A DNA stretch of 64,000 nucleotides from positions 45,193-109,192 of IMG/VR virus record IMGVR_UViG_3300009103_002144; one strand, 5' to 3'. The DNA comes from a virus. This document shows positions 1 to 64,000 of this stretch, one piece after another. Position 1 is the stretch's first letter. Every line of letters begins with the position of its first letter. The notes beneath the pieces are model-generated. The model had not been told where the DNA came from, searched no databases, and saw only the letters and a program-made list of their open reading frames with translations. Made by a program: the position numbers and the translations under genes.

Positions 1-1083
1 TGACGAGCTCAACACACTTGAATTGGGGATCTCATACCAGGAGGCAAAGACACCCCCATATCCACCAGTGCCGATCGGCGGGGAGCCGGGCCATGCTGAC
101 TTATCTCGATAGGCGCCGGTCGCACTCTTTGCTATATCGTCTAGAGTAAACCGCCACCAACCTATCAAGTCATCTCCACTCGTATAGTATTGACCTGGAA
201 TTGATTGCCATCTAGCATTGAGATCATACTGCACGAGCGGGGATGGCGTATTTGGCTGCTGGGCGTAAATTTTTGAATATATAATTTCGTGAACGTCTGT
301 CGAGATATAGGGGCTGATATCTTCTCGTACGAGACCCTGATATCCCTGTAAAGGCTGAGCTGAATATGGGTCGGTCCAGGATGCGGATACAGCCGTAAAA
401 GACATTCTTGAAGCAACGGGAATATCTCTTGCATGAAATGCCGCCATCTGACTTGGTCCATCAAAAAAAGGAGTCAAAGGGGGCGCAGACTGATACCAGG
501 TGTCTGTTATCTCAGTACTCCCAAATGATGTCTCTGAAAATGATCCTACAACGGCCCCACGAGGTCCACGACCTTCATGCTTTAAGTCAATATAGCCTAA
601 AATTTCTCGTCTTATGTCAAATACTTCTATCACTCCATCAAATTCATGATCAGGAAGAATTCCCGCATTCCATAAGTTGGCTGGCCACATGGTGTGGCCT
701 GGATCTTGAAGATACGATACAGGATCAAAACCGCTGATATCTGCAAATGGTTCGCCCCGTTGAGTTGTTGGGGCCTGTCCAAAGGTCATTCTCTCAAGAT
801 CGAATCCAATTCTTGTAGAGATTACAGAGCCACTAACTCCCCGCATATCAGCTGTATCATTATTTATGACTAATGAATCATCAAACTCATTTTCAGAAAG
901 TGGTGAGGAGCCCTTATACAGCTTTGTTCGTGCCCCCGAGCCGATACGAGGTAAAAGACTTCCGAAATAGGCAGCATCTGTATTTGCATAAATTCCCTGA
1001 TAAGAGTATATAATGGACCCAGAAGGTGAGGCTGTTGAGCCCCTCGTCCGGCTACCGCTCAAAACTCTTTGTGTCGTTCCCAT
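1..1083 (-). CDS. Virion structural protein (partial, C-terminus missing)
   Basis: An open minus-strand frame of 361 codons starts with ATG at 1083 and runs without a stop off the left edge, so only the N-terminal part is visible. The ATG overlaps the stop of the preceding gene as TAATG, which supports this start and translational coupling. The protein begins MGTTQRVLSGSR and is rich in Ser, Gly and aromatic residues. Near the visible end, around residues 315-340, a stretch with LIGWWRF and a following DKSA resembles the start of a concanavalin/LamG-type beta-sandwich. It lies downstream of the gp7/gpI-like baseplate gene in a tail module, so it is probably a baseplate or tail-fibre attachment protein. 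I do not recognise a specific family. Confidence 0.8.
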   Translation of the reverse strand, partial: MGTTQRVLSGSRTRGSTASPSGSIIYSYQGIYANTDAAYFGSLLPRIGSGARTKLYKGSSPLSENEFDDSLVINNDTADMRGVSGSVISTRIGFDLERMTFGQAPTTQRGEPFADISGFDPVSYLQDPGHTMWPANLWNAGILPDHEFDGVIEVFDIRREILGYIDLKHEGRGPRGAVVGSFSETSFGSTEITDTWYQSAPPLTPFFDGPSQMAAFHARDIPVASRMSFTAVSASWTDPYSAQPLQGYQGLVREDISPYISTDVHEIIYSKIYAQQPNTPSPLVQYDLNARWQSIPGQYYTSGDDLIGWWRFTLDDIAKSATGAYRDKSAWPGSPPIGTGGYGGVFASWYEIPNSSVLSSS

Positions 1084-4000
1084 TATATCTTCCTAACCTG
1101 CGCTATCAATTGTCTCAAAAGAATTATTCCTTTTAGATTTCTTCTTGTGCTTTCACCAAGATAAACATCACCATATTGATGAGCAACCTTTGCACGCTCA
1201 AGTGCGTGGCTCTCCAGGATGAAATTAAATCCAAGGTAATTCGTTTTTCGAGGTATTAGATTCTCAATCATAACATCGAACGAATCATCTAGCCAGCGGA
1301 AAAAATCAAAGAAGTTCTTATAGTTTACTGTATCTGTAAGTCTATTGAAATAAACTTTCCGAAGATCAGCAAGCCCAGGGTATTCTTCTGCAAACATTAG
1401 TTCTGGAGCACCGAGAATATTATCTAATGAATCAAGGGTCGCAAAAATCTGCATTATATCTTCATTCAGTGCTTGCATAACAGAGAACTCTATAGCAAAT
1501 CGGGCATCGTCTTTTGGCTCATAAGCTCGAGGCATTTCATATATTGGTGCCGGTCGGCCTCCTATCTCAAAAAGATTCTTACCCTCTGTAAATCCTGCGA
1601 TTCTTACCTTGTTCTCTTGTGTAAGTTCATCGTAATATGCAGATAGAGCACTAAAATCAAACCTTTCAGGAACCAGCACTCCCTTTGATACTTCAAACCC
1701 TCTTAATATTGCGCCATACTCTGATGCTGTTACGAACAAAGACCCACCAGCCATACCTGCCTCAACTGTCATTCCGCCAATATAGGGAACTGCGGATCTG
1801 TTCAATTTAGACTGTTGCGAGAAATCTATTAATTGTAGCGTACCATTAGATAAAGACTCTGTTACAGGTTGATCGCAAGAAATGTTAAGTCGTAACCTAT
1901 TGAAAGACCCTGTCGCACTCTGTGCAAACGAAAAATTCTTTAGTGGGTCTTCAACGCCCACGGACTTGAAATTTCGGACGTGCTCTTTGACTTCATCCTT
2001 CGTTAATGCTTTCGAGAAAAACCTTAGATGACTAACCTTACCAGAAAAGTTAGTTGTTCGAGGAGCAGATGCTGATACTTCTGTGTGGTTATTTAAGAAA
2101 CCAATTGACGAATCTATCCCCAGAGATTGAGAACCAATCGTTATAAATGAGCCGGACGTATTCTCAGTTGTGATTCTTTGAAATAAGTTTTTATTGGGGT
2201 CATCGGCCTCGGCCCACATAGAAGAAGTGGTATAAAATTCTCTAATTGTTCCGTTCTCTTGTCTAGCAACATTCAAGAAATAGCTAGAAGATACTGCATT
2301 ACCAATTTCATCACACCGCTTTCGGCCGGCTGACACATACCACTTGTCACCCGAAAATACGTTTACTCCGCTTAGAGTAAGTTCGATCAATGGAGCAGCT
2401 TGTTCATCACCCGCTTTCCAGCCCGGGCGAGCAAATAACTTTATATTATAGTCTGACGGATTCGCAACCACGTTAAGCAAAAGAGGTTGTTCTGATGCTG
2501 CGGCTGTCCCTTCTGTTCTAGAGCCTGCGCCAGTTGTGTGGAGCCTGAATAAGCTCTGTGATTTTCTCCATTCTATTGTTGGGACAAACTTAAATCTGCC
2601 CTCTACAGTCCAGCTACCGGAAGTTAATAAGCCGTCATTCTTACCATCTGATATACCCCAGGGGAAGTAAGGTTTTATAGCATGACCCTCAATCCATACT
2701 TGTGTATTTTCGTCCACGAAGGTTGAGCTAGCTGATAATGGTGGCCACCCAAACTCGACCCTAGAAGAAGAGAGATACGTAGATATGAGATTTGAGCGAT
2801 TACCATAAAACCCTTGTGCTTGAAGACTCCCAATTTTTCCAGCCAAACTACCAGAGAAATTAGCCATGCTCGAAATCTCAGTTATATTTTGTCTTGAGCT
2901 GCCAAGACGAAACTCTGGTGATCCACCATATTCAATAAATCGAAACATTCTGTTGGGATCTATACCTGATGCTCTAAACAGTGACTTGATGGCATGTGTT
3001 GTTCCTTTTGACGAAAATATATCTCTTAAATTAATCAACACCCTTCGCCACATTTCATTTTGAACATTCAAAAGATTTCCAACGGGATTATCTCCGGCAA
3101 CATCTTCTCCTTCAAAAAGTTGGCTATGTGTAGCATTTCTGTACATGTTCGGAAGCTTAAATCCGTAATAATCCGCCAAGAATGGTAAGAATTGGTCTGC
3201 TATAGATTCATGACGATCATAATCAATGTGAACAAGATTACTAACATGATCCAGCATCTGCTTTAGCTCATCGAACTCTCTAGCCCACATAAACAACATT
3301 GATGAAATAATCTGGGGTTGACCCATACGAGCACCACCAGGAGCAGAGTTGCTAGCTGGCTGATCAGCTGCTCCCTGAATTCCCTCAAGAAGTGTTCCAC
3401 TCGCGTCACCACCTACGCTATAATCAGACTGTGCTGCCATTTCCATATAGTGCGCAGGAACCAATTTCGTAATCGTGTTCGGATTATTCGCATCATATTG
3501 TGATGCGCTCATCAGAAGACCTTCATTCATCGTAATAACTGACGGATATGATGGAAATAACACCGGACTTATTACGGCGTTTTCGAACCTCTGGATTGAA
3601 GGATAAAACTTTTCAGACCGAACGTAAGTTTCGTAATTTGTGATTCTAGAGTGGAGCGAATTTCCGCTGTGGTCTAAGACAACATCTTTATTGGTATAAG
3701 ATCCTGTCGGTTCATTAAAGCGCATATTCAATAAAAGAGAATCATCATCAGCAAAAACGATTCGAGGGTTATTATATTTTAGCTGCCTTCTGGTCCTGCA
3801 CTTATCCCACACACGGAACTTATTCAAAGATCCGCTCAAAGTCTTATCAGGTGTGAAGATAACTTGCTCATTTTCAGTAGTGATCTGTGATCCTGTACCG
3901 ATAAGCAAAGAATTTCCCTGTGTATTTATCATCCCAAAATTAAATCGAGGGGATTGAGCAACTACTTTACTACCGCTTGTTATCTCTAATCTTTGGATGT

Positions 4001-4760
4001 CAGAGTTACGATTATACCCAAAAGAAAGATTGTAGAACTTCCCTTTTTCAATCTCATACTCCGCTGTTTGATAATTACTGCCGCTCACCACAGCAAACCC
4101 AATACTGGCCTCTTGTATAGACGTCGACTCCATGAGGTAAGCGCCGTATCCTACACCAGCATCGGAAAAATGATGAAAAATGAATTGGTTATCATTCACC
4201 TGGGTAGGGAGTGCAAGATCAAGTTCAACGAATATACTGCTATTTCTTGGGTTCAGAACAGTCAAGCCGGAATTATTCTTTGATAGTGATGGAAAAAGAA
4301 CACCTGCTTTATCTATAACTTCGATATACGGACCTGGCCCAGAACCTACTGTTGCATTACTACCGCTAAAGGACAGATACCCTCTATAGCTTGGATATCT
4401 ATCCACGATATGCTTTTCCCAGCCCGTTAACTGGTCAAGCCAATCGTTATACTCTTTCTTTGTACCATCAAAAGGAAATCGATTGATGATCTTTTCAAAC
4501 AAGATATTAACATTTGCTTCAGCAGAGCAAAAGAAGGTGTGGTTTTCCCACTTTGACCAATCTGTTGGTAATTGCTGCGTTGACTTAAGTGGCGAACCGG
4601 GAGGGTCATAACGAAATGAACCAGTTGGAGACATTGGTTCCTGTGAGCCAGACAACGAATCTTGTGTCTGACCTCTTAAAACACCGGAAGAATTTGTGTA
4701 TCTTCGAATAACATTAGGTGTAAATAATCTTTGACCTTCGAAGACTCTCTTTTTAGCCAT
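1083..4760 (-). CDS. Large baseplate wedge protein (gp7/gpI-like) with two LamG-like domains
   Basis: A 1225-residue protein. Residues about 487-605 resemble the tail protein I / gp7 wedge core: a helical block around LPFLADYYGF, then a Trp-Arg-Arg segment and the motif SSKGTTHAIKSLFRASGI. This is flanked by two concanavalin/LamG-type beta-sandwich regions at about 170-350 (ending KFRVWDKCRTRRQ) and 715-960 (ending HLRFFSKALTKDEV). The C-terminal 260 residues are not recognised. Gene order (hub, gp25, gp6, unknown, this gene) parallels the T4 baseplate wedge order, where gp7 is about 1030 residues. The inserted lectin-like domains suggest glycan contact at the baseplate periphery, which is inference. 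It starts one base from the end of the next upstream gene (ATG at 4760). Confidence 0.75.
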   Translation of the reverse strand: MAKKRVFEGQRLFTPNVIRRYTNSSGVLRGQTQDSLSGSQEPMSPTGSFRYDPPGSPLKSTQQLPTDWSKWENHTFFCSAEANVNILFEKIINRFPFDGTKKEYNDWLDQLTGWEKHIVDRYPSYRGYLSFSGSNATVGSGPGPYIEVIDKAGVLFPSLSKNNSGLTVLNPRNSSIFVELDLALPTQVNDNQFIFHHFSDAGVGYGAYLMESTSIQEASIGFAVVSGSNYQTAEYEIEKGKFYNLSFGYNRNSDIQRLEITSGSKVVAQSPRFNFGMINTQGNSLLIGTGSQITTENEQVIFTPDKTLSGSLNKFRVWDKCRTRRQLKYNNPRIVFADDDSLLLNMRFNEPTGSYTNKDVVLDHSGNSLHSRITNYETYVRSEKFYPSIQRFENAVISPVLFPSYPSVITMNEGLLMSASQYDANNPNTITKLVPAHYMEMAAQSDYSVGGDASGTLLEGIQGAADQPASNSAPGGARMGQPQIISSMLFMWAREFDELKQMLDHVSNLVHIDYDRHESIADQFLPFLADYYGFKLPNMYRNATHSQLFEGEDVAGDNPVGNLLNVQNEMWRRVLINLRDIFSSKGTTHAIKSLFRASGIDPNRMFRFIEYGGSPEFRLGSSRQNITEISSMANFSGSLAGKIGSLQAQGFYGNRSNLISTYLSSSRVEFGWPPLSASSTFVDENTQVWIEGHAIKPYFPWGISDGKNDGLLTSGSWTVEGRFKFVPTIEWRKSQSLFRLHTTGAGSRTEGTAAASEQPLLLNVVANPSDYNIKLFARPGWKAGDEQAAPLIELTLSGVNVFSGDKWYVSAGRKRCDEIGNAVSSSYFLNVARQENGTIREFYTTSSMWAEADDPNKNLFQRITTENTSGSFITIGSQSLGIDSSIGFLNNHTEVSASAPRTTNFSGKVSHLRFFSKALTKDEVKEHVRNFKSVGVEDPLKNFSFAQSATGSFNRLRLNISCDQPVTESLSNGTLQLIDFSQQSKLNRSAVPYIGGMTVEAGMAGGSLFVTASEYGAILRGFEVSKGVLVPERFDFSALSAYYDELTQENKVRIAGFTEGKNLFEIGGRPAPIYEMPRAYEPKDDARFAIEFSVMQALNEDIMQIFATLDSLDNILGAPELMFAEEYPGLADLRKVYFNRLTDTVNYKNFFDFFRWLDDSFDVMIENLIPRKTNYLGFNFILESHALERAKVAHQYGDVYLGESTRRNLKGIILLRQLIAQVRKI

Positions 4761-6316
4761 TACGAAACAACCCTAAAATTAATTTCTGGTACCTTCACAA
4801 GCCTCTCGAGGCCTCTATCGACGAGCAATAGGTCAACGGTCAGCTGCCTATTTGCGGGAAGGCCAGAGGTCCTAAATTGCATATACATACCTGAACCATC
4901 TGTCGATACGCGGGTGCTCTGGTATGTCTTATCAAAATCAATGATAACAGTACCGGTCTGTACATCTTTTATCCTATAATACGCTTCATCTATGATAATC
5001 GTTTCTAGCTTTCGAGGAAGCTTATAAGCTTTTTTATTCGAATCAGCGTCCAAATCTTCTACGAAAAACCTAATCGTTGCCTCAACATTCTGTTCATATT
5101 CAGGCTGCGCTCCCACAGGAGTAAAGAGAAGTCTTCTATTTGAAAATCCGCCGACAACGCGCTCTGGTTTTTTGACAGTAATCGAGCCAGTATAAAATCC
5201 TACGGTCTTATCCATAGAAGACCAGATCTCTTGTAATTTTAGCTCGTTATTATGCTTAAGTGTTTGAAAGAAATTCGAATCGAATTGTGATAAGTTGAAT
5301 GTGCCAGAATATACTCCCGTCATTCCCTGACCTGTCGTACTACCGGTATGCTGAGAAGCTGTAACATAGATATTCGCCTCTCTAGCAGTATCGCCTGAAG
5401 ACGAAACAAATCTTAAAAGAATACAATCCTGACCCTGAAGCTTTGTTAGCGATGACCCACTAACCAGCGCCGCTGGACGACCAGCTGTGAGGTTTCGTAA
5501 GAATAAGCTTGACGATACGTTAAAAAGAAGACCTTTGTGTTTATCCTGAATACTATCGTCCCAAGTAAACACAAGTCGAGGTGTTATCAGCGGATCTCTT
5601 GCATGACGGGAAGCAAATCGTTTTACGAACCGAGTTTTTCTATCACTTTCATAAGTACCACTGTACGTTATTCGAAATCCATGATTTTGTACGATATTTG
5701 CTATTGATGCAGAAACAACTTTCGTAACATTAAGAGATAATTTTCCGGGACCCTCCCTAAAATACTGGGTTGAACCAAAATCAATCGTCTCGCTACCTAT
5801 TGCACCGCTGATCATATAATCTATATCTTCATCCCCCATAAAGCCTCGAGCACCTGACCCAGAAGTGTTCCATAACATTACTGATGTGGGAGAATAAGAA
5901 GCGGTGATAAAGTTCGCGGCGTCGATATCACTAAACTGTGCTACATTTCTACCAGAGCCCTCGCTCCAAGATCTAGAAAGTGGAAACGCTACAATCTTAA
6001 AGTCCTCTGGGACTGGGGCACCGAGAACCGCTTCGAATAATTCAAGCTTTACCTGAAATGATGGATGATTGATATCAAGAGAAGAAGATGTAAGATCAGA
6101 TACTTCGTTATAATCAAATTTTATCAGGATCCGAGAAAGCTCATCAACAGAAGAAGTTATTCTGGTGGATGCTGAAATATATGATGACTCATCCCACAGC
6201 TTAAATAAATCAAGTGTACCAGCTCTACCAACGTTGGCGTCAGTGGCCTTGAACTTGTTGTCTATTACCTTATTTGTAATGTACGTGTCTGCGCTAGCTG
6301 TCAGGATATAAAACAT
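4760..6316 (-). CDS. Baseplate/tail protein with DNRLRE-like N-terminal beta-sandwich
   Basis: A 518-residue protein between the gp6-like and gp7-like baseplate genes. The N-terminus (residues 1-75) has the pattern SADTYI ... NVGRAGTLDL ... RILIKFD, typical of DNRLRE/carbohydrate-binding beta-sandwich modules in which a stable structural domain begins with an Asp-x-Tyr motif and ends with a Phe-Asp strand. The rest is Ser/Gly-rich beta structure with SGS motifs shared with neighbouring virion proteins. Its stop overlaps the ATG of the 1225-residue wedge gene. Probable role: baseplate wedge or peripheral tail component. No enzyme motif is visible. The DNRLRE assignment is by eye only. Confidence 0.65.
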   Translation of the reverse strand: MFYILTASADTYITNKVIDNKFKATDANVGRAGTLDLFKLWDESSYISASTRITSSVDELSRILIKFDYNEVSDLTSSSLDINHPSFQVKLELFEAVLGAPVPEDFKIVAFPLSRSWSEGSGRNVAQFSDIDAANFITASYSPTSVMLWNTSGSGARGFMGDEDIDYMISGAIGSETIDFGSTQYFREGPGKLSLNVTKVVSASIANIVQNHGFRITYSGTYESDRKTRFVKRFASRHARDPLITPRLVFTWDDSIQDKHKGLLFNVSSSLFLRNLTAGRPAALVSGSSLTKLQGQDCILLRFVSSSGDTAREANIYVTASQHTGSTTGQGMTGVYSGTFNLSQFDSNFFQTLKHNNELKLQEIWSSMDKTVGFYTGSITVKKPERVVGGFSNRRLLFTPVGAQPEYEQNVEATIRFFVEDLDADSNKKAYKLPRKLETIIIDEAYYRIKDVQTGTVIIDFDKTYQSTRVSTDGSGMYMQFRTSGLPANRQLTVDLLLVDRGLERLVKVPEINFRVVS

Positions 6317-6322
6317 TTTTTA

Positions 6323-8167
6323 CTATCTCACTGTTACTACGATGTCTTTGTTAGGATATTTCAATTCAAAAATACTTCCAGGTGGGCCTACGACCATCTG
6401 TTGGTATGTGTTGCCATCAACACTAAATGATATGTCACTGTAAGTTCTTTCCTGAACAACGCCCGTTAAGTTTACGAGCTTAATATCGACCATCGACATT
6501 ACCCCCTCACTGTTTAGTACAGAATTGATTATATCTGCATAAGCGATAGGCATATCAATTTGCATGTTGTCTGTCTTAAGAAGTTGTGTTAATCGATTTA
6601 TTATCGTCTGTGCGACCTGAGACTTATTCGAGTCAGGGTGAGCAACGATATCCACATTTACTGCAAAATTTATTATTCTTGCATCTAGAATATCATAAGC
6701 ATCACTAACCGCCCTAAACTCATTCAAATAAATCCTAAGATTTTTCTTCAATGTATCTGACGACATTTTTAACTTCTTCCGCTTATCACGAGAAACAATG
6801 AAGATCAATGAGGCAAGAGAATTAATGGGATTGGGTCGGATACCCACTCTGTACACTCTTCCGAACTGATTAGGTAATGTGTAAACCCTAGCAATCAAGT
6901 CTTCCTTAGTAATTATTCGTGATTGCGCTGCGCGACTTGATGGGATCAATGCTCTAAGCTCGCTAATAGTCGGAGCGCGGTCGCCATCAAGAGCCGGTAA
7001 AGCATTTGAACAATCAACAGACCCTCTCACTTGAGATGCCTCAGCGGCACTGGCGGTGGATGAAAATTTTAGAAAAAGAGTCGTTATTGTCCTTATTGTC
7101 TCGGATCCGACGTTATGCTTCAGGCCGCCGCCGGCGCGATAAGTGATGGTAAGCACAGTGTTTCTTGGAGATATACCCAGGGTTTGTGTTTGAAGCATTG
7201 AGTTTGGGTCGATCGTAAAACGTGAAAACGTCGTTTTTCCATATAAGGGTAATGCCAATTCAGAGGGATCTGGAATAATGTCATTATCTAACGTCTTTGC
7301 ATTTCCGGCGCCGAATCTAATAGTTGTTAATTTGGTGTTGTAATCGTAGTTCTTTATGAATCGATACGGCGCTGGTATAACTTCAAGATTATAGCCAACG
7401 CTCTCGCTGTCTTCTGAAAGATTAATTATCTTCCTAAAAACGGTATCTTGTGAAAGCGATTCTACCTCGTAATACACATTACCATCGCTATCCTTTACAC
7501 TAACAATATCTGTAACGTTTTCATCTGGAAGAGTTAACGTTCGAAATGGCTTATGGATGTTCGGTATTTTTGTCTTCCACTCTTTTCTTACACCAGACAA
7601 ACATAAGCCATCTCGCATCACCACGTAATTAGTGGGAGTACCATCCTCCGCAGTTTCAACAACCACTGATTCATAAAGATAATTTCCGTCTTTGTCTTTT
7701 TCAGCAAAATCTAAGTCTTGTAGAAGGTTGAATGGAATACCATCATTAGACGTAAAGATGGATAGGGCTCCCACTGTTGGAAGTAATGAAGATTTCGGAG
7801 TTGTTATCCCATTTACTGTTTCACCCGGAATCTGAAAATATACTTTTACCATGACAACAGAGGGAGTGGCGCCGTGAACTTTCACACCGGCATTGCGCAA
7901 ATGCTTTTGGATATTTTTTACTTCAATAGCAGAAGACCAGTTAAGCTCGTTGAACTGGTGGTCCATATAAAAGGACATCGTATCGCCAACAAACGCAGCC
8001 ATATCCAGTAAAAGCCCTCCAAGACTAGCTTCGGAAAAATCTTGTATCTTATCTGAGAAATATAACTTTGCATGTTGATACAAAGAATTGCGAAAAGACT
8101 CAAAGTCTTTTGCCAAGTAATTTCTTTTATTTTCATTTTTTAGACTTCGCTTTACATTTATGGCCAT
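6323..8167 (-). CDS. Baseplate wedge protein, T4 gp6 / Baseplate J-like
   Basis: A 614-residue protein with the characteristic N-terminus of phage gp6/J wedge proteins: a short basic lead, then YLAKDFESFRNSLYQHAKLY, then EASLGGLLLDMAAFVGDTMSFYMDHQ at residues about 45-70, which is the conserved helix pair found in this family. The C-terminal third (VNVDIVAHPDSNKSQV and the strand-rich end) fits the conserved J-protein C-terminal domain. T4 gp6 is about 660 residues, so the length is right. It follows the gp25-like gene by 3 bp, the order seen in many contractile tails. It would form the inner wedge dimer of the baseplate. Confidence 0.88.
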   Translation of the reverse strand: MAINVKRSLKNENKRNYLAKDFESFRNSLYQHAKLYFSDKIQDFSEASLGGLLLDMAAFVGDTMSFYMDHQFNELNWSSAIEVKNIQKHLRNAGVKVHGATPSVVMVKVYFQIPGETVNGITTPKSSLLPTVGALSIFTSNDGIPFNLLQDLDFAEKDKDGNYLYESVVVETAEDGTPTNYVVMRDGLCLSGVRKEWKTKIPNIHKPFRTLTLPDENVTDIVSVKDSDGNVYYEVESLSQDTVFRKIINLSEDSESVGYNLEVIPAPYRFIKNYDYNTKLTTIRFGAGNAKTLDNDIIPDPSELALPLYGKTTFSRFTIDPNSMLQTQTLGISPRNTVLTITYRAGGGLKHNVGSETIRTITTLFLKFSSTASAAEASQVRGSVDCSNALPALDGDRAPTISELRALIPSSRAAQSRIITKEDLIARVYTLPNQFGRVYRVGIRPNPINSLASLIFIVSRDKRKKLKMSSDTLKKNLRIYLNEFRAVSDAYDILDARIINFAVNVDIVAHPDSNKSQVAQTIINRLTQLLKTDNMQIDMPIAYADIINSVLNSEGVMSMVDIKLVNLTGVVQERTYSDISFSVDGNTYQQMVVGPPGSIFELKYPNKDIVVTVR

Positions 8168-8170
8168 CTT

Positions 8171-8668
8171 TTATCCTGCACTGTATATTAGTATCTCCAT
8201 ACCTCTTTCTTTCATTCGGATGCGTGGAACACTATAGGTTAATTTTACGCCTACTTTTGCGACCTGCTTATTATCAAAAAGTTCAACTACCGGTTCGAAC
8301 GTAGCTAATGCAACAAACGGCATCCACCGATTAACTGCTAATGTTATTCTTCTCATCGCTTCATTCGCCCCGGAGTCAGACTGCATCTCGAAAGCTAATT
8401 CCATTAAATTAGCACCAAAATGGGGAAAGCCCAACCTCTCACCATGATTTGTTAAAATCAAATTAATAAGATTATCATGTATCTGATCTGCGAAGGATGT
8501 GTTCATTTTAAGAAACCCTTCGCCTGATTCTGCAACGGTAACCGGAGTCTTAATTCCTACCGGTGGAGCAGCCGTACGACGTGCATCAATCTCAGCCTGA
8601 CGTTCATATTCAGTGCCTACAGACCTAAAATCGTATTTTTTAACGTTCGCTCTTCTAGTTACAGCCAT
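8171..8668 (-). CDS. Baseplate wedge subunit, gp25/gpW-like
   Basis: A 165-residue protein. Residues about 60-125 carry the gp25 signature: a helix NLINLILTNHGERLG, then PHFGANLMELAFEM and ITLAVNRWMPFVAL, corresponding to the conserved lysozyme-like-fold module that joins baseplate wedge to sheath initiation. The family is normally 110-170 residues. It is placed directly before the gp6-like gene. An N-terminal extension of about 40 basic/polar residues is present. There is no evidence of lysozyme catalytic activity, as is usual for this family. Confidence 0.88.
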   Translation of the reverse strand: MAVTRRANVKKYDFRSVGTEYERQAEIDARRTAAPPVGIKTPVTVAESGEGFLKMNTSFADQIHDNLINLILTNHGERLGFPHFGANLMELAFEMQSDSGANEAMRRITLAVNRWMPFVALATFEPVVELFDNKQVAKVGVKLTYSVPRIRMKERGMEILIYSAG

Positions 8669-8735
8669 GATAAACCACCCATACTAAATATTTGCCCGCA
8701 AAAATAGTGATGAGCTAAGTCACACATAGCCGCAT

Positions 8736-9023
8736 CTATAACAGCGTGCCGGTACCCGAACCCATACCCGCTCCAGCAACTGGACACGCACCAGCGGGTG
8801 CAAGCGGCGCCGCAATACCGGCAAGTACTGTTATTACGGTCGTTTGTACAACCGCTGAGGTCGTATACGAATGTATGGCCATGCCCAAAGCATCGCCAAG
8901 AGCCTTGTTAATGTCAGATGGTGATGTACCAGACTCGGCCGCCTCTGGAATACTTTTTCTCGCGTCCTCTAAAGCTAACCAAATATCTAATTGTAATAAT
9001 GGTAACGCTGCTGATAATGGCAT
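8736..9023 (-). CDS. Small tail protein, Ala/Gly-rich, unknown
   Basis: A 95-residue protein between the gp5-like hub gene and the gp25-like gene. ATG at 9023 is preceded by a strong AGGAGG ribosome-binding site. The N-terminal 45 residues are amphipathic helix; the C-terminal half is hydrophobic and rich in Ala, Gly and Pro, ending GAGMGSGTGTLL. Similar short proteins with a C-terminal Gly/Ser tail accompany hub genes in large phages, and a role at the spike or hub is likely from position only. I do not see PAAR Pro-Ala-Ala-Arg repeats. The 68 bp after its stop carry no gene. Confidence 0.6.
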   Translation of the reverse strand: MPLSAALPLLQLDIWLALEDARKSIPEAAESGTSPSDINKALGDALGMAIHSYTTSAVVQTTVITVLAGIAAPLAPAGACPVAGAGMGSGTGTLL

Positions 9024-9032
9024 AATTCCTCC

Positions 9033-10904
9033 TTATTCTCCAAAAATTCTTTCCGATTGGATGCTCGGTATTTGACCCTTCCGGGAATCCATGTTGGCTT
9101 TTAGCGCTGCGGCGGCAGAATTAATTTCTGGTGATGGTGCACCGTAACCGGGCGTAGTGTGTATTGAAAGATCGCTACAAAATGTCTGAATATCTGACAT
9201 AGTGGCCGAAAGGAGCTCATATAATTGTTGGTACATAACGTATGGCTGAGAGCTTCCATCGCCAGGACCACTATTATCTGAGCCTGCACCACCGTCATCG
9301 GGGTGTCTCCCTAAAAAGATTTTCGAGCCGCTTATCTGTATTGTTCCATCTGCCAAAATGTATATACACGCCATATCTTCATCAGGGATCCCCTGCTTGA
9401 TAATACGGATAGAGCCATTGATCTCTGGGGAGCCATCCACAGGATCATCTGCCTCAAGTTTTCTAGCGATAATTCGAATCTCATCAGCTTTCGTAACAAC
9501 ACTAGATGGAAAATCTTTGGTTGCGCCAATAGTAAGTTCTGTGTCTTCTGGACCAATAAGCGTTGGGAGCGTTTTACCTGGATTATCTATATTGAATAAA
9601 GGGTCTGGCTCCCCGGAGTGACTAATCCAAACACGGGCAGCATCATAAGCAAAATCCGGGTCGCCCTCAGGTGGAGCATCTAATCGATTTAAGTCGGCCT
9701 GTTCATTTGCTTGAGGATTCTTATTTGTTTCAATCCACTTCTCTCTTCCTGGGCCCAGGTGCTCTGGAATCGGGGTGTTCTCTATACAGCGAGGAGCAGT
9801 CAAAATAGGCGGTAATAATTCTGTTTTAGACCTGAATCTCCAGTCATGACGACCCCTTCCAGCCACCAAATCAATAGCGCCCCAGGGATATTCTTTTCGC
9901 TCTTCTATCTTATCTTCATCAAATGTAGCATTTGAGTAGTCGGAGTCCCATGCTAAATCAAGGCGTTCTCTGCCGATATGTCGGCCCCACCCACGTTGTT
10001 CTCCTAAACAAATTAATGTATTATTTGATCCTTGAAGAACCATGTCACCTGGACGCTTCGTAAATCGTGGTACATGTTGACGGTGAAACTGGTCATACGC
10101 GATAGCTACGTTTACCAGGTCTTCATACGCTAGCTCTTCCTTAAGGGTATATGCATCTTCTTTTCCAGTACCATTTGGGAATCCGAATAGCCTATCATCC
10201 ATCCCATCCCCGTCTTTGTCTTCACTTTCTAAAGGACTTATTACCTGTCCTTCCTCTGTCTGCTCGGTACCAGGGTTTACAATTGATGTCCCATCATCGG
10301 GCACTTCTTCAGTTTCCTGTGCGTTTTCAGCTAACTCTTTCGATGTTGGTTGTGCCAGACTTCCAACAAGCTTCCTATCGGCATGAGTAAAGTTAATGTC
10401 ATCTACATGTGACGGCTCTGGAATTCGGCACATCCAATATCGAATTTTTGTGGGAGTATCGGGCGAATCGACTACTACCCAAACCTGCTCTCCAGGCTTT
10501 ACTGGAAAACAAAGGTGGGGCGGGAAAAATGGATAGCACAACACACCTTGTCCACCAATTGCTTCTCCCTCAGGTATAGACTCTTCATTTTCTTCCGCTT
10601 CTCTTGCCTCTTCTTCTGTGGGCTGTTCAGTGGCATCTGCTGCCTTCTTATCTGCTCCCCCCGTTACAACACGAGCGATAATCGAGTTTCTTGGTGCGGT
10701 TGCAAGCATATCGGGCGAATCAATAAGAGCCTTCATTTCTTCAAGATCTTCTTCTGGAAATACACTCAAATCATAAAGCACTTCAACCACAACTGCTCTT
10801 GTAAAGATCTGCGTTGGATTCGCAGTTGCATTCGCATCAGCTGGAGCTGATGCGGTTGGATTCGCTTGTTGTGCTACTGCATCTGTACCTGATCCGCGAG
10901 CCAT
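9033..10904 (-). CDS. Baseplate hub / spike protein, gp5-like
   Basis: A 623-residue acidic protein. After an Ala/Thr-rich lead, residues about 30-180 have an OB-fold-like pattern (RAVVVEVLYDL ... PHLCFPVKPGEQVWVVVDSP ... RYWMCRIPEP) as in the N-terminal domain of gp5-type hub proteins. The middle is highly charged. The C-terminal part, about 470-560, has strand repeats (EIRIIARK, GSIRIIKQG, GTIQISGSKIFLGRH) that fit the start of a gp5C/VgrG-like beta-helix. No lysozyme domain can be seen, unlike T4 gp5. It is the first gene of the gp5-gp25-gp6-gp7 order. Its ATG is overlapped by the stop of the upstream coiled-coil gene. Confidence 0.75.
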   Translation of the reverse strand: MARGSGTDAVAQQANPTASAPADANATANPTQIFTRAVVVEVLYDLSVFPEEDLEEMKALIDSPDMLATAPRNSIIARVVTGGADKKAADATEQPTEEEAREAEENEESIPEGEAIGGQGVLCYPFFPPHLCFPVKPGEQVWVVVDSPDTPTKIRYWMCRIPEPSHVDDINFTHADRKLVGSLAQPTSKELAENAQETEEVPDDGTSIVNPGTEQTEEGQVISPLESEDKDGDGMDDRLFGFPNGTGKEDAYTLKEELAYEDLVNVAIAYDQFHRQHVPRFTKRPGDMVLQGSNNTLICLGEQRGWGRHIGRERLDLAWDSDYSNATFDEDKIEERKEYPWGAIDLVAGRGRHDWRFRSKTELLPPILTAPRCIENTPIPEHLGPGREKWIETNKNPQANEQADLNRLDAPPEGDPDFAYDAARVWISHSGEPDPLFNIDNPGKTLPTLIGPEDTELTIGATKDFPSSVVTKADEIRIIARKLEADDPVDGSPEINGSIRIIKQGIPDEDMACIYILADGTIQISGSKIFLGRHPDDGGAGSDNSGPGDGSSQPYVMYQQLYELLSATMSDIQTFCSDLSIHTTPGYGAPSPEINSAAAALKANMDSRKGQIPSIQSERIFGE

Positions 10905-11275
10905 TATTCACCCTTTTGAATCTGAGAGAATAAGTCATCTGCATTTATCGCAGCATGATCGCTCTCAGACTTTGATATTAGATCCGCTAATTTTAGCAAC
11001 TGATCATTTGACTTATTCATTCTCTCAAGATATTTCGTCAATGTCGATCCCAGAGTTGCATGCTCTGTTGTACCCTGACTCATTGTAGTGTAAGCTTCCA
11101 CAAAAAGAATATGTGCATTTTGTCTATCGAGCGTGGCATTCTCATAGATTTCTTTCCATAAAATCTTTTTCTTTGCATCAGCATGTTCTATCTTTGATAG
11201 CATATCAGAGAATTCTTCTATTTTTTTCTCTATACTTTCAAAATCTTTTGCAGCTTCTTCGATCTTACTACTCAT
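10904..11275 (-). CDS. Coiled-coil protein of tail module, unknown
   Basis: A 123-residue protein, almost entirely charged amphipathic helix, with heptad-like spacing in residues 1-60 (KIEEAAKDFESIEKKIEE) and again at about 80-110. It sits between the gp55-like sigma gene and the hub gene, overlapping the latter by one base. No known domain is recognised. Plausible roles are tail completion, a chaperone for hub assembly, or a sigma partner such as T4 gp33, but none of these is shown by the sequence. Confidence 0.6.
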   Translation of the reverse strand: MSSKIEEAAKDFESIEKKIEEFSDMLSKIEHADAKKKILWKEIYENATLDRQNAHILFVEAYTTMSQGTTEHATLGSTLTKYLERMNKSNDQLLKLADLISKSESDHAAINADDLFSQIQKGE

Positions 11276-11284
11276 AATATCTCC

Positions 11285-12010
11285 CTACAATAAGTCTACT
11301 ATCCTGTCATCGTGAACGATTTCTTTGTAATGTTTTCTTATTTTTGACATTGAAACAGAGAGTTGTTTTGAAGTTAACCCTGATATTTCTCTAACATACA
11401 CATAGATCGCTCGCTTATTCAAGAAGTCAAGATTATCGATATTCTCAAAAACGGTGCGAATCGCTTTTGCGCAAAGCACCTCGTTTGGTTTTTTAACACG
11501 ACCATCTATTTCATCAATTACGTCCATTATTCTATCACGAAGTTCAGCTTTTTCCAAAATGTCCTGTGGTGACGGAGCAACTTTGCTATTTGCAATTTTG
11601 GCTTTATCTCTAGAATTTAATATTGACAGATCGCTCATCGATACATGACGCTGATTATTTTTCTTAGCATTCCGACACCTGATTATCAACCAATTCTTTG
11701 CTACAACATTGAAATATGAAAACGCTTTGGTACCCCTGGATGGATCCCACTTATGAATTGTCTCATATAAAAATGCGACACAGTCACCTTTCATGGATGC
11801 AGTACTTTCATAAGGGGAATTAAAGCCGTATACGTAAATAAGACTTTCCGACAATTGCTCAAAAGCAGGCATGATCTCGTGACGATATATCTTCTCTTTT
11901 TCAGACGAATCTTCCGACTGTTGATAAGCTTCTATTGATGCCTGTGTATTTTTGTTAAAATACATGTTGCGCTTTTTGCCAGGATTTCTCCGGATCTTTC
12001 TTTTGGCCAT
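11285..12010 (-). CDS. Late-transcription sigma factor, T4 gp55-like
   Basis: A 241-residue basic protein. Residues about 55-125 match the sigma-70 region 2 pattern in the form seen in gp55: GDCVAFLYETIHKWDPSRGTK then AFSYFNVVAKNWLIIRCRN, where the first half resembles core-binding region 2.2 and the second the -10 recognition helix region 2.4. A C-terminal helical segment (about 195-240, LTSKQLSVSMSKIRKHYKEI) could be a small region 4-like helix-turn-helix. Length matches T4 gp55 (185) and larger jumbo-phage relatives. A GAGG ribosome-binding site lies 7-8 bases before the ATG. It would direct host RNA polymerase to late structural promoters. Confidence 0.82.
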   Translation of the reverse strand: MAKRKIRRNPGKKRNMYFNKNTQASIEAYQQSEDSSEKEKIYRHEIMPAFEQLSESLIYVYGFNSPYESTASMKGDCVAFLYETIHKWDPSRGTKAFSYFNVVAKNWLIIRCRNAKKNNQRHVSMSDLSILNSRDKAKIANSKVAPSPQDILEKAELRDRIMDVIDEIDGRVKKPNEVLCAKAIRTVFENIDNLDFLNKRAIYVYVREISGLTSKQLSVSMSKIRKHYKEIVHDDRIVDLL

Positions 12011-12319
12011 TTATTGTTCCTCTTCTACTTCTTCAATGATGCCACCAGTCAAAAGATTTGCAACAGCCAAAATTTGGTCTCTTGACCTTTTGATATCTTT
12101 ATGAACAGTCCTTATTTGAGGACTGTCATCAAAAAGCGGAATCTCCAAAACTTTAGATATAGATTCATATCTTTCATCAAGAACATCCAGACACTCCTCG
12201 ACAGCATCCTCTACCTTCAAAATGGTAACACCAAACTTATATACATAAAATGCGAGTACGCATGTACTCGCAAAAAACAAGCAAGATGATATCGCTAAAA
12301 ATGTCTCAAGACCTGTCAA
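12011..12319 (-). CDS. Small single-pass membrane protein, unknown
   Basis: A 102-residue protein with one hydrophobic segment at about residues 5-30 (LETFLAISSCLFFASTCVLAFY) and a charged helical C-terminal part, so it probably anchors in the inner membrane with the C-terminus in the cytoplasm. The start is a TTG at 12319, supported by GGGAG five bases upstream; it overlaps the end of the upstream glycosyltransferase by 14 bp. It ends directly at the sigma gene. No family recognised. Confidence 0.65.
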   Translation of the reverse strand: MTGLETFLAISSCLFFASTCVLAFYVYKFGVTILKVEDAVEECLDVLDERYESISKVLEIPLFDDSPQIRTVHKDIKRSRDQILAVANLLTGGIIEEVEEEQ

Positions 12320-13484
12320 TTAAGCTCCCAAGCTTTTCATCATAAATCGAAAAAATATTCTTTAAAGAATATTTTTCTGTTATCGTCGGAGCAGCGGTTT
12401 GTGCCCAGTCAGTGGGGGGCCCAGGAGACTTCCTGAACTTGGTTAATCGAGACTTAAAATGAACCTCTTTAACATTTGCCCAATGGGCGTCTTGCATAAA
12501 AATTTGGTTATCAATCTTCTGAGGTGGGACAGGCACAAGATCATAATCTAAAGAAAGAAACTTTACTCCCTTCATAAAATCTAAATGACCCGACCAATTG
12601 GTGGCAATAACAGGGAGACCACATACAGCGGCATCTAATATCGGTAAGCCCCATCCTTCTCCCCGAGTTGGCGCAACTAAAGCCTTTACACTTTCATGCT
12701 GATATAACGATGAAATTTCGCTTTCATCCATCAAGCCGTGAGCAAGATAAAACCGCGGGTAAGGACCTGAACGTACTTGACTTATCAATTCTCTTAAGAC
12801 CATCGTAGACTGCTCACGATCTTTAACGCTAAGTCGTCCAGTGTTCGTCTTTACAATAATTCCAACATCCGGATCATTTGAAAATAGCTCTGACAACCAC
12901 CTTATATTATAAAATGTATTCTTTCGGTCAGTTTCAGGATCTTGTCCGGTAATCTGCCCGAATATAAGAAGGTTGAACTTAGTTGGTATCTGATCCATGT
13001 CAGAAGATAGTTTCTCCGCCCTGGGTGTGTGACTTAAATTACATGTAAATGCTTCAGGAATTGAAGAAATCTTATCAGGAGATAATCCCGAGTCTATGAA
13101 AATTTTTCTTGTAAACTCACTTGGGACAACTATGTGGTCCATTCTATTACAAGCATCAATCCACGCAGGATTGCAGATCGTCGTTTCTACTCCTGCAGTT
13201 ATTCCCACATTAATTCTCGCCAAAGAAGGATCCCATTCATTCGGTAGCTGAATCTGTAGAGATATATCAACAGGAGTATTTTCTGGGAACGGTGTTGTAG
13301 CCTGCATTATACGACCTACTAAACCACTCTGGAGATCTGGATTGACGTAATACGGATTACAACCCCAGGGTAAGACGTGCGTATTAATTCTCCAACCCTT
13401 TGATTCAGCCCACTGAAAAACTTGTCGTGAGTGCTCTCCATAACCGCTAATTGAAAGAAGCGGACCCCTCAAAATAACATTCAT
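12306..13484 (-). CDS. Glycosyltransferase, GT4-like (GT-B fold)
   Basis: A 392-residue GT-B-type glycosyltransferase. The C-terminal nucleotide-sugar site is clear: TRGEGWGLPILDAAVCGLPV at about 272-292 is the EX7E-type motif of GT4 enzymes. The N-terminal domain begins with the GPLLSISGYGEHSRQV glycine-rich loop typical of acceptor domains. It probably transfers a sugar from a nucleotide donor to a growing surface glycan in the cytoplasm. It is the last gene of the long glycan island and is separated from the next glycosyltransferase by 4 bp. Donor and acceptor cannot be told from sequence. Confidence 0.88.
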   Translation of the reverse strand: MNVILRGPLLSISGYGEHSRQVFQWAESKGWRINTHVLPWGCNPYYVNPDLQSGLVGRIMQATTPFPENTPVDISLQIQLPNEWDPSLARINVGITAGVETTICNPAWIDACNRMDHIVVPSEFTRKIFIDSGLSPDKISSIPEAFTCNLSHTPRAEKLSSDMDQIPTKFNLLIFGQITGQDPETDRKNTFYNIRWLSELFSNDPDVGIIVKTNTGRLSVKDREQSTMVLRELISQVRSGPYPRFYLAHGLMDESEISSLYQHESVKALVAPTRGEGWGLPILDAAVCGLPVIATNWSGHLDFMKGVKFLSLDYDLVPVPPQKIDNQIFMQDAHWANVKEVHFKSRLTKFRKSPGPPTDWAQTAAPTITEKYSLKNIFSIYDEKLGSLIDRS

Positions 13485-13488
13485 ACCT

Positions 13489-14742
13489 TCATAACTCCCT
13501 TATCTCGAATCTATTTACCATTCTTTTGCCGCTCTGCCAATCTTCAACAAGCTTTATTAGCGAATTGTGCCACAGATTGACCGTAGTCTCTAAAGCGAAT
13601 TCGCTTGCCACATAATCACTCACTTTCTTACTAAGCGCTTCCTTTTCCTCTTTCGAGAGAGAATAAATCTTAAAAATCGCTTCAGCAGTGTCTTCTACAG
13701 AAACATAATCTTCGTAAATATATGGAACATTTTGTGAGCCCACCAGCGCCTTTAGCGAAATATCTAAAGCAACACCATTTTCAGACCCGTCTCTATGATC
13801 TATAACCTGTCTAGTTAATCCACCAGTTTTTGCAGCAACAATTGGGGTTCCAGTCTGCATTGCCTCAAGCGTTCCAAGACCAAAACCTTCTGCAAATGAG
13901 ATATTTATGCAACAATCAGAAACATTATGAAGAATGTTCATCTGCTCGAACTCTATTCTTTCCCTTGAAAATGTGACTCGGTCTAGAATCCCGAACATTT
14001 TTGCAACCTCAACCAAGTTTGGTCCTTCTGCATCAAATGGGTCAGTATGCATTAGCAGCATTACTTCTTCGCGATTATCGAGTCTATCCAAAAACAATTT
14101 CCAGGCCCATAATACATCTGCTGGGCGCTTCCTTTTTGCATTCCTGTTAACCCAAAAAGCGGTAAAGCAATTCTTGTTGTGAAACCCTAGAATCTTTTCT
14201 TTCCACTGAGCTATCTGATTTTCGGGGAGTTGGTAAAATACCTCTTTTGGTAAAGCATGCGGAATGAAGTTGGTCCGTTCCGGAAAGTTCTCTTTAACAA
14301 GTCCATACGTCATATATGAGTGACAATTTATTAGGTCAGTTGACGCATAGTAAGAGCTGTTAAACTCTGGTGTTGGCTCATTGTCCCACACATGCCAATA
14401 AGCGATTGGGCATATTTGGTGAATTTCTTCTTCCATTTCCCAAAGCCACGTAAAAAATCGAGGATCAGTAAAGATAAACAATATATCGGGCTTTTCGGTG
14501 GCTAACGCGAGACGAAGCATATCAGGATTACCAAAGCCATCAATCGGCTTGATAATAAAGTCTGGATTTACTTGCACAACGTTATAATCATTATGCTTTA
14601 AGGCAGCTCCAAACTGCCTAAAGCTCCAGCAGCCCTTTGCAATAAGGCCCTCGATTAAAAATCTTGATTGACACCCAACCCCCGACGTGCTAAGCGCATG
14701 ATCGGAAAGCATCAATATCTTATACTTCTTTTGTTCTGTCAT
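13489..14742 (-). CDS. Glycosyltransferase, GT4-like (GT-B fold)
   Basis: A 417-residue glycosyltransferase. The N-terminal domain starts with KILMLSDHALSTSGVGCQSR, a typical GT-B glycine-rich acceptor loop; the donor site SFAEGFGLGTLEAMQTGTPI at about 280-300 is the EX7E motif, followed by AAKTGGLTRQV. A GAGG ribosome-binding site lies 5 bases before the ATG. It belongs to the glycan island and is followed 4 bp later by another GT4-like gene. A 7-bp inverted repeat lies just upstream. Substrate unknown. Confidence 0.88.
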   Translation of the reverse strand: MTEQKKYKILMLSDHALSTSGVGCQSRFLIEGLIAKGCWSFRQFGAALKHNDYNVVQVNPDFIIKPIDGFGNPDMLRLALATEKPDILFIFTDPRFFTWLWEMEEEIHQICPIAYWHVWDNEPTPEFNSSYYASTDLINCHSYMTYGLVKENFPERTNFIPHALPKEVFYQLPENQIAQWKEKILGFHNKNCFTAFWVNRNAKRKRPADVLWAWKLFLDRLDNREEVMLLMHTDPFDAEGPNLVEVAKMFGILDRVTFSRERIEFEQMNILHNVSDCCINISFAEGFGLGTLEAMQTGTPIVAAKTGGLTRQVIDHRDGSENGVALDISLKALVGSQNVPYIYEDYVSVEDTAEAIFKIYSLSKEEKEALSKKVSDYVASEFALETTVNLWHNSLIKLVEDWQSGKRMVNRFEIREL

Positions 14743-14760
14743 CTAATCCTCATCTACGTG

Positions 14761-14782
14761 GATAATCATATCACAGATTATC
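14761..14782. promoter_or_regulatory. Inverted repeat GATAATC-N8-GATTATC (possible operator)
   Basis: A perfect 7-bp inverted repeat with an 8-base spacer lies in the 50-bp gap before the glycosyltransferase starting at 14742. Its centre-to-centre spacing of 15 bases suits either an operator dyad or a short RNA hairpin. There is no T-tract after it on the minus strand, so it is not a good terminator. Function unknown; a 7-bp dyad in an AT-rich gap can occur by chance. Confidence 0.3.
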
Positions 14783-14792
14783 ATAAAGTATA

Positions 14793-15662
14793 TCAGCCTG
14801 GACAATGAGATGTATTCTTAAATTCGCAAAATCTACACGACTGTCTATTTTTAAGATAAATGCCCCTCCGTACGGTCTTTACCATACTTCGTAAAATCGA
14901 CAGGGCATTTTCTTCTGCCTTCGGACCAACGGAGACCTTAACTAATTCACAAGAGTCACCGGGCGTACCGCCACGCTTAAGTAATACAAACCCACACTTC
15001 ACTTCTTTTATGTCTTTACCATTCTTGTTTTTCCAAAATGACTTGTATAAAGCGATCTGAGCCCAAGTTAATATATCTCTTTTCTTACTTGCGAACCACC
15101 CCTTGTCCCCAGCTGTTTTCCAATCAATAACGTAATAGTATTCTTTGCCACGAATTTTGACTTTAAGTAATGCATCGATGAAACCCTTAAAGAAGATATC
15201 ATAGCCAGGAAAATATTCGTATAATTGCTCTTCAGCTGATATTACCTCATAATCGCCGAATTCTTCTGTCAAAAATAACGGCAGATCTGTCAAGGACGTA
15301 TCGGCCCACTTCAACCATGACCCTAGATAATCATGCCCTTTCGGTTTCCAACCCTGCGACTTTCGATGATCCGCTTGAGCTTGAATCCATTCCTCCGAAT
15401 CAAAGCCGTGAATATCCCACTCACTTTTTATCTTCTCAAGGACTGCCTGTTTATCCATTACACCCGTCTTAAGGAAATTTTCAATACCATCATGAAGAGC
15501 AGAACCGTACGACAGGTAGGGTGATGGCTCATCTTTTGCAACTTTATCGATATATACAAGACGATGGTGATAGGGACACTCTTTCCATAATCGAATTTCC
15601 GAAAATGAAACGTGCGGTTTTCCTGTTGGGAAACTAATATCTTCTGGACTTGGAATATTCAT
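14793..15662 (-). CDS. PD-(D/E)XK nuclease, Cas4/AddB-like with putative Fe-S cluster
   Basis: A protein of 289 residues when started at the ATG at 15662, which has AAGGGG five bases upstream; a GTG at 15668 is the alternative. The C-terminal half has the PD-(D/E)XK core: an acidic strand YYVIDWKTAG at about 175-184 with the catalytic D-x-K, and the QIALYK helix typical of RecB-like nucleases. One Cys near residue 29 (KECPYHHR) and three at the C-terminus (C-x2-C-x7-C) reproduce the four-Cys 4Fe-4S arrangement of Cas4/AddB exonucleases. It is probably a DNA exonuclease for phage replication or recombination. It is unexpected inside a sugar operon: it overlaps the GMD gene upstream and a glycosyltransferase follows. 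Confidence 0.8.
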   Translation of the reverse strand: MNIPSPEDISFPTGKPHVSFSEIRLWKECPYHHRLVYIDKVAKDEPSPYLSYGSALHDGIENFLKTGVMDKQAVLEKIKSEWDIHGFDSEEWIQAQADHRKSQGWKPKGHDYLGSWLKWADTSLTDLPLFLTEEFGDYEVISAEEQLYEYFPGYDIFFKGFIDALLKVKIRGKEYYYVIDWKTAGDKGWFASKKRDILTWAQIALYKSFWKNKNGKDIKEVKCGFVLLKRGGTPGDSCELVKVSVGPKAEENALSILRSMVKTVRRGIYLKNRQSCRFCEFKNTSHCPG

Positions 15663-15664
15663 AT

Positions 15665-16702
15665 TCACCCCTTAAACTTCATCTTCATCCCAGGAATCCA
15701 TGCTTCTGGTTCCGGAGATCTACCTAATACCTGTAGCTCGGTTGTCGCGACTTTGAAATCATGAGCGTGCATTAAGCTGGCAAGATTAGAAAACTTTGTC
15801 TTAGGTTCCCACCCAAGCTTTTCTTTTGCTTTTGTTGGGTCTCCTAAAAGTATGGGCACCTCGTGAGGGCGGAATAGTCTCTCATCTATCTCTACATTTT
15901 CGTCAATTGATAGACCAGCAATGGAGAATACTTCTTCTAGCCACTCTTGAACCGAATGTGTCTCTCCGGTTGCTATGACATAATCATCTGGTTTTTTTTG
16001 TTGGAGCATTAGCCACATCGCCTCTACATAATCACCTGCAAATCCCCAGTCTCTCTTTGCGGAAAGGTTCCCAAGAAATAACTTCTCTTGCAGCCCAAGC
16101 TTTATTCTAGCAGCAGCAAGTGTGATCTTTCGTGTGACAAACGTTTCACCCCGACGAGGAGATTCGTGATTGAACAAAATGCCGCTTGAAATGTGCATGT
16201 CATAAGACTCACGATAATTTCTACACAGGTTATGAGCAAATACTTTAGCACAAGCATAAGGACTAGCAGGCATCAAAATTGTATTTTCGTCTTGAGGATA
16301 ATTGGGGTTATCACCGTACATCTCTGATGAGGATGCTTGATAAATCCTTATATCTTTGTTAACAAAACGAACAGCTTCAAGAATCCTTAGCGTACCCATG
16401 GCTATAGTATCAACTGTTTCTATCGGTACATCAAATGAAACTCGAACATGGGACTGCGCTGCGAGGTTATAAAACTCTTCTGGCTCATACTGCTCAAGCA
16501 ACCTATAGAGGGTTGAGGGGTCATGTAAAGAATAATATTCAAGACAAAACATGGGGTTGTTATAAATGTGATCCAAACGGTCAGTAGAGATCAAGCTTGT
16601 TCTTCTCTTAAGACCAACTACTCGATACCCTTTGCTCAATAGCAACTCAGCAAGATACGATCCATCTTGGCCAGTTATTCCTGTTACTAAAGCAGTTTTC
16701 AT
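15665..16702 (-). CDS. gmd: GDP-mannose 4,6-dehydratase
   Basis: A 345-residue extended short-chain dehydrogenase. It converts GDP-D-mannose to GDP-4-keto-6-deoxy-mannose. The NADP-binding motif [13 protein letters not shown] at residues 7-19 is diagnostic for GMD, followed by GLKRRTS; the catalytic Ser-Ser-Glu segment (ASSSEMYG) and Tyr-x3-Lys ([10 protein letters not shown]) are present, as is the [15 protein letters not shown] segment of true GMDs. Length is as in bacterial GMD (about 350-370). Its ATG overlaps the stop of the GDP-fucose synthase gene (ATGA), so the two are coupled. A GDP-heptose dehydratase (DmhA type) is the main alternative. Confidence 0.93.
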
Positions 16703-17628
16703 TCCATTCCTCTTACGTTAGGATAATTCTCGATGAACCATTTACACGTCTTTTCTAGCCCATCCTCAAATGTAGTATATTGAGATCGATCCCATCCAGT
16801 TGACACAAGCTTATCATTACTGCTTGGCTTCCTAAATTGGCCGGATGGCTTTGACTTATCCCAAAAAACAGGACCATCATATTCTAGATTTTGGCAAACG
16901 AGCTCAACTACAGACGCAATACTTCTTTCCTCTGTTATACCAATATTAACAGGATCGGGATCATTGTACTCGTCTAGCAGGTAGAGTAAGATCTTCGAGA
17001 GATCCGGGGCATAGGTGAACTCCCTAAGAGCTGATCCATCGCTCCAAAAAGCAGGGGTGTTCCCAGTCTTTTTCGCTTCCCAAACTTTTCTGATTATTGC
17101 GGGAATAACATGCCCATTTTCTAAATCGAAGTTATCATGAGGACCATACAGATTGTTCGGCACAGCGCAGATGAAGTTACACCCATATTGCTGACGAAGT
17201 GCTCTAGATTGTACATCCAGCATTCTCTTTGAGTACGCATAGCCAAAGTTGCTAGAGTGCGGGGCACCGTTATGAATTTGGTCTTCAGTTAGCGGGTAAT
17301 TTACTTGGTCCGGATAAACGCAGGTAGACAAAAGCGACACAACTTTTGTTACTCCGAATTTTTTTGAAGCCTGGAGTACGTTTGTATTCATTCTAATATT
17401 ATCAGAAAAGAAGTCTGCTACAAAGTCAGTATTTCCTTTGACACCCCCAACTCTTGCCGCGAGATGGATTACAGCATCAGGAGTGTAATTCATTATCATT
17501 ACTTGCGTATCATGCCACGAGCGAAGATCGTGATGTTTAGAGCTCATAAGAATAATCTCATGATCTGTCTCCACATCTTGAAATCCGGAACCGACCATTC
17601 CGGTCCCACCTGTAATCAATACTCTCAT
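16699..17628 (-). CDS. fcl: GDP-L-fucose synthase (epimerase/reductase)
   Basis: A 309-residue short-chain dehydrogenase that would turn GDP-4-keto-6-deoxy-mannose into GDP-L-fucose by 3,5-epimerisation and reduction. It has the N-terminal NADP motif [10 protein letters not shown], a [11 protein letters not shown] segment and STCVYPD typical of Fcl/WcaG, the catalytic [11 protein letters not shown] (Tyr-x3-Lys), and [19 protein letters not shown], which is highly diagnostic for this family. Immediately followed by gmd with a 4-bp overlap. Family length is about 310-320 residues. The pair gives a phage-encoded GDP-fucose branch if GDP-mannose is available. Confidence 0.92.
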
Positions 17629-18284
17629 ATTTCCATAACCTCGTAATAATGACCAATCAAAAACTTATTACCCTTGCTTAATGACTTTAGTTTATGAGAA
17701 GAATTATAATGCTCAGGGAGCATCACCCTAAAATCAAAGCTCACCCGCGTAACTCCGGTTCTATTTGGGAGATTTCCATGGATACATTGATTACCATTAA
17801 ATTTTACAACCTGACCTGGTTCAAGCTCAAACTGTCTAAAATCCATTTTTCCTGGTCTACTCTCGGCGATCGTCGTATTACTTTCGAACATGCGGGTTAG
17901 CGCAAGAATAAAATTCATTTCACCAGACGGATGATTATAGTCACCATCTTTGTGCCAGCCACCCACCGCAACATTATCTGGTAAATGAACACGAAATGAT
18001 GGCCATTTTTGATATATTAACTTGTCATTGGCACCCACGATGGGCGCTACAAAATCTTTTATAAAAGCCTTATAAGAACTTAAAAATTCTGGCCAGCCTG
18101 AGCGCATCTTATCATAAAAAACTCTATGAAACCTTGTGTCTGAATCGGATCCGGGCTCACTGAAAAACTCATATTGCTTATCTAAATCTAAGTGAAGATT
18201 ATTCAGGTCTTTTCTTCCAAAGAGATCTTGAAATAACGAGACAAACTTATACTTTTCTATATCATAATCATAATACTTTTCCAT
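17625..18284 (-). CDS. 2-oxoglutarate/Fe(II)-dependent oxygenase-like protein
   Basis: A 219-residue protein starting at ATG 18284, which has GAGG six bases upstream (a TTG at 18305 is the alternative). The iron ligands of the cupin-fold dioxygenases are visible: His111-x-Asp113 in GWHKDGDYNHP, and His169 in NQCIHGNLPNRTG, with Arg180 as the likely 2-oxoglutarate contact. It resembles StrG/phytanoyl-type oxygenases found in sugar and antibiotic gene clusters. It probably hydroxylates or oxidises a sugar or nucleotide-sugar intermediate; the substrate is not known. It overlaps the SDR gene upstream by 17 bp and fcl downstream by 4 bp. Confidence 0.78.
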   Translation of the reverse strand: MEKYYDYDIEKYKFVSLFQDLFGRKDLNNLHLDLDKQYEFFSEPGSDSDTRFHRVFYDKMRSGWPEFLSSYKAFIKDFVAPIVGANDKLIYQKWPSFRVHLPDNVAVGGWHKDGDYNHPSGEMNFILALTRMFESNTTIAESRPGKMDFRQFELEPGQVVKFNGNQCIHGNLPNRTGVTRVSFDFRVMLPEHYNSSHKLKSLSKGNKFLIGHYYEVMEI

Positions 18285-19110
18285 GTATTTCCTCAATAGA
18301 AGCAATTACGTCTCGTATCCCTTCTTCTAATGTTAATTTTGGCTTCCAGTATTGTAGGATATATTCATCTGGAGGGACATCAACAAGCTTTTGCACTGTA
18401 TCCTCTTTGGTACCAGGAATGACAGGAACATTTCCGCATATTGAAGAGACAATGTTCGCTATCTCTCTTATACTCGTCCACTCAAAATTTGTCACATCCA
18501 AAGACTGACCTGCAAAACGTGATGGGTCTTTACTTATCATGTACAGCGCCCTTGAGCAGTCTTCAGCATGCAAAAATTGTCTGGTCTCCTCTCCGTTTGT
18601 AAGCATCTCTATCTTACCTTCTTGTTGGGCCTTCAAAGCGAAGTCTGTTATTACGTGCGCTTTTTGTAAATCTCTTTCAGGACCATATACATTCCAAAAT
18701 CGGGTGATCGTTCCACCCATTGAAATTGTAAGTCGTTCACCAATAAATTTCAAACCACCATACGTTGAGTGCTTCATGTCTGCCATTTGACTTGAAGCAA
18801 AAAGGAACGGCTTTGAATGCCGCTCAATGCAGCTAAACGTATTTGTCATTAGCTGAAGGTTGTTCATCATGAACCAGCTCTTATCCTGGTTCTGCTCAAG
18901 ATACCGAGAGCCCCCAACATCATAAGCAAGAAAATAAATAAAGTCAGCCTTTGATACGGCTTCTTCCAAAAACCCATTGTTATAGATTCTTAGATCTTCT
19001 CCTTCTGAATCTACTATATCAAAAGTATCAACCTCATCCCCTTGTGCCCTTATGAAATCGCACAAAGGGTCCCCAATCTGACCCGCTGAACCAAGAACAA
19101 GATGCCTCAT
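18268..19110 (-). CDS. NAD-dependent sugar epimerase/dehydratase (SDR)
   Basis: A 280-residue extended SDR. I place the start at ATG 19110, which overlaps the previous stop as ATGA and puts the dinucleotide motif LGSAGQIGD at the N-terminus; the frame stays open 24 bases further upstream. The active site has Ser-Ser (FASSQMAD) and Tyr-x3-Lys (YGGLKFIGE). It contains RFWNVYGPE as in NDP-sugar epimerases. It is shorter than GalE-type enzymes and the Gly motif is atypical (GxxGxxG with Ser), so the exact reaction is open. It acts on a nucleotide sugar made by the same operon. Confidence 0.82.
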   Translation of the reverse strand: MRHLVLGSAGQIGDPLCDFIRAQGDEVDTFDIVDSEGEDLRIYNNGFLEEAVSKADFIYFLAYDVGGSRYLEQNQDKSWFMMNNLQLMTNTFSCIERHSKPFLFASSQMADMKHSTYGGLKFIGERLTISMGGTITRFWNVYGPERDLQKAHVITDFALKAQQEGKIEMLTNGEETRQFLHAEDCSRALYMISKDPSRFAGQSLDVTNFEWTSIREIANIVSSICGNVPVIPGTKEDTVQKLVDVPPDEYILQYWKPKLTLEEGIRDVIASIEEIHGKVL

Positions 19111-20009
19111 TTTGATAAAAGCTCCTTTACCCATGACGCTGCGTCAATTGTTGGCGCCCAATTTAACGCTTCACAAACAAGAGATGTATTAGCCATTGTA
19201 TTTCGTGCATCGCCAGGGCGTTCCGGTAAATGTACATGTTCACTAGAGATAAGGTTTGCAATCTCCATTACACTAACCATCGATCCATGACCGACATTGT
19301 ACACCTTGGCATTAAATCTATCAGACCGAAATGCAGCGTTAACGTTGGCTTTCGCAACATCTTTAACGTAAACAAAATCTCTTTTTTGATGTCCGTCGCC
19401 AACAATCGTCAATGACTCTTTATTTCTTAATTGTCTAAGAAATATGGCGATTACAGGTGCGTACTGTCCTCTCTCTGGCATTCTTTCGCCAAAGACATTA
19501 AAATATCTTAGGCAAACGGTATCAAGGTCGAAAACCCTAGAATAATGTTCACAAAGAGACTCGCCATGTAGCTTACTGAGTGCGTACGGATTTAGACAGT
19601 CAGGTTTTCTATCTTCGCTATACGGTATTTCTTGATCACCGTACACAGATGAGGAAGAAGAGAATATCACTCGCTTTATGTTATACTTTCTTGAAAGCTC
19701 AAGAATGTTTAGAAGACCAGTATAGTTTTCCCATAAAGTGGGTGGGGGATTTTCCATTGCTGGTACAATTTTTGTTTTCGCAGCAAGGTGAAAAACGTAA
19801 TCAAAGTTGTGATTCTTAAAAATGCTATTCATTTTTTCCACGTCAATTACGTTCTCACGATAATTTACACATGAATCATTCCAATGAAAAACGTCGGATG
19901 CTTGGCCGCTCTCATCATCCACAACAACAACTTCATGCCCTAGCGAAAGTAGCTCATCTACAACATGACTCCCAATGAAGCCTGCACCGCCCGTAACTAG
20001 TGATCTCAC
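19107..20009 (-). CDS. NDP-sugar epimerase (GalE/WbpP-like SDR)
   Basis: A 300-residue extended SDR beginning at a GTG at 20009 with GGGAG five to six bases before it. Motifs: TGGAGFIGSHVVDELL for NAD binding, FHLAAKTKIVPAME, catalytic SSSSSVYGD and YALSKLHGE, and RYFNVFGERMPE. This set is typical of UDP-glucose/GlcNAc 4-epimerases and related enzymes such as ADP-heptose epimerase-like proteins. It supplies an epimerised donor to the glycosyltransferases. The next gene starts inside its stop codon. Confidence 0.87.
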   Translation of the reverse strand: MRSLVTGGAGFIGSHVVDELLSLGHEVVVVDDESGQASDVFHWNDSCVNYRENVIDVEKMNSIFKNHNFDYVFHLAAKTKIVPAMENPPPTLWENYTGLLNILELSRKYNIKRVIFSSSSSVYGDQEIPYSEDRKPDCLNPYALSKLHGESLCEHYSRVFDLDTVCLRYFNVFGERMPERGQYAPVIAIFLRQLRNKESLTIVGDGHQKRDFVYVKDVAKANVNAAFRSDRFNAKVYNVGHGSMVSVMEIANLISSEHVHLPERPGDARNTMANTSLVCEALNWAPTIDAASWVKELLSK

Positions 20010-20045
20010 AGTATCTCCCGTATTATTCTATAAAATTAAAGTACG

Positions 20046-20990
20046 TCATAAACGAACAACTCTAACACCATCATAGTCTACATTAACTTTAATCGCTTCT
20101 GGAGGGATTTTCATGGGTTTATCCTTATGCTTAAAGAATAGAAAGAACCCGCCATTACCAGCGCCACAAAGCTTGTGGCACAAAACGCTGTTAGACGATG
20201 TTAGCTCATCATCGATTAATTTCACCTTGTTATTCTTAAGGATCATCTTTGATGAAGACTTTTTCATTTCCCAACCGTCTTTCATTATTCTAGAGAACAA
20301 AGAAATATCCTCATTACGAATTGCCATCGTCATTTCATTCACCAGATCAATCAACTCAGTTGTTGGGGGTACCTTTATCGTCTTTAGAACCTTTGTCGAA
20401 GACCTACTGACACCGGTGGGGTGCAAATATATTTCTAAATTATCGAATATTCCAGTGTTAAGATTCTCTAGTCTTGGTGGTCCTACATTACTAAATTGGA
20501 GATATTTCAGACCGGGTAATCCACAGCCAAAAGTATCTTGCCAACCCAATAGTGGGTTGAAAATTCTTTCAAGCTCTAAGGCTTCATGACAAATCCTATA
20601 TTGCGTGGCTGGTAAACCTTGAAGCTCTCTAATAGCTGCAATTATTGAAATCATATAAGAAGAAGATGATGCCAATCCAGACCCAGAAGAATATACATCG
20701 GTCGTTAGAGTTGTAGTACAAGGAGGCGTCCCAAAATGATTGAACGCTTCTCTTACCACATCGTTTTTAATCTCGTTTATAGAGCCGACTTCTTCGCGCT
20801 GAGAATAACCAACAATGTAGCGATTCTCTATAGCATTGAAGCCTCGTACATCTTTAGACAAAGTAGCGTATGTATAAAGATTAACGCTAAAATTAACGAC
20901 TGCGCCGGCGCCATGCGTGTCAATATAGGCCTGCAAATCTGATGATCCACCGACCAAGCCAATTCTTAATGGGCACTTCGCTACAATCAT
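20046..20990 (-). CDS. GHMP-family sugar kinase (HddA/fucokinase-like)
   Basis: A 314-residue kinase of the galacto/homoserine/mevalonate family. N-terminal motif CPLRIGLVGGSSDL, ATP-loop motif SGSGLASSSSYMISI at about 115-130, and C-terminal GAGNGGFFLFF are the three GHMP signatures. The N-terminal form CPLRI(G/S)xxGGxxD is the one used by D-glycero-D-manno-heptose-7-phosphate kinase (HddA) and related sugar-1-kinases. With GmhA and a HAD phosphatase in the same island it may belong to a GDP-heptose route. Fucokinase or another sugar kinase cannot be excluded. Confidence 0.85.
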   Translation of the reverse strand: MIVAKCPLRIGLVGGSSDLQAYIDTHGAGAVVNFSVNLYTYATLSKDVRGFNAIENRYIVGYSQREEVGSINEIKNDVVREAFNHFGTPPCTTTLTTDVYSSGSGLASSSSYMISIIAAIRELQGLPATQYRICHEALELERIFNPLLGWQDTFGCGLPGLKYLQFSNVGPPRLENLNTGIFDNLEIYLHPTGVSRSSTKVLKTIKVPPTTELIDLVNEMTMAIRNEDISLFSRIMKDGWEMKKSSSKMILKNNKVKLIDDELTSSNSVLCHKLCGAGNGGFFLFFKHKDKPMKIPPEAIKVNVDYDGVRVVRL

Positions 20991-20998
20991 ATATCACA

Positions 20999-22096
20999 CT
21001 AATCTATAGAATCATATATGTTTACATAAGAATCTACAACAGATTGTAGCGAAAAAGTATCATCGTATCTTTTTCTTGCAATTTGTGAAAGCCTATCACG
21101 AACTCCTGAGTCGTATAAGGAATCTATAGCAGCCGTATATTCTTCAAGCGATGAACAAATATATCCTGCGTCCCTTACTTGGTCTCTATGTCCCATTGAT
21201 GGAGCAATATGACCGATAACTGGTATAGCATGATAAAGTGCCTCTATTATCGAACTTGAGCATTGCTCACCGTCGCTTCGAGCGTGAGTATATACATCAA
21301 CCGTATTTAAGAATTGATGTACACGTAAAACATCTCCGGTAGGAGGAAGAAAAAATGCATTCTGGATATTAAGTTGTGTAGCATGCTGCTTGTAATATTC
21401 AGAGCCTCCCAAAACAACAAGACAAGTGTTCTTTTTTGAAGCACTAGAAAAGTGCCAGCCCGCCATCAGTACTTGAGAAAATATCCCGTTATCAGCCCTT
21501 TGATGCATTCCGTAAACTACTGCATCATCAGGTATTCCAAGCTCTTTTCTTAAGTCACCCACAACGGAGGGCATTTCAATTGCGGGGGGAATAACGACTG
21601 CTTTATCAGGTTCTCCTCCTGCGCGGTTCCACCGCTGATGCTGCTCTTCTGCAACAAGTACAACCTTCCTTACGTTATCTTTCTTTTCAGCCATATCTGG
21701 CAAATGGATGCTGTCCACAATGGGGGTGTTATTGATAAGCGTAAAGGGATATTCTGGATGTCCGGAACGACCGGTTTGAATTATATCAAAATCATTTTCA
21801 TCAAAAACATCCCACAAATTGGTATCGACCCATTCATGTGTAGAAGTAGTGACATCCTTCCAGCCGACATTAAACTTAACAAGTTTCACATCTGATTCTT
21901 GCATATACTTTAACCGAAAAGGGTCTGTATCTAGATGCTTAAAATCACTACCAATATATGGCGCGGCGTCGCAATAAAAGTACGTTACCTCAAACTTCTC
22001 TTTGGGAAGATTAACTGCCAATGTTTGAAGATGCTTTTCAGTACCGCCAGAACACATTCCCCCAAATTTAATAAATGCTATTTTCTTCTTTTTCAT
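20999..22096 (-). CDS. Glycosyltransferase, GT4-like (GT-B fold)
   Basis: A 365-residue protein with a GT-B architecture. The N-terminus has KIAFIKFGGMCSGGTEKHLQ, the Gly-rich acceptor-domain loop of GT4 enzymes. The donor domain has SDGEQCSSSIIEALYHAIPV at about 275-295, where the usual EX7E motif is modified (Glu at SIIEAL retained). A histidine/Thr-rich region precedes it (VDVYTHARSDG). It probably works at the cytoplasmic membrane on a lipid-linked or protein-linked glycan. It follows the methyltransferase gene by one base. Specificity unknown. Confidence 0.83.
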   Translation of the reverse strand: MKKKKIAFIKFGGMCSGGTEKHLQTLAVNLPKEKFEVTYFYCDAAPYIGSDFKHLDTDPFRLKYMQESDVKLVKFNVGWKDVTTSTHEWVDTNLWDVFDENDFDIIQTGRSGHPEYPFTLINNTPIVDSIHLPDMAEKKDNVRKVVLVAEEQHQRWNRAGGEPDKAVVIPPAIEMPSVVGDLRKELGIPDDAVVYGMHQRADNGIFSQVLMAGWHFSSASKKNTCLVVLGGSEYYKQHATQLNIQNAFFLPPTGDVLRVHQFLNTVDVYTHARSDGEQCSSSIIEALYHAIPVIGHIAPSMGHRDQVRDAGYICSSLEEYTAAIDSLYDSGVRDRLSQIARKRYDDTFSLQSVVDSYVNIYDSID

Positions 22097-22097
22097 T

Positions 22098-23006
22098 CTA
22101 CTCTTTTCGATAACATATTAAGTTTCTTGGAAACCACCAGGGAATCCATACATTGTCCCAATGCGCATTTACGAGCTTATCAGTAGAAGAATGAAGTGCA
22201 TCAAACTCTGTTTGCCAATTCGGCGCTTCTTTTACCGTGGGTACTTTATCTGTCGTAAGTCTCCTCAGCTCTAATGGGGCATCTTTTACAGCACGAGCTT
22301 CAGCGACCCAGTGTATAATATTTTCTTCTAGCTGTAAATTTCTTTTATACCCAGCATCTTGAAGCTTTTCAACCCAATATTCTGCGGGTTGCTCATTCAC
22401 ATGTCCCTCACCTCCCTGACCAGGGGCAGCAGCAGTCATAATGATATTCGATGCGCCGTGCTTCGTTAAGACATCTACGTAATTTCCCACAAATAACTGC
22501 TCAATATGCTCTGCAACTTCAATGCTTATTACCAGATCAACCGAATGAGTGGGTTGGTACTTTTTTCTTAAATCAAAATGTTCTACATTGGCTGGGTCAA
22601 TCATCATATGATCAAAGGCAAATTTTGATCCCTCAAGACCCTTCACTTTTACACCGGCTTCTTCAAAACACTTAAGCCAATGTCCTGTTGCACATCCGAC
22701 ATCTAGAACACTTTTACATTTTAGCTCTTCGACTATTCGAGGAACAAGCCATTTTGCCATAGGAAAACTATCAGCAATATTATCTTTAAAGAAATTTTCG
22801 TTATAAATCGCCCCTAAGTCAATCATACGCTGGGTTAACGTTCGTCCAGATGGATCTTCTAAAATGTAGAAATCAAAATCTTCTAGATTGTATTGTTCCA
22901 ATTTGTTTATATCAAAATTCTCGTCCTTAAAAATTCGAAGAAATTTCTCCGGATGCAATTGGTAATATTCGCGTAATAGCTGCGCCATTTCTTCATTTGA
23001 GCTCAT
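22098..23006 (-). CDS. Class I SAM-dependent methyltransferase
   Basis: A 302-residue protein. Residues about 93-130 hold the Rossmann SAM-binding motif VLDVGCATGHWLKCFEEAGV followed by the acidic end of strand 2 (KGLEGSKFA), then FDLRKKYQPTHSVDLVISIEVAEHIE as motifs II-III. An N-terminal helical part of about 85 residues precedes the domain. It may methylate a sugar or cap a glycan chain, as similar proteins do in O-antigen and capsule loci. It overlaps the next glycosyltransferase gene by 4 bp. Confidence 0.82.
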   Translation of the reverse strand: MSSNEEMAQLLREYYQLHPEKFLRIFKDENFDINKLEQYNLEDFDFYILEDPSGRTLTQRMIDLGAIYNENFFKDNIADSFPMAKWLVPRIVEELKCKSVLDVGCATGHWLKCFEEAGVKVKGLEGSKFAFDHMMIDPANVEHFDLRKKYQPTHSVDLVISIEVAEHIEQLFVGNYVDVLTKHGASNIIMTAAAPGQGGEGHVNEQPAEYWVEKLQDAGYKRNLQLEENIIHWVAEARAVKDAPLELRRLTTDKVPTVKEAPNWQTEFDALHSSTDKLVNAHWDNVWIPWWFPRNLICYRKE

Positions 23007-23914
23007 CTCGGCTCCTGCCCTGTTTCAGTAATATAGCGATCTCTTAATTGCGGAATATGCCAGATATCGAGATCATGAAAATATTTCGCTCCATAATCAT
23101 CAAAATACTTCATCAGGCCAGGTAACAAGTCTTTTCGCATAAACCACTTTTCGTCCCATAATGGATCGAAATTCGGGACAGCGGGAACAGGGACTCCCTC
23201 ATACCACTCGGGCGGCATCTCAACAACTCCCACGTTATTCGTAAGTAAAGTAATGGCATATTTTCCACGAATTGCAGCGGCATGACCCGGTTTTTGAACA
23301 AGCTCCCCGCATTGACACCACGCTTGTTTAAGCAAAAAGTTGTTTAATGCCGCAAATTGGTAATGCATGACTGCACCTTGTTGGGTGGGTAACCTCAACC
23401 ACGTACCATCATTGGATCCGAGAGTCCGTCCTTCAGCCATATAGTTGTAATCATAATCAAGACTTGGGTCATCACAAACGACAAAATCCTTGTAGTTATT
23501 ACTCCAGACCGTATTGTCATGTCGAAAATGCTTATAGCTTTGCCAGAGCGCAAGCCAGTGCATTGCTAACTTTTGGCCTGGTCTTAATTGCGATATAATA
23601 TCTCTAGCACCTGAAACGAAGTTAGTCGTAAATGTTTCATCAGCATCTAGACAAAGAAAGTGTGTACCGCCTGCTTCACGTGCATACCGAAAGAGATGAC
23701 TTCGAATTAATCCACAGGGCCAACCACCCTTAAGTTTTTCAGTGTCTTCATATCCCTTGATTGTTGCACCTGCTTCTTCTAGAATCTTTCTGCTATTATC
23801 TGTTGATCCGTCATCGATTACAATGAGCTCGTCTACAATCGGCATAACATTCGATAAAAATGTTGGTAGAATCCACTCTTCATTTTTTACTGGTAAAATC
23901 CCGACTATCTTCAT
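23003..23914 (-). CDS. Glycosyltransferase, GT2-like (GT-A fold)
   Basis: A 303-residue GT-A enzyme. The N-terminus ILPVKNEEWILPTFL, then DELIVIDDGSTDNS gives the nucleotide-binding Asp pair, and CLDADETF at about residue 90-97 supplies the metal-binding Asp-x-Asp. The C-terminal part is rich in Trp and Tyr. It belongs to the GT2 family of inverting transferases, in the subgroup that begins with VKNEE (WaaE-like). AGGAGG-type ribosome-binding site upstream (GGAGGCAAAA before ATG). Coupled by 4-bp overlaps to both neighbours. Confidence 0.88.
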   Translation of the reverse strand: MKIVGILPVKNEEWILPTFLSNVMPIVDELIVIDDGSTDNSRKILEEAGATIKGYEDTEKLKGGWPCGLIRSHLFRYAREAGGTHFLCLDADETFTTNFVSGARDIISQLRPGQKLAMHWLALWQSYKHFRHDNTVWSNNYKDFVVCDDPSLDYDYNYMAEGRTLGSNDGTWLRLPTQQGAVMHYQFAALNNFLLKQAWCQCGELVQKPGHAAAIRGKYAITLLTNNVGVVEMPPEWYEGVPVPAVPNFDPLWDEKWFMRKDLLPGLMKYFDDYGAKYFHDLDIWHIPQLRDRYITETGQEPR

Positions 23915-24615
23915 TTTTGCCTCCTATAAATAAAGGCGCCAAACCCAGATGGATTGTGACAAAGTACTGTTAAATCATGCTTTTCACCTTCCCACTCTTC
24001 GTAAAAGCGATATTTCGTTCTATGATATTGAGGATTAGAATGAGAACGTTCATCTTGAATATCGTCTACAAGAATTATCGCTTCATCAGCAAGAAGCGGC
24101 TCATAAACTTCAAACTCTTTCTGCACTTGTTCATAAACATGTATGGTGTCGCAGAATAGTAAGCTAATCTTGGTCTTAATGAAGCTGTCAACAGCATCAA
24201 TAACATCTGGATGAAGACAATCCCCATGAATTGCCAAAAATGAACCTTCATCCTGTCTTTGGTTTCCCATATCACCCGGAATAAATCTTAAATCAACCAC
24301 CGTGTCTATTGTTACAAATGACTGAGAAGATCTCATGGCATCAAGTATTGCAAGCGTAGATAATCCTTCCCTATTGCCAAGTTCACAAATAGAAGCATTG
24401 TCTGAAAGTCTAGAAACGATGTTGTGTAAAAGAGCAAAATATCCATGACAACGAACTTGTTCTGAATTTAAGAAAATTAACTCATTGTTCATATACGTGG
24501 AAAACTCATTATCTTCATTCACGAATATAGACCATCCAGGATTATTCCACTTTATTACAGGATTTTTTTCTGTGGCTTCTATTGCTGACTGTAGTACTTC
24601 ACTTATATCTGTCAT
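23911..24615 (-). CDS. Class I methyltransferase-like protein (CmcI / methyltransferase-24 type)
   Basis: A 234-residue Rossmann-type protein. SICELGNREGLSTLAILDAM at about 78-98 matches motif I of the macrocin-O-methyltransferase/CmcI group, with an acidic residue at the end of strand 2 (VTIDTVVD), then LLFCDTIHVYEQVQKEFEVY and AIILVDDIQDER giving the later strands with metal-binding Asp residues. This group methylates sugar hydroxyls or related substrates, often with Mg. No substrate can be assigned. In the glycan island, overlapping its neighbours by 4 bp. Confidence 0.75.
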   Translation of the reverse strand: MTDISEVLQSAIEATEKNPVIKWNNPGWSIFVNEDNEFSTYMNNELIFLNSEQVRCHGYFALLHNIVSRLSDNASICELGNREGLSTLAILDAMRSSQSFVTIDTVVDLRFIPGDMGNQRQDEGSFLAIHGDCLHPDVIDAVDSFIKTKISLLFCDTIHVYEQVQKEFEVYEPLLADEAIILVDDIQDERSHSNPQYHRTKYRFYEEWEGEKHDLTVLCHNPSGFGAFIYRRQK

Positions 24616-25451
24616 TTTGATCCATTTTCCATAATAAAATCAGAAAAATTTGGAATCATTTCTCCGACTGGCTTCTTCTCATCATACCAAGACAAATTCT
24701 TGATATCATATTTCTCAGTTGCTTCTGATACGTATCTCTGATCTATCTTATCAAGAATTCCGTATCTCATTTCTATAACAGTTCGCTCAAGGGGTTGCTT
24801 ATTATCTGGACGTGTACTTGCACCCTGGCCTTCATCAAGGTATGCGCCTAAAATTTCATTAACGGTACCCACCAGCGTATTGGCTGCTAATCTAATAGAT
24901 AGATCAAAATCCGCCCCAGACACGAGCTGCTCATCGAACATCCCGCAACGGTCTTTAAGCTGTTTTCTCCACATTAAGAATGGACCGGTGACCATACCTC
25001 TTGTTAATTCATGGTGCGGGGAACAATATGCAGAATGATCTACAAGCCTCCCGGCACCTGATCCGAATGTGTTAACAATTACAAAATTTCCGTGAACTAC
25101 TCCGTGACAAGGATGACAATCCAAAAAATCTGCTTGCAGTTGTAAAGAATTTGGCACCCGTAAATCATCAATATTCCAAATTGCGACATAATCACCATTG
25201 GCCAGATTCCAGCAATCGTTCATAGATCGAGCTATATTATCAACATGCTCTTTGACGTTATGCACAAAAACACCGGGATATTCCTTTTGGAACTTTTTAA
25301 CTAAATCAATCTCCCACTGCTCCGGAGCATTGTGGTCTAAGACAATCTCAACTTCAGCAAGATTGATCATAGAAGTTACGTTACTAAGAAATCCCTCTAA
25401 ATATTTTCCACCCTTATAACACGGGGTTATTGAACTAATCTTTTTTGTCAT
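24612..25451 (-). CDS. Glycosyltransferase, GT2-like (GT-A fold)
   Basis: A 279-residue GT-A-type protein. N-terminus SSITPCYKGGKYLEGFL is the usual first strand and loop; VEIVLDHNAPEQWE takes the place of the DDGS motif; GDYVAIWNIDDLRVPNS carries the Asp-Asp metal site; SGADFDLSIRLAAN is the catalytic-base region. It overlaps the upstream gene by 17 bp. It would add a sugar within the cytoplasm; donor unknown. The variant second motif suggests a divergent member. Confidence 0.83.
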   Translation of the reverse strand: MTKKISSITPCYKGGKYLEGFLSNVTSMINLAEVEIVLDHNAPEQWEIDLVKKFQKEYPGVFVHNVKEHVDNIARSMNDCWNLANGDYVAIWNIDDLRVPNSLQLQADFLDCHPCHGVVHGNFVIVNTFGSGAGRLVDHSAYCSPHHELTRGMVTGPFLMWRKQLKDRCGMFDEQLVSGADFDLSIRLAANTLVGTVNEILGAYLDEGQGASTRPDNKQPLERTVIEMRYGILDKIDQRYVSEATEKYDIKNLSWYDEKKPVGEMIPNFSDFIMENGSK

Positions 25452-26316
25452 CTGTGCTCTCTAAAATATCTAGAAATTTTTGAGCGCAGATTTCTAATGT
25501 TAAATTCTCTTGCACATACGCTCTTGGATCGAAAGAATCCAGGTTCTCCAAGAAGTATGTGAATGATTCATAGATTTCTTCTCTAGTAGCGCCTTCTTTG
25601 ACTTTCACACCACAACGTTCATCAAAATAAGGGACAGCAGAAGCCGGACACTCAATACCATCATCTCGATCATCCCATACTTCTTTTTCAAAAACAAAGC
25701 ACGGCAGGCCTGAGGCGAGGATTTGCTGATATGCAATTCCCTGGCTCTCTGTTCTTGTCACAAGTATAGCAAACCTACATTTGTTCACAGCATCATGTAG
25801 AGCTGACTCGTCATAGTTACCGTAAGATAAACACCCAAATACTAGACCCTTATCTATACAAAGCTCAGCGGCAACAGTCTTGTCTTCCTCCTCCATGTGC
25901 TTGAAATAGATAAGGCAGTCACCAAACTTTTCTTTATCGGTGGTGTCTGGCCAATCCTCAGTGTCAATACCAACTGGCCATACATGAATACTCTTGTCTT
26001 TCATAAAATCGAATGTAAAGTACAGATCTTTAACCCATTGAGAAGGAACGAGAAAATCTTGATATTGCTTGGCAATACTTTCAATAGGAATCTCCCACAT
26101 ATTTGGGCCAACAACATGAAAATCTTTACCATCCAAGCCAGCTCCTTCCCACGCATCAGGATTTGAAAGACAAGCACAGCGATCAAATTTCTCAGCAATC
26201 ACAATCGGATAGTCTTGAACCTCCACATCTAGAGCCTCAAGACCTTTTCGTAAATTTTTATACACCATACCAGGGCCGCGGATAGTACGGTTATCTGTTA
26301 AAAGTCTAATCTTCAT
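25435..26316 (-). CDS. Putative glycosyltransferase (GT-B fold, short form)
   Basis: A 293-residue protein. N-terminus KIRLLTDNRTIRGPGMVYKN has the glycine-rich loop of GT-B acceptor domains, and DFLVPSQWVKDLYF followed by HVWPVGIDTEDWP is typical of the linker before the donor domain. The donor site is short: LVTRTESQGIAYQQILASGLPCFVFE, where a Glu and Gln stand in for the usual EX7E. It is smaller than standard GT4 enzymes (about 350-400). Probably an active transferase of a divergent group; that is inference. Confidence 0.72.
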   Translation of the reverse strand: MKIRLLTDNRTIRGPGMVYKNLRKGLEALDVEVQDYPIVIAEKFDRCACLSNPDAWEGAGLDGKDFHVVGPNMWEIPIESIAKQYQDFLVPSQWVKDLYFTFDFMKDKSIHVWPVGIDTEDWPDTTDKEKFGDCLIYFKHMEEEDKTVAAELCIDKGLVFGCLSYGNYDESALHDAVNKCRFAILVTRTESQGIAYQQILASGLPCFVFEKEVWDDRDDGIECPASAVPYFDERCGVKVKEGATREEIYESFTYFLENLDSFDPRAYVQENLTLEICAQKFLDILESTDDKKD

Positions 26317-27197
26317 TCTTTCACCTTCGATGTGTCATTAGAATTAACAGGAGTTGAAGATCCAGCTCCCTTTCTATATTTTTCATCAAACTTACGTATC
26401 TGTCCAATGATACCCCAGTGTGTGGGCATTTTATCAACGTCACAAGACACATGCATTGCATCAACCACCTGCTTCGCAAGCTGTTGTCTGGCTTCTGTTA
26501 TGCTCTTTGTCCGAATGGTACCCTTTTCTATGCCGCCATCTTCATGACTTATATCATCGACGGTGGACGTGCTAGGATCGCCATGAAGTCGATAGTGTAG
26601 TAATACTTGAGGGAGGTTCACCATTATCATCTCATGCTCTTTGCACCGTTGCCAGAAATCATAATCTTCAATGACGAAGTTAGAAGTATTAAAGAACCCA
26701 ACTCCTCGTAAGTGAATATTCTTTTTGTACACGGCTGATGGGAATGGAATCGGGTTTTTCCCCCTCGAAAAACAATCATATATCTTATCATGAGAATATG
26801 GATTTCGAGGAGCTTCACAAACTAATGCTCCAATGTAATCTAATTGAGTTCCAATAATGTCAACAAGCGGATTCTGTTCTATGAATGCCGCCTGGTGCTC
26901 TAGCTTTGTCGGAAGCCACACATCGTCTGCATCAATCGGGGCGACCCACTCTCTTCTAGGGTCAGCATAGCAGACCGCAAAATTTAATGCATTTGATTTA
27001 TTTGCATGATAAAGCTGGTATACCCTAAACCGTTTATCATTCGAAGTCAAATATGTGGCAATATCAGCAGATTTGTCTGTACAACCATTACAAATGATTA
27101 AGCATTCAAAGTCTTTATACGTCTGATCCATAATGGACTTGATCGCTTCTCCCAACCATTTCTCGCCGTTATAAACGGGCAAAACAACGCTAAACAT
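26313..27197 (-). CDS. Glycosyltransferase, GT2-like (GT-A fold)
   Basis: A 294-residue enzyme with the classic start FSVVLPVYNGEKWLGEAIKS, CLIICNGCTDKSAD in place of DDGSTD, and WVAPIDADDVWLPTKLEHQ with the Asp-x-Asp-Asp metal site at about 90-97. The later region NFVIEDYDFWQRCKEH includes the catalytic base (EDYDFW). Typical of polysaccharide GT2 enzymes. It overlaps the downstream GT-B gene by 4 bp and the upstream HAD phosphatase by 8 bp. Closely similar in layout to the genes at 28648 and 31886, suggesting duplication. Confidence 0.88.
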   Translation of the reverse strand: MFSVVLPVYNGEKWLGEAIKSIMDQTYKDFECLIICNGCTDKSADIATYLTSNDKRFRVYQLYHANKSNALNFAVCYADPRREWVAPIDADDVWLPTKLEHQAAFIEQNPLVDIIGTQLDYIGALVCEAPRNPYSHDKIYDCFSRGKNPIPFPSAVYKKNIHLRGVGFFNTSNFVIEDYDFWQRCKEHEMIMVNLPQVLLHYRLHGDPSTSTVDDISHEDGGIEKGTIRTKSITEARQQLAKQVVDAMHVSCDVDKMPTHWGIIGQIRKFDEKYRKGAGSSTPVNSNDTSKVKE

Positions 27198-27510
27198 CTT
27201 TTATTCCTACGCTCCTCATCCATGACTCTGCATTAACTGCTTTATCATCTACCAATAAATCATAATGTGGTTTCCTATTCATGATTAATTCATGATAACG
27301 AAGGCCCCACTTCTTCAATTGAGATACTGTTAAGTCAGTGTGGTCTATCCCGGAATTACATCCTCTTGCAGTAAAAAACTTTATGGTATGTCCTGCGTCA
27401 TATAATTCGTTAATCTTTTCTATCATTGCTGAAAATGGTTCTGCATTTTCATACTTGCTATTTTTTTCTAAAGTACATATCGTACCGTCAATGTCAAAAC
27501 AATAAATCAC
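27190..27510 (-). CDS. Small HAD phosphatase of capsule/sugar clusters
   Basis: The frame is open from 27555, but a GTG at 27510 with AGGA about 8 bases upstream and only 8 bp after the preceding stop gives a protein of 106 residues that begins directly with the HAD motif VIYCFDIDGTIC (catalytic DxDGT). The second motif FFTARG (Thr) and the C-terminal DLLVDDKAVN (acidic motif IV) are present; the cap is minimal. Such short HAD proteins are common in capsule loci beside GmhA or sugar nucleotidyltransferases. It may dephosphorylate a sugar bisphosphate, as GmhB does, but it is shorter than GmhB. Confidence 0.75.
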   Translation of the reverse strand: MIYCFDIDGTICTLEKNSKYENAEPFSAMIEKINELYDAGHTIKFFTARGCNSGIDHTDLTVSQLKKWGLRYHELIMNRKPHYDLLVDDKAVNAESWMRSVGIKDV

Positions 27511-27518
27511 GTTTAATC

Positions 27519-28019
27519 CTAAACAGGCGTATGAAGAAACACCTGGTGTACACATTCAACCACACCGTAAGAGTGCGAATCAACATGCATGTCAAGCTCA
27601 GCGTAGGTTGAATATTTACTCCGCATTTGATTATCATGATCAAAGCCAGTAATAATCACAAAGGGTATTCCGTTTTGTGAACAATAATGACAGCAATTAA
27701 CCACATTCATTGAATTACCAGAAGAAGAAATCAATATTACTAGAGTCGTATCCGTTACAAAATCTTGAAGAAACCTTTTGTAGGCTTCATCCATTCCAAA
27801 ATCATTAATGTAGCAAGTAAGTCTTGAAGCATCAGAAAAAGCATACGCTTTTTTTCCCAAAAGCTTTGTATAATCTTGCGCAATATGAGAACAAATTGCA
27901 TTGCTACCACCATTACCGATCATGATTACTTCAGTATAAGCGGAAAGAAGTTGCTTCAATCTATCTACTAAACTTTCGTCTATCTCATCGATCGCTTTTT
28001 GTACATCAATTAGCTTCAT
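27519..28019 (-). CDS. gmhA: Phosphoheptose isomerase-like SIS-domain protein
   Basis: A 166-residue SIS-fold protein. GNGGSNAICSHIAQDYTKLL at about 36-55 is the GmhA signature around the sugar-phosphate site, and LVILISSSGNSMNVVNCC with FVIITGFDHD completes the SIS core. GmhA converts sedoheptulose-7-P to heptose-7-P, the first step of nucleotide-heptose synthesis. It is shorter than typical GmhA (about 190), with a reduced N-terminal helix, so a related SIS isomerase is possible. It sits between a HAD phosphatase and an FkbM methyltransferase, fitting a heptose route. Confidence 0.78.
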   Translation of the reverse strand: MKLIDVQKAIDEIDESLVDRLKQLLSAYTEVIMIGNGGSNAICSHIAQDYTKLLGKKAYAFSDASRLTCYINDFGMDEAYKRFLQDFVTDTTLVILISSSGNSMNVVNCCHYCSQNGIPFVIITGFDHDNQMRSKYSTYAELDMHVDSHSYGVVECVHQVFLHTPV

Positions 28020-28647
28020 CTTTTCTCACATAAAGTGCATCGCCCCAGCCGTGTTTTGTCATCTCTGTCATGGTTCTTTCAAAACCATACTGTGACAGAA
28101 ATTCATCAAGCTCTGATATAAGCGCGCAGTCCTCATAGAGGTGCTTTTCATTAACCTCAAGATAAACATAATCCAAATACTTTAATTGTTCATACATCCC
28201 ATTAAGAGCAAGAAGCTCGGCACCTTGAATATCGATATTCGCAAAGTTAAACAATGATCGATCAAAGCCCTTCTTGTCCATCATTGTATCAACGCGGAAG
28301 GCCCATGTTTGTACTTTCATGATATACTGAACATTCGGATGTTCTTTTGAATGTTCATCAAATTCTAAAAGAGAAGAAGACTCACCGTTATTTGCGATAT
28401 TAAGCTCAACCAATTTATCATCTTCATTGCAGGCTGCTCCAAAAACAACTGTTGAACCGAAATCATTGATTGTTCTATTTATCAAATGTGGGGCAATACC
28501 GATATTCGCCTCAACCCATATTATCCTATGAATTCCACAAGACTTATATCCCTCTAACTCTTCCGCCACATGCGCGCCAAGATGTAAAACACCGGTAACG
28601 GGGGTTTCATCAAATAGCGGTTTCAGTTGCTCAAATTTTATTAACAT
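28006..28647 (-). CDS. FkbM-family methyltransferase
   Basis: A 213-residue class I methyltransferase of FkbM type. TGVLHLGAHVAEELEGYK is motif I, IIWVEANIGIAPHL gives the acidic end of strand 2, NIANNGESSSLLE matches the conserved N-x-S-SS-L segment of FkbM proteins, and FANIDIQGAELLALNG is the typical D-I-Q-G-x-E motif. The family O-methylates sugars in capsules, O-antigens and glycolipids. Overlaps gmhA by 14 bp and abuts the downstream-coded GT2 gene by one base. Confidence 0.88.
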   Translation of the reverse strand: MLIKFEQLKPLFDETPVTGVLHLGAHVAEELEGYKSCGIHRIIWVEANIGIAPHLINRTINDFGSTVVFGAACNEDDKLVELNIANNGESSSLLEFDEHSKEHPNVQYIMKVQTWAFRVDTMMDKKGFDRSLFNFANIDIQGAELLALNGMYEQLKYLDYVYLEVNEKHLYEDCALISELDEFLSQYGFERTMTEMTKHGWGDALYVRKDEAN

Positions 28648-29379
28648 CTAGTCTCCACGCTCAAGAAGAGCTCTTATCTGCATTCGCGCATTATTTTTCA
28701 CATCGACAAGATCTTTGTGCAGAGCCTGCTTCTTCGAGCTATTAAAATTAGAGGCCTCATGAATTCTGTGGTCTACTAGGGCCTCGTCCAGATTAGCGAA
28801 CTTTAATCCCGCAAAAACACAGCGAGACCACAGGTCATAATCTTCTACCGCATTTAGCGGGTCATAAAATCCAACAACATCAGTATGAATTGATTTTCTA
28901 TATATTACGCTACTATTACAGATTGGATTTTCTTTACGATGCAAAATAGAATGGTATATTTCAGAGTTTGTCGATGGTAAAACTGGGGCTCCGGTCTTTA
29001 AATTTTCAGACTCATCGATGTAACGCATTTGCGTTCCAATGATATCAACATCTTCGGTTATACGAGCAACTTGCTTTTCTAGTTTGGTAGAATGCCATAA
29101 ATCATCAGCATCACAGATAGCTATCCACTCGCCAGTTGCATTAGCTATAGCATAATTTAGCGCGAGGCTTTTACCTTTTGTTGGAAAAAACATATTTTTC
29201 ACCCCACTCTCAAGCTGGGCAACCATCGAATCAACCATAAGATGGCTGGAATCGGAAGAGCCATTATCAACAAAAACTAATTCAACTGCTGAATATGTCT
29301 GTTCAAATAAAGACTCAATAGTTCGAAGAATATACTTTTCAGCATCTCTGTAGGGGATTATAACTGAAACTGTGGTCAT
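28648..29379 (-). CDS. Glycosyltransferase, GT2-like (GT-A fold)
   Basis: A 243-residue enzyme. Motifs: SVIIPYRDAEKYILRTIESL at the N-terminus, ELVFVDNGSSDSSHLM as the nucleotide site, WIAICDADDLWHSTKLEKQ as the Asp-x-Asp-Asp metal site, and NAVEDYDLWSRCVFAG as the catalytic-base segment. It is shorter than the other two close paralogues at 26313 and 31886 but has all motifs. Overlaps the GT6-like gene by 4 bp. Confidence 0.88.
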   Translation of the reverse strand: MTTVSVIIPYRDAEKYILRTIESLFEQTYSAVELVFVDNGSSDSSHLMVDSMVAQLESGVKNMFFPTKGKSLALNYAIANATGEWIAICDADDLWHSTKLEKQVARITEDVDIIGTQMRYIDESENLKTGAPVLPSTNSEIYHSILHRKENPICNSSVIYRKSIHTDVVGFYDPLNAVEDYDLWSRCVFAGLKFANLDEALVDHRIHEASNFNSSKKQALHKDLVDVKNNARMQIRALLERGD

Positions 29380-30131
29380 GAACGTACCTCAGCATGATTT
29401 TTATCTAAAGCTACAATCTTAGCAGGATAACCAACTTCTTGGGGGTTGTTATATTCTGCAAAACAATAAGACGGAGTCATAATCTTTAGATAACGAAGGT
29501 TCTCGGGTCTAGTCACATATTCGTTTAAGTGAGATTCATCATGCCAAACCGCGACTATTCCTCTAGAATTATCATCATCAATATTCGTAGATATCTCTTT
29601 CGACATTCGAATGAACGCCTCATAAGCTCCACCGTTAAATCCACCCGCTACATAGCATGGTCGATAGCGATGGGGAGAGATAAATGCTTTTGATTGTTGT
29701 CTAGACTCTGGTGTGCCCAGTGGGTGCTGGGGTGTTTTTCCAAGATAAAACCCGGGGTGGGCGGTGGCTACAAGACCGTATGTCTTTTGGGGCATCACTT
29801 CTTTTCCCACTTCTTGTACTACAAGCATATCAGCGTCAGAATAAAAAAGGTACTCCGGCCTCTCTAAATTTAAGCTCTCCAATCTATCGTCCAATGTAGC
29901 AAAGTGACGATAACGATAAAGCGTATCTCCAGGGAATCCCATTCTTTCGATATGAAAGATTTGATGACTTAATCTTGTCTCGGGAATGTATTTCTGTGCA
30001 CCTTCAATATCATCAGTAAAAAGATAACATATTATCTCTTCATCTCTTAGAAAATTTTGAGCTATTGAAGAATAAAGCCCGGTCAAAAACTGGGTATATT
30101 TTCCGGTAGCGATTGTTAGAATGCCGATCAT
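29376..30131 (-). CDS. Family GT6 glycosyltransferase (ABO/alpha-1,3-Gal type) with DxD
   Basis: A 251-residue protein of the GT6 family, which in animals makes the A, B and alpha-Gal epitopes. Diagnostic parts are YLFYSDADMLVVQEVGKEV (metal motif Asp99-Ala-Asp101), VATAHPGFYLG, YVAGGFNGGAYEAF at about 160-173, RGIVAVWHDESHLNEY at about 190-205, and MTPSYCFAEYNNP. All catalytic-site landmarks of the family seem to be present. Most bacterial GT6 enzymes I know of have Asn-x-Asn, whereas this one keeps the metal-binding DxD of animal enzymes. It would add an alpha-1,3-linked Gal/GalNAc-type sugar, retaining configuration. Confidence 0.88.
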   Translation of the reverse strand: MIGILTIATGKYTQFLTGLYSSIAQNFLRDEEIICYLFTDDIEGAQKYIPETRLSHQIFHIERMGFPGDTLYRYRHFATLDDRLESLNLERPEYLFYSDADMLVVQEVGKEVMPQKTYGLVATAHPGFYLGKTPQHPLGTPESRQQSKAFISPHRYRPCYVAGGFNGGAYEAFIRMSKEISTNIDDDNSRGIVAVWHDESHLNEYVTRPENLRYLKIMTPSYCFAEYNNPQEVGYPAKIVALDKNHAEVRS

Positions 30132-30991
30132 TTTCGTTCCCTAAATGGTAAATCTACAACAAAATGCGCAGCATTTGGAATGTATTTAGATAATTTTGAG
30201 ACGTCAATCTCAAGCCCCTCATTCCATTTCTTAAGTAAATGCTCTGAAGATATTTCACCGCTTCGGTTTTTGTGCGTATCCTGTACTCGATTCAAGGGGT
30301 TATTAAACAGAGAAGACTCAGTATAGCATACGCACATATCAGGAATCGCAAAAGTAAACTGTAAAGTTTGCATCGCTTCTTCGAAAGAATTCGGAGCCGT
30401 AAATTCTAAATGCTGGATCCAGCTAAGTAATTGATTTGTTCTGAATACATTACCGTCTACAGAAAACGGATAATTCCAGTCATATTGTGAATTTCTCCAG
30501 CTCCATAGAAAGTGGTTATTCTGAACGCTACCATCAGGAATTGGTTGGGTTCTATTAATTGGATAGCAGTAATTAAGGTGCATCCCCATCCGAAGGGAAT
30601 ATGTCAATATTTGTGGATTATTCATTAGAATATTCGCGCATGTATCAGTATCGAACGGTCGTCGAAACACAATATCATCGACCAGAAACAGACACAACGG
30701 ACCAGCATTTTTTAGAAACGTTAGCACCTGACCTTTGAAGTCATTATCTTCATAAAAATGAATACCGTTGGTCTTCGATTTTACTTCTTCTAAAGCCGGT
30801 AAATATTCATCATCATAGCTATATAAAACAGTAATATCACGAATGGGATTTACATACTTCATCGATCGTAATAACGCGAACAATTGTAAGGGCCGATTTC
30901 TAGAAAAAATACAAATACTAGTTTGCCCAGACCATCGGCAAGAGTGAACTAAAGAATGTGAATGTGCCGAATGGTCATGATCATGAGGCAT
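30128..30991 (-). CDS. Putative GT-A-type glycosyltransferase with His-rich N-terminus
   Basis: A 287-residue protein. After an unusual N-terminus HDHDHSAHSHSLVHS, the region CIFSRNRPLQLFALLRSM resembles the first strand of GT-A enzymes, and GPLCLFLVDDIVFRRPFD places an Asp-Asp pair where the metal motif is expected. The start ATG overlaps the previous stop as TAATG, so the His-rich lead is real and not a start-site error. Similar proteins lie in sugar clusters of bacteria and viruses. Donor unknown; the His stretch may bind metal, which is inference. Confidence 0.65.
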   Translation of the reverse strand: MPHDHDHSAHSHSLVHSCRWSGQTSICIFSRNRPLQLFALLRSMKYVNPIRDITVLYSYDDEYLPALEEVKSKTNGIHFYEDNDFKGQVLTFLKNAGPLCLFLVDDIVFRRPFDTDTCANILMNNPQILTYSLRMGMHLNYCYPINRTQPIPDGSVQNNHFLWSWRNSQYDWNYPFSVDGNVFRTNQLLSWIQHLEFTAPNSFEEAMQTLQFTFAIPDMCVCYTESSLFNNPLNRVQDTHKNRSGEISSEHLLKKWNEGLEIDVSKLSKYIPNAAHFVVDLPFRERK

Positions 30992-31896
30992 TATCTAATC
31001 CCCTCCACCACTTCAAGAATTCTATTACAACGATTCACGAATGTGTGTTCTTTTCTTACAAGCTCTATAATACTATTTTCAAATTCTAAATTGCGATTCT
31101 TCAAATACTCGTTTGTTTTAATTGCGATTTGTTCGCAATCTTCTTCATAAAAGTCTTCACCACAAATCTCTTTAACCACAGGACTATTACAAAATGTCGG
31201 TTGCCCATAAGAGATGTTCTTAAAAAGCCGGCATGGAACATATCGGTTCTCTTTTTGCCAGCCAGCCACTATTGCTGGAGCCTGATTCGATGAGCGTATT
31301 AGCTTTATCATATTCTCTCGATCGACACCTCGATGAGCATGAACCGGGATACCCATCCTTGAGTGCATTGCCTGAGCATATTCTTGTAGTTGTTGTAGAT
31401 TTCCCATTGGACCATCTGTTACAGACCCAACCCAATTTACAGCCATATTAACTTCTGGTGCAGGAACAGGATCATATATCATTTCTTCCGGAAGCAAATC
31501 AGTCGCCCAGGGCTGGTAAAGACATTTGTCATTTTCTTGCCAGTATGTAAAAGCGCTTAAACGTTCAGCTGCTCTTTCGGGAAGCAAAGTATCCTTAGTA
31601 TATACCTGGAGGTTTATGTAATTATCATTTTGTCTAAATCGGATATCGTCGACGTTGTGTAAAACGTAAAAGCTGTCTTTGTTAATACTCAAAGTCTTAC
31701 AATCAATCCCACATGCGATTACCAAAGAATTCTTAAGAAACGAATTCTCAACTTTTTCAGCGGTATTTTCAATCCAAACTGTCTCAAGGCCGAGTGACTC
31801 AAACGCCTTAAAAAAACAATCATGAATGTAGCTATGCGTATGAGAATGAAGTGGTAATCCCCATATAATAATTTTATCAAAAGAGCTACTTGTCAT
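30991..31896 (-). CDS. Putative glycosyltransferase (GT-B-like), unassigned family
   Basis: A 301-residue protein. The N-terminal half reads as alternating strands and helices with IIIWGLPLHSHTHSYIHDCF at the start, and NMAVNWVGSVTDGPMGNLQQLQEYA around residues 148-172 fits the start of a donor domain. YVPCRLFKNISYGQPTFCNSP at about 223-243 resembles the conserved helix that holds the nucleotide in capsule transferases that track a membrane acceptor. No classical EX7E motif. Assigned by neighbourhood and fold pattern, so only moderately sure. Confidence 0.6.
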   Translation of the reverse strand: MTSSSFDKIIIWGLPLHSHTHSYIHDCFFKAFESLGLETVWIENTAEKVENSFLKNSLVIACGIDCKTLSINKDSFYVLHNVDDIRFRQNDNYINLQVYTKDTLLPERAAERLSAFTYWQENDKCLYQPWATDLLPEEMIYDPVPAPEVNMAVNWVGSVTDGPMGNLQQLQEYAQAMHSRMGIPVHAHRGVDRENMIKLIRSSNQAPAIVAGWQKENRYVPCRLFKNISYGQPTFCNSPVVKEICGEDFYEEDCEQIAIKTNEYLKNRNLEFENSIIELVRKEHTFVNRCNRILEVVEGIR

Positions 31897-32671
31897 TCTT
31901 TATATTCTCCATTATTTGTTCGTATTGCCACTCTGCCATTACAGGCGGCCTTTCACCCGCTATTAAGCCCATCGTTTTATAGAGGTGATAATACATGTCA
32001 GATATCAATATGACAATATTCGGATTATAGTCTTCTCTAACTGTTTGTGTGTAATCGATCAATACCTCATTGATGTTAGCAAATTTTGCAAATGGCATCA
32101 TTCTACACCAAAGCTCAAAATCTTCTGCAAGGTGCCATAGATCTGAATAACCGCCAACGCGCAGCATCACCCGACGTCTAACCACGACAGAGGGATGACA
32201 TATCGGATTTTGACCGATCATGAGCATTTGCTTCATGCTATTATCTTCTACGGCATAATTTACTTTCTTTCCAAACGTCCCTATTTCCTCGACCCTACCA
32301 TCGGGATCTAATGTTCTTATTTGAGTCCCGATTATATCTAAGTGAGGTTGCTCTTCGAATAGCTTCATTTGCTTTTCAAGCTTATCAGGATACCAATAGT
32401 CATCATCATCTTGACGAGCTATAAATTCGCAATCAGAATTGTATATTCCATAATTTAAAGCAGGAACTAAGCCCTGCTCTTTGCAATGTACTATTCTTAC
32501 ATTCGCAGTATCAGCAAATTTGTGAGCAATATCACAACTAGAATCCGTGCTATTGTTATCGACTATTAGTGTTTCGAAATCTCGATACGTCTGGTCGGCT
32601 ATGGATTTAAGTGAGGCTGCTAACGTTTTCTCCCCATTATAGACGGGTAGAATAATTGAGACTTTTGGCAT
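31886..32671 (-). CDS. Glycosyltransferase, GT2-like (GT-A fold)
   Basis: A 261-residue enzyme with full GT2 motif set: SIILPVYNGEKTLAASLKSI, ETLIVDNNSTDSSCD, CEFIARQDDDDYWYPDKLE (Asp-rich metal site) and LWHLAEDFELWCRM (catalytic-base segment). The same motif order and spacing occur in the genes at 26313 and 28648, so the three look like a local duplication series. Starts 3 bp after the two-domain transferase gene and overlaps the next by 11 bp. Confidence 0.88.
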   Translation of the reverse strand: MPKVSIILPVYNGEKTLAASLKSIADQTYRDFETLIVDNNSTDSSCDIAHKFADTANVRIVHCKEQGLVPALNYGIYNSDCEFIARQDDDDYWYPDKLEKQMKLFEEQPHLDIIGTQIRTLDPDGRVEEIGTFGKKVNYAVEDNSMKQMLMIGQNPICHPSVVVRRRVMLRVGGYSDLWHLAEDFELWCRMMPFAKFANINEVLIDYTQTVREDYNPNIVILISDMYYHLYKTMGLIAGERPPVMAEWQYEQIMENIKNDK

Positions 32672-32673
32672 CT

Positions 32674-34614
32674 TTATTTCTCATTTGACTTTTCATATGT
32701 AATAAATGTAGAAGGATGCCCTCGTTGTACAGAGATATGCGGAACTTTTTGTGAAAAATCTACCTTATTGTGAAAAATCCAACCTCCCAATTCATCGGCC
32801 AGTTTTCCCGACAATTCAACGATTTCTGATTCTGTTACTTCTGCCCACGGCTTATCAAACATCACATTATTTTCAGCTGTATCTTCTGTATCTAATCGAT
32901 ACATACTCTTCCAGAACTTGCCCCAATGAAGTCTATATTGTCCTATCTTATTCGCGATATTATACCACGAATAGTGGTGGACGCCTGGTAAAGACTCAAT
33001 TGCTCTATTGAACCACTCTTCATATTGCTTTCTTGCTTGCTCATTTCCAGCCAAGCCAGCCAATCTAACGCTATGGACAGACTGATCATAAAAGCCAGCA
33101 TGAGGTAATACTTCCCCAGTCTCCTTGTCGATATAGTCACAGCTGTCTGTCCCCGGGGAGGCATACTCAAAGCCGGCTTCATCAACATTCAAAAGCGCTT
33201 TTGGGATTCCCTGAGTAATGCTCGGAATATTTCTACTTAAGCGCCACTTCCAGGGATTTATATCCATCCGAACTTTTTCTGAAGACCCCCAATATTCAAT
33301 GACCGGTAGTGACACTATGTTCGCATACCTTGGAAAATTCCTTAGAAGATTTCTAATTTTCTGATAATCATCTTCATGAACGACTTCATCTGCATCCATT
33401 TGCCAACAATATTCTGATGTACATAAATCTCTAGCAGCTGCTTTTAATTTTCCATCTGACTCGTATGCAAAGCTTGGACTTTCCGGATCCACAATATTCT
33501 GGTGCACCTTTAATCGTCCATCGCCTTGTGCAGAAGCCATGAATTGCAGCTCTTCCCAGGTACCATCAGTTGAACCGCCGTCTAGTACAATAACTTCGTC
33601 ACAAAATCCAAGCATTGAGCTTACAGTGGCTTTCCAAGGATACTTCATTTGAGAAGCATTACGTAGGGTAGTGTATCCACTCAGGGTTGGAGTATAATTC
33701 ATAATCTGCTTTATTGCGACCCAGAATCGATCTCTAGCTGCATAGAGATATGAGAGCATCGTTAACTCATCCCCAGCGAACCACTCTTCATCTTTGTGCT
33801 GGACATTTTCATTAAGCGCCAACTTGCAACCAAGCGCCCGGGCCTCGATAACCATTCTCGGACATGTGTCCCCACCTTTTGGAAGATAAACAAAACCTTC
33901 GGAAGCAGCTAGCTTTGCTAAGAGCTGTTCGTGTGGCATACCCCACACAATTTCATAATCCAAATTATTCTTCTTACAGTGCTCTTCAGCATTATCTGCA
34001 CCCTTTATCCATGAATCAGAACCGAGGATAATCCATCCCTTGCGGTCTTCTTCGTTTGTCGTTTCTGCCAACAGGTTAATAGTCTGGAAAAACCGATCAT
34101 CAAAAACACTGCTTAAAACACACCTAGCATTTTCTTCTAAAAACGGAAATCTTTCTAGATACCTCTTTTCTTGAGCCTCACTCATCCACCAAATAGTTTT
34201 AGCTGCATGAAAGAAAGCTGATATCATTTTTCCATGTAGCTGCTCAGAACAATCACAAGGTGAACCAGTTTCATGCTCATGTTTTTCTATCGATCGATAC
34301 TGACAAAACTTATAATCATACTCTAGAATGGAGTACTGAATATTACCAATTATGGAAGGGATTAGGTCAGGTTTAAGAGATGAAAAATTCCCAAAGACCC
34401 AGTGCTTTTCAACACCATCTCTGAGAAGATCCATAGTGACTTTATTTGCATGTAGCTTCTGAATATTCAAATCAGTAGCTGAGGTGATCAAAGCTTCGGT
34501 GGTCATTTCAGCTCCACCAGCATAATCTTCAACAAAAAAATCTGCTACAAATATAACATCCGCAGCTGGGTCTAGTTGGACCGCCTGCGGAGTATCAAAG
34601 GGACTACCAAACAT
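32674..34614 (-). CDS. Two-domain glycosyltransferase (GT-B-like + GT2 fusion)
   Basis: A protein of 646 residues when begun at ATG 34614, which has AGGAG 7 bases upstream (the TTG just before it is the alternative). Residues 1-300 look like a GT-B transferase: VIFVADFFVEDYAGGAEMTTE at the N-terminus and a donor site with GDTCPRMVIEARALGCKLAL. Residues about 310-560 are a GT2 domain: YTTLRNASQMKYPWKATVSS, CDEVIVLDGGSTDGTWEE, and CWQMDADEVVHEDDY (Asp-x-Asp). Such fusions build two linkages in sequence. It is the first gene of the island. Confidence 0.85.
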   Translation of the reverse strand: MFGSPFDTPQAVQLDPAADVIFVADFFVEDYAGGAEMTTEALITSATDLNIQKLHANKVTMDLLRDGVEKHWVFGNFSSLKPDLIPSIIGNIQYSILEYDYKFCQYRSIEKHEHETGSPCDCSEQLHGKMISAFFHAAKTIWWMSEAQEKRYLERFPFLEENARCVLSSVFDDRFFQTINLLAETTNEEDRKGWIILGSDSWIKGADNAEEHCKKNNLDYEIVWGMPHEQLLAKLAASEGFVYLPKGGDTCPRMVIEARALGCKLALNENVQHKDEEWFAGDELTMLSYLYAARDRFWVAIKQIMNYTPTLSGYTTLRNASQMKYPWKATVSSMLGFCDEVIVLDGGSTDGTWEELQFMASAQGDGRLKVHQNIVDPESPSFAYESDGKLKAAARDLCTSEYCWQMDADEVVHEDDYQKIRNLLRNFPRYANIVSLPVIEYWGSSEKVRMDINPWKWRLSRNIPSITQGIPKALLNVDEAGFEYASPGTDSCDYIDKETGEVLPHAGFYDQSVHSVRLAGLAGNEQARKQYEEWFNRAIESLPGVHHYSWYNIANKIGQYRLHWGKFWKSMYRLDTEDTAENNVMFDKPWAEVTESEIVELSGKLADELGGWIFHNKVDFSQKVPHISVQRGHPSTFITYEKSNEK

Positions 34615-34617
34615 CAA

Positions 34618-34798
34618 AACACTCCTGCTGATGCAATAATAAGCCCTCTTGATCGACTGTAAAGAAAGAAAAATCAGTTTTTTTAGTGTACAAATTTTAC
34701 AGCGACTGTATATTAATTCTGAATTCAGTTCTTCAGTAACTAATCAAATATTCTAACTTATCTAATTTATAGATTTATTAATTAAATTAATTCAGTAA
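34618..34798. other. AT-rich intergenic region between fibre genes and glycan island
   Basis: About 180 bp without a gene, the longest gap on the minus strand. It holds a direct repeat of CGACTGTA (34654-34661 and 34703-34710), an inverted pair CTGTAAA (34657-34663) / TTTACAG (34696-34702), and very AT-rich sequence near the end of the fibre gene. On the minus strand TATAAATT (34771 to 34764) is one base from the T4 late consensus TATAAATA. It is the natural place for a terminator of the fibre operon and a promoter for the glycan operon, but no strong stem with a T-tract is seen. Confidence 0.5.
34636..34663 (-). promoter_or_regulatory. Possible sigma-70-type promoter of the glycan operon
   Basis: On the minus strand TTTACA (34663-34658), a 16-base spacer and TATTAT (34641-34636) differ from the TTGACA/TATAAT consensus by one base each. 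The predicted transcription start near 34629 would fall at the ribosome-binding site of the gene starting at 34614, giving a very short leader, which weakens the call. Confidence 0.35.
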
Positions 34799-37700
34799 TT
34801 ATGGAGTTGTTGATTCTTTCAGTACGTAGACTATCTGAAAAGTGATATAGTTTGTCGACGTTGTCGATGTACCGTTCTCATCATAAAAAGTACTGTTTCC
34901 AGCTGTAAAGGTCATCCATAGCCTGTCACCTGCCTCGAAAGAGCATGAGCTAGCTCCAAAATCAAACGTCGTCGGTTTTCCGGCTCTCGAAGTGCTGAAA
35001 TTCGTATTGTAGCTCATCGCAGCGGTATCAGAATCGACCGCGGTTAGGCCTGAAAGATCTGATATCGCTCCGTCATCAACTTTGTACCACTTGATGGTAC
35101 TATTGATCAATGCAAATCCCTTCCCAATATTATAATCTGGGAGCGCTTCTACGAATTCAATATATCCATCACATGGTGCAATCCAGGAATACCGCCACTG
35201 TGTGGGATGAGTTAGGCCGGAGCGGGTCGAATCGCCATCATCCGGCGAAGCCTTCACAACCATCTCGGTTGTATTATCGGCGTCAGACAGAAACATTCTC
35301 CATTGCATATAGTTTCTATGACCATCAATATCGATTGGCTTATCCGAACTCCCGGAAGATATCAAAGCGGTAGCAAGTACGCTGGTGGTAGCTGGCTCTA
35401 TAACTACTCCACCGTCTGACCCAATTCTCATCCGCTTTGTACCAGAAGTAGCACCATCAGCAGTTGTATAAAAATCGATTTGTCCAGGCTGACTTACACC
35501 GTCAGTCCAGGTTCCTGTTCCAACTTCTCCAATAATTGCCGCAGCTATACCATAATCCACAGTATCAAACCCATGTGGCACAGAACCGGTTGCAGCCAAA
35601 AACCTGATTTCTCCAAGGTTTTCTCCGTTAGCGAGAGTGCCATCACTAGCGTATTTTCTCATATTAAATTCTGGACCTGAGTTTTGAAGGGTCGCTCTAC
35701 TGGTTATGTTCAATTGAGGAATCACACCGTTCCCGGTAGCCATAATGCTAACAGGATTTGTTGAATTGCTGTTTATGTTCGACCCACTAAAGCTTAAGAC
35801 CTCCCCTCCACCTGCAGCGATTGGAGAATATAACTTATCGGCTCTAATACTCTTGAATGCTTTATCTGAAAATTGACCAGTTATTGTAGCGCGAGATCCA
35901 GCTGTTGCAGATGCCGCCCAGGACTGACCGGTCGCTATTTTAAAGCCAGCGTCAGAATAGGATGAGTAAGTTAAGACATCGCCGGCACCTGCACCTAGAT
36001 GAGTCACAAAAACGTCTTTATAGCTAATTGGATTTTTTATCCAGAGGGCTGATGTAAAATCAGTGTCATATTCCAGAGTGATGTCTGTACTAGGGTCAAA
36101 GTATGCACCGCCAGAATATTGAGCGTAATTAAGCGGCTCGACAATAATCTTAGTCCCATCCGTGTAATAGTAGGGACTGGAGTTTTTGCCAGTTATTTTT
36201 ACCGTAACAAGCATCTGCATCCCGAATTCATTGAGGTCGATTTCTCTCCCACTGAAGCTAACTAAGAAAGTCGCACATTGAGTATCCTGATGTGTAACCA
36301 CACCAATCGAATCTGCTATTTTTAACCAGTAACCGTTTCCTGACACACCGGTGATATTGACTTGTGTACTAAGCGGCTTCTCGAAGCCTTTTTGGGCGTT
36401 CGCAATTCCATTAATTTGTAGTGTACCCGCAAGAGTAGTATTACCCGAACCGTCAAATGTTACGCAAGTATTGCCCCCACTGTCGCCGATATCATTACCT
36501 CTAATGATCAGATCTCCATCAACATCAAGCTTAGCAGCTGGTGTTGGAGTCCCAATGGAAACGTTTCCACTGTCAAGAGTAAAGACAGTTGTTCCGCCGG
36601 AGTCTTGAACTGTTCCGGCATCGACTCGAAGGGGAGCAGCTACTCGACAAGAAAGGGGGGTCATGAACAGGGCCAGCGCACCGTTTTGGTAGATCCTTTG
36701 TCCTTCAATATCAATTCTGCCAGTAAATCGTACCGATGATGAGCTAATTCTCATCCTACGTACAGGACTAGTTTCTGCATTTCCCCTGGTATAGAAATCC
36801 ATCCATGTTTCAGATAAATTTGTATCATCATGATTAGCCGAAGCAACACCTTCGATGTAAGCCCCCACCTGCTTTGTTCTTTCTGCGTATGTGGAAAAAT
36901 TCGCATCCGAGCTCCACCAAGCGATTCTGCCGAGGTGATCACCGGCCATAATAGAACCTTTCGGTGAGGCGCTGCTTCCACCCATCGCGCTTGCATATGA
37001 GACAAGGTTAAGCGTTGGTTGTTGCTCTTGGCCTGCGTAATAGCCACTGCCGGCGATTGGCGATCCATTATATAGCGAGACGAGAGTTAAGGATCCAGAG
37101 GGTATATCTCCCTTATCAATCTCCCAATAGTATTGTTGAGTATTTTTGGGAAAGGCTCCAGCATAGGTGCCACTTACCAATATAGTTCCACCTTGATCAT
37201 CGATTCTTAACCTGGTCCGGACCTGGTCTCCTTGAGCTATTTCAGCAGCAGATGTGTTGGCATCCAAAGAGTAAAGACTAACAGTAAAGTTCGATTTATG
37301 TGTTGACGACCCATTGTTATTATACGCTTTGCTAAACCCAACCCGGCCGCTATATAGCTCTGTACTCTTATGAAATGAAGTATCGAAAGTTATTTGCGCC
37401 GCATTTTCCGCGCTTGTATTACTGTTATTTCGAAGAAATAATACCGATTTTGATACGTCAAAGGCGTCAACTGCTATCGAGGTGTTATTTTTATTTTCAA
37501 TGTGCAACGACGCAGTTGGAATATAACTCCCCCATTCGTTGCTAGAATTTTCAGCACTGGGAATAGTATTAGGCGCCCCAATTCCAATTTTCGTATTTTG
37601 CCCACCTGCCATAATGGTGAGTGCTCTATTTTTGAGGAGATGATTCGGCGCTGAAAGACCTCTTGCTCCATTTGCGATTGCCCAACTATTCATCCGTGCA

Positions 37701-38848
37701 TTAGTACCATATCTTTTCGGACTAACGCCCATATTCCAATTTCCGCCCGATCCGGCGGTTGGCGGGGACGTTCCAGCATTCGTATCATTGCTATGCTGGA
37801 ATGAAATCATTGGATAGTGGTTGCCATTGAATGAACCGTTATTTGGCCCAACTGCATTTATTTTTAACCATGAAGGAGCAGTTAGTTGAGACCCAGAGAT
37901 AATAACAGACCCATCGCCATCATCACCACCTGAATCTGGTTGACCGCCACCCCCTAATCGAACTGGTAAAGCGGCAGAACCAGCATCAGGTAAAACAAGC
38001 TTACCCTGGTTTTGGGCTTGGTCTCTACGTCGAAAAGAAAATCTTGACTTATTGGAGGCGCCATGATCGACATACAGTCCAGGGCTTGCAGTCTCACGAG
38101 CATCACCGTCCTGAGTGAACTCATAGCCGGATACGGCACCATCTTTTGAGTCCATAGCCATATAGGCATTACCTTCAGGACTAGAAACTCTAAATTGTTG
38201 ATATGGTACACCGCCAGCGGATGATTGATTGTTAGGCCAAGTATTTGTACCGTCAGTCCATTCCCCGGGATGCCCAACTTGTAGATACCCAACACTGGCA
38301 CTACCATAAACGACGAGATCTTTGTCAATACCAACCGAACCAGCAGCTGTATTCATTCTTGCTTGCCACCCAGGGCTAGCGGTCCCGGCTGCTGATGAAG
38401 CTGAAATGATCATCCTTGGAAATGCTATACCTTGATTTGTGGAATTATCTTCAGTATGAAAACTCAGTTCGGTTCGTCTATTTTCATTTGTAGCCCATGT
38501 ACCCTTTGCCGTCGCTCTTATTTCTGCACCGACACCTGGGTTGGTGTCTTCACCACGCCAGACTATTGTTCCAAGTCTATCGCCAGACTGGATATTACTA
38601 TTCAAATTCGAAAAAGTGGCAGATGCTTGTCCAGTAGCGTCTCCAATCCCTAGAGGGTTTGATCCAGTAATTGAAACCCCGCCTTGAATGTCAGCTGTTC
38701 CTGTTAAAATTAGCGCCCGCAGCTGGCTGTCAGTGCGTCCTACTGAGCTGGAGAGAATTCCGCTTGTCTTGATATCGCCTTTTGAATTAAGCGACCCGGT
38801 TACGTGAGTTTGGTTTGACCCAGTAAAATGAAGAGAAAAAATCGCCAT
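34799..38848 (-). CDS. Giant tail-fibre/appendage protein (1349 residues)
   Basis: A beta-rich, Ser/Gly/Asn/Thr-rich protein. Three copies of a module with G-x2-LG-x-I-x-(W/F), then GA-x-I-x2 and (D/S)F-x-T, ending in (R)RM-x-I, occur at about residues 88-148, 634-702 and 1075-1145. This module is common in long fibres and tailspikes of large phages. The N-terminal SLHFTGSNQTHVTGSLNSKG and repeated SGS/TGS motifs resemble its neighbour. Only three Cys residues fall in the C-terminal third. Its ATG overlaps the stop of the 1747-residue gene as TAATG. Probable role: host recognition or virion surface fibre; no enzymatic site visible. Confidence 0.78.
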   Translation of the reverse strand: MAIFSLHFTGSNQTHVTGSLNSKGDIKTSGILSSSVGRTDSQLRALILTGTADIQGGVSITGSNPLGIGDATGQASATFSNLNSNIQSGDRLGTIVWRGEDTNPGVGAEIRATAKGTWATNENRRTELSFHTEDNSTNQGIAFPRMIISASSAAGTASPGWQARMNTAAGSVGIDKDLVVYGSASVGYLQVGHPGEWTDGTNTWPNNQSSAGGVPYQQFRVSSPEGNAYMAMDSKDGAVSGYEFTQDGDARETASPGLYVDHGASNKSRFSFRRRDQAQNQGKLVLPDAGSAALPVRLGGGGQPDSGGDDGDGSVIISGSQLTAPSWLKINAVGPNNGSFNGNHYPMISFQHSNDTNAGTSPPTAGSGGNWNMGVSPKRYGTNARMNSWAIANGARGLSAPNHLLKNRALTIMAGGQNTKIGIGAPNTIPSAENSSNEWGSYIPTASLHIENKNNTSIAVDAFDVSKSVLFLRNNSNTSAENAAQITFDTSFHKSTELYSGRVGFSKAYNNNGSSTHKSNFTVSLYSLDANTSAAEIAQGDQVRTRLRIDDQGGTILVSGTYAGAFPKNTQQYYWEIDKGDIPSGSLTLVSLYNGSPIAGSGYYAGQEQQPTLNLVSYASAMGGSSASPKGSIMAGDHLGRIAWWSSDANFSTYAERTKQVGAYIEGVASANHDDTNLSETWMDFYTRGNAETSPVRRMRISSSSVRFTGRIDIEGQRIYQNGALALFMTPLSCRVAAPLRVDAGTVQDSGGTTVFTLDSGNVSIGTPTPAAKLDVDGDLIIRGNDIGDSGGNTCVTFDGSGNTTLAGTLQINGIANAQKGFEKPLSTQVNITGVSGNGYWLKIADSIGVVTHQDTQCATFLVSFSGREIDLNEFGMQMLVTVKITGKNSSPYYYTDGTKIIVEPLNYAQYSGGAYFDPSTDITLEYDTDFTSALWIKNPISYKDVFVTHLGAGAGDVLTYSSYSDAGFKIATGQSWAASATAGSRATITGQFSDKAFKSIRADKLYSPIAAGGGEVLSFSGSNINSNSTNPVSIMATGNGVIPQLNITSRATLQNSGPEFNMRKYASDGTLANGENLGEIRFLAATGSVPHGFDTVDYGIAAAIIGEVGTGTWTDGVSQPGQIDFYTTADGATSGTKRMRIGSDGGVVIEPATTSVLATALISSGSSDKPIDIDGHRNYMQWRMFLSDADNTTEMVVKASPDDGDSTRSGLTHPTQWRYSWIAPCDGYIEFVEALPDYNIGKGFALINSTIKWYKVDDGAISDLSGLTAVDSDTAAMSYNTNFSTSRAGKPTTFDFGASSCSFEAGDRLWMTFTAGNSTFYDENGTSTTSTNYITFQIVYVLKESTTP

Positions 38849-41800
38849 TATTCATCATCCTCCAAGGGTGTAAGCCCCATCTTGTATTTTTTTCCTGTTA
38901 TGTTGTTCACAACAACTAGCATGTCTCTTTCCTCGTATATTGTCCAGTCACCCCGATTGTTTTTCAGATGAAGGTCACCAGTATAGACATTCGCCCATCG
39001 AGCAGTAGAACTTCCGAGGTTATATTCGCTATCAAATCCAGGAAGAAGACTTCCGGATACTGCTAGATTTCCTTCGAACCCGCTTCCTGTTGAGGTATTA
39101 CCGCTCGAGCCCATTGAAAAACTTATACGCCCGCTTGCAGTGCGATTCGCAATATGTAATATTTTCGGACCAGGTTGAGAACCAGCTGTATTAGTATATT
39201 GAATGAATGTGCTAGCTTCATTTGGATCCCAAAAAAGCTTTCTACTATTTCCTGCATTGGTTTGAATGGAAATATTTTTGTTGCTATTGATTATCATTGA
39301 CATATCAGCAACAGCGCTACCACCAACGCCGAACCCAAGTTGCCCGGCACTTCCTGTTACAAAAACCCCGCCGTATGTAAAGAATCCGTTTGAGTCGGCG
39401 ATAGGAGCTATCTTTATTTGTCCGACCTTTGCAGACCCAACAACATCAAGAAGAATATCATCACCTGTTACAGCAGCATTATGAAGCCAAATTGCTCCGT
39501 TATCTACAGTCACTTCTCGACCAAGACCTGCACCCTCAACCCCGGCATCATTTGTATCGTAAGCTTTATTAAGGCTTCCACCGAAGCTAGTATTATCACT
39601 CGTAAGCGTTCCTGAAATGTGTACATCACCGCCAAATAGCGATATCGATCTTCTGTTTAATTGATTTGCGATGTCTGCCGGCGCTCGAGTTCGCATTCCA
39701 ATAGCACCACTAACGAAGAAGAAGACATCAGAGTTTCCTGCGCCTGAATCATTACTGCTAACCAGGTTGGTCGGCCGTGGATTATTGTCTGAATATCCGT
39801 CAAATCCACTATCGAATGAGAATGATCCGGTGGTCATTCCATAATTTGGTACATTCAACGCAGTCCTTGTTACACTAAAGAGGTCATCACTGACTGCTAA
39901 GCTTGCTAGCTGTGTTAGTGACTTAGCGGTTCCCAATGAATTGTCTCGGAACATTAAGTTGGTACCAGATTTCTGGATGTAATGATTTGCATCGTAGAAT
40001 CGAAGATAAGCAGAGGTGGATGTTAATGTAAGATTCGACAACTCAATGCTTCCCGCACCTAAAGCGCCAGAAACGTAAACATCGCCACCAAACAATGCAG
40101 TTGCTCTTGTAGCGGCCGCCGTATCGCCAGCTTGATACTTGCTACCGGTAGACCCACTAAAGAATAGTAGAACATCATCGCCGTTTGCAGGATCAATATT
40201 CGGATTAGAATCGCTAAATGTATTATGAAGCATTACTCGTCCGGTATTATCATGTCCTATAACGGTGATCGCTGGTGAAGTTGTCGGAGCATTACTGTAT
40301 ATCTTTGTGTCAACAGCGACCTGGCCACCATTTATATTCAGTGTCTTTATTGATGACTGACCATCTGCATTCAATATTTCGGTTCCAGAAGAGATTAATT
40401 TTATTCTTCTATCTTGGAATCTAATAGCTGTTTGAGGCGCACCACCTACGCTATTCTCTTGTCCGTCATGATAAATGTATTCTCCAAGCGCCATGCTTCC
40501 TGATATGACAACATCGCCGGTAAATAAGGACGTTCCACGATTGTGCTTAAGTGGTAGATTACCTGCTGAACCAGAAAAGATCAAGGTGACATCTTCATTC
40601 TTATCCGTGAACATTCCGTTATCGAGTTCACCAGCGCTATAGCCTAATGATGCATATCCGGTATCCGGAGCAATATTGGGGGCAGATGAAGTAAAGATAA
40701 GGACGGCGCCGGTACCTGCGCCTTGTGCTGTGTTTGCCTCGGCAGCAAAAATCTCAACAGATTGTCCCATCCCAGTTGTTTTAACTGTTATTTCTTTCGA
40801 CGTGCCGTAAGAAAGATTTCCGTTGGATGTTTGTCCACTACCATTGATGTACTTGTTGTCGCTCGCAAAATAGATGTTTTGTCCATCTGTAAATTTGAGG
40901 CCCTGCATAGAGCCCATTAAATCAAGCTCAAGTTTGTTTCCAGTTAATGTCCATCGTACAGGGTTTGCAACGGCTTCATTAAAGTAAAGGTGCTGAGCGC
41001 TAGATAGATCCATTGAATAAAATGATGCAGACATCTGAAGCGTCTGACCATTAGCTTTCATCAAGAGCCCATTCGGATTCGTTCCATCGCCTTGCCTAAC
41101 TAGAAGATTATCTGAACCCAATTCTATTGTTGGAGCATTAGACAACCTGAGACCTGTCGCGAGATTGAGGTCTAGCCTATTATTCGATGTGCCTTGCGCG
41201 GATTGAAAGAATACATTATCGTTAACATCAAGATAGATTTTCTGTGCTGTGCCAGATACACCCGTAGAATTAAAGGAATAACTAGACCCACTGAATACCA
41301 TCGGCCCGAGCGCTCCACCACCGCTAAGAGTGCCTGCATGTAGTGTAAGTTGTCCAGCACTTCCCGTATTACCCACTTTAACGTTATACGTCGAAGCACC
41401 TGGAACTTGGGATGCTGTGACTGTCATTCCGGCAGCTGTTCTAAACCCAGCAGCTCTGAGATCAATTGGAACAGTTCCACCAAGATTTTCATCCACGCCT
41501 GGATGGGCGTGCATCGCCATCCGGCCTACTAAGAATGTATCAATTCCATGTCCGGAACCATAAGTCTGTGTATCTCTCCCGAATACAAGCGCAGGAACAA
41601 ACGTACCAACGCCATGTCCATAATCAGACTTCATCCATTCAACTCTAGACCCGGATGATATCGCTATTCCTCCACCTGAATTTCTTTGTACACTTCCAGA
41701 GTTTATTTCCAGTACAGGATCTGAAAGAGATGCAGTAATAACATGACCCTTAATAAAGTCCCCATGAACCGTGAGGTTACCCCATACATCTGCATTACCG

Positions 41801-44091
41801 GGGTTGCCAGATGTTCCAACATGAAGATCTTTCCCGGTTGTAACTAGAGATGCATTTCCGCCAAGAAAGACGGGGATATTTGTCGAATCTGTCGCTAATT
41901 GAACACCATGCACAGTTGAATCAGCATTGATATATACCCCAGCGTTCCCCGCTCCTTTCGCACCGATTTTAACCTCAGACCCGCTGAATATCAATTGCGA
42001 CGTCGCATGGATCGATGCACCGGCGTCGGAGGTTGCAATAAGACCTGTGAGGCCAGCATTTATATCAATCACAGTCGCGTTTAATTCGACTTCCGTTGTC
42101 GCTGCGCCAACCTGAATCTTGGATGTGTTTGCACTCGTGCCTATGGAGATATTGTTACCTGTTGGTCCGGCATCGATAAGAACGCTATTACTACCGGTCA
42201 TAATCAGTAAGCCATCAGCATTAAGCGTTAAGGAGGCTTTGCTACTTCCTGTTCCCACCGTTTTTATGGTGTGAGCGCCTTGGTTTCCAGAGCCGCTCAT
42301 CTGTAGATAATTATTTTGGTAACCACTTGCCCCTGAACCACTCGATGCTAGCGTTACTGTATATCCACCTTTCCCAGCAGTGTCTTCGGGATCGACAGAA
42401 TGATGTTCAATTACAAAGATCTTCTCTGTCGATTCAGTCTTTCCAGTGTTGAAGCGGTTCCACCCCCGGTTCCATACAGATACGTCACCACCGCGAGAGG
42501 TGATATTGATAACTCCATCTGTGTCATTTGCATCGTACCCGGCGGTGATATTGATGTCATCGGTTGCTCTCAGCTGAATGTTGTCTTCTGACGTCAGATA
42601 CATGTCTCCGAGACCGGCACCTATCTTTATTCCACTACTAGGCTTGGACGCTGTTATAATCAGCGTATGGGAACCAGGATAATCGTATTTATTTTTGGGA
42701 CCAGCACCGGATGCGGCTTCTTGGTAGAAGATAGCTGTATCACCGCCGCCTTTTGTTCCACCACCATAAAAACTAATCCCAAGCTCCTGGCCAAATTCAC
42801 CTTGGGTTGGTGAGCTTTCCTTTCCTGGAATGTAAATTCCACTTGAAGCCGTCACTTCCCCATATTCGAATTCAAAATGTACGGGATAGGTGTTTGTTCC
42901 CTGAAATCTTAGTCTGGCATTATCATCGGCCCCTGGGGTACGGGGTTGATGTCGAATTCGTAACCGAACATCGCGTGAATCAAAATAAAAGTCCCTGAAC
43001 GGATCAAGTGCTATATCACCAGAACCAGATATCGTAAAAACGCTCTTGTCTGGATTGTCCTTGGAGAATCCGCCCGCTCTTCCAGCATGTAGCCCATCAC
43101 CCGCAACCAGGAACCGGAAACCACCCTTTTTTAATCCAGCATCAATAGAGCTTGAGTTAATAAAATCAGAATACCAGTGTGACGGTACAGGTTTCCCCCC
43201 GATATTTGTATCGGCAGATCCTGAAATGCTCCACCGATCTTGTTGAACATAAGTTGGGACCATGGGGGGCCCAACTGCTGCGGGCTTGTAGGAAGCAGTA
43301 GTTGCATGCCCGAAGCTAGGGCCTTCCTGAAAGGCGGGCCCGCCTGCGGTGCCGCCGGGAGTATTTGTGGGGTGGTGCCAGCTGGCAGAGTTGTTAAGGA
43401 TTATATCTTCACTTGGATCATAAAATCCCGATCCATCACCGGAGAGATTTCCAGAAATATGAACATCGCCTTCGAATAATGCGATACCACCGGTCTGCAT
43501 TCCTCTTCCACCGACTGAACCCGAGAATACTACGAAAGCATCTTTATTTTTTGTTAAGTTATTTACCTTGCCTGCCCAGTCTGTCATCCTAAATGAAACT
43601 CTAGGTGGGATGATCGAGTTTCCCTTCTGGATTACTAATGCATCCTGGGTCTCACCACCATACAGCGTTGGAGAAGAGAATAAGTTTCCAGATAGAAACG
43701 TATTATCAAACACCTGGAAATCACCATCGACAGTCTTATCAACGTTAATAACTTGTCGTTTACCGAAAAGCGTTCCACTGATTATGACATCTCCCATAAA
43801 GAGTACAGCGCTTCCTCCCGGACTAACAACTGGTTTGTCAATGTGTTCACCGGTGTTTGCAGTACCAGAGAATACCAACCATGGCTCATTCCCAAACTCT
43901 TCGAACATGCCGGCGTCTACCATGGTACCACCATGGTCCTGTGCATTACTAGCAGACATAATAACCATTCCTAAGTGTGGATGGTATTTCAAGTTGCTTT
44001 CTTGCTCACTCCCGCCAACGGTCGGCCAAGCTGTACCTGAAGCAATTATTGTGTGAAATCGTATTTGATCTGCTCTAAAATCCTTAGCCAT
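38848..44091 (-). CDS. Giant fibre/virion-surface protein with internal repeats (1747 residues)
   Basis: A very long, Gly/Ser/Asn-rich beta protein. Five copies of a unit FSG(S/T)-x-G ... LF-x-GDV-x-(I/V)SG-x-(L/M) lie at about residues 71-112, 185-218, 1160-1203, 1300-1348 and 1450-1499. The middle 450-1100 has many SGS/TGS turns as in beta-helix fibres. The C-terminal 60 residues (EYNLGSSTARWANVYTGDLH, then NRGDWTIYEE and ITGKKYKM) match the conserved C-terminal end of T4-like fibre proteins in large and marine phages. First of a four-gene fibre operon (44804 to 34799). It probably forms long trimeric fibres. Confidence 0.8.
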   Translation of the reverse strand: MAKDFRADQIRFHTIIASGTAWPTVGGSEQESNLKYHPHLGMVIMSASNAQDHGGTMVDAGMFEEFGNEPWLVFSGTANTGEHIDKPVVSPGGSAVLFMGDVIISGTLFGKRQVINVDKTVDGDFQVFDNTFLSGNLFSSPTLYGGETQDALVIQKGNSIIPPRVSFRMTDWAGKVNNLTKNKDAFVVFSGSVGGRGMQTGGIALFEGDVHISGNLSGDGSGFYDPSEDIILNNSASWHHPTNTPGGTAGGPAFQEGPSFGHATTASYKPAAVGPPMVPTYVQQDRWSISGSADTNIGGKPVPSHWYSDFINSSSIDAGLKKGGFRFLVAGDGLHAGRAGGFSKDNPDKSVFTISGSGDIALDPFRDFYFDSRDVRLRIRHQPRTPGADDNARLRFQGTNTYPVHFEFEYGEVTASSGIYIPGKESSPTQGEFGQELGISFYGGGTKGGGDTAIFYQEAASGAGPKNKYDYPGSHTLIITASKPSSGIKIGAGLGDMYLTSEDNIQLRATDDINITAGYDANDTDGVINITSRGGDVSVWNRGWNRFNTGKTESTEKIFVIEHHSVDPEDTAGKGGYTVTLASSGSGASGYQNNYLQMSGSGNQGAHTIKTVGTGSSKASLTLNADGLLIMTGSNSVLIDAGPTGNNISIGTSANTSKIQVGAATTEVELNATVIDINAGLTGLIATSDAGASIHATSQLIFSGSEVKIGAKGAGNAGVYINADSTVHGVQLATDSTNIPVFLGGNASLVTTGKDLHVGTSGNPGNADVWGNLTVHGDFIKGHVITASLSDPVLEINSGSVQRNSGGGIAISSGSRVEWMKSDYGHGVGTFVPALVFGRDTQTYGSGHGIDTFLVGRMAMHAHPGVDENLGGTVPIDLRAAGFRTAAGMTVTASQVPGASTYNVKVGNTGSAGQLTLHAGTLSGGGALGPMVFSGSSYSFNSTGVSGTAQKIYLDVNDNVFFQSAQGTSNNRLDLNLATGLRLSNAPTIELGSDNLLVRQGDGTNPNGLLMKANGQTLQMSASFYSMDLSSAQHLYFNEAVANPVRWTLTGNKLELDLMGSMQGLKFTDGQNIYFASDNKYINGSGQTSNGNLSYGTSKEITVKTTGMGQSVEIFAAEANTAQGAGTGAVLIFTSSAPNIAPDTGYASLGYSAGELDNGMFTDKNEDVTLIFSGSAGNLPLKHNRGTSLFTGDVVISGSMALGEYIYHDGQENSVGGAPQTAIRFQDRRIKLISSGTEILNADGQSSIKTLNINGGQVAVDTKIYSNAPTTSPAITVIGHDNTGRVMLHNTFSDSNPNIDPANGDDVLLFFSGSTGSKYQAGDTAAATRATALFGGDVYVSGALGAGSIELSNLTLTSTSAYLRFYDANHYIQKSGTNLMFRDNSLGTAKSLTQLASLAVSDDLFSVTRTALNVPNYGMTTGSFSFDSGFDGYSDNNPRPTNLVSSNDSGAGNSDVFFFVSGAIGMRTRAPADIANQLNRRSISLFGGDVHISGTLTSDNTSFGGSLNKAYDTNDAGVEGAGLGREVTVDNGAIWLHNAAVTGDDILLDVVGSAKVGQIKIAPIADSNGFFTYGGVFVTGSAGQLGFGVGGSAVADMSMIINSNKNISIQTNAGNSRKLFWDPNEASTFIQYTNTAGSQPGPKILHIANRTASGRISFSMGSSGNTSTGSGFEGNLAVSGSLLPGFDSEYNLGSSTARWANVYTGDLHLKNNRGDWTIYEERDMLVVVNNITGKKYKMGLTPLEDDE
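39595..43881 (-). repeat. Five degenerate coding repeats (FSGS ... LFxGDVxISG units)
   Basis: Within the 1747-residue fibre gene, repeats lie at about 43881-43756, 43539-43438, 40614-40483, 40194-40048 and 39744-39595. Each pairs an FSG(S/T)xG motif with LF-x-GDV-x-(I/V)SG about 20-30 residues later. Copies 2 and 3 are separated by about 940 residues of different beta sequence. DNA identity between copies is low by eye, so they are old duplications under protein-level selection. Confidence 0.75.
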
Positions 44092-44100
44092 TTTTTCCTC

Positions 44101-44442
44101 TTATGCCCACGTAGAAAGAGCTTGATAGTTTATCGTAAGTGAACCGCTTATGAACGCTGATGAAGAAGCCATCCACTTCCACTGCTCTAAGGTGGGATCC
44201 CACACTATCGAGGTGGTAAAAGTATTTACGTTTGCAACTTCTCCTGTGGGGGTAAGTATTACGGTTGGTTTCGCGCGTTCTGGATGTTGTGAATTATCTA
44301 AATATTGAGTGGCGGAGTCTGATGCTTGAGATATGGTGATCTGTCCCCATGAAATCCCAGCCTCAGAATTCCTAAAGTAGGTATATGTCGATGGGGGTGA
44401 TGAGCCACTTAGTATTTTATCTCTATAAGGCCAAGATGCCAT
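44101..44442 (-). CDS. Small fibre-operon protein, unknown
   Basis: A 113-residue protein beginning MASWPYRDKILSG at ATG 44442, which overlaps the previous stop as TAATG; the frame is open 45 bases further upstream but that overlaps the preceding gene. Beta-rich and Ser/Thr-rich, ending SSSAFISGSLTINYQALSTW with the SGS turn common in this virion module. Ends 10 bp before the giant fibre gene. It could be a fibre cap, connector or chaperone. No family recognised. Confidence 0.65.
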   Translation of the reverse strand: MASWPYRDKILSGSSPPSTYTYFRNSEAGISWGQITISQASDSATQYLDNSQHPERAKPTVILTPTGEVANVNTFTTSIVWDPTLEQWKWMASSSAFISGSLTINYQALSTWA

Positions 44443-44804
44443 TACGTCCCCGCCTTCACTGATTGAATCAAAACAGTGCCTGTCCATTTTGTACTAGCTG
44501 CAATCGTAACAGAGGCCTTTTTACTACCTGGGGCAGCAATGCCACCAATCTCAATTTTAGTTAGATAAATGTTGAGGTCACTATCGTTAGAGTCTCCAAG
44601 TGGTGTTGCAGTTATGACAGGTGTCGAGTCATAATTCTCTTTTAGTGTAAACGTGACAGATTCTTCGTCTACAAACTTAACTTCCCACGTCTCGATGATT
44701 AGCGGTCCGTCTCCCATATAGGAATTTACGGGTAACTTGCGAAACCGAGGGTATACTTTTCGATATCGATTTTTATCAATCTTCTTTAGCTTTGTACTTC
44801 CCAT
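44442..44804 (-). CDS. Small beta-sandwich virion protein, unknown
   Basis: A 120-residue protein. A basic N-terminus (STKLKKIDKNRYRKVYPRFR) leads to a beta-sandwich-like region (TWEVKFVDEESVTFTLKENY, then VITATPLGD and VTIAASTKWTGTVLIQS). Position at the head of the fibre operon and this pattern, which recalls small H-type lectin-like folds, suggest a virion or fibre accessory. Upstream GAGG occurs in AGAAGAGG about 6 bases before the ATG; a 6-bp inverted repeat CTCTTC/GAAGAG (44812-44817, 44833-44838) covers this site. Confidence 0.62.
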   Translation of the reverse strand: MGSTKLKKIDKNRYRKVYPRFRKLPVNSYMGDGPLIIETWEVKFVDEESVTFTLKENYDSTPVITATPLGDSNDSDLNIYLTKIEIGGIAAPGSKKASVTIAASTKWTGTVLIQSVKAGT

Positions 44805-44838
44805 CAGACACCTCTTCTCTAAATATGCACGGGAAGAG

Positions 44839-46149
44839 TTAAAGAATTAAAGAAGCTAGAGAAGCTATGTCTGATCTCTGTCCCTTTTCGAGCTGTACAT
44901 GTGCTGTAGAATTTTTATCCCTGAATTTGTGGACTACAATGGATAGACCGTTACTTAGCTTGTTGATATATGGAGTGTCAATTTGGTCTGTATCACCAAG
45001 TAGCACAATCTTTGATCCCTTTCCAATTCTAGTGATAATCGTTTTCAATTCATGTACTGTTGCATTTTGCGCTTCATCAACAATGACGTAGGAATCGTTA
45101 AATGTTCTTCCCCGAATATATGCCAATGGTGCAACCTCTAATTCACCTTTATCTCTCATCATTTCAAAGTACGTAAAGTTCTTATCACTTAACATTGTTC
45201 TGAAGTTGTCAGTGATTGGTGCAAGCCACGGCTGCATCTTGTCATCCATATCCCCAGGTAAGTATCCAAGATCCCTTCCAACCGGCTGTATGGATCTGGA
45301 AACTACTATTCTTTTCCACCTACCCTGCTGTACTCCGTCGATACCAGCCATTAGTGCTAAAAATGTTTTTCCAGACCCAGCAAGACCGGTTAGGGTTACG
45401 AGTTCTATATCATCACGCATCAAAGCTTCGACAGCAAAAGCTTGCTCTTTATTTTTCGCCTCGAAATTACTCATAAGTTGTCCTGGCTTTTTTACCAGCG
45501 GATAAAGATGATCATCTCTATGTATTGCCAATGCTGAGCCCGTTTTATCACCGGTTGTCATAACAACGAATTCGTTCGGTAAGAGATCATGATCGGAGAG
45601 TCGAAACTTTCCATCTCTATAAAAAGCATCAATGTTTTCTTTCGCTTCGTAAACCTCTCTGTGCCCCCTGTATTCTACGTTCGAGCTCTCGAGGTGGTCT
45701 TTATAGTAATCCTCGGCTCGTATACCTAGAGCGTCACATTTCACCCTTAGATTGATGTCTTTCGTTATAACCACAACCGGCCCACCATCACGATCTCTCT
45801 CAGACATGCATGTAGCCAATATTTTATTATCACCACTGTCTTTAGCTAGCCCTCGCGGTAGCTTAGATAAGTCCTCATCAATTGTGATCTTAATCGTTTG
45901 TCCATCCGACAAAGAGGTCGGAATAGCAACACCAACGTCAAGTCTCCCACTTCCTCGAAGCTCATCTAAAAAACGATTGATGTATCTAGCAGCTTCACCA
46001 ATCACCCCTGGTTTTTCTTTGAATCGATCAATTTCATCCATCACCTGCAGGGGTAAAATAACATCATTTCCTGGGAATGAATGAATAGCAGACTTATCAT
46101 ACAGAAGTACGCTTGTGTCTAAAATAAATCGCTTTCTTTTGTTTTCCAA
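44839..46149 (-). CDS. phoH: PhoH2-type protein: PIN domain fused to PhoH ATPase
   Basis: A 436-residue protein starting at TTG 46149, supported by AAGGAG 6 bases upstream. The N-terminal PIN domain (about 8-150) has the acidic residues of a PIN nuclease: Asp11 in FILDTSVLLYD, Asp104/Asp107 in DSGDNK and Asp131 in TKDINL. The PhoH domain has Walker A GLAGSGKT (255-262) and Walker B VIVDEAQNA (355-363), plus LLGDTDQID. Bacterial PhoH2/YlaK proteins of this layout are toxin-like RNA helicase/RNases; most phage PhoH proteins lack the PIN part. Likely role is RNA processing in infection. Confidence 0.92.
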   Translation of the reverse strand: MENKRKRFILDTSVLLYDKSAIHSFPGNDVILPLQVMDEIDRFKEKPGVIGEAARYINRFLDELRGSGRLDVGVAIPTSLSDGQTIKITIDEDLSKLPRGLAKDSGDNKILATCMSERDRDGGPVVVITKDINLRVKCDALGIRAEDYYKDHLESSNVEYRGHREVYEAKENIDAFYRDGKFRLSDHDLLPNEFVVMTTGDKTGSALAIHRDDHLYPLVKKPGQLMSNFEAKNKEQAFAVEALMRDDIELVTLTGLAGSGKTFLALMAGIDGVQQGRWKRIVVSRSIQPVGRDLGYLPGDMDDKMQPWLAPITDNFRTMLSDKNFTYFEMMRDKGELEVAPLAYIRGRTFNDSYVIVDEAQNATVHELKTIITRIGKGSKIVLLGDTDQIDTPYINKLSNGLSIVVHKFRDKNSTAHVQLEKGQRSDIASLASLIL

Positions 46150-46159
46150 AATTTTCTCC

Positions 46160-46189
46160 TTGAAAAATTAGCTGGTTCTCTCTTAAAAT
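46160..46189 (+). promoter_or_regulatory. Candidate sigma-70-type promoter for the plus-strand regulator
   Basis: On the plus strand TTGAAA (46160-46165), an 18-base spacer and TAAAAT (46184-46189) resemble a host-type promoter. It lies in the 78-bp gap between the divergent phoH gene and the plus-strand gene at 46228, so the transcript would have a leader of about 30 bases with AGAGGA before the ATG. Confidence 0.45.
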
Positions 46190-46227
46190 ACTGACATAAG
46201 CCTGTAAAGCGCTTAGAGGAATATTGA

Positions 46228-46536
46228 ATGAATAAAGAAAAAACACCCAAAATAAAAAAGCCGAGAGCAAAGGGCTCTGACATAATTGAGGGTTTAACAT
46301 GCTTCAAAGCGCACTCAGACATGGGTGTCGAGTGTAGGAAGACTGATTGTCGATATTGGCAAAAGATGAAAGAAAAGAAACATTGCAACTGTGTTGTGCT
46401 AGCTGCCAACGACGGACCCATGACATTACAGGAAGTTGGTGACATATTCAGCGTAACCCGCATGAGGATATGTCAAATAGAGAAACTAGCAAAACGTTTC
46501 TTAAAATCATCGTCTCCAAAAATATTATCTGATTGA
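46228..46536 (+). CDS. Small Cys-rich, sigma region 4-like HTH regulator
   Basis: A 102-residue protein, one of the few plus-strand genes. Residues about 20-58 hold five Cys (TCFKAHS, ECRKTDCRYW, KKHCNC), which could bind zinc. Residues about 62-95 read MTLQEVGDIFSVTRMRICQI followed by EKLAKRFLK, a clear sigma-70 region 4-like helix-turn-helix (LxEVGxxxxVTRxRIxQIE). It lacks region 2, so it is not a full sigma factor. AGAGGA lies 7 bases before the ATG. It probably regulates phage or host transcription; similar Cys-plus-region-4 proteins occur in large marine phages by my recollection. Confidence 0.82.
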   Translation: MNKEKTPKIKKPRAKGSDIIEGLTCFKAHSDMGVECRKTDCRYWQKMKEKKHCNCVVLAANDGPMTLQEVGDIFSVTRMRICQIEKLAKRFLKSSSPKILSD

Positions 46537-46567
46537 CCACACTATTAACTATTCATTTCAAAACAAA

Positions 46568-46593
46568 AAAAGGAGAGCTTTCGCTCTCCTTTT
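46568..46593. terminator. Bidirectional intrinsic terminator between convergent genes
   Basis: An 11-bp perfect stem (AAAAGGAGAGC / GCTCTCCTTTT) with the 4-base loop TTTC. On the minus strand the loop is GAAA and the stem is followed by seven T residues, a strong intrinsic terminator for the operon ending with the gene at 46620. On the plus strand it ends in four T and would also stop transcripts of the regulator gene ending at 46536. Confidence 0.85.
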
Positions 46594-46619
46594 GGGTTCA
46601 TTCGAATGATAGGGAATGA

Positions 46620-46814
46620 CTACTTGGCTTTTTCAACCTCTAAGGTTAATTTAACCAAACTTGCTGAAGCATCCTTGAGTCTACGAAGTCCACGTCTGGC
46701 TCTTACACCAGCCGACTTATTTCCGTGTGCGTTCTTGTGCACGTCTAACTCTAAAGATGCTACTAGCTCCTTCAGGCTTTCCCAATTTTCGAGAATTGTG
46801 TTTGAATCACTCAT
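46620..46814 (-). CDS. Histone H1-like Hc1-family protein
   Basis: A 64-residue protein starting at ATG 46814, preceded by GGGAG 6-7 bases upstream; the frame is open to 46853 but that would overlap the upstream gene by 47 bp. The sequence SLKELVASLELDVHKNAHGN then KSAGVRARRGLRRLKD matches the N-terminal domain of the bacterial/chlamydial Hc1 histone family (ELxxLVxSLExDxxKxxxGNKxAGxRxRKxLxxLK). It lacks the long Lys-rich C-terminal tail of chlamydial Hc1. It would bind phage or host DNA, or act as a nucleoid protein. It is the last gene before the terminator. Confidence 0.75.
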   Translation of the reverse strand: MSDSNTILENWESLKELVASLELDVHKNAHGNKSAGVRARRGLRRLKDASASLVKLTLEVEKAK

Positions 46815-47055
46815 TGTTTTCTCCCGGGTGAAGAATCTTTGGGCGCTCTTCATCCTCTTCTTTTGTTATTGCCCTATTGATTGCAAGCATCATCTCCCTA
46901 TCTTCTAGCTCGAGTGCAAGCAAATTGATTATATTTCTAATTTGTTCTTGATTAACACCGAATCTCAAAATTTCTTGTGTGATATCTCTGGACTTCTTGG
47001 TATCTAAAAGCCAATCGGTGTCTTCTTTGTCTAACTTTTCTGCTGTTTCATTCAT
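46807..47055 (-). CDS. Small acidic protein, unknown
   Basis: An 82-residue, strongly acidic and helical protein (about a quarter Asp/Glu), overlapping both neighbours: the upstream gene by 4 bp and the Hc1-like gene by 8 bp. The middle part QIRNIINLLALELEDREMML is an amphipathic helix. No family recognised. Its acidic nature next to a basic DNA-binding protein may mean a partner role, which is inference. Confidence 0.55.
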   Translation of the reverse strand: MNETAEKLDKEDTDWLLDTKKSRDITQEILRFGVNQEQIRNIINLLALELEDREMMLAINRAITKEEDEERPKILHPGENNE

Positions 47056-47516
47056 CCTATTGTCTCATCAATCTGGTATGGCTCAATTATAAATTTACCT
47101 AATCCTTGGTAGTGTAAAACCTTGCCCATTTTTTTGTTCTCTATGATTTCAGAAGTTAGTGTGATAAATTCCCCAGCTCTTTCATTGTCTATTATGAATT
47201 TAGCATGCTCATAATCGGGCAGCGTTTTTTCATGCGACTTAAGGACCGCAGTAACCCCCTCAGGAAGCATTAAAGATATATCTTCGATTGTCATCGCAAC
47301 TCTAGAGAGCTCTTTACCATTTATTATTTTAGATTGACAAAGCCCAATGATATTATGAGCGACACCACAGTTATTACAGTTCACTATTTTTTTAGTAATT
47401 TCATCTTTATCATTGATTACCGAGAATACTATAAATTTATGCAACGGCGCGTTTTCTCGATTTTTGAGAGTCGGTAAAATACAGCGACACTCTATGAGAT
47501 GCTTAACGCCTTGCAT
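47052..47516 (-). CDS. Unknown protein with two Cys pairs
   Basis: A 154-residue protein. Cys pairs CRC (residues about 9-12, IECRC) and CNNC (about 48-51, NCNNCGVAHN) could form a zinc site of the rubredoxin/zinc-ribbon kind. The C-terminal half is strand-rich with ERAGEFITLTSE and KMGKVLHYQGLGKFI. It lies between two small unknown genes in the early-type operon that includes the YkuK-like protein. I do not recognise the family, though similar proteins occur beside RNase H-like genes in phages by my recollection. Confidence 0.55.
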   Translation of the reverse strand: MQGVKHLIECRCILPTLKNRENAPLHKFIVFSVINDKDEITKKIVNCNNCGVAHNIIGLCQSKIINGKELSRVAMTIEDISLMLPEGVTAVLKSHEKTLPDYEHAKFIIDNERAGEFITLTSEIIENKKMGKVLHYQGLGKFIIEPYQIDETIG

Positions 47517-47518
47517 AT

Positions 47519-47752
47519 CTAGAGCTTCTTTGATGCTAGTACTTTGAACGCTGAATCTTTTAGAATTGGCTCAAGTACAGAAATAAGAGAGTTAGCTTGG
47601 TCCCTACTTAAACGATTATTTTCAGCAGTGGGGGGGCTAGACATTTCTACAATACTTCCTTGTACAGAATCATTCTGGTACGTCAATATCTCCATGACTA
47701 AATCGCGAACTTGTCTTGAAGTCCATTTTTGTGCACTTTTTCTTGTGGGCAT
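47519..47752 (-). CDS. Small protein, unknown
   Basis: A 77-residue protein with a basic N-terminus (PTRKSAQKWTSRQVRD) and a helical C-terminus. It has a strong AGGAGG ribosome-binding site 7 bases before the ATG, after a 50-bp gap from the YkuK-like gene. No domain recognised. Confidence 0.5.
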   Translation of the reverse strand: MPTRKSAQKWTSRQVRDLVMEILTYQNDSVQGSIVEMSSPPTAENNRLSRDQANSLISVLEPILKDSAFKVLASKKL

Positions 47753-47802
47753 TTTCCATCCTCCTGGGGTTAATTATAACCACTATCATGAGTAGTAAAC
47801 AA

Positions 47803-48279
47803 TCATTTCGCAAAAGCGTCTGCTAGCGAAGAAGAAGCCCAAGCATTGGGCTTTACAACTGCATTATACCCAAATGAATTTACCCATGAAACGGCATTTG
47901 TTAAAACTCTTGAAGACGCAAACCTCTTATCGGGATTGATGTCAAGGTGTACGCTTATATTTTTGTCTGGAAATTCTCGCTGAACTCTGTGAGCAATATC
48001 TAAAGCTAATTCTGCTTCTTTCATAAGTCTAAACGGGATTGAAGAGAATGCTTCATCAGTGCTTCTTTTTCTGTGGAAATAAAACGTTCCGCCACGCCTT
48101 TGTACATAACCAGCAATTACTATTGCAAAGATATAGATGCCACCAACCTTATGGGAATCGCATCCTACATGAATTTCATAAAGATTATTTCCCTTAATTT
48201 TCTCTATTATATCGCTAAATGATGTCGGCTCGGAGTCTGCATCGTGCCAATTGATCGTCGATGTTCTCCACTTCGTCAT
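47803..48279 (-). CDS. YkuK/DUF458-like RNase H-fold protein
   Basis: A 158-residue protein. EIHVGCDSHKVGGIYIFAIV at about 34-53 fits the first strands of the RNase H-like fold with the catalytic-type Asp (CDS), and GGTFYFHRKR follows as in YkuK proteins (DUF458). NISVHLDINPDKRFASSR at about 107-125 gives the next Asp-containing strand, and SWVNSFGYNAVVKPNAWASS the final part. It is probably an RNase H-like nuclease or nucleic-acid-binding protein; activity is not proven for this family. It starts 1 bp after the chaperonin-like gene ends. Confidence 0.72.
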   Translation of the reverse strand: MTKWRTSTINWHDADSEPTSFSDIIEKIKGNNLYEIHVGCDSHKVGGIYIFAIVIAGYVQRRGGTFYFHRKRSTDEAFSSIPFRLMKEAELALDIAHRVQREFPDKNISVHLDINPDKRFASSRVLTNAVSWVNSFGYNAVVKPNAWASSSLADAFAK

Positions 48280-48280
48280 A

Positions 48281-49600
48281 TTAGTCCAGCTTGATAATGG
48301 CCATAATTTTATTTATGGCTTGAACATCTGATATCGCCCTCCTTACACAAATTTCAGCGACCTGCTTAGGTAATAGTCGCGGGATATATATCGACGGAGA
48401 ATATCCAATCCGACCATAGATTGTATCTAAGGAAACGACACCCTCTCTTCCTGCGCATGATAATAACTGAAATAAACCTCCAGCTCGATCTTGCAAGATC
48501 CCTAGCTCTGCTCTAGTGCAGTTAATCTTCACCACAGCTTTTCTTGTCGATAGTCTTGATAAGCGCTTCCGCAAAATGCTCTTAACGTCGTCAACTTTCT
48601 CTTTACCCAGATTGTTCTGTATGTCTTTTTGAAGAATTCTTATTGCATCAAAATTATGCTTCGTAGTCTTTATAGAAAGCTCATTCTTCTTGTCAGAATA
48701 TATTACTGAATTCGGAACCATTTCGCTAAAATCTAGTCCACTCAATAACAGTCCGGTGTCTTTTGATACTGGAAACGTTTTTGAAATTTCGCACATATCT
48801 TTGACTTGATTGATATTATCTAAATCTTTATTCAGGATGAGTGGAAGCACTTTAATAAGGTCTTTCTCCCAATTAACTCGAAGAGTATTCGCAACATCAT
48901 CAGAGTAATTGCTTGCAATAATAACAGCTGGAATGCTTTGCTCGTATGAGTACGTGAGGAGATGATGAATTTCACTAACTTCAAGAATCGCACCATCAAC
49001 AATAATGACTAAGCATCTATTGAATTCTATCGTACTAAGATCTTCTGAATCAAAAAATGAGTGAGTTGTACATGAGAATTTTGAACTACAATCTATTTCC
49101 ACCCGATTTACGGCATCAGTTTTTTCAACCACAATTGAGCCTAATGCCCCGGCTTCCTGCACGGCGCTTAAGAACAGTGGCTTATTTTTGATGGTTGGCT
49201 CATCGTGGATTGTCTTCTCCCATTCAGAGATAACAACCTCTGAATTTACCCTCTTAGCCTGTCCTACATCTTTTAATAATTCTCTAAAATCGGCACTTTC
49301 TTTACTCTTCAATAAGTGTTCTACAATCAGAAGGTAAAGTGGTATCCCTATAGAACATCTTGCGTTGATATTATATACGCTATTGAGTATTAAATTTCGA
49401 TATGCTGGTTCTGAATTGTTTAGCCCAATTAAAAGTGCACGAAAAGAATCATTCCACCCAATGGTGTGAAGACTGTCATCTAATAATATCGACAATGAAA
49501 GACTGTCAACTTCTTGAACAGCTTGGGAGATATCTTTTCTTAAAGAATTCTTACACCCTTGAATCTCATCCCTGCATATTACATCATTCTTTGCAGACAT
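48281..49600 (-). CDS. Divergent GroEL-like chaperonin lacking ATPase residues
   Basis: A 439-residue protein that aligns by eye to GroEL over most of its length. FLSAVQEAGALGSIVVEK (about 143-160) fits the start of the intermediate domain, RCLVIIVDGAILEVSEIHHL (about 195-214) then IPAVIIASNYSDDVANTLRV (223-242) the apical domain, SILRKRLSRLSTRKAVVKI (341-359) the R-x2-RLS-x3-AV-x-KI segment and REGVVS (about 385-390) the EEGVVAGGG region. The ATP loop GDGTTTA of GroEL corresponds to NARCSIGIP, and the second catalytic Asp seems replaced by Gly. Length is about 100 less than GroEL. Phage chaperonins exist in EL-like phages; this one looks catalytically dead or scaffolding. Confidence 0.72.
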   Translation of the reverse strand: MSAKNDVICRDEIQGCKNSLRKDISQAVQEVDSLSLSILLDDSLHTIGWNDSFRALLIGLNNSEPAYRNLILNSVYNINARCSIGIPLYLLIVEHLLKSKESADFRELLKDVGQAKRVNSEVVISEWEKTIHDEPTIKNKPLFLSAVQEAGALGSIVVEKTDAVNRVEIDCSSKFSCTTHSFFDSEDLSTIEFNRCLVIIVDGAILEVSEIHHLLTYSYEQSIPAVIIASNYSDDVANTLRVNWEKDLIKVLPLILNKDLDNINQVKDMCEISKTFPVSKDTGLLLSGLDFSEMVPNSVIYSDKKNELSIKTTKHNFDAIRILQKDIQNNLGKEKVDDVKSILRKRLSRLSTRKAVVKINCTRAELGILQDRAGGLFQLLSCAGREGVVSLDTIYGRIGYSPSIYIPRLLPKQVAEICVRRAISDVQAINKIMAIIKLD

Positions 49601-49611
49601 GCCGGCTCCGG

Positions 49612-49881
49612 TTAGTGAAGGGTGCTATTCGTCTTCTTCTTACCGGCACCGAAAAGGCTCCCTAGTGCTTCGCCTAATTCACCCGCTTGTTCATTTAGCT
49701 GTTGAATCGCTTGTTTTTTCGCCTCTTCAACCTTCTGTTTCTCACTCCATTCCAGGGAGAAGCGAATCATCCCACCCAATACTGCTAGTCCAAAAATACA
49801 GCTTGCTGCCAAAACGTTATGCCACAACATTGCGGCTGCAAACAAGACCATCATTTCAGACATCCCGAATCTTATATTCAT
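49612..49881 (-). CDS. Small inner-membrane protein, unknown
   Basis: An 89-residue protein begun at ATG 49881, which has AGGAG 5-6 bases upstream. Two hydrophobic segments at about residues 4-23 (FGMSEMMVLFAAAMLWHNVL) and 25-42 (ASCIFGLAVLGGMIRF) are followed by a Glu/Lys/Gln-rich helix (SEKQKVEEAKKQAIQQLNE) in the cytoplasm. No family recognised. A 6-bp inverted repeat AGCAAA-CTAA-TTTGCT (49895-49910) lies just before its ribosome-binding site. Confidence 0.6.
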   Translation of the reverse strand: MNIRFGMSEMMVLFAAAMLWHNVLAASCIFGLAVLGGMIRFSLEWSEKQKVEEAKKQAIQQLNEQAGELGEALGSLFGAGKKKTNSTLH

Positions 49882-49941
49882 TTTTGCTCCTATAAGCAAA
49901 CTAATTTGCTAAAACTATTGTAATGGAAAGATGGATTTAGT

Positions 49942-50406
49942 TCAAATATTTTCCCGCGATATCCCGAGATCAACTAGTCTTTCTGTTTCTTTTTCGTCTA
50001 AAAAGGTTAGTCGCTTAGAGTCGAATCCATATTTTATGAAGATCTCCTCCCCCTTTTTTATGTCTCTTTTCGCGTAATATAGTATTGCTCTTTCGGAGCC
50101 CTCCCTGAATTTCCAAAATGCGTTTGGATAGGAGCTGTGATTGTATATACCACCATATCCCATAGCTAAAGCATGAGTACCATCAGGAACCTTAAATACA
50201 TACGATTTTAGAAGGTGCTCTTTTCCATACATTTCGAGCCAATCAGCTAAGAGCGCAGGAGTAAAACAAAGATAGGGTGAAGCTTCGAAACAAGTATGTA
50301 GCGGAATATCTTTAGTTGCAAATACACCAAGACCATCCACCGTGGACTCTTTTACCACCACGTTATCAATAAAGTAGCCCTTTATAAATTCTCTTTCTCG
50401 AAACAC
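49942..50406 (-). CDS. SET-domain protein (putative protein lysine methyltransferase)
   Basis: I start this at GTG 50406, just past the PrkA stop, with GGAG about 11 bases upstream, giving 154 residues; the frame stays open to 50532 inside prkA. The SET core is clear: VVKESTVDGLGVFATKDI at the start (G-x-GVFA), YGGIYNHSSYPNAFWKF (the NHSxxPN SAM-binding motif), YYAKRDIKKGEEIFIKYG (KGEEIxIxYG). It would methylate a protein lysine using SAM. SET proteins of this size occur in bacteria and some phages. It is directly coupled to prkA in the stress-triad operon. Confidence 0.87.
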   Translation of the reverse strand: MFREREFIKGYFIDNVVVKESTVDGLGVFATKDIPLHTCFEASPYLCFTPALLADWLEMYGKEHLLKSYVFKVPDGTHALAMGYGGIYNHSSYPNAFWKFREGSERAILYYAKRDIKKGEEIFIKYGFDSKRLTFLDEKETERLVDLGISRENI

Positions 50407-50407
50407 A

Positions 50408-52336
50408 CTAGCTATCTCTCCAGAGATTATTACTTGCGTATACCAACACTTCTTCTGCTGATTCGGGAGTATAGCCGTATTCGTCGATAAGCGTCTGAAC
50501 CATGCTTGAGTATTTAACCTTCTGCTCATCATCTCGCGTCTTAGACTTAGTAACGATTCTAGCTAAGTCTTTTACAGAACTAATCAGGTAAGTTTCGATC
50601 GCTTCCTTAAGGGGCTCATACGATGTGTAGTCCACAATCTCGCCTCTGCGCATTTTTGCGAACATATACGCTGTAACGTCAGCTCGAAACCCCTCTCGCC
50701 CGGATTGGCTTACGCCAATAGAGCCCTCAATTGATCTCATAAACTCTTCATCAGGCTTCATCTCTTCTTTGGTCACCCTGTCTTTTAGCTTGCACTTCGT
50801 TGTAAATGCTTCTGCGTTATCAAGATAATTTTCAAAAATAGACTGGGCTTGCTCTTCGTACGCGGTGATGAATGCTTTCGCAATTTCATTCTCTAGTAAG
50901 CGTAGGTATTCATTTCTTACGGTATTTCTAATCAACTCAAGGCAGTGTGTTGCGAATTCTTTATCGATCAATTGTTCTTTGCATTGCTTCATTAGAGAAT
51001 CAAGAATTGAAACCGGAGTAACGAAGTCTTTATCAGAATCGCTAAGAGCATTATCAATCGCTTTCATGATAAACCTTGTGGATATACCATTCATGCCCTC
51101 GTTAGACGATTCATCTCTAAGATCATTAATGTCGATTTTTTTCACACGACCCTTTTCAACGACTTCTTCGCCATTATAGATTTTTAGCTTCGTCAATAAG
51201 TCACATTTCTGACTTGGCTTTAGACGACTTAAGATAGAAAACATTGATGCGACCCTAAGGGTGTGGGGAGCAATATGAATATCAAAGTTAGACAAGCTAA
51301 GAATCTTCTCGTAAATCTTTATTTCAGACTCCAGCTCTAAGACATAAGGAACGTTTACTTTTACGATTCGGTCCAAGATAGCTTCATTTGTATGTTCACT
51401 CTGGAATCTATTCCATTCAGCTTCGTTGCAGTGGGCAAGAATAACTCCATCGAAATGAATCATATCATGCTTTCCGGGGGACGGTACTCTCTTCTCCTGG
51501 GTTGCGGTAATAATCGTATGGAGAAACTCAATCTCATTCTTAAAGACCTCCACAAGTTCGACTATGCCCCTATTACCAACGTTGAACGCACCGTTTAATG
51601 AAAGCGACCGAGGATCATCTTCAGAGTATTTATCAAGTTTTGAGATATCTTCCGAACCGATCAGCACAGAAACATCTTGGCTGTTCGCATCCATTGGAGG
51701 AACAGACGCAACACCTCTTCTAGCTCGTTGAGAGAAAGTAGTTTCGGTGACTGAAAACTTTTCGTATTCTCCGCCATACTCTTCGAATAAAAGGTGCCGA
51801 GCTACTGGAGAAATATCTCCCTCGATTGCAACCCCAAGCATTTCTTTCATTTGACTTCTTAGAGACCTTGGGATCAACTGTAGCGGCTCTCCTCTTTGAG
51901 GGTCTCCCTCTAAGTGATAATAAGGTAAACCCTCTAATGAACTTTTTATATGTTCAGTTAAAGCAGATTTACCTGCACCAACAGGACCCATTAACAAAAG
52001 AACCTGCCGATTCTCTTCGCCTTTCATAGCAGCCGACCTCATATATCTCATAATCTTTGAGATAACCCTTTCCATTCCAAAGAATTGTCCTTGAAAATAA
52101 TCAAAGGTTTTGATGTCGTCCCCATCAAACAACTTATGCTTTCTGGGATCTGTATCGTCAAGAGTGCCAACGCCTCTATCGACAATCGCATCATACAATC
52201 TCTTATGTGCATGATCAGTAATTGACTTATCTTCTTCCACAAGCGCAAGATAATCGAGGAGAGTTCCCTTGAATTTTTCTTTCTTGCTTTTAGCCCGCTG
52301 GGACTTGATGATGTCTAAATATTTGTTCTTTGACAT
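50408..52336 (-). CDS. prkA: PrkA (YeaG)-family AAA+ serine kinase/protease
   Basis: A 642-residue protein, full length for PrkA (E. coli YeaG is 644). The AAA domain has Walker A GPVGAGKS (117-124), the NRGIVELVEVFKNE Walker B-like helix (255-268), and EAILDRIVKVNVPY (318-331) with the arginine-finger region. The C-terminal domain about 500-640 (helical, with GREGFRADVTAYMFAK) is as in PrkA. The family has been reported both as a serine protein kinase and as an AAA+ protease in sporulation. It is preceded by SpoVR and YeaH genes in the same operon, and followed by the SET gene. Confidence 0.95.
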   Translation of the reverse strand: MSKNKYLDIIKSQRAKSKKEKFKGTLLDYLALVEEDKSITDHAHKRLYDAIVDRGVGTLDDTDPRKHKLFDGDDIKTFDYFQGQFFGMERVISKIMRYMRSAAMKGEENRQVLLLMGPVGAGKSALTEHIKSSLEGLPYYHLEGDPQRGEPLQLIPRSLRSQMKEMLGVAIEGDISPVARHLLFEEYGGEYEKFSVTETTFSQRARRGVASVPPMDANSQDVSVLIGSEDISKLDKYSEDDPRSLSLNGAFNVGNRGIVELVEVFKNEIEFLHTIITATQEKRVPSPGKHDMIHFDGVILAHCNEAEWNRFQSEHTNEAILDRIVKVNVPYVLELESEIKIYEKILSLSNFDIHIAPHTLRVASMFSILSRLKPSQKCDLLTKLKIYNGEEVVEKGRVKKIDINDLRDESSNEGMNGISTRFIMKAIDNALSDSDKDFVTPVSILDSLMKQCKEQLIDKEFATHCLELIRNTVRNEYLRLLENEIAKAFITAYEEQAQSIFENYLDNAEAFTTKCKLKDRVTKEEMKPDEEFMRSIEGSIGVSQSGREGFRADVTAYMFAKMRRGEIVDYTSYEPLKEAIETYLISSVKDLARIVTKSKTRDDEQKVKYSSMVQTLIDEYGYTPESAEEVLVYASNNLWRDS

Positions 52337-52351
52337 TAAGTTTCTCCCGAA

Positions 52352-53659
52352 TTAGATTTCAAAGGGTTCATCCTCTATTATCGTGTCCAATTTAACTATA
52401 TCGCCCCACAATCGTTGGATATGTTTTACCACAGCATCCCCATAATCGAGGTCTAAATCTCTTCCCTCATGTTCATGCTCTAGAGCCAATATTCCACCAT
52501 CAATGATTTCTGAAATAGTTATTATGGGTATATTATTCCCCCCCACCTGATTGATAAGGTCTTCTTTTACTTTTTTCCATCCATCATCATCTGCGACATC
52601 GTCAATTAGATAATCATTTTTATGAAGTGAAAAACTAAATAAGTTCAACTCTTCGCAGTCCTTCTCGGTTAGATATTGTCTCAAGAATGCTTCATCATTT
52701 AGTGACTCTCTGGCTATGAAGCATTCTTCTAATCCATATCTTTCTTCGATCTTCTGAAACAGAAAGAACCCAAGGTGGTAAGGGTTTATCGATCCAAGAT
52801 GGGGTCGAACAACTTCATTATGCATTTTTAAGAAGGGAAGATGTAGTCCTGAATCCAGATCAAGCTCATGCATTAATCGATAATGCCAATATGACGCCCA
52901 TCCTTCATTCATTATCTTTGTCCTGATTTGCGGCATAAAATACTGAGCATCATCAAGTACGATCCAAAGCAATTCTCGTTCCCACTCTTCAAGATTCGGA
53001 GACATTTCAGCTATAAAAGCTATTAAATTTTCTTCTCTAGAGATTGGATACACATCAGGATTGGGGGTCGTTTTTTTCTTTTTATAGTATCCTGACTTTA
53101 TGTCTATGATTAACTCTTTTCTTTGTTCTTTTTGACTGACATATTTTTTATACTGTCGTGGTACGTGAAGAGATAGCGCATGCGCTGCATCCAAAATTTC
53201 TTCAACTCTTTGCACTCCGATGCTGGGATCTTCTACGAGTTGATCGATATATCTTTTTGCATTTCTCATTCTAAGAATAACTTGGTCCGGTCGGGTGTGA
53301 CAGAATGTTATGTTGTTCTTAAAGAAGTCCGAGTGACCAATACAGTGTGCCATGATCAATATTTGAAGATACAATGGATTTTCTTCCATCAAGTATGCTA
53401 GCGATGGATCGCTGTTAATAATGAGTTCATAAGGTAGTCCCTCTAATCCAGCATTATACATTGTGTGAGTTCGTTCAAAGCTTTTCCCAAAGCTCCAGTG
53501 TCCGTAATGGGATGGCATCCCATGGTAGGCCATGGTCCCAATCATCTCATAATAATCACATGTTTCATAAAGAATGGGAAACCAATCAAGGCCATGATCT
53601 TCTGCCATCTTAATTAACTTAGCATCCCACTTTTGTAATTCTTCCAAAAATGATGACAT
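52352..53659 (-). CDS. spoVR: SpoVR-family protein (YcgB-like)
   Basis: A protein of 435 residues starting at ATG 53659, with GGGAG 7 bases upstream. Diagnostic SpoVR parts are LDWFPILYETCDYYEMIGTM and AYHGMPSHYGHWSFGKSFER near residues 25-65, GLPYELIINSDPSLAYLMEE at about 73-93, and the HSDFFKNN helix. Bacterial YcgB is about 510 residues, so the C-terminal part is shorter here. SpoVR acts in spore cortex formation in Bacillus and in stress physiology in Gram-negatives, with links to peptidoglycan enzymes. It is coupled to yeaH by a 1-bp overlap. Confidence 0.95.
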   Translation of the reverse strand: MSSFLEELQKWDAKLIKMAEDHGLDWFPILYETCDYYEMIGTMAYHGMPSHYGHWSFGKSFERTHTMYNAGLEGLPYELIINSDPSLAYLMEENPLYLQILIMAHCIGHSDFFKNNITFCHTRPDQVILRMRNAKRYIDQLVEDPSIGVQRVEEILDAAHALSLHVPRQYKKYVSQKEQRKELIIDIKSGYYKKKKTTPNPDVYPISREENLIAFIAEMSPNLEEWERELLWIVLDDAQYFMPQIRTKIMNEGWASYWHYRLMHELDLDSGLHLPFLKMHNEVVRPHLGSINPYHLGFFLFQKIEERYGLEECFIARESLNDEAFLRQYLTEKDCEELNLFSFSLHKNDYLIDDVADDDGWKKVKEDLINQVGGNNIPIITISEIIDGGILALEHEHEGRDLDLDYGDAVVKHIQRLWGDIVKLDTIIEDEPFEI

Positions 53660-54822
53660 CACATCTCTCCCTTGAAGAATCTTCTAAAAGCCGTCCAGAT
53701 ATCGTCTTTTGAATAAATCCCAGCTAACTTAAATTTATCGCACTCTAGCTGTTCGTAAAGCTTACTAAGTGTAGTATCACTAAGCCACTTCAGTCTTTCT
53801 TGATTCGGCTCTATCTCACAATACCCAAAAAATTGAATTTTGTCAAGAAGTGAATTGATTATATTAAGACACACATTATTGTCAGTCGGCCAGTTATCAC
53901 CATCAGAGCACTGGAAAACGTATGTGTTCCAGCTAGACTTGTGATATCTAGAACCTATTATGTCATCAGCCATTTTCAATGCTGATGACACCATAGTACC
54001 ACCACCTGATCCGCGACCAAAGAATTGCTCTTCTGTAACTTCATAAGCTTCTACATCATGAGCGATAAATACAATCTCTACCTTATCATACTTGGACCTA
54101 ATAAAGTGATATAGAAGAAAGAAAAAGCTTCTGGCTAAAAATTTCTTTTCTTTTGTCATAGATCCGGAGATGTCCATCAAGAACAGTATTGCTGCATTCG
54201 AAGACTTTTTCTCGGTTACCTTGTAATGCTTATAACGAAGGTCTTTTTCATGAAACGAGAATTCATCTTCATCACTCGCCAGCTTTCCAGTTCTTTTTGC
54301 TTTATTCTTCCTTTTTAATTTTTGTATTACCGTTTTCTTTTTGTCAAGTCTCGGTCTGATACCTTGTGATCGATATCCTTTTCTTTTTATTTTTTTTGCA
54401 ATAACTTGAGCATTTCTTTTCTTTTCAAAATTGGGTAATTCAAGATCATTAAACAAGTAGTCAGCAAGTTGCTCCAGGGTTAGTTCAACTTCGTAATATT
54501 CTTCACCTTTTTCCTGTCCAGGCTTATCAGGTTTTCCTCTACCCTGTTTTTCTTTTTCGCCAATCTTCTGACCGCGCTGGACATCTTTTCCCTGAGCTGA
54601 CCCAACTCTTCTAGACCCATTATCTCCATATACGAAACGATACTCTTTAATTCCACGAACGGGTATCTTGAATTTTTTCTTTCCGTCCTTGCCAATAATT
54701 GACTCTTCAGCCACAATATTGTGAATGCCCTCTTTAATCGCTTTCTCGATCTTCTTACGGTGACGGGCCCGATCCGATGCTGATCTATCGGCAATTGTTT
54801 TATGACGTCGGAAAATTGACAT
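53659..54822 (-). CDS. yeaH: YeaH/YhbH-family protein (DUF444, VWA-like)
   Basis: A 387-residue protein. The N-terminus FRRHKTIADRSASDRARHRK then KIEKAIKEGIHNI is the DUF444 signature. The middle is very basic. The VWA-like domain has MIDAS residues Asp217-x-Ser219-x-Ser221 in FLMDISGSM and Thr276 in SGGGTMVS. E. coli YeaH is about 427 residues. It is the first gene of the triad operon; its stop overlaps the SpoVR start. In bacteria it is co-transcribed with prkA under RpoS, and its VWA domain likely scaffolds the PrkA/SpoVR complex. Confidence 0.95.
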   Translation of the reverse strand: MSIFRRHKTIADRSASDRARHRKKIEKAIKEGIHNIVAEESIIGKDGKKKFKIPVRGIKEYRFVYGDNGSRRVGSAQGKDVQRGQKIGEKEKQGRGKPDKPGQEKGEEYYEVELTLEQLADYLFNDLELPNFEKKRNAQVIAKKIKRKGYRSQGIRPRLDKKKTVIQKLKRKNKAKRTGKLASDEDEFSFHEKDLRYKHYKVTEKKSSNAAILFLMDISGSMTKEKKFLARSFFFLLYHFIRSKYDKVEIVFIAHDVEAYEVTEEQFFGRGSGGGTMVSSALKMADDIIGSRYHKSSWNTYVFQCSDGDNWPTDNNVCLNIINSLLDKIQFFGYCEIEPNQERLKWLSDTTLSKLYEQLECDKFKLAGIYSKDDIWTAFRRFFKGEM

Positions 54823-54848
54823 ATAAACCTCTGTATTAACTATTCAGA

Positions 54849-55265
54849 TTATAGAAGACAGACTGCTTTAAGAAAGTAACCTGCTTCGATATGGTCAACA
54901 AGATAGGACAAACAATTGGATATTGCCTTGTCTTTCGTCACCCATTCATATCCTTCATGCTCCAATATTCCAGAATGCGGATTAGGCGTGATTTGAGGGA
55001 TCTTATCTGTGATAGCAGAATATGTTGCCAGACGATCGTCTTTCAAAGTCGGGAGTGGTGCTAGCATTTCTTGAGGCTCTACGAATATTGAGCACTCCTC
55101 GAATGTTTCTCTTTTAGCAGCAGTAATATCACTTTCTCCTCTATCGATCACGCCCTTAGGAATATCATATTTCCCATCATTACGAATTAACACAAGCATC
55201 AGGTCTGGATTATCTGCTTTGAAAATTACAAATCCGGCGCCCTGTTTATTCTTTCCCTCGGTCAT
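54849..55265 (-). CDS. Nudix hydrolase
   Basis: A protein of 138 residues begun at ATG 55265, with GGAGG 6 bases upstream (another ATG at 55271 is too close to the site). The Nudix box reads GVIDRGESDITAAKRETFEE (G-x5-E-x7-RE-x2-EE), with Ser where the usual Gly follows; the preceding DIPKG is typical of NTP or dinucleoside polyphosphate hydrolases. It may act on nucleotide metabolites or nucleotide sugars. It overlaps the mannose isomerase gene by 20 bp. Confidence 0.87.
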   Translation of the reverse strand: MTEGKNKQGAGFVIFKADNPDLMLVLIRNDGKYDIPKGVIDRGESDITAAKRETFEECSIFVEPQEMLAPLPTLKDDRLATYSAITDKIPQITPNPHSGILEHEGYEWVTKDKAISNCLSYLVDHIEAGYFLKAVCLL

Positions 55266-55584
55266 AGTCATCCTCCAATCTTACCACATCTTCTAAATAA
55301 GGTGTGCTAACTTCAATGACTTCAACGCTGGTTTCATTTGCGCCAAAGCGATGTACCTGTCCTACGTTGATGTGCAAAGAATTTCCCGGCATAACTTTGG
55401 TAATTGTACCATCATCTTCGTAATTGTAGAGTACTCCCTTAAGAACATATACTGTCTCTTCTTTGATCATGTGAAATTGTTTTGATAACCGATGACCAGC
55501 ATTGATATGCAAAAGCTTACCAACGTATGCATTTGTTTCGGCCCATACTACTTCATAACCCCAGGGTTTTTCAATTTTTCTCAT
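55246..55584 (-). CDS. Mannose-6-phosphate isomerase, type II cupin domain
   Basis: A 112-residue cupin. EKPWGYEVVW at the N-terminus is the signature of the PMI cupin found at the C-terminus of ManC/AlgA. LLHINAGHRLSKQFHMIKEE gives the metal-binding His/Glu set, and SLHINVGQVHRFGA the second cupin motif. It would convert fructose-6-P to mannose-6-P as a free-standing domain. Together with the PMM at 57755 it would feed GDP-mannose synthesis for the gmd/fcl genes. Confidence 0.88.
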   Translation of the reverse strand: MRKIEKPWGYEVVWAETNAYVGKLLHINAGHRLSKQFHMIKEETVYVLKGVLYNYEDDGTITKVMPGNSLHINVGQVHRFGANETSVEVIEVSTPYLEDVVRLEDDYDRGKE

Positions 55585-56077
55585 TCTTTTCTGCCTCTTC
55601 TAATAGCCAAGATGAGCTTTGCACTTTTCCTCCACCGACGTTGAAAATGACCTTACACCCAACTTCCTGACATATATCCCATTCCGGTATATCTTTTGGC
55701 TCGGCTCTATCTCCACCCTTCGTGAAAAAATCGGGTTTAAGATCAGCAATCGCTCCGATAACCGTTTGACCACCATCATCCCAAATAATTGCTGCATCTA
55801 CCCCTCGGATTCCAGCGATTATTTCTGCTCTTTCAGCAGCAGGCATAAAAGCCCTTCCCTTTTTTCGTTTCAGAAATCCATCTCCGTTAACAATGACAGC
55901 TACATACCCGCCATCTTGTTCTGCCATATCAACTGTTTCGAGGATGCATCTTAGGTGACCAACATGAAGAGGGTCGAACCCTCCTGATGTCATATAGACG
56001 TTGATCCCCTTTCCTCCCCAAATTCCATCTCTGTCGATATACTCTCTAAATTCTTTGACTGATGCGTAAACTTTCAT
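55571..56077 (-). CDS. HldE C-terminal/RfaE2-like nucleotidyltransferase
   Basis: A 168-residue cytidylyltransferase-fold protein. The HxGH site is in TSGGFDPLHVGHLRCI at about 31-46; LKPDFFTKGGDR at about 113-124 is the KGGD segment of the HldE adenylyltransferase domain, and GGGKVQSSSWLLEE matches its C-terminal DGxSTT region. It resembles the D-glycero-D-manno-heptose-1-P adenylyltransferase part of HldE without the kinase half. Glycerol-3-P cytidylyltransferase is the other possibility. Overlaps the helicase gene by 4 bp. Confidence 0.82.
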   Translation of the reverse strand: MKVYASVKEFREYIDRDGIWGGKGINVYMTSGGFDPLHVGHLRCILETVDMAEQDGGYVAVIVNGDGFLKRKKGRAFMPAAERAEIIAGIRGVDAAIIWDDGGQTVIGAIADLKPDFFTKGGDRAEPKDIPEWDICQEVGCKVIFNVGGGKVQSSSWLLEEAEKNEKN

Positions 56078-57708
56078 TTTTGTAAACTATCCTTGAACCC
56101 CTGCGGGAACATTGAACGATTTCTATTATAAAACATCTCAAAATCTGAGTCTAAGATGTACGTAATCGCGGTGTCTTCATTGGACCTAACTGACCGACCT
56201 GCAGCCTGAACTATTGTCTTCGCCGTTTGTAGTGGATACCACCATTTCCACTTATTCATCTTTTTTCGTACTAGCTTATCGCCTAAGTATGGATACGGCA
56301 CCTTACAGATGATCTGGAACCGACTTAAGTCACCTTTGAGGTCAACACCTTCAGTCATGGATGGTGAGATGAGTACGGTGGCCTTCCTGGCCTTCATATG
56401 CTTTTCTAAAACCTTCTCTCTGTTTTCAGAATTATGAATTAACAAACGAGCGCTACGAACGTTTCTCTTGATATAATTCGCGACTTTATAAGAATGACAA
56501 TGAATAATTCCCTTATCATTCTTATGCTGTTCTAAAATAGCTTTCACTGCTTGTACCATTCTTGGAAGCGTATCATCGATTGTTTTTGAGCTCATTTTTC
56601 CAATACCACTATAAATAACCGGCCGGTTTTCAATAGGAAACGGACTAGGTAGACTGATAAAAGCTGCTTTATCCTCGGGAATTCCGACGCTTTCTGTGAA
56701 TGCTTTTTTATCAAGAATAGTTGCAGACATCAGAATAACGACTTCACCGTAATTGTATAAATGCTCATTCGCAAATGGAGCGATATCGATCGGTTTAAAT
56801 TCGATTTTTCGCCCAGAGCGTCCATCCGCTGCAATCTCATTCATGACCCAATTTTCAGAGTTGTATAATTTCAAAAATCTTCGAACCTTACAGACATGCT
56901 TATCCATGACCTCAAACTTCTTAGCAATGGATGCGAATTCTCCAGACTTAATCTTCTCTGTTAATCCCACATATTTTTCTAACATCTGCTCTAAATGCTT
57001 AAGCTTCCCAGCGATTGTTGGGACGTACGTCTCTTCAATCCACTTTACATACTTCGCAGCAGTCAAAGACTTGGGAACTTCAAAATTGAGAAAACTTTTA
57101 CAAAATCGATTTGAGATTGTAATCTCGATGAACTTGCTTAATTGCGAATCAACATTATGCGCTTCATCAATGATGAGTACTTGTCGAGGAGTTAGTTTTC
57201 CAGCGTACTGTGTTTCCGCTAAAAAATATGGAAAGTTAGTTACTCCTTCTGGAGACTTCAGGAAACTTTCCTTTGCATTTCGATATACACAATTAAACGT
57301 ACAAGCTTTCCAAAATGCGCTTCCCTTCTCTGCTGTCTTTAGGGTCCTTAAGCTCTCCCCACAAGAAGTTTTTTTATTAAACCTACAAGTATAATTTGAG
57401 GATGACTTAATCGATTTCATTGGTCCGGAAAATCCGCCGAAATCTTTAACGTATTGTTCTTGTAGTATTTTTTGTGTTGTTAAGAAATAAGATCCCCGAT
57501 CGAATAACCCTGCTGTGTTTGACAGCTTTTCGGTGAGGTATCTAGCGACAGTTAAACCCACCGCGCTTTTACCAACCCCTGTACCCGCTTCAATGATGAT
57601 GAACCGCTTACCCTCTGTAAGGTGCTTATTAAGCGCAAATTCGATCGCTTCCTTTTGCTGTGGTCTAATTTGTTTATATGGAAAATGTTTAGAATATTGA
57701 AGGCTCAT
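56074..57708 (-). CDS. XPD/DinG-like superfamily 2 helicase with Fe-S cluster
   Basis: A 544-residue helicase. Walker A AGTGVGKS (41-48); four Cys at 108, 116, 136 and 140 (TCRF, TSCGE, KACTF, FNCVY) match the 4Fe-4S domain of XPD/DinG; motif II DEAH at 181-184; later VAFISLPSPFP-like region, TVLISPSMTEGVDL and QAAGRSVRSNED for motifs V-VI. It would unwind DNA 5' to 3' in replication or repair. A perfect 8-bp stem that covers its ribosome-binding site precedes it. Confidence 0.92.
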   Translation of the reverse strand: MSLQYSKHFPYKQIRPQQKEAIEFALNKHLTEGKRFIIIEAGTGVGKSAVGLTVARYLTEKLSNTAGLFDRGSYFLTTQKILQEQYVKDFGGFSGPMKSIKSSSNYTCRFNKKTSCGESLRTLKTAEKGSAFWKACTFNCVYRNAKESFLKSPEGVTNFPYFLAETQYAGKLTPRQVLIIDEAHNVDSQLSKFIEITISNRFCKSFLNFEVPKSLTAAKYVKWIEETYVPTIAGKLKHLEQMLEKYVGLTEKIKSGEFASIAKKFEVMDKHVCKVRRFLKLYNSENWVMNEIAADGRSGRKIEFKPIDIAPFANEHLYNYGEVVILMSATILDKKAFTESVGIPEDKAAFISLPSPFPIENRPVIYSGIGKMSSKTIDDTLPRMVQAVKAILEQHKNDKGIIHCHSYKVANYIKRNVRSARLLIHNSENREKVLEKHMKARKATVLISPSMTEGVDLKGDLSRFQIICKVPYPYLGDKLVRKKMNKWKWWYPLQTAKTIVQAAGRSVRSNEDTAITYILDSDFEMFYNRNRSMFPQGFKDSLQK

Positions 57709-57710
57709 GC

Positions 57711-57751
57711 AAAACTCCTTGTACTTATTGTACGTTTCTCATAGGAGTTTT
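57711..57751 (-). promoter_or_regulatory. Nested hairpin sequestering the helicase ribosome-binding site
   Basis: On the minus strand AAAACTCC (57751-57744) pairs perfectly with GGAGTTTT (57718-57711), and the loop contains a second stem GTAC-N5-GTAC (57733-57730 with 57724-57721). The right arm contains the GGAG ribosome-binding site, 6 bases before the ATG at 57708. There is no T-tract, so translation control is more likely than termination. Confidence 0.5.
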
Positions 57752-57754
57752 ACA

Positions 57755-58546
57755 TCATTCCTGAAGCTTTTTAATCAGCTGCTGGATAATCTCGATTGTA
57801 TTCTCTGGACCAGTTGTTTGCCATGCTCGACCTTCTTTTTTGAGCGCCTCATAAATGTGCCAGTCATTACCACCGACTTCACATCGATCACCAATGAAAT
57901 ATATTTCTCGCTCCGGATAGTGTTGTAATCCGTATGTTTTATTCCACCCATCTGGATAGATATCAAAACTGGTTGTACCGCCCAGTGCCACAGTCACCGG
58001 AATTTTTTCAGTTTTGAGATATTTTTGCAGCTCTTCCATGTAGGTCTCTCTTATCTTCCACTCTTCATCTTGACAAGCCCACCCATATCGAAGTGTATTA
58101 TTCGCTATTCTACCAATAGGGCACCAATTTAATAGCGAACCTCGATATTGAAAAAACGTTCCGGTAAAATTAACATCGGGATAAAGCATTGCAATTTCAG
58201 CTTGATGTTCGAATAACCATCGCATAATTTTTTTGTAGGCTCTTGGATTGATATTTTTTATCATATCAGCTTCGTGAAGCATTTCATATGAAGCAGCTTT
58301 CCATCGAAGTAGTTTAGTCCCATTACAAGGAAGAAGGTCAACGTTTGTTATATCAACTCCACCCACCTCAAACATGGCGGCACATTGTTCTTGGATATAC
58401 TCTAAGTCTGAGCCTGATATTATTCCAATCTTTGCAAATTTCTCAAGAGACCTAAGAGCAGATATAACGTTATTTCCTATATTCTCTCTTGGGGGTGTTA
58501 GTGTACCGTCCATATCGAATAGTACCACTGCATTTTTTGTTATCAT
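57755..58546 (-). CDS. Eukaryote-type phosphomannomutase (HAD family)
   Basis: A 263-residue HAD enzyme closely like eukaryotic PMM1/PMM2. Motifs: VVLFDMDGTLTPPRENI with nucleophile Asp11 and Asp13, IGIISGSDLEYIQEQ, GTFFQYRGSLLNWCPIGR, GGTTSFDIYPDGWNKTYGL, and IYFIGDRCEVGGND. These are the same landmarks as in human PMM2 (FDVDGTL, GG-x-ISFDVFPDGWDK, GDK-x4-GGND), with length about 246. It converts mannose-6-P to mannose-1-P. Bacterial PMM is normally a different, larger family, so this is a notable type. It starts after a divergent gap with the protease gene. Confidence 0.92.
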   Translation of the reverse strand: MITKNAVVLFDMDGTLTPPRENIGNNVISALRSLEKFAKIGIISGSDLEYIQEQCAAMFEVGGVDITNVDLLPCNGTKLLRWKAASYEMLHEADMIKNINPRAYKKIMRWLFEHQAEIAMLYPDVNFTGTFFQYRGSLLNWCPIGRIANNTLRYGWACQDEEWKIRETYMEELQKYLKTEKIPVTVALGGTTSFDIYPDGWNKTYGLQHYPEREIYFIGDRCEVGGNDWHIYEALKKEGRAWQTTGPENTIEIIQQLIKKLQE

Positions 58547-58603
58547 TTTCAGAAACTCTCGCTAGGTGATAAGTAAATTTAGGCAGTTTAATTTGGAAAG
58601 TGC

Positions 58604-59386
58604 ATGAATAGTAAAAAATATAGCTGGATAATTCCACTCTCACTTTTCATTCTTACATTGGTGAGTGTAGCAAATTTTATGCTTATAACGCTTGATGTAA
58701 GACAAGATAACGACTCACTAAGAAGAGCAGAAACCTATTTTCCAATTGAGTCATTTGTAATGGTAACACAAGACCTCGTAACGTTTCAACAAATTTGTAA
58801 TTCAGAGGGTGAAGATTGTTTACCTGTTTCCGTTCCACAGTTTCAAATGTCTGGAACGGGGTCAGGGGTGATTGTAGGGCAACAAGACGGTAAATCACTA
58901 GTTGTCACCGCAGGTCATGTCTGTGTAAATAATAGCGTTCGGGTACCTATGACTGAGGATTTGACTAGTCAGTATACCATTAGTTTAGAAACCGGATATG
59001 GAGAAACAGGATACGGTACAGTAATCGCAATCGATATGCCAAATGATTTATGTCTTCTAATATCGGACACCTATCTCGGACCAGCTCTAGAAATAGCAGA
59101 TGAAGAACCGTTGCTACATGAAAAAGTATATAACATGGCATCACCTTTAGGGCTAGCCGTTCCAGTTGCTGTTCCAGTTTTTGATGGCTACTTTTCAGGT
59201 CAGGTATCAACGTTATATATTTTTACAATCCCAGCAGCCCCGGGTTCAAGCGGCTCTCCGGTGATGAATAAAAACCGAGAGGTTGTCTCTATTATTAACG
59301 CAGCTGCCGTAAGTTTCGATGAATATGCAATTGGATGCAGAACACAAGCGTTAAGGAACTTCTTAATTTCTGCTGGAGTACTCTAG
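58604..59386 (+). CDS. Membrane-anchored trypsin-like serine protease
   Basis: A 260-residue plus-strand protein. An N-terminal signal anchor at residues 8-30 (WIIPLSLFILTLVSVANFML) is followed by a chymotrypsin-fold domain with catalytic His105 (VTAGHVC), Asp148 (DMPNDLCLL) and Ser216 (APGSSGSPV). There are Cys pairs at 65/72 and 107/150 that could form disulfides, as expected for a periplasmic protein. It probably sits in the host periplasm and cleaves envelope proteins. Its 3' end overlaps the minus gene at 59363 by 24 bp. Confidence 0.88.
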   Translation: MNSKKYSWIIPLSLFILTLVSVANFMLITLDVRQDNDSLRRAETYFPIESFVMVTQDLVTFQQICNSEGEDCLPVSVPQFQMSGTGSGVIVGQQDGKSLVVTAGHVCVNNSVRVPMTEDLTSQYTISLETGYGETGYGTVIAIDMPNDLCLLISDTYLGPALEIADEEPLLHEKVYNMASPLGLAVPVAVPVFDGYFSGQVSTLYIFTIPAAPGSSGSPVMNKNREVVSIINAAAVSFDEYAIGCRTQALRNFLISAGVL

Positions 59387-59719
59387 AAGTCTTTTGATGA
59401 CTGCTTCCATGAGTTCAAACTTAGGGTCGGAATCAAGTTTTGAGACCAGATCAGAGTATTGGTTCCGAGCCCATAGCGTTGCTTGCTCTTCATCCGCAAA
59501 TGTTCTAAGACCGCTATCATACCCCAGAGGAGGGCATGTAATTTCAACACCATGCTGTCCCCATGCAGTCGGATACATTTCAACTTCGACTCGAGCATCA
59601 TGAAAAAAGCTAATTGGTTTTGGGTCTATTGTACGATAATTGCTACCAGGCCCGTCTTCGGCTAGTCTTTCTTCTTTATTGATAGAACCTTTATTTGTTT
59701 TTTTATCGAGTCCATGCAC
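59363..59719 (-). CDS. Hypothetical protein, unknown
   Basis: A 118-residue reading frame from a GTG at 59719 without a clear ribosome-binding site; the true start may be further downstream, as the first 19 codons overlap the gene at 59662. It has a Trp/Gly/Cys-containing strand region (TAWGQHGVEITCPPLGYD) and a C-terminal helix. No domain recognised. The tail overlaps the protease gene on the other strand. Confidence 0.5.
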   Translation of the reverse strand: MHGLDKKTNKGSINKEERLAEDGPGSNYRTIDPKPISFFHDARVEVEMYPTAWGQHGVEITCPPLGYDSGLRTFADEEQATLWARNQYSDLVSKLDSDPKFELMEAVIKRLLEYSSRN

Positions 59720-59955
59720 TTTCTTAATTCTCTCATTGTCTCTTGCTCATTGCAAGTCGAAGCCGCAATGTATGCTTTGTTTAAGTATAGCAAACACTTC
59801 CTTAATTGATATTGTAGATCAACTCGTTTCAAATCGCGCATATCACTAAACCCTGATGTGGGGAGGCACGAAATTAAGTATTCATTTATTTGTGATATTC
59901 TTTGATTGATCGTTATCGTTTTCGTATACGTGCACTCTGCGAAAGCTCTTACCAT
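59662..59955 (-). CDS. Small helical protein, unknown
   Basis: A 97-residue reading frame overlapping its upstream gene by 74 bp. Its ATG at 59955 has no good ribosome-binding site; the next ATG is at 59841 (59 residues). The C-terminal part is basic helix (QLRKCLLYLNKAYIAASTCN). The start and even reality of the first 25 residues are unsure. Confidence 0.4.
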   Translation of the reverse strand: MVRAFAECTYTKTITINQRISQINEYLISCLPTSGFSDMRDLKRVDLQYQLRKCLLYLNKAYIAASTCNEQETMRELRKCMDSIKKQIKVLSIKKKD

Positions 59956-60145
59956 ACGAGTTATGATCTACCAATATGGTCTGACACCGCGATATTTTAT
60001 TCATTTCAATAAAGTCTAGACTAAAATGTTCAGACTCTGTATCAATGCCCATTTCATTACACGCTTCTAGTGCAATAGCTTCTCCATCAAATACACCAAG
60101 AATTCTAGTACCATCCCAAGATTTTAAGCTAGCTACTACCAACAT
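59882..60145 (-). CDS. Small protein, unknown
   Basis: An 87-residue protein with ATG at 60145 after AAAGGG 5 bases upstream. The N-terminal part (LVVASLKSWDGTRILGVFDG, then EAIALEACNEMGI) looks like two strands and a helix. No family recognised. It is divergent from the VWA lipoprotein gene with a 102-bp gap. Confidence 0.5.
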   Translation of the reverse strand: MLVVASLKSWDGTRILGVFDGEAIALEACNEMGIDTESEHFSLDFIEMNKISRCQTILVDHNSYGKSFRRVHVYENDNDQSKNITNK

Positions 60146-60233
60146 AACTGCCCTTTAGCGTCCATATCCAAAAACATAAACAAATGATGCTAAAAGTACA
60201 CGGTTTAAACGAACTTCTCTTATATTTATTTTT

Positions 60234-60242
60234 AAGGGAGGT
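60234..60242 (+). promoter_or_regulatory. Strong ribosome-binding site AAGGGAGGT
   Basis: This near-perfect anti-16S complement lies 5-6 bases before the ATG of the VWA lipoprotein, much stronger than most sites in the window, so high expression is likely. Confidence 0.7.
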
Positions 60243-60247
60243 TACCA

Positions 60248-61153
60248 ATGATTAAGCGTATTTTATCATTCCTAACCATCGCAGTCTTTGCACTTTCGTG
60301 CACCCAAGACAATATTTTGACCTACGAGAAGATTGAAGAAGTCGAGGTCTATCCTGATGTTTGGGTCGATTCTTTCATACAGCCTGTTGCTACAGACGGA
60401 TATGACATCTTATGGGTTATCGATCGATCAGGAAGTATGGGATCTCATGATGCCAATCTGCTTGTTGGTATTGAGACAATGATGGCAGCATTACCTATTG
60501 ACACAGGATGGAGACTTGGTATAATCAGTAGTGATGGCAATTACTCAATCTCCAATACAACATTTCCGCTGGTCCCTGGAGATGACATTGATGATGCAAC
60601 AGCCTCGCTTAATGCATTACAAGGAAGCTACTATGGTCCTCCTGGAGAAGAGGGCTTTGAAGCTGTTTATTCATATATGACCCTTAACGCATATTCTTCT
60701 ACCTGGATGAGACCATCAGCAGCATTATTGGTTGTCTTTGTTTCTGATGAAGAAGAACAATCGACGTGGGAAGTCCAAGAATTTGCCACCTACTTACGCA
60801 CGGTTCGATCGCTGACCTTCGTTACATCAATCGTTGGTCTAGAAAATGGTGGTGGATGCGGTGATCAAGAAGGATTACGTTACCTAGATCTTGCAAGAGA
60901 ATTTGGGGGAATTGAAATAGATATATGCAGCTCTGATTGGTCTCAAGGGGTCGAAGAAGCCAGCAAAGAATTTGAACCGATTGACAGCATAGAACTAACT
61001 GAGCTTCCGCAAGATGGAAGTATAGTTGTGTTTCTTGATGGTGTACCTACACAATCAACTGACTGGCACTATGACGCTTCAACAAATACTGTCTATTTTA
61101 TTGTGGTACCCGAAGATGGTGTGCTAGTGGAAGTCGCGTATTTTATTGCTTAA
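60248..61153 (+). CDS. VWA-domain lipoprotein
   Basis: A 301-residue plus-strand protein. The N-terminus KRILSFLTIAVFALSC is a signal peptide with lipobox-like end (Cys18), so it should be lipidated and exported. The VWA domain begins at about 52 with MIDAS Asp59-x-Ser61-x-Ser63 in VIDRSGSMG, and continues to about 235, including FVSDEEEQ. The C-terminal 60 residues (TDWHYDASTNTVYFIVVPED) form a small beta domain seen after VWA in bacterial lipoproteins. Its role in the host envelope or in the virion is open. Its stop overlaps that of the convergent gene at 61150. Confidence 0.85.
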   Translation: MIKRILSFLTIAVFALSCTQDNILTYEKIEEVEVYPDVWVDSFIQPVATDGYDILWVIDRSGSMGSHDANLLVGIETMMAALPIDTGWRLGIISSDGNYSISNTTFPLVPGDDIDDATASLNALQGSYYGPPGEEGFEAVYSYMTLNAYSSTWMRPSAALLVVFVSDEEEQSTWEVQEFATYLRTVRSLTFVTSIVGLENGGGCGDQEGLRYLDLAREFGGIEIDICSSDWSQGVEEASKEFEPIDSIELTELPQDGSIVVFLDGVPTQSTDWHYDASTNTVYFIVVPEDGVLVEVAYFIA

Positions 61154-61443
61154 GCTTCCGGAATTCCAGGAATAGAGCTTAGAAGTTTGATGGCTAACTC
61201 TATCTCTCTCATTTCTTTTTCGTAATCTTTTTTAGCCGCTTTAATTGTTTCCGAGCTTGAGGAAACGTGCATGACAGGAAGTTTCATAATAGCGTCTAGT
61301 GTTCCGATTCTCGACGCCAATTCATCGTACGCAGACGATGATTGCATTCCTACCATAAACATCATAATATTAACTTGAGCTTTTTCGAACGGAGTTAACT
61401 CTTCTCCGGGCTTTAGGTTTAGGCTTCCTGTTACTGCGTTCAT
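61150..61443 (-). CDS. Small protein, unknown
   Basis: A 97-residue protein with a Met-rich helix (AQVNIMMFMVGMQSSSAYDE) and a charged C-terminal helix ending SIPGIPEA. ATG at 61443 has AAGGGA about 12 bases upstream. Its first 74 bp overlap the basic tail of the gene at 61370 in another frame. No domain recognised. Confidence 0.5.
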   Translation of the reverse strand: MNAVTGSLNLKPGEELTPFEKAQVNIMMFMVGMQSSSAYDELASRIGTLDAIMKLPVMHVSSSSETIKAAKKDYEKEMREIELAIKLLSSIPGIPEA

Positions 61444-61726
61444 TCTGCTTTTTGTTCCCTTGCTTAGGAGTTCTTATACTTTTAACTATCTGCCAATCGA
61501 AGATAATAGATTCATCGATATTAATTCTACTGTAAGGTACACATGCTTTCTGTAAAGCTTTAGCATCGGCTTCATCTATGAGTACGCCCCACCAGATATC
61601 TTCCTTGGTAAATGAACATACTTCTTTCCTTGTTGCCTTAATCTTTACACGCACTCCAGCAAAGGTGTCTATGAGGTAAATTGTACCAGCTTTAATTTGT
61701 CTTTTCTTTCTTTTATTATTTTGCAT
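61370..61726 (-). CDS. Small protein with basic tail, unknown
   Basis: A 118-residue protein. Residues 12-80 look like a small beta domain (GTIYLIDTFAGVRVKIKATR, then WWGVLIDEADAKALQKAC). The last 30 residues are Lys/Arg-rich (NRKPKPKARRRVNS) and overprint the start of the gene at 61150. Its ATG (61726-61724) shares two bases with the plus-strand ATG of the GIY-YIG gene. Might bind nucleic acid by the tail, which is inference. Confidence 0.55.
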   Translation of the reverse strand: MQNNKRKKRQIKAGTIYLIDTFAGVRVKIKATRKEVCSFTKEDIWWGVLIDEADAKALQKACVPYSRINIDESIIFDWQIVKSIRTPKQGNKKQNERSNRKPKPKARRRVNSVRKSSS

Positions 61727-62000
61727 GAAGACGTGGAAAGTTTATATACTAGAGTGCGCTGACAATACGCTATATACTGGTATCACCACCGATCTGGCTA
61801 GAAGAATAGATCAACACCAGTCAGGAAAGGGAGCGAAATATACAAAGGGTAGGGACCCAGTTAAGGTCGTCGACGTTCTATCAGGGCTAGATAAAAGTAC
61901 TGCTCTTCAGGTTGAAAGCTTTATAAAGAAATGTCCACGCAAATTAAAAATAAAAGCTTTGAAGCTAATGTGCAAGATTCAAAAAAATAAAACTACTTAG
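61725..62000 (+). CDS. GIY-YIG domain protein (YhbQ/UPF0213-like)
   Basis: A 91-residue protein. KVYILECADNTLYTGITTDL then ARRIDQHQSGKGAKYTKGRD is the classic single GIY-YIG domain with catalytic Tyr, Arg (ARR) and the following Lys/Glu residues. Bacterial YhbQ-like proteins are about 80-100 residues. It may be a structure-specific nuclease or a DNA-repair helper. No ribosome-binding site can be seen before its ATG. Its last 8 bp overlap the ferritin-like gene on the other strand. Confidence 0.88.
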   Translation: MKTWKVYILECADNTLYTGITTDLARRIDQHQSGKGAKYTKGRDPVKVVDVLSGLDKSTALQVESFIKKCPRKLKIKALKLMCKIQKNKTT

Positions 62001-62562
62001 CTCTTTGCTGTAAAAGGTAGACATACCCTTCATGTCTATCCGCTAATTCAGCTAAAAGGTTTTCAAGGCCGAATGTTAACGCGCCCATTCCCTCGAGGGT
62101 TGCTGCAACATTCTCGTCCATTATGACAAGTTGCTTACAGTACTCCAGGGCAATATCAGCAATTCTCTGTCCATCTTGACCAACGGGGGATTCCCATCCT
62201 TGGAGGACAAGCATCGCGTCGGAGGTAATCCTCATGGGGCAACCGAGTTCTTCATCGTCAAAAACACCGATTCCTTTTTCTATGATTCTGTCTATTACAT
62301 CTTGAACCTCAAGGTATATCGGCCCATATAGACTTACATGGTCTCCAGCGAACCCTGTTCCTTTTGTAACGTTATGTGCGGCATGCATCCATAAGTGGAA
62401 TGCTCGTATAAACCCAATGTACGCTGCCATTATCTCTGGGGGTGTAACAGGCAGCATCTGCTCCATAGCATTTATCTCAATGTCAGGAATGGCAATATTG
62501 ACTTCCCCACCATCGATAGTTGCAATATCGCATTGTTCTTTAAGACTACTCACCTTGTGCAT
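61993..62562 (-). CDS. Ferritin/Dps-like helical protein
   Basis: A protein of 189 residues begun at ATG 62562 near the previous stop (a GTG at 62556 is also possible; the frame is open to 62613). The segment YIGFIRAFHLWMHAAHNVT then GDHVSLYGPIYLEVQDVIDR looks like the first half of a Dps/ferritin-like four-helix bundle, with His, His and Asp residues in the places of the di-iron ligands; the second half is also helical. It may protect DNA or bind iron, or be structural in the virion. The assignment is by pattern only. Confidence 0.6.
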   Translation of the reverse strand: MHKVSSLKEQCDIATIDGGEVNIAIPDIEINAMEQMLPVTPPEIMAAYIGFIRAFHLWMHAAHNVTKGTGFAGDHVSLYGPIYLEVQDVIDRIIEKGIGVFDDEELGCPMRITSDAMLVLQGWESPVGQDGQRIADIALEYCKQLVIMDENVAATLEGMGALTFGLENLLAELADRHEGYVYLLQQRAK

Positions 62563-63064
62563 CCATCTTATAAGAGAGGTGGTCATACACTGCCTGAATA
62601 CCAGCTTCAGCAACTGCTATTTTTGATTGTGTCCATTCGGGTAATTCATCATCATCATTTAGGGTGTCATGAAGGCTCTGGGCATTTGAAGCGATATGCT
62701 GTAATTGTTGCTTTGCCATTCTGGCTCTTCCGCCATCACCCATCACCTGCGGCTCTTCTTCTGATACTGCTCCCGCAATATCAGCAACCATATCTGCTAA
62801 GGCTGCTGCGTCAAGAGCAATCGGCTCTTCTTTAGCAAGAGAAATTTCTTCTCTAAGCATCTTGATGAATTCTTTTCTCGTGATTCGAATCATAGACTCA
62901 TTCTTCTCTCTATCTTCGACGGTTTTATCGATAATCCCTTTTTGAAGAGCATCAGGAAGCTCATCTTGATCCCCCTTAAGAGCAGAGTCATCGTCATATT
63001 TCTTCGTAGACTTAGCAGCTTCTTCGCGGATTATGCGAAGTAGTTCTTTTTTACTTAATTGCAT
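62546..63064 (-). CDS. Virion-type protein with repeated (L/I)xRKExxxxxREE motif
   Basis: A 172-residue protein. The N-terminus QLSKKELLRIIREE and residues about 58-72 (IRITRKEFIKMLREE) are two copies of one helical motif. The C-terminal part (ASNAQSLHDTL, LPEWTQSKIAVAEAGIQAVY) resembles a domain found in structural proteins of large marine T4-like phages. Middle region is acidic and Ala-rich. Probably a capsid or internal virion protein. Overlaps the ferritin-like gene by 17 bp. Confidence 0.65.
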   Translation of the reverse strand: MQLSKKELLRIIREEAAKSTKKYDDDSALKGDQDELPDALQKGIIDKTVEDREKNESMIRITRKEFIKMLREEISLAKEEPIALDAAALADMVADIAGAVSEEEPQVMGDGGRARMAKQQLQHIASNAQSLHDTLNDDDELPEWTQSKIAVAEAGIQAVYDHLSYKMDAQGE

Positions 63065-63066
63065 TT

Positions 63067-63324
63067 TTACCTCTTACGAAGATTTTCGTTCATGATCTTC
63101 TTAATCTGCATTCTGCGCTTAAGCTTCTCGACGATCTTAAGAACTTCAGGTCCTGTATCGTCTGAGGGAACGTCTGTTGCTTCATCCTGCCAATCGATTG
63201 GATCTTCTAAGTTATCGCCACCAGCCCAAGCATCTTCTTCAGGCTCGACCTCATCAGGTGTTTTTGAATCAGCGACTTGCTGCTCGTAGATTAGTGTGAG
63301 TAATTGTCTTTTAGTTAAACGCAT
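63067..63324 (-). CDS. Small virion-type protein with the same N-terminal motif
   Basis: An 85-residue protein starting RLTKRQLLTLIYEQ, the same kind of basic N-terminal helix as in the neighbouring gene, followed by a very acidic middle (about 20 Asp/Glu of 40) and a basic C-terminal helix (LKRRMQIKKIMNENLRKR). Two-ended charge like this is common in internal head or scaffold proteins. It sits 2 bp after the previous gene in minus-strand order. Confidence 0.6.
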   Translation of the reverse strand: MRLTKRQLLTLIYEQQVADSKTPDEVEPEEDAWAGGDNLEDPIDWQDEATDVPSDDTGPEVLKIVEKLKRRMQIKKIMNENLRKR

Positions 63325-63328
63325 TTCT

Positions 63329-64000
63329 TTATCTCCCAGAGTTACCTTTAATTATCTTTCGCTCTTGAATAATCATATGATTGATCATTTTTCTTAGCTC
63401 TAAACTTTCTTGCTGTTGTTCTTTGCCAGATTCAGCGATTGACTTTGCCAGCGCTTCGGCTGCGCTGACAATCGCGTTGCCGGCCTTGTTTAATTGTTTT
63501 CCACTTTCATCCCCGGCTTCCTCAGCCTGTACACCCATTTGTGCAACAAGATTACCAGCAACCGCGACATATTGTGCGGCTTCCCCAGGGTTACCGCTCT
63601 CTGCGATTTTATCGTAACCAGATGAAAGCTCTTTTGCTCTTGCCATATCGGTATTTTCCGCATAAAAGTCAGCAGTCGCGCCCATCGCACCGAACGCGTA
63701 CCACAGTCCGTTTGCTGCTTCGCCGTTTTCTTTTTGCCAAGCTTCAGCGGCTTCATCACTATCGTCTTTCGGGGTCCAGTCTTTGACATTTGTTGCTGCC
63801 TTTAATTTCTCATCCGCGACCTTTAACATCTCAATGCTCTTAGGACCGATGGCAGCGTAGAATACTTTCTGGTGCTCTTTATTATCCATGTCCAGGTCTT
63901 TTAGTGACGTCACCTCTGTGTCTTTACCGAGAATGTCTTGAGCAACACCCTTGACTTGTCCAGTTACATCACCCCAGGCATCTTCAACTTTCCCCTTTGC
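63329..64000 (-). CDS. Virion-type protein (partial, N-terminus outside window)
   Basis: The minus frame ending at 63329 is open to the right edge for 224 codons with no stop; the visible end reads AKGKVEDAWGDVTGQVKG and continues in frame into the Met- and Ala-rich body. So the GTG at 63913 is unlikely to be the start, and the 5' end is beyond the window. The protein is helical and Ala/Glu-rich; its C-terminus contains LELRKMINHMIIQERK, similar to the helix motif in the next two genes. Probably structural; family not known. Confidence 0.7.
   Translation of the reverse strand, partial: AKGKVEDAWGDVTGQVKGVAQDILGKDTEVTSLKDLDMDNKEHQKVFYAAIGPKSIEMLKVADEKLKAATNVKDWTPKDDSDEAAEAWQKENGEAANGLWYAFGAMGATADFYAENTDMARAKELSSGYDKIAESGNPGEAAQYVAVAGNLVAQMGVQAEEAGDESGKQLNKAGNAIVSAAEALAKSIAESGKEQQQESLELRKMINHMIIQERKIIKGNSGR

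Follow-up and report, generated by a model that had tools for sequence, protein, structure and literature searches.

Three genes coding for homologs of the bacterial proteins PrkA (YeaG), SpoVR (YcgB), and YeaH are carried by a widespread group of large tailed phages from marine samples, and it is highly probable that the trio is a functional phage module. It is probably a working machine of the phage and not a stray host fragment. The best explanation of the findings as a whole, to which a probability of about 0.5 is assigned, is that the trio is inherited as a module in which an AAA+ motor with a VWA adaptor remodels SpoVR, and that this module serves the quiescence of the host.

The Trio and Its Phage Context

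The window, i.e., the whole stretch of 64,000 nucleotides analyzed here, corresponds to bases 45193–109192 of a 109,192-bp IMG/VR virus record. The three genes adjoin on one strand, as in the bacterial PrkA–YeaH–SpoVR operon. The gene at 53659..54822 (minus strand) encodes a YeaH/YhbH (DUF444) VWA protein of 387 aa with an intact MIDAS (Pfam PF04285, 1.1e-110; 371 bits vs. a cut-off of 27), which also shows a weak match to the cobaltochelatase VWA subunit (TIGR02442, 8.5e-5). Its stop is overlapped by 4 nt by the GTG start of the SpoVR/YcgB family gene (52352..53662, minus strand), the 436-aa product of which is recognized by PF04293 (2.5e-117; 392.5 bits vs. a cut-off of 27) and by the SpoVR_C domain of Pfam (1e-7). 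After a gap of 15 nt follows the gene of a PrkA/YeaG AAA+ protein of 642 aa (50408..52336, minus strand; PF08298, AAA_PrkA, 4.6e-137, and PF06798, PrkA C-terminal, 3.7e-78). Hence, the first-pass annotation, which had described a coupled minus-strand YeaH–SpoVR–PrkA unit, full-length or nearly so, in a phage, was correct in coordinates, strand, order, and (by Pfam) identities. All three proteins of the window score below the respective NCBIfam equivalog cut-offs: PrkA with 396 vs. 576 bits required for E. coli YeaG, SpoVR with 272 vs. 679 bits, and YeaH with 394 vs. 468 bits (TIGR02877). Judged by profile scores, the phage PrkA is a subfamily separate from the E. coli YeaG equivalogs.

The record encodes the large terminase (TerL), portal, head maturation protease, SbcC-like, and primase genes, and the window harbors another phage hallmark, a baseplate wedge protein (6323..8167, minus strand; phrog_219, 8e-11). 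The terminase, portal, head protease, and baseplate genes indicate a tailed phage. The terminase of a relative is T4-like, the nearest being that of Microcystis phage Mel-JY01 (42%), and a megablast search against known phages returned no match. The T4-type late promoter TATAAATA occurs in the window no more often than by chance, and no copy precedes the trio on the strand that encodes it.

A bacterial origin of the contig, e.g., as a segment of a chromosome, had been named as the finding that would overturn the phage assignment. Such an origin, or a recent accidental capture of a host fragment, would agree with the presence of the same genes in bacterial genomes and with the terminal position of a YeaG–YeaH pair in the record of Enterobacter phage LAU1. 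Still, the phage hallmark genes on the same record rule out a bacterial contig or contamination, and 88 distinct viral PrkA sequences fall into one deep clade with conserved phage neighbors, making this explanation improbable in the extreme.

The surroundings of the trio are common to most of the close relatives. Upstream lie the genes of a phage DNA helicase (56074..57708; phrog_2488, 7.9e-118), a cytidylyltransferase-like protein (55571..56077; PF01467, 1.8e-11), a cupin (55246..55584; PF01050, 2.5e-9), and a NUDIX protein (54849..55271; PF00293, 5e-9); downstream lie those of a divergent GroEL-like protein (48281..49600; phrog_5725, 1e-7), an RNase H-like protein keeping its position in many relatives (47803..48279; PF04308, 1.3e-24), and PhoH (44839..46149; phrog_2765, 1.4e-97), all on the minus strand in the window. 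The GroEL-like protein gives a profile match to GroEL residues ~127–410 (5.7e-39); the matched part comprises the intermediate and apical regions, and both ends of the protein are unrecognized. Its gene evolves rapidly, yet its position is kept in many relatives, also in phages devoid of the trio.

Conservation of the Active Sites

In the PrkA of the window, the Walker A motif GPVGAGKS at residues 117–124 and the sensor residues are intact, with N304 and R323 in place, and G117–S124, N304, and R323 are invariant in 88 marine phage PrkA sequences. Likewise, the MIDAS residues D217/S219/S221/T276/D307 are invariant in 83 marine phage YeaH sequences, so the intactness of both sites, as initially reported for the single contig, extends to the marine phage sequences. 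In SpoVR, H106, H110, and E253 are invariant in 88 marine phage sequences and in all 158 sequences compared. The bacterial trio proteins share the tested motif residues, nearly all of which are retained in the Thermus phages and the 600-kb phages described below.

Comparison with the closest relative, L002, yielded dN/dS values of 0.020, 0.014, and 0.013 for the three genes, those of SpoVR and YeaH being rough due to the high dS; strong purifying selection on the trio is evident from these sequence comparisons. In the same pair, synonymous divergence amounted to 0.25 in PrkA vs. 1.4 in the adjoining SpoVR and 2.5 in YeaH, a jump suggestive of recent recombination across the end of PrkA.

The extent of conservation bears on the idea that the trio works as a decoy or as a competitor, subverting the PrkA, YeaH, and SpoVR of the host, e.g., by poisoning host oligomers and thereby blocking host shutdown. 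The marine phage proteins are indeed related to, yet diverged from, a bacterial subfamily (52–60% identity for PrkA), which speaks for this idea. However, there would be little reason for a decoy to keep the active sites of all three subunits intact, and the retention of all tested motif residues under strong purifying selection renders it quite improbable.

Spread and Gene Order

The scans of IMG/VR retrieved 71 related stretches with PrkA and at least 279 with SpoVR, of which the best 80 were taken. The three genes do occur as a set in phage genomes: all of them were found in 149 of the 159 loci inspected, and the other 10 were cut by the contig end. Since the loci overlap in contigs, identical SpoVR sequences were removed, leaving 86 distinct complete viral loci, every one of which (86/86) displays the order YeaH–SpoVR–PrkA; the order in 61 sampled bacterial loci is PrkA–YeaH–SpoVR. 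Twelve contigs of 204–298 kb from the trio set all harbor the terminase (12/12) and YeaH (12/12), which makes this a jumbo-phage lineage.

Several loci stand apart in the sample. Among the bacterial loci sampled, only that of a Sulfobacillus benefaciens MAG (L228) shows the phage-like order YeaH–SpoVR–PrkA, and its place in the PrkA tree is close to the Thermus phages. In a Marinisporobacter MAG (L205), PrkA is found in two pieces ~5 kb apart, with an otherwise normal YeaH–SpoVR pair. A contig of 305,838 bp assigned to the Methylococcaceae MAG TMED69 (L184, NHDW01000006.1) contains a trio in the phage order along with phage neighbors, and its gene content most likely marks it as a jumbo-phage contig misbinned into a bacterial genome. 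In the record of Enterobacter phage LAU1 (L177, MN688132.1), YeaG and YeaH without SpoVR are situated at the record start beside prophage tail genes, and they probably represent the host chromosome flank in a prophage record.

Carriage of the trio genes by phages is already known. In the cultured Thermus phages phiYS40, TMA, phiLo, MN1, and Lalka27b, all three genes reside on one strand in the order YeaH–SpoVR–PrkA, annotated gene by gene as "conserved bacterial protein" or hypothetical, SpoVR, and serine kinase. Their genes are strongly diverged from the marine ones (30–33% identity for PrkA), and their PrkA belongs to another branch of the PrkA tree. In TMA (L161, 6112–7962), an extra gene encoding 616 aa without an NCBIfam match is inserted between SpoVR and PrkA; phiLo, MN1, and Lalka27b lack it. 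The uncultured phages of 595–642 kb (LR745206, LR756504, LR756502, and LR756511) also possess the three genes but in the bacterial order PrkA–YeaH–SpoVR where these are adjacent, and SpoVR is distant in LR756502. The Ralstonia jumbo phage RsoM2USA encodes PrkA (ORF30) and SpoVR (ORF28) with one ORF between them; according to the table of the original paper, both are closest to bacterial genes, and its authors treat them separately (PMC8504454). The bacterial operon, known from Clostridia, Myxococcota, and Proteobacteria (in E. coli, yeaGH and ycgB), links the same three families and differs from the phage trio in being chromosomal and in its order. In E. coli, the SpoVR gene (ycgB) is located far from yeaGH, which means that close linkage can be dispensed with in some cases.

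The PHROGs collection contains a family for each protein of the trio, none with a function, and no paper treating the trio as a phage unit was found in the literature searched. The marine clade, the scale of carriage, the fixed phage order, the evidence from empty sites and relocation, and the repeated capture of the whole trio appear to be new.

Repeated Capture of the Whole Trio

Gene trees were built from 75 sequences. They were midpoint-rooted, with long branches limiting their detail, and are read here for groupings and not for which way the genes passed between bacteria and phages; among the bacteria, sampling leans toward the best hits of a single scan. In the trees of PrkA, SpoVR, and YeaH alike, all marine phages fall into one clade with full support, next to one and the same group of bacteria (Clostridia, Myxococcota, Bdellovibrionota, Flammeovirga, and others). 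It is this bacterial subfamily with which the marine phage PrkA shares the 52–60% identity mentioned above. The Thermus phages make up a separate long-branched group, and the 600-kb phages LR745206 and LR756504, along with a 92-kb viral contig (L174), are placed in a proteobacterial branch.

A single clade of all phages was rejected by the AU test (p = 2.8e-40), as was a clade uniting the marine and Thermus phages (PrkA tree, p = 2e-8), and a single origin for all phage trios is thus ruled out. Hence, the expectation of one clade of phage copies holds within the marine group, in all three trees, and fails for the phages at large. The placement of the marine, Thermus, and 600-kb phages on different branches implies that the whole trio was captured at least three times. 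Separate transfers of the individual genes with disrupted active sites, the outcome that would have spoken against a common unit, were not found: the three trees agree, and the motif residues are intact.

Empty Sites and Relocation

Additional contigs were picked by the terminase alone, most of which, other than G019 (239 kb) and G020 (211 kb), are too short to judge the absence of the trio. In G019 and G020, no PrkA or SpoVR was found in the presence of the flanking genes: a stretch of ~5 kb holds PhoH, the helicase, and the GroEL-like gene but no trio, and in G019 the NUDIX gene is located between the GroEL-like gene and the helicase. The relatives devoid of the trio thus display an empty site at helicase–(NUDIX)–GroEL-like–PhoH. 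In G003 (298 kb), PhoH and the helicase are ~1 kb apart, and the trio, nested within the marine clade in the PrkA tree, occupies a different site of the contig, with its order kept and other genes as neighbors. Taken together, the empty sites and the relocation in G003 indicate that the three genes come, go, and move together. The trio as a universal core of the terminase clade is ruled out by G019 and G020; that some related phages manage without it also weighs against the explanation favored here.

Putative Mechanism and Function

The genes of the trio belong to the most widely distributed stress genes of bacteria. Whether PrkA is a kinase, a protease, or neither is contested; in vitro, the PrkA of B. 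anthracis had scarcely any activity as a protease or kinase, although sporulation depends on it (PMC13001217). A solved homolog of PrkA is available (9xip). In the model of the phage PrkA (pLDDT 87), the AAA+ domain is closest in fold to Lon, BchI, sigma-54 activators, NorQ, and CbbQ, including NorQ bound to the VWA domain of NorD, and no protein kinase appeared in the 50 best fold matches. This likeness is not specific to the chelatase/MoxR group, since Lon and sigma-54 activators score alike. The C-terminal part of the model is nearly all helical. The AF2 model of SpoVR is confident (pLDDT 92.7); a Foldseek search against the PDB gave no match with E < 0.001, and against the viral structure library it gave one match, an unnamed protein. 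The invariant H-x3-H...E of SpoVR suggests a resemblance to a metal site.

The AAA+ folds of PrkA, the cobaltochelatase match of YeaH, and the conserved residues of SpoVR collectively favor an AAA+ motor with a VWA adaptor acting on SpoVR, a mechanism considered somewhat likelier than its negation. PrkA would serve as the AAA+ ATPase motor and YeaH as its MIDAS/VWA adaptor, a pair predicted to act like NorQ–NorD, CbbQ–CbbO, or BchI–BchD. The trio resembles these systems in the MIDAS-VWA partner and a third protein with metal-like residues, and perhaps in the shape of the AAA+ domain, which is equally close to Lon and sigma-54 activators; it differs from them in the long helical C-terminal domain of PrkA and in SpoVR, which matches no known client. 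The PrkA–YeaH pair may remodel or activate the metalloprotein-like SpoVR, its putative client in a presumed physical complex.

In E. coli, YeaG acts together with YeaH as a "metabolic brake" in nitrogen starvation (PMC10954441), and YeaG supports RpoS-dependent survival (PMC4664914). The phage-encoded complex might impose or stabilize the quiescent, stress-tolerant state promoted by this pair in E. coli, and a poorly fed host would be kept intact through a long infection. The initial proposal of a starvation-like host state fits this biology by analogy; host quiescence as the purpose of the trio is nevertheless put forward tentatively.

Alternatively, the trio may serve the own needs of the phage, namely, the assembly or quality control of its proteins in concert with the GroEL-like neighbor, leaving host physiology aside. 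The GroEL-like gene is directly downstream in many relatives, the trio of Lalka27b sits between the head genes and TerL, and the AAA+ domain of PrkA is like that of Lon and other remodelers. At the same time, the GroEL-like gene is present also in phages lacking the trio, the relocated trio of G003 has no recognized GroEL-like neighbor, and the bacterial relatives act in the stress response and not in virion assembly, so this alternative seems unlikely.

A role in envelope change, counter-defense, or exclusion of other phages recalls the classical phenotype of spoVR in Bacillus, the formation of the spore cortex (Beall and Moran 1994, as cited in PMC4605624). The first-pass annotation had likewise entertained an action on peptidoglycan enzymes, but nothing was found pointing to such enzymes, and the conserved neighborhood contains none. 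Among defense families, the sole match was a marginal AAA hit (DolB, 3.8e-4), on which the trio was rejected as a defense system. A role of this kind is therefore improbable.

If remodeling of SpoVR and host quiescence are retained as the explanation, a broader and rather doubtful generalization would be that large phages took the whole machine at least three times to set the activity state of the host, the phage-run AAA+/VWA machine acting on SpoVR keeping starved marine bacteria quiet and alive while a long infection runs its course, and that a widespread clade of marine jumbo phages relies on this as its standard strategy. The repeated joint capture by unrelated phages and the intact relocation in one subclade provide natural evidence for one working unit, and the cultured Thermus phages bearing the trio make the question amenable to bench tests. 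The gene spoVR is reported to be the most abundant sporulation-type gene in viromes of oxygen-minimum zones (PMC8940887); "sporulation" auxiliary genes of this type would then be reread as parts of a stress-state module and not of sporulation.

The SET Gene and a Putative Glycan Island

The gene next to PrkA in the window (49942..50406, minus strand) encodes a SET-domain protein (Pfam PF00856, 9.2e-15; 55 bits vs. a cut-off of 22.4), the nearest solved SET proteins being 5h6z and vSET of PBCV-1. Judging from the reading frame, its start is most likely the GTG at 50406, 1 nt past the PrkA stop; the ORF start at 50532 falls within PrkA, so the protein comprises ~154 aa and not 196. A SET gene immediately after PrkA is confined to the window and to L002, L003, and L026, its nearest relatives; in the remaining relatives, it is upstream or missing from the locus. 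Thus, the SET gene initially assigned to the unit is real but accessory, lying outside the core, and its limited adjacency to PrkA rules it out as a core member.

Farther along the window (12306–34617, minus strand), ~25 co-directional genes, including matches to glycosyltransferases and a nucleotide-sugar epimerase, make up a probable glycan-synthesis island.
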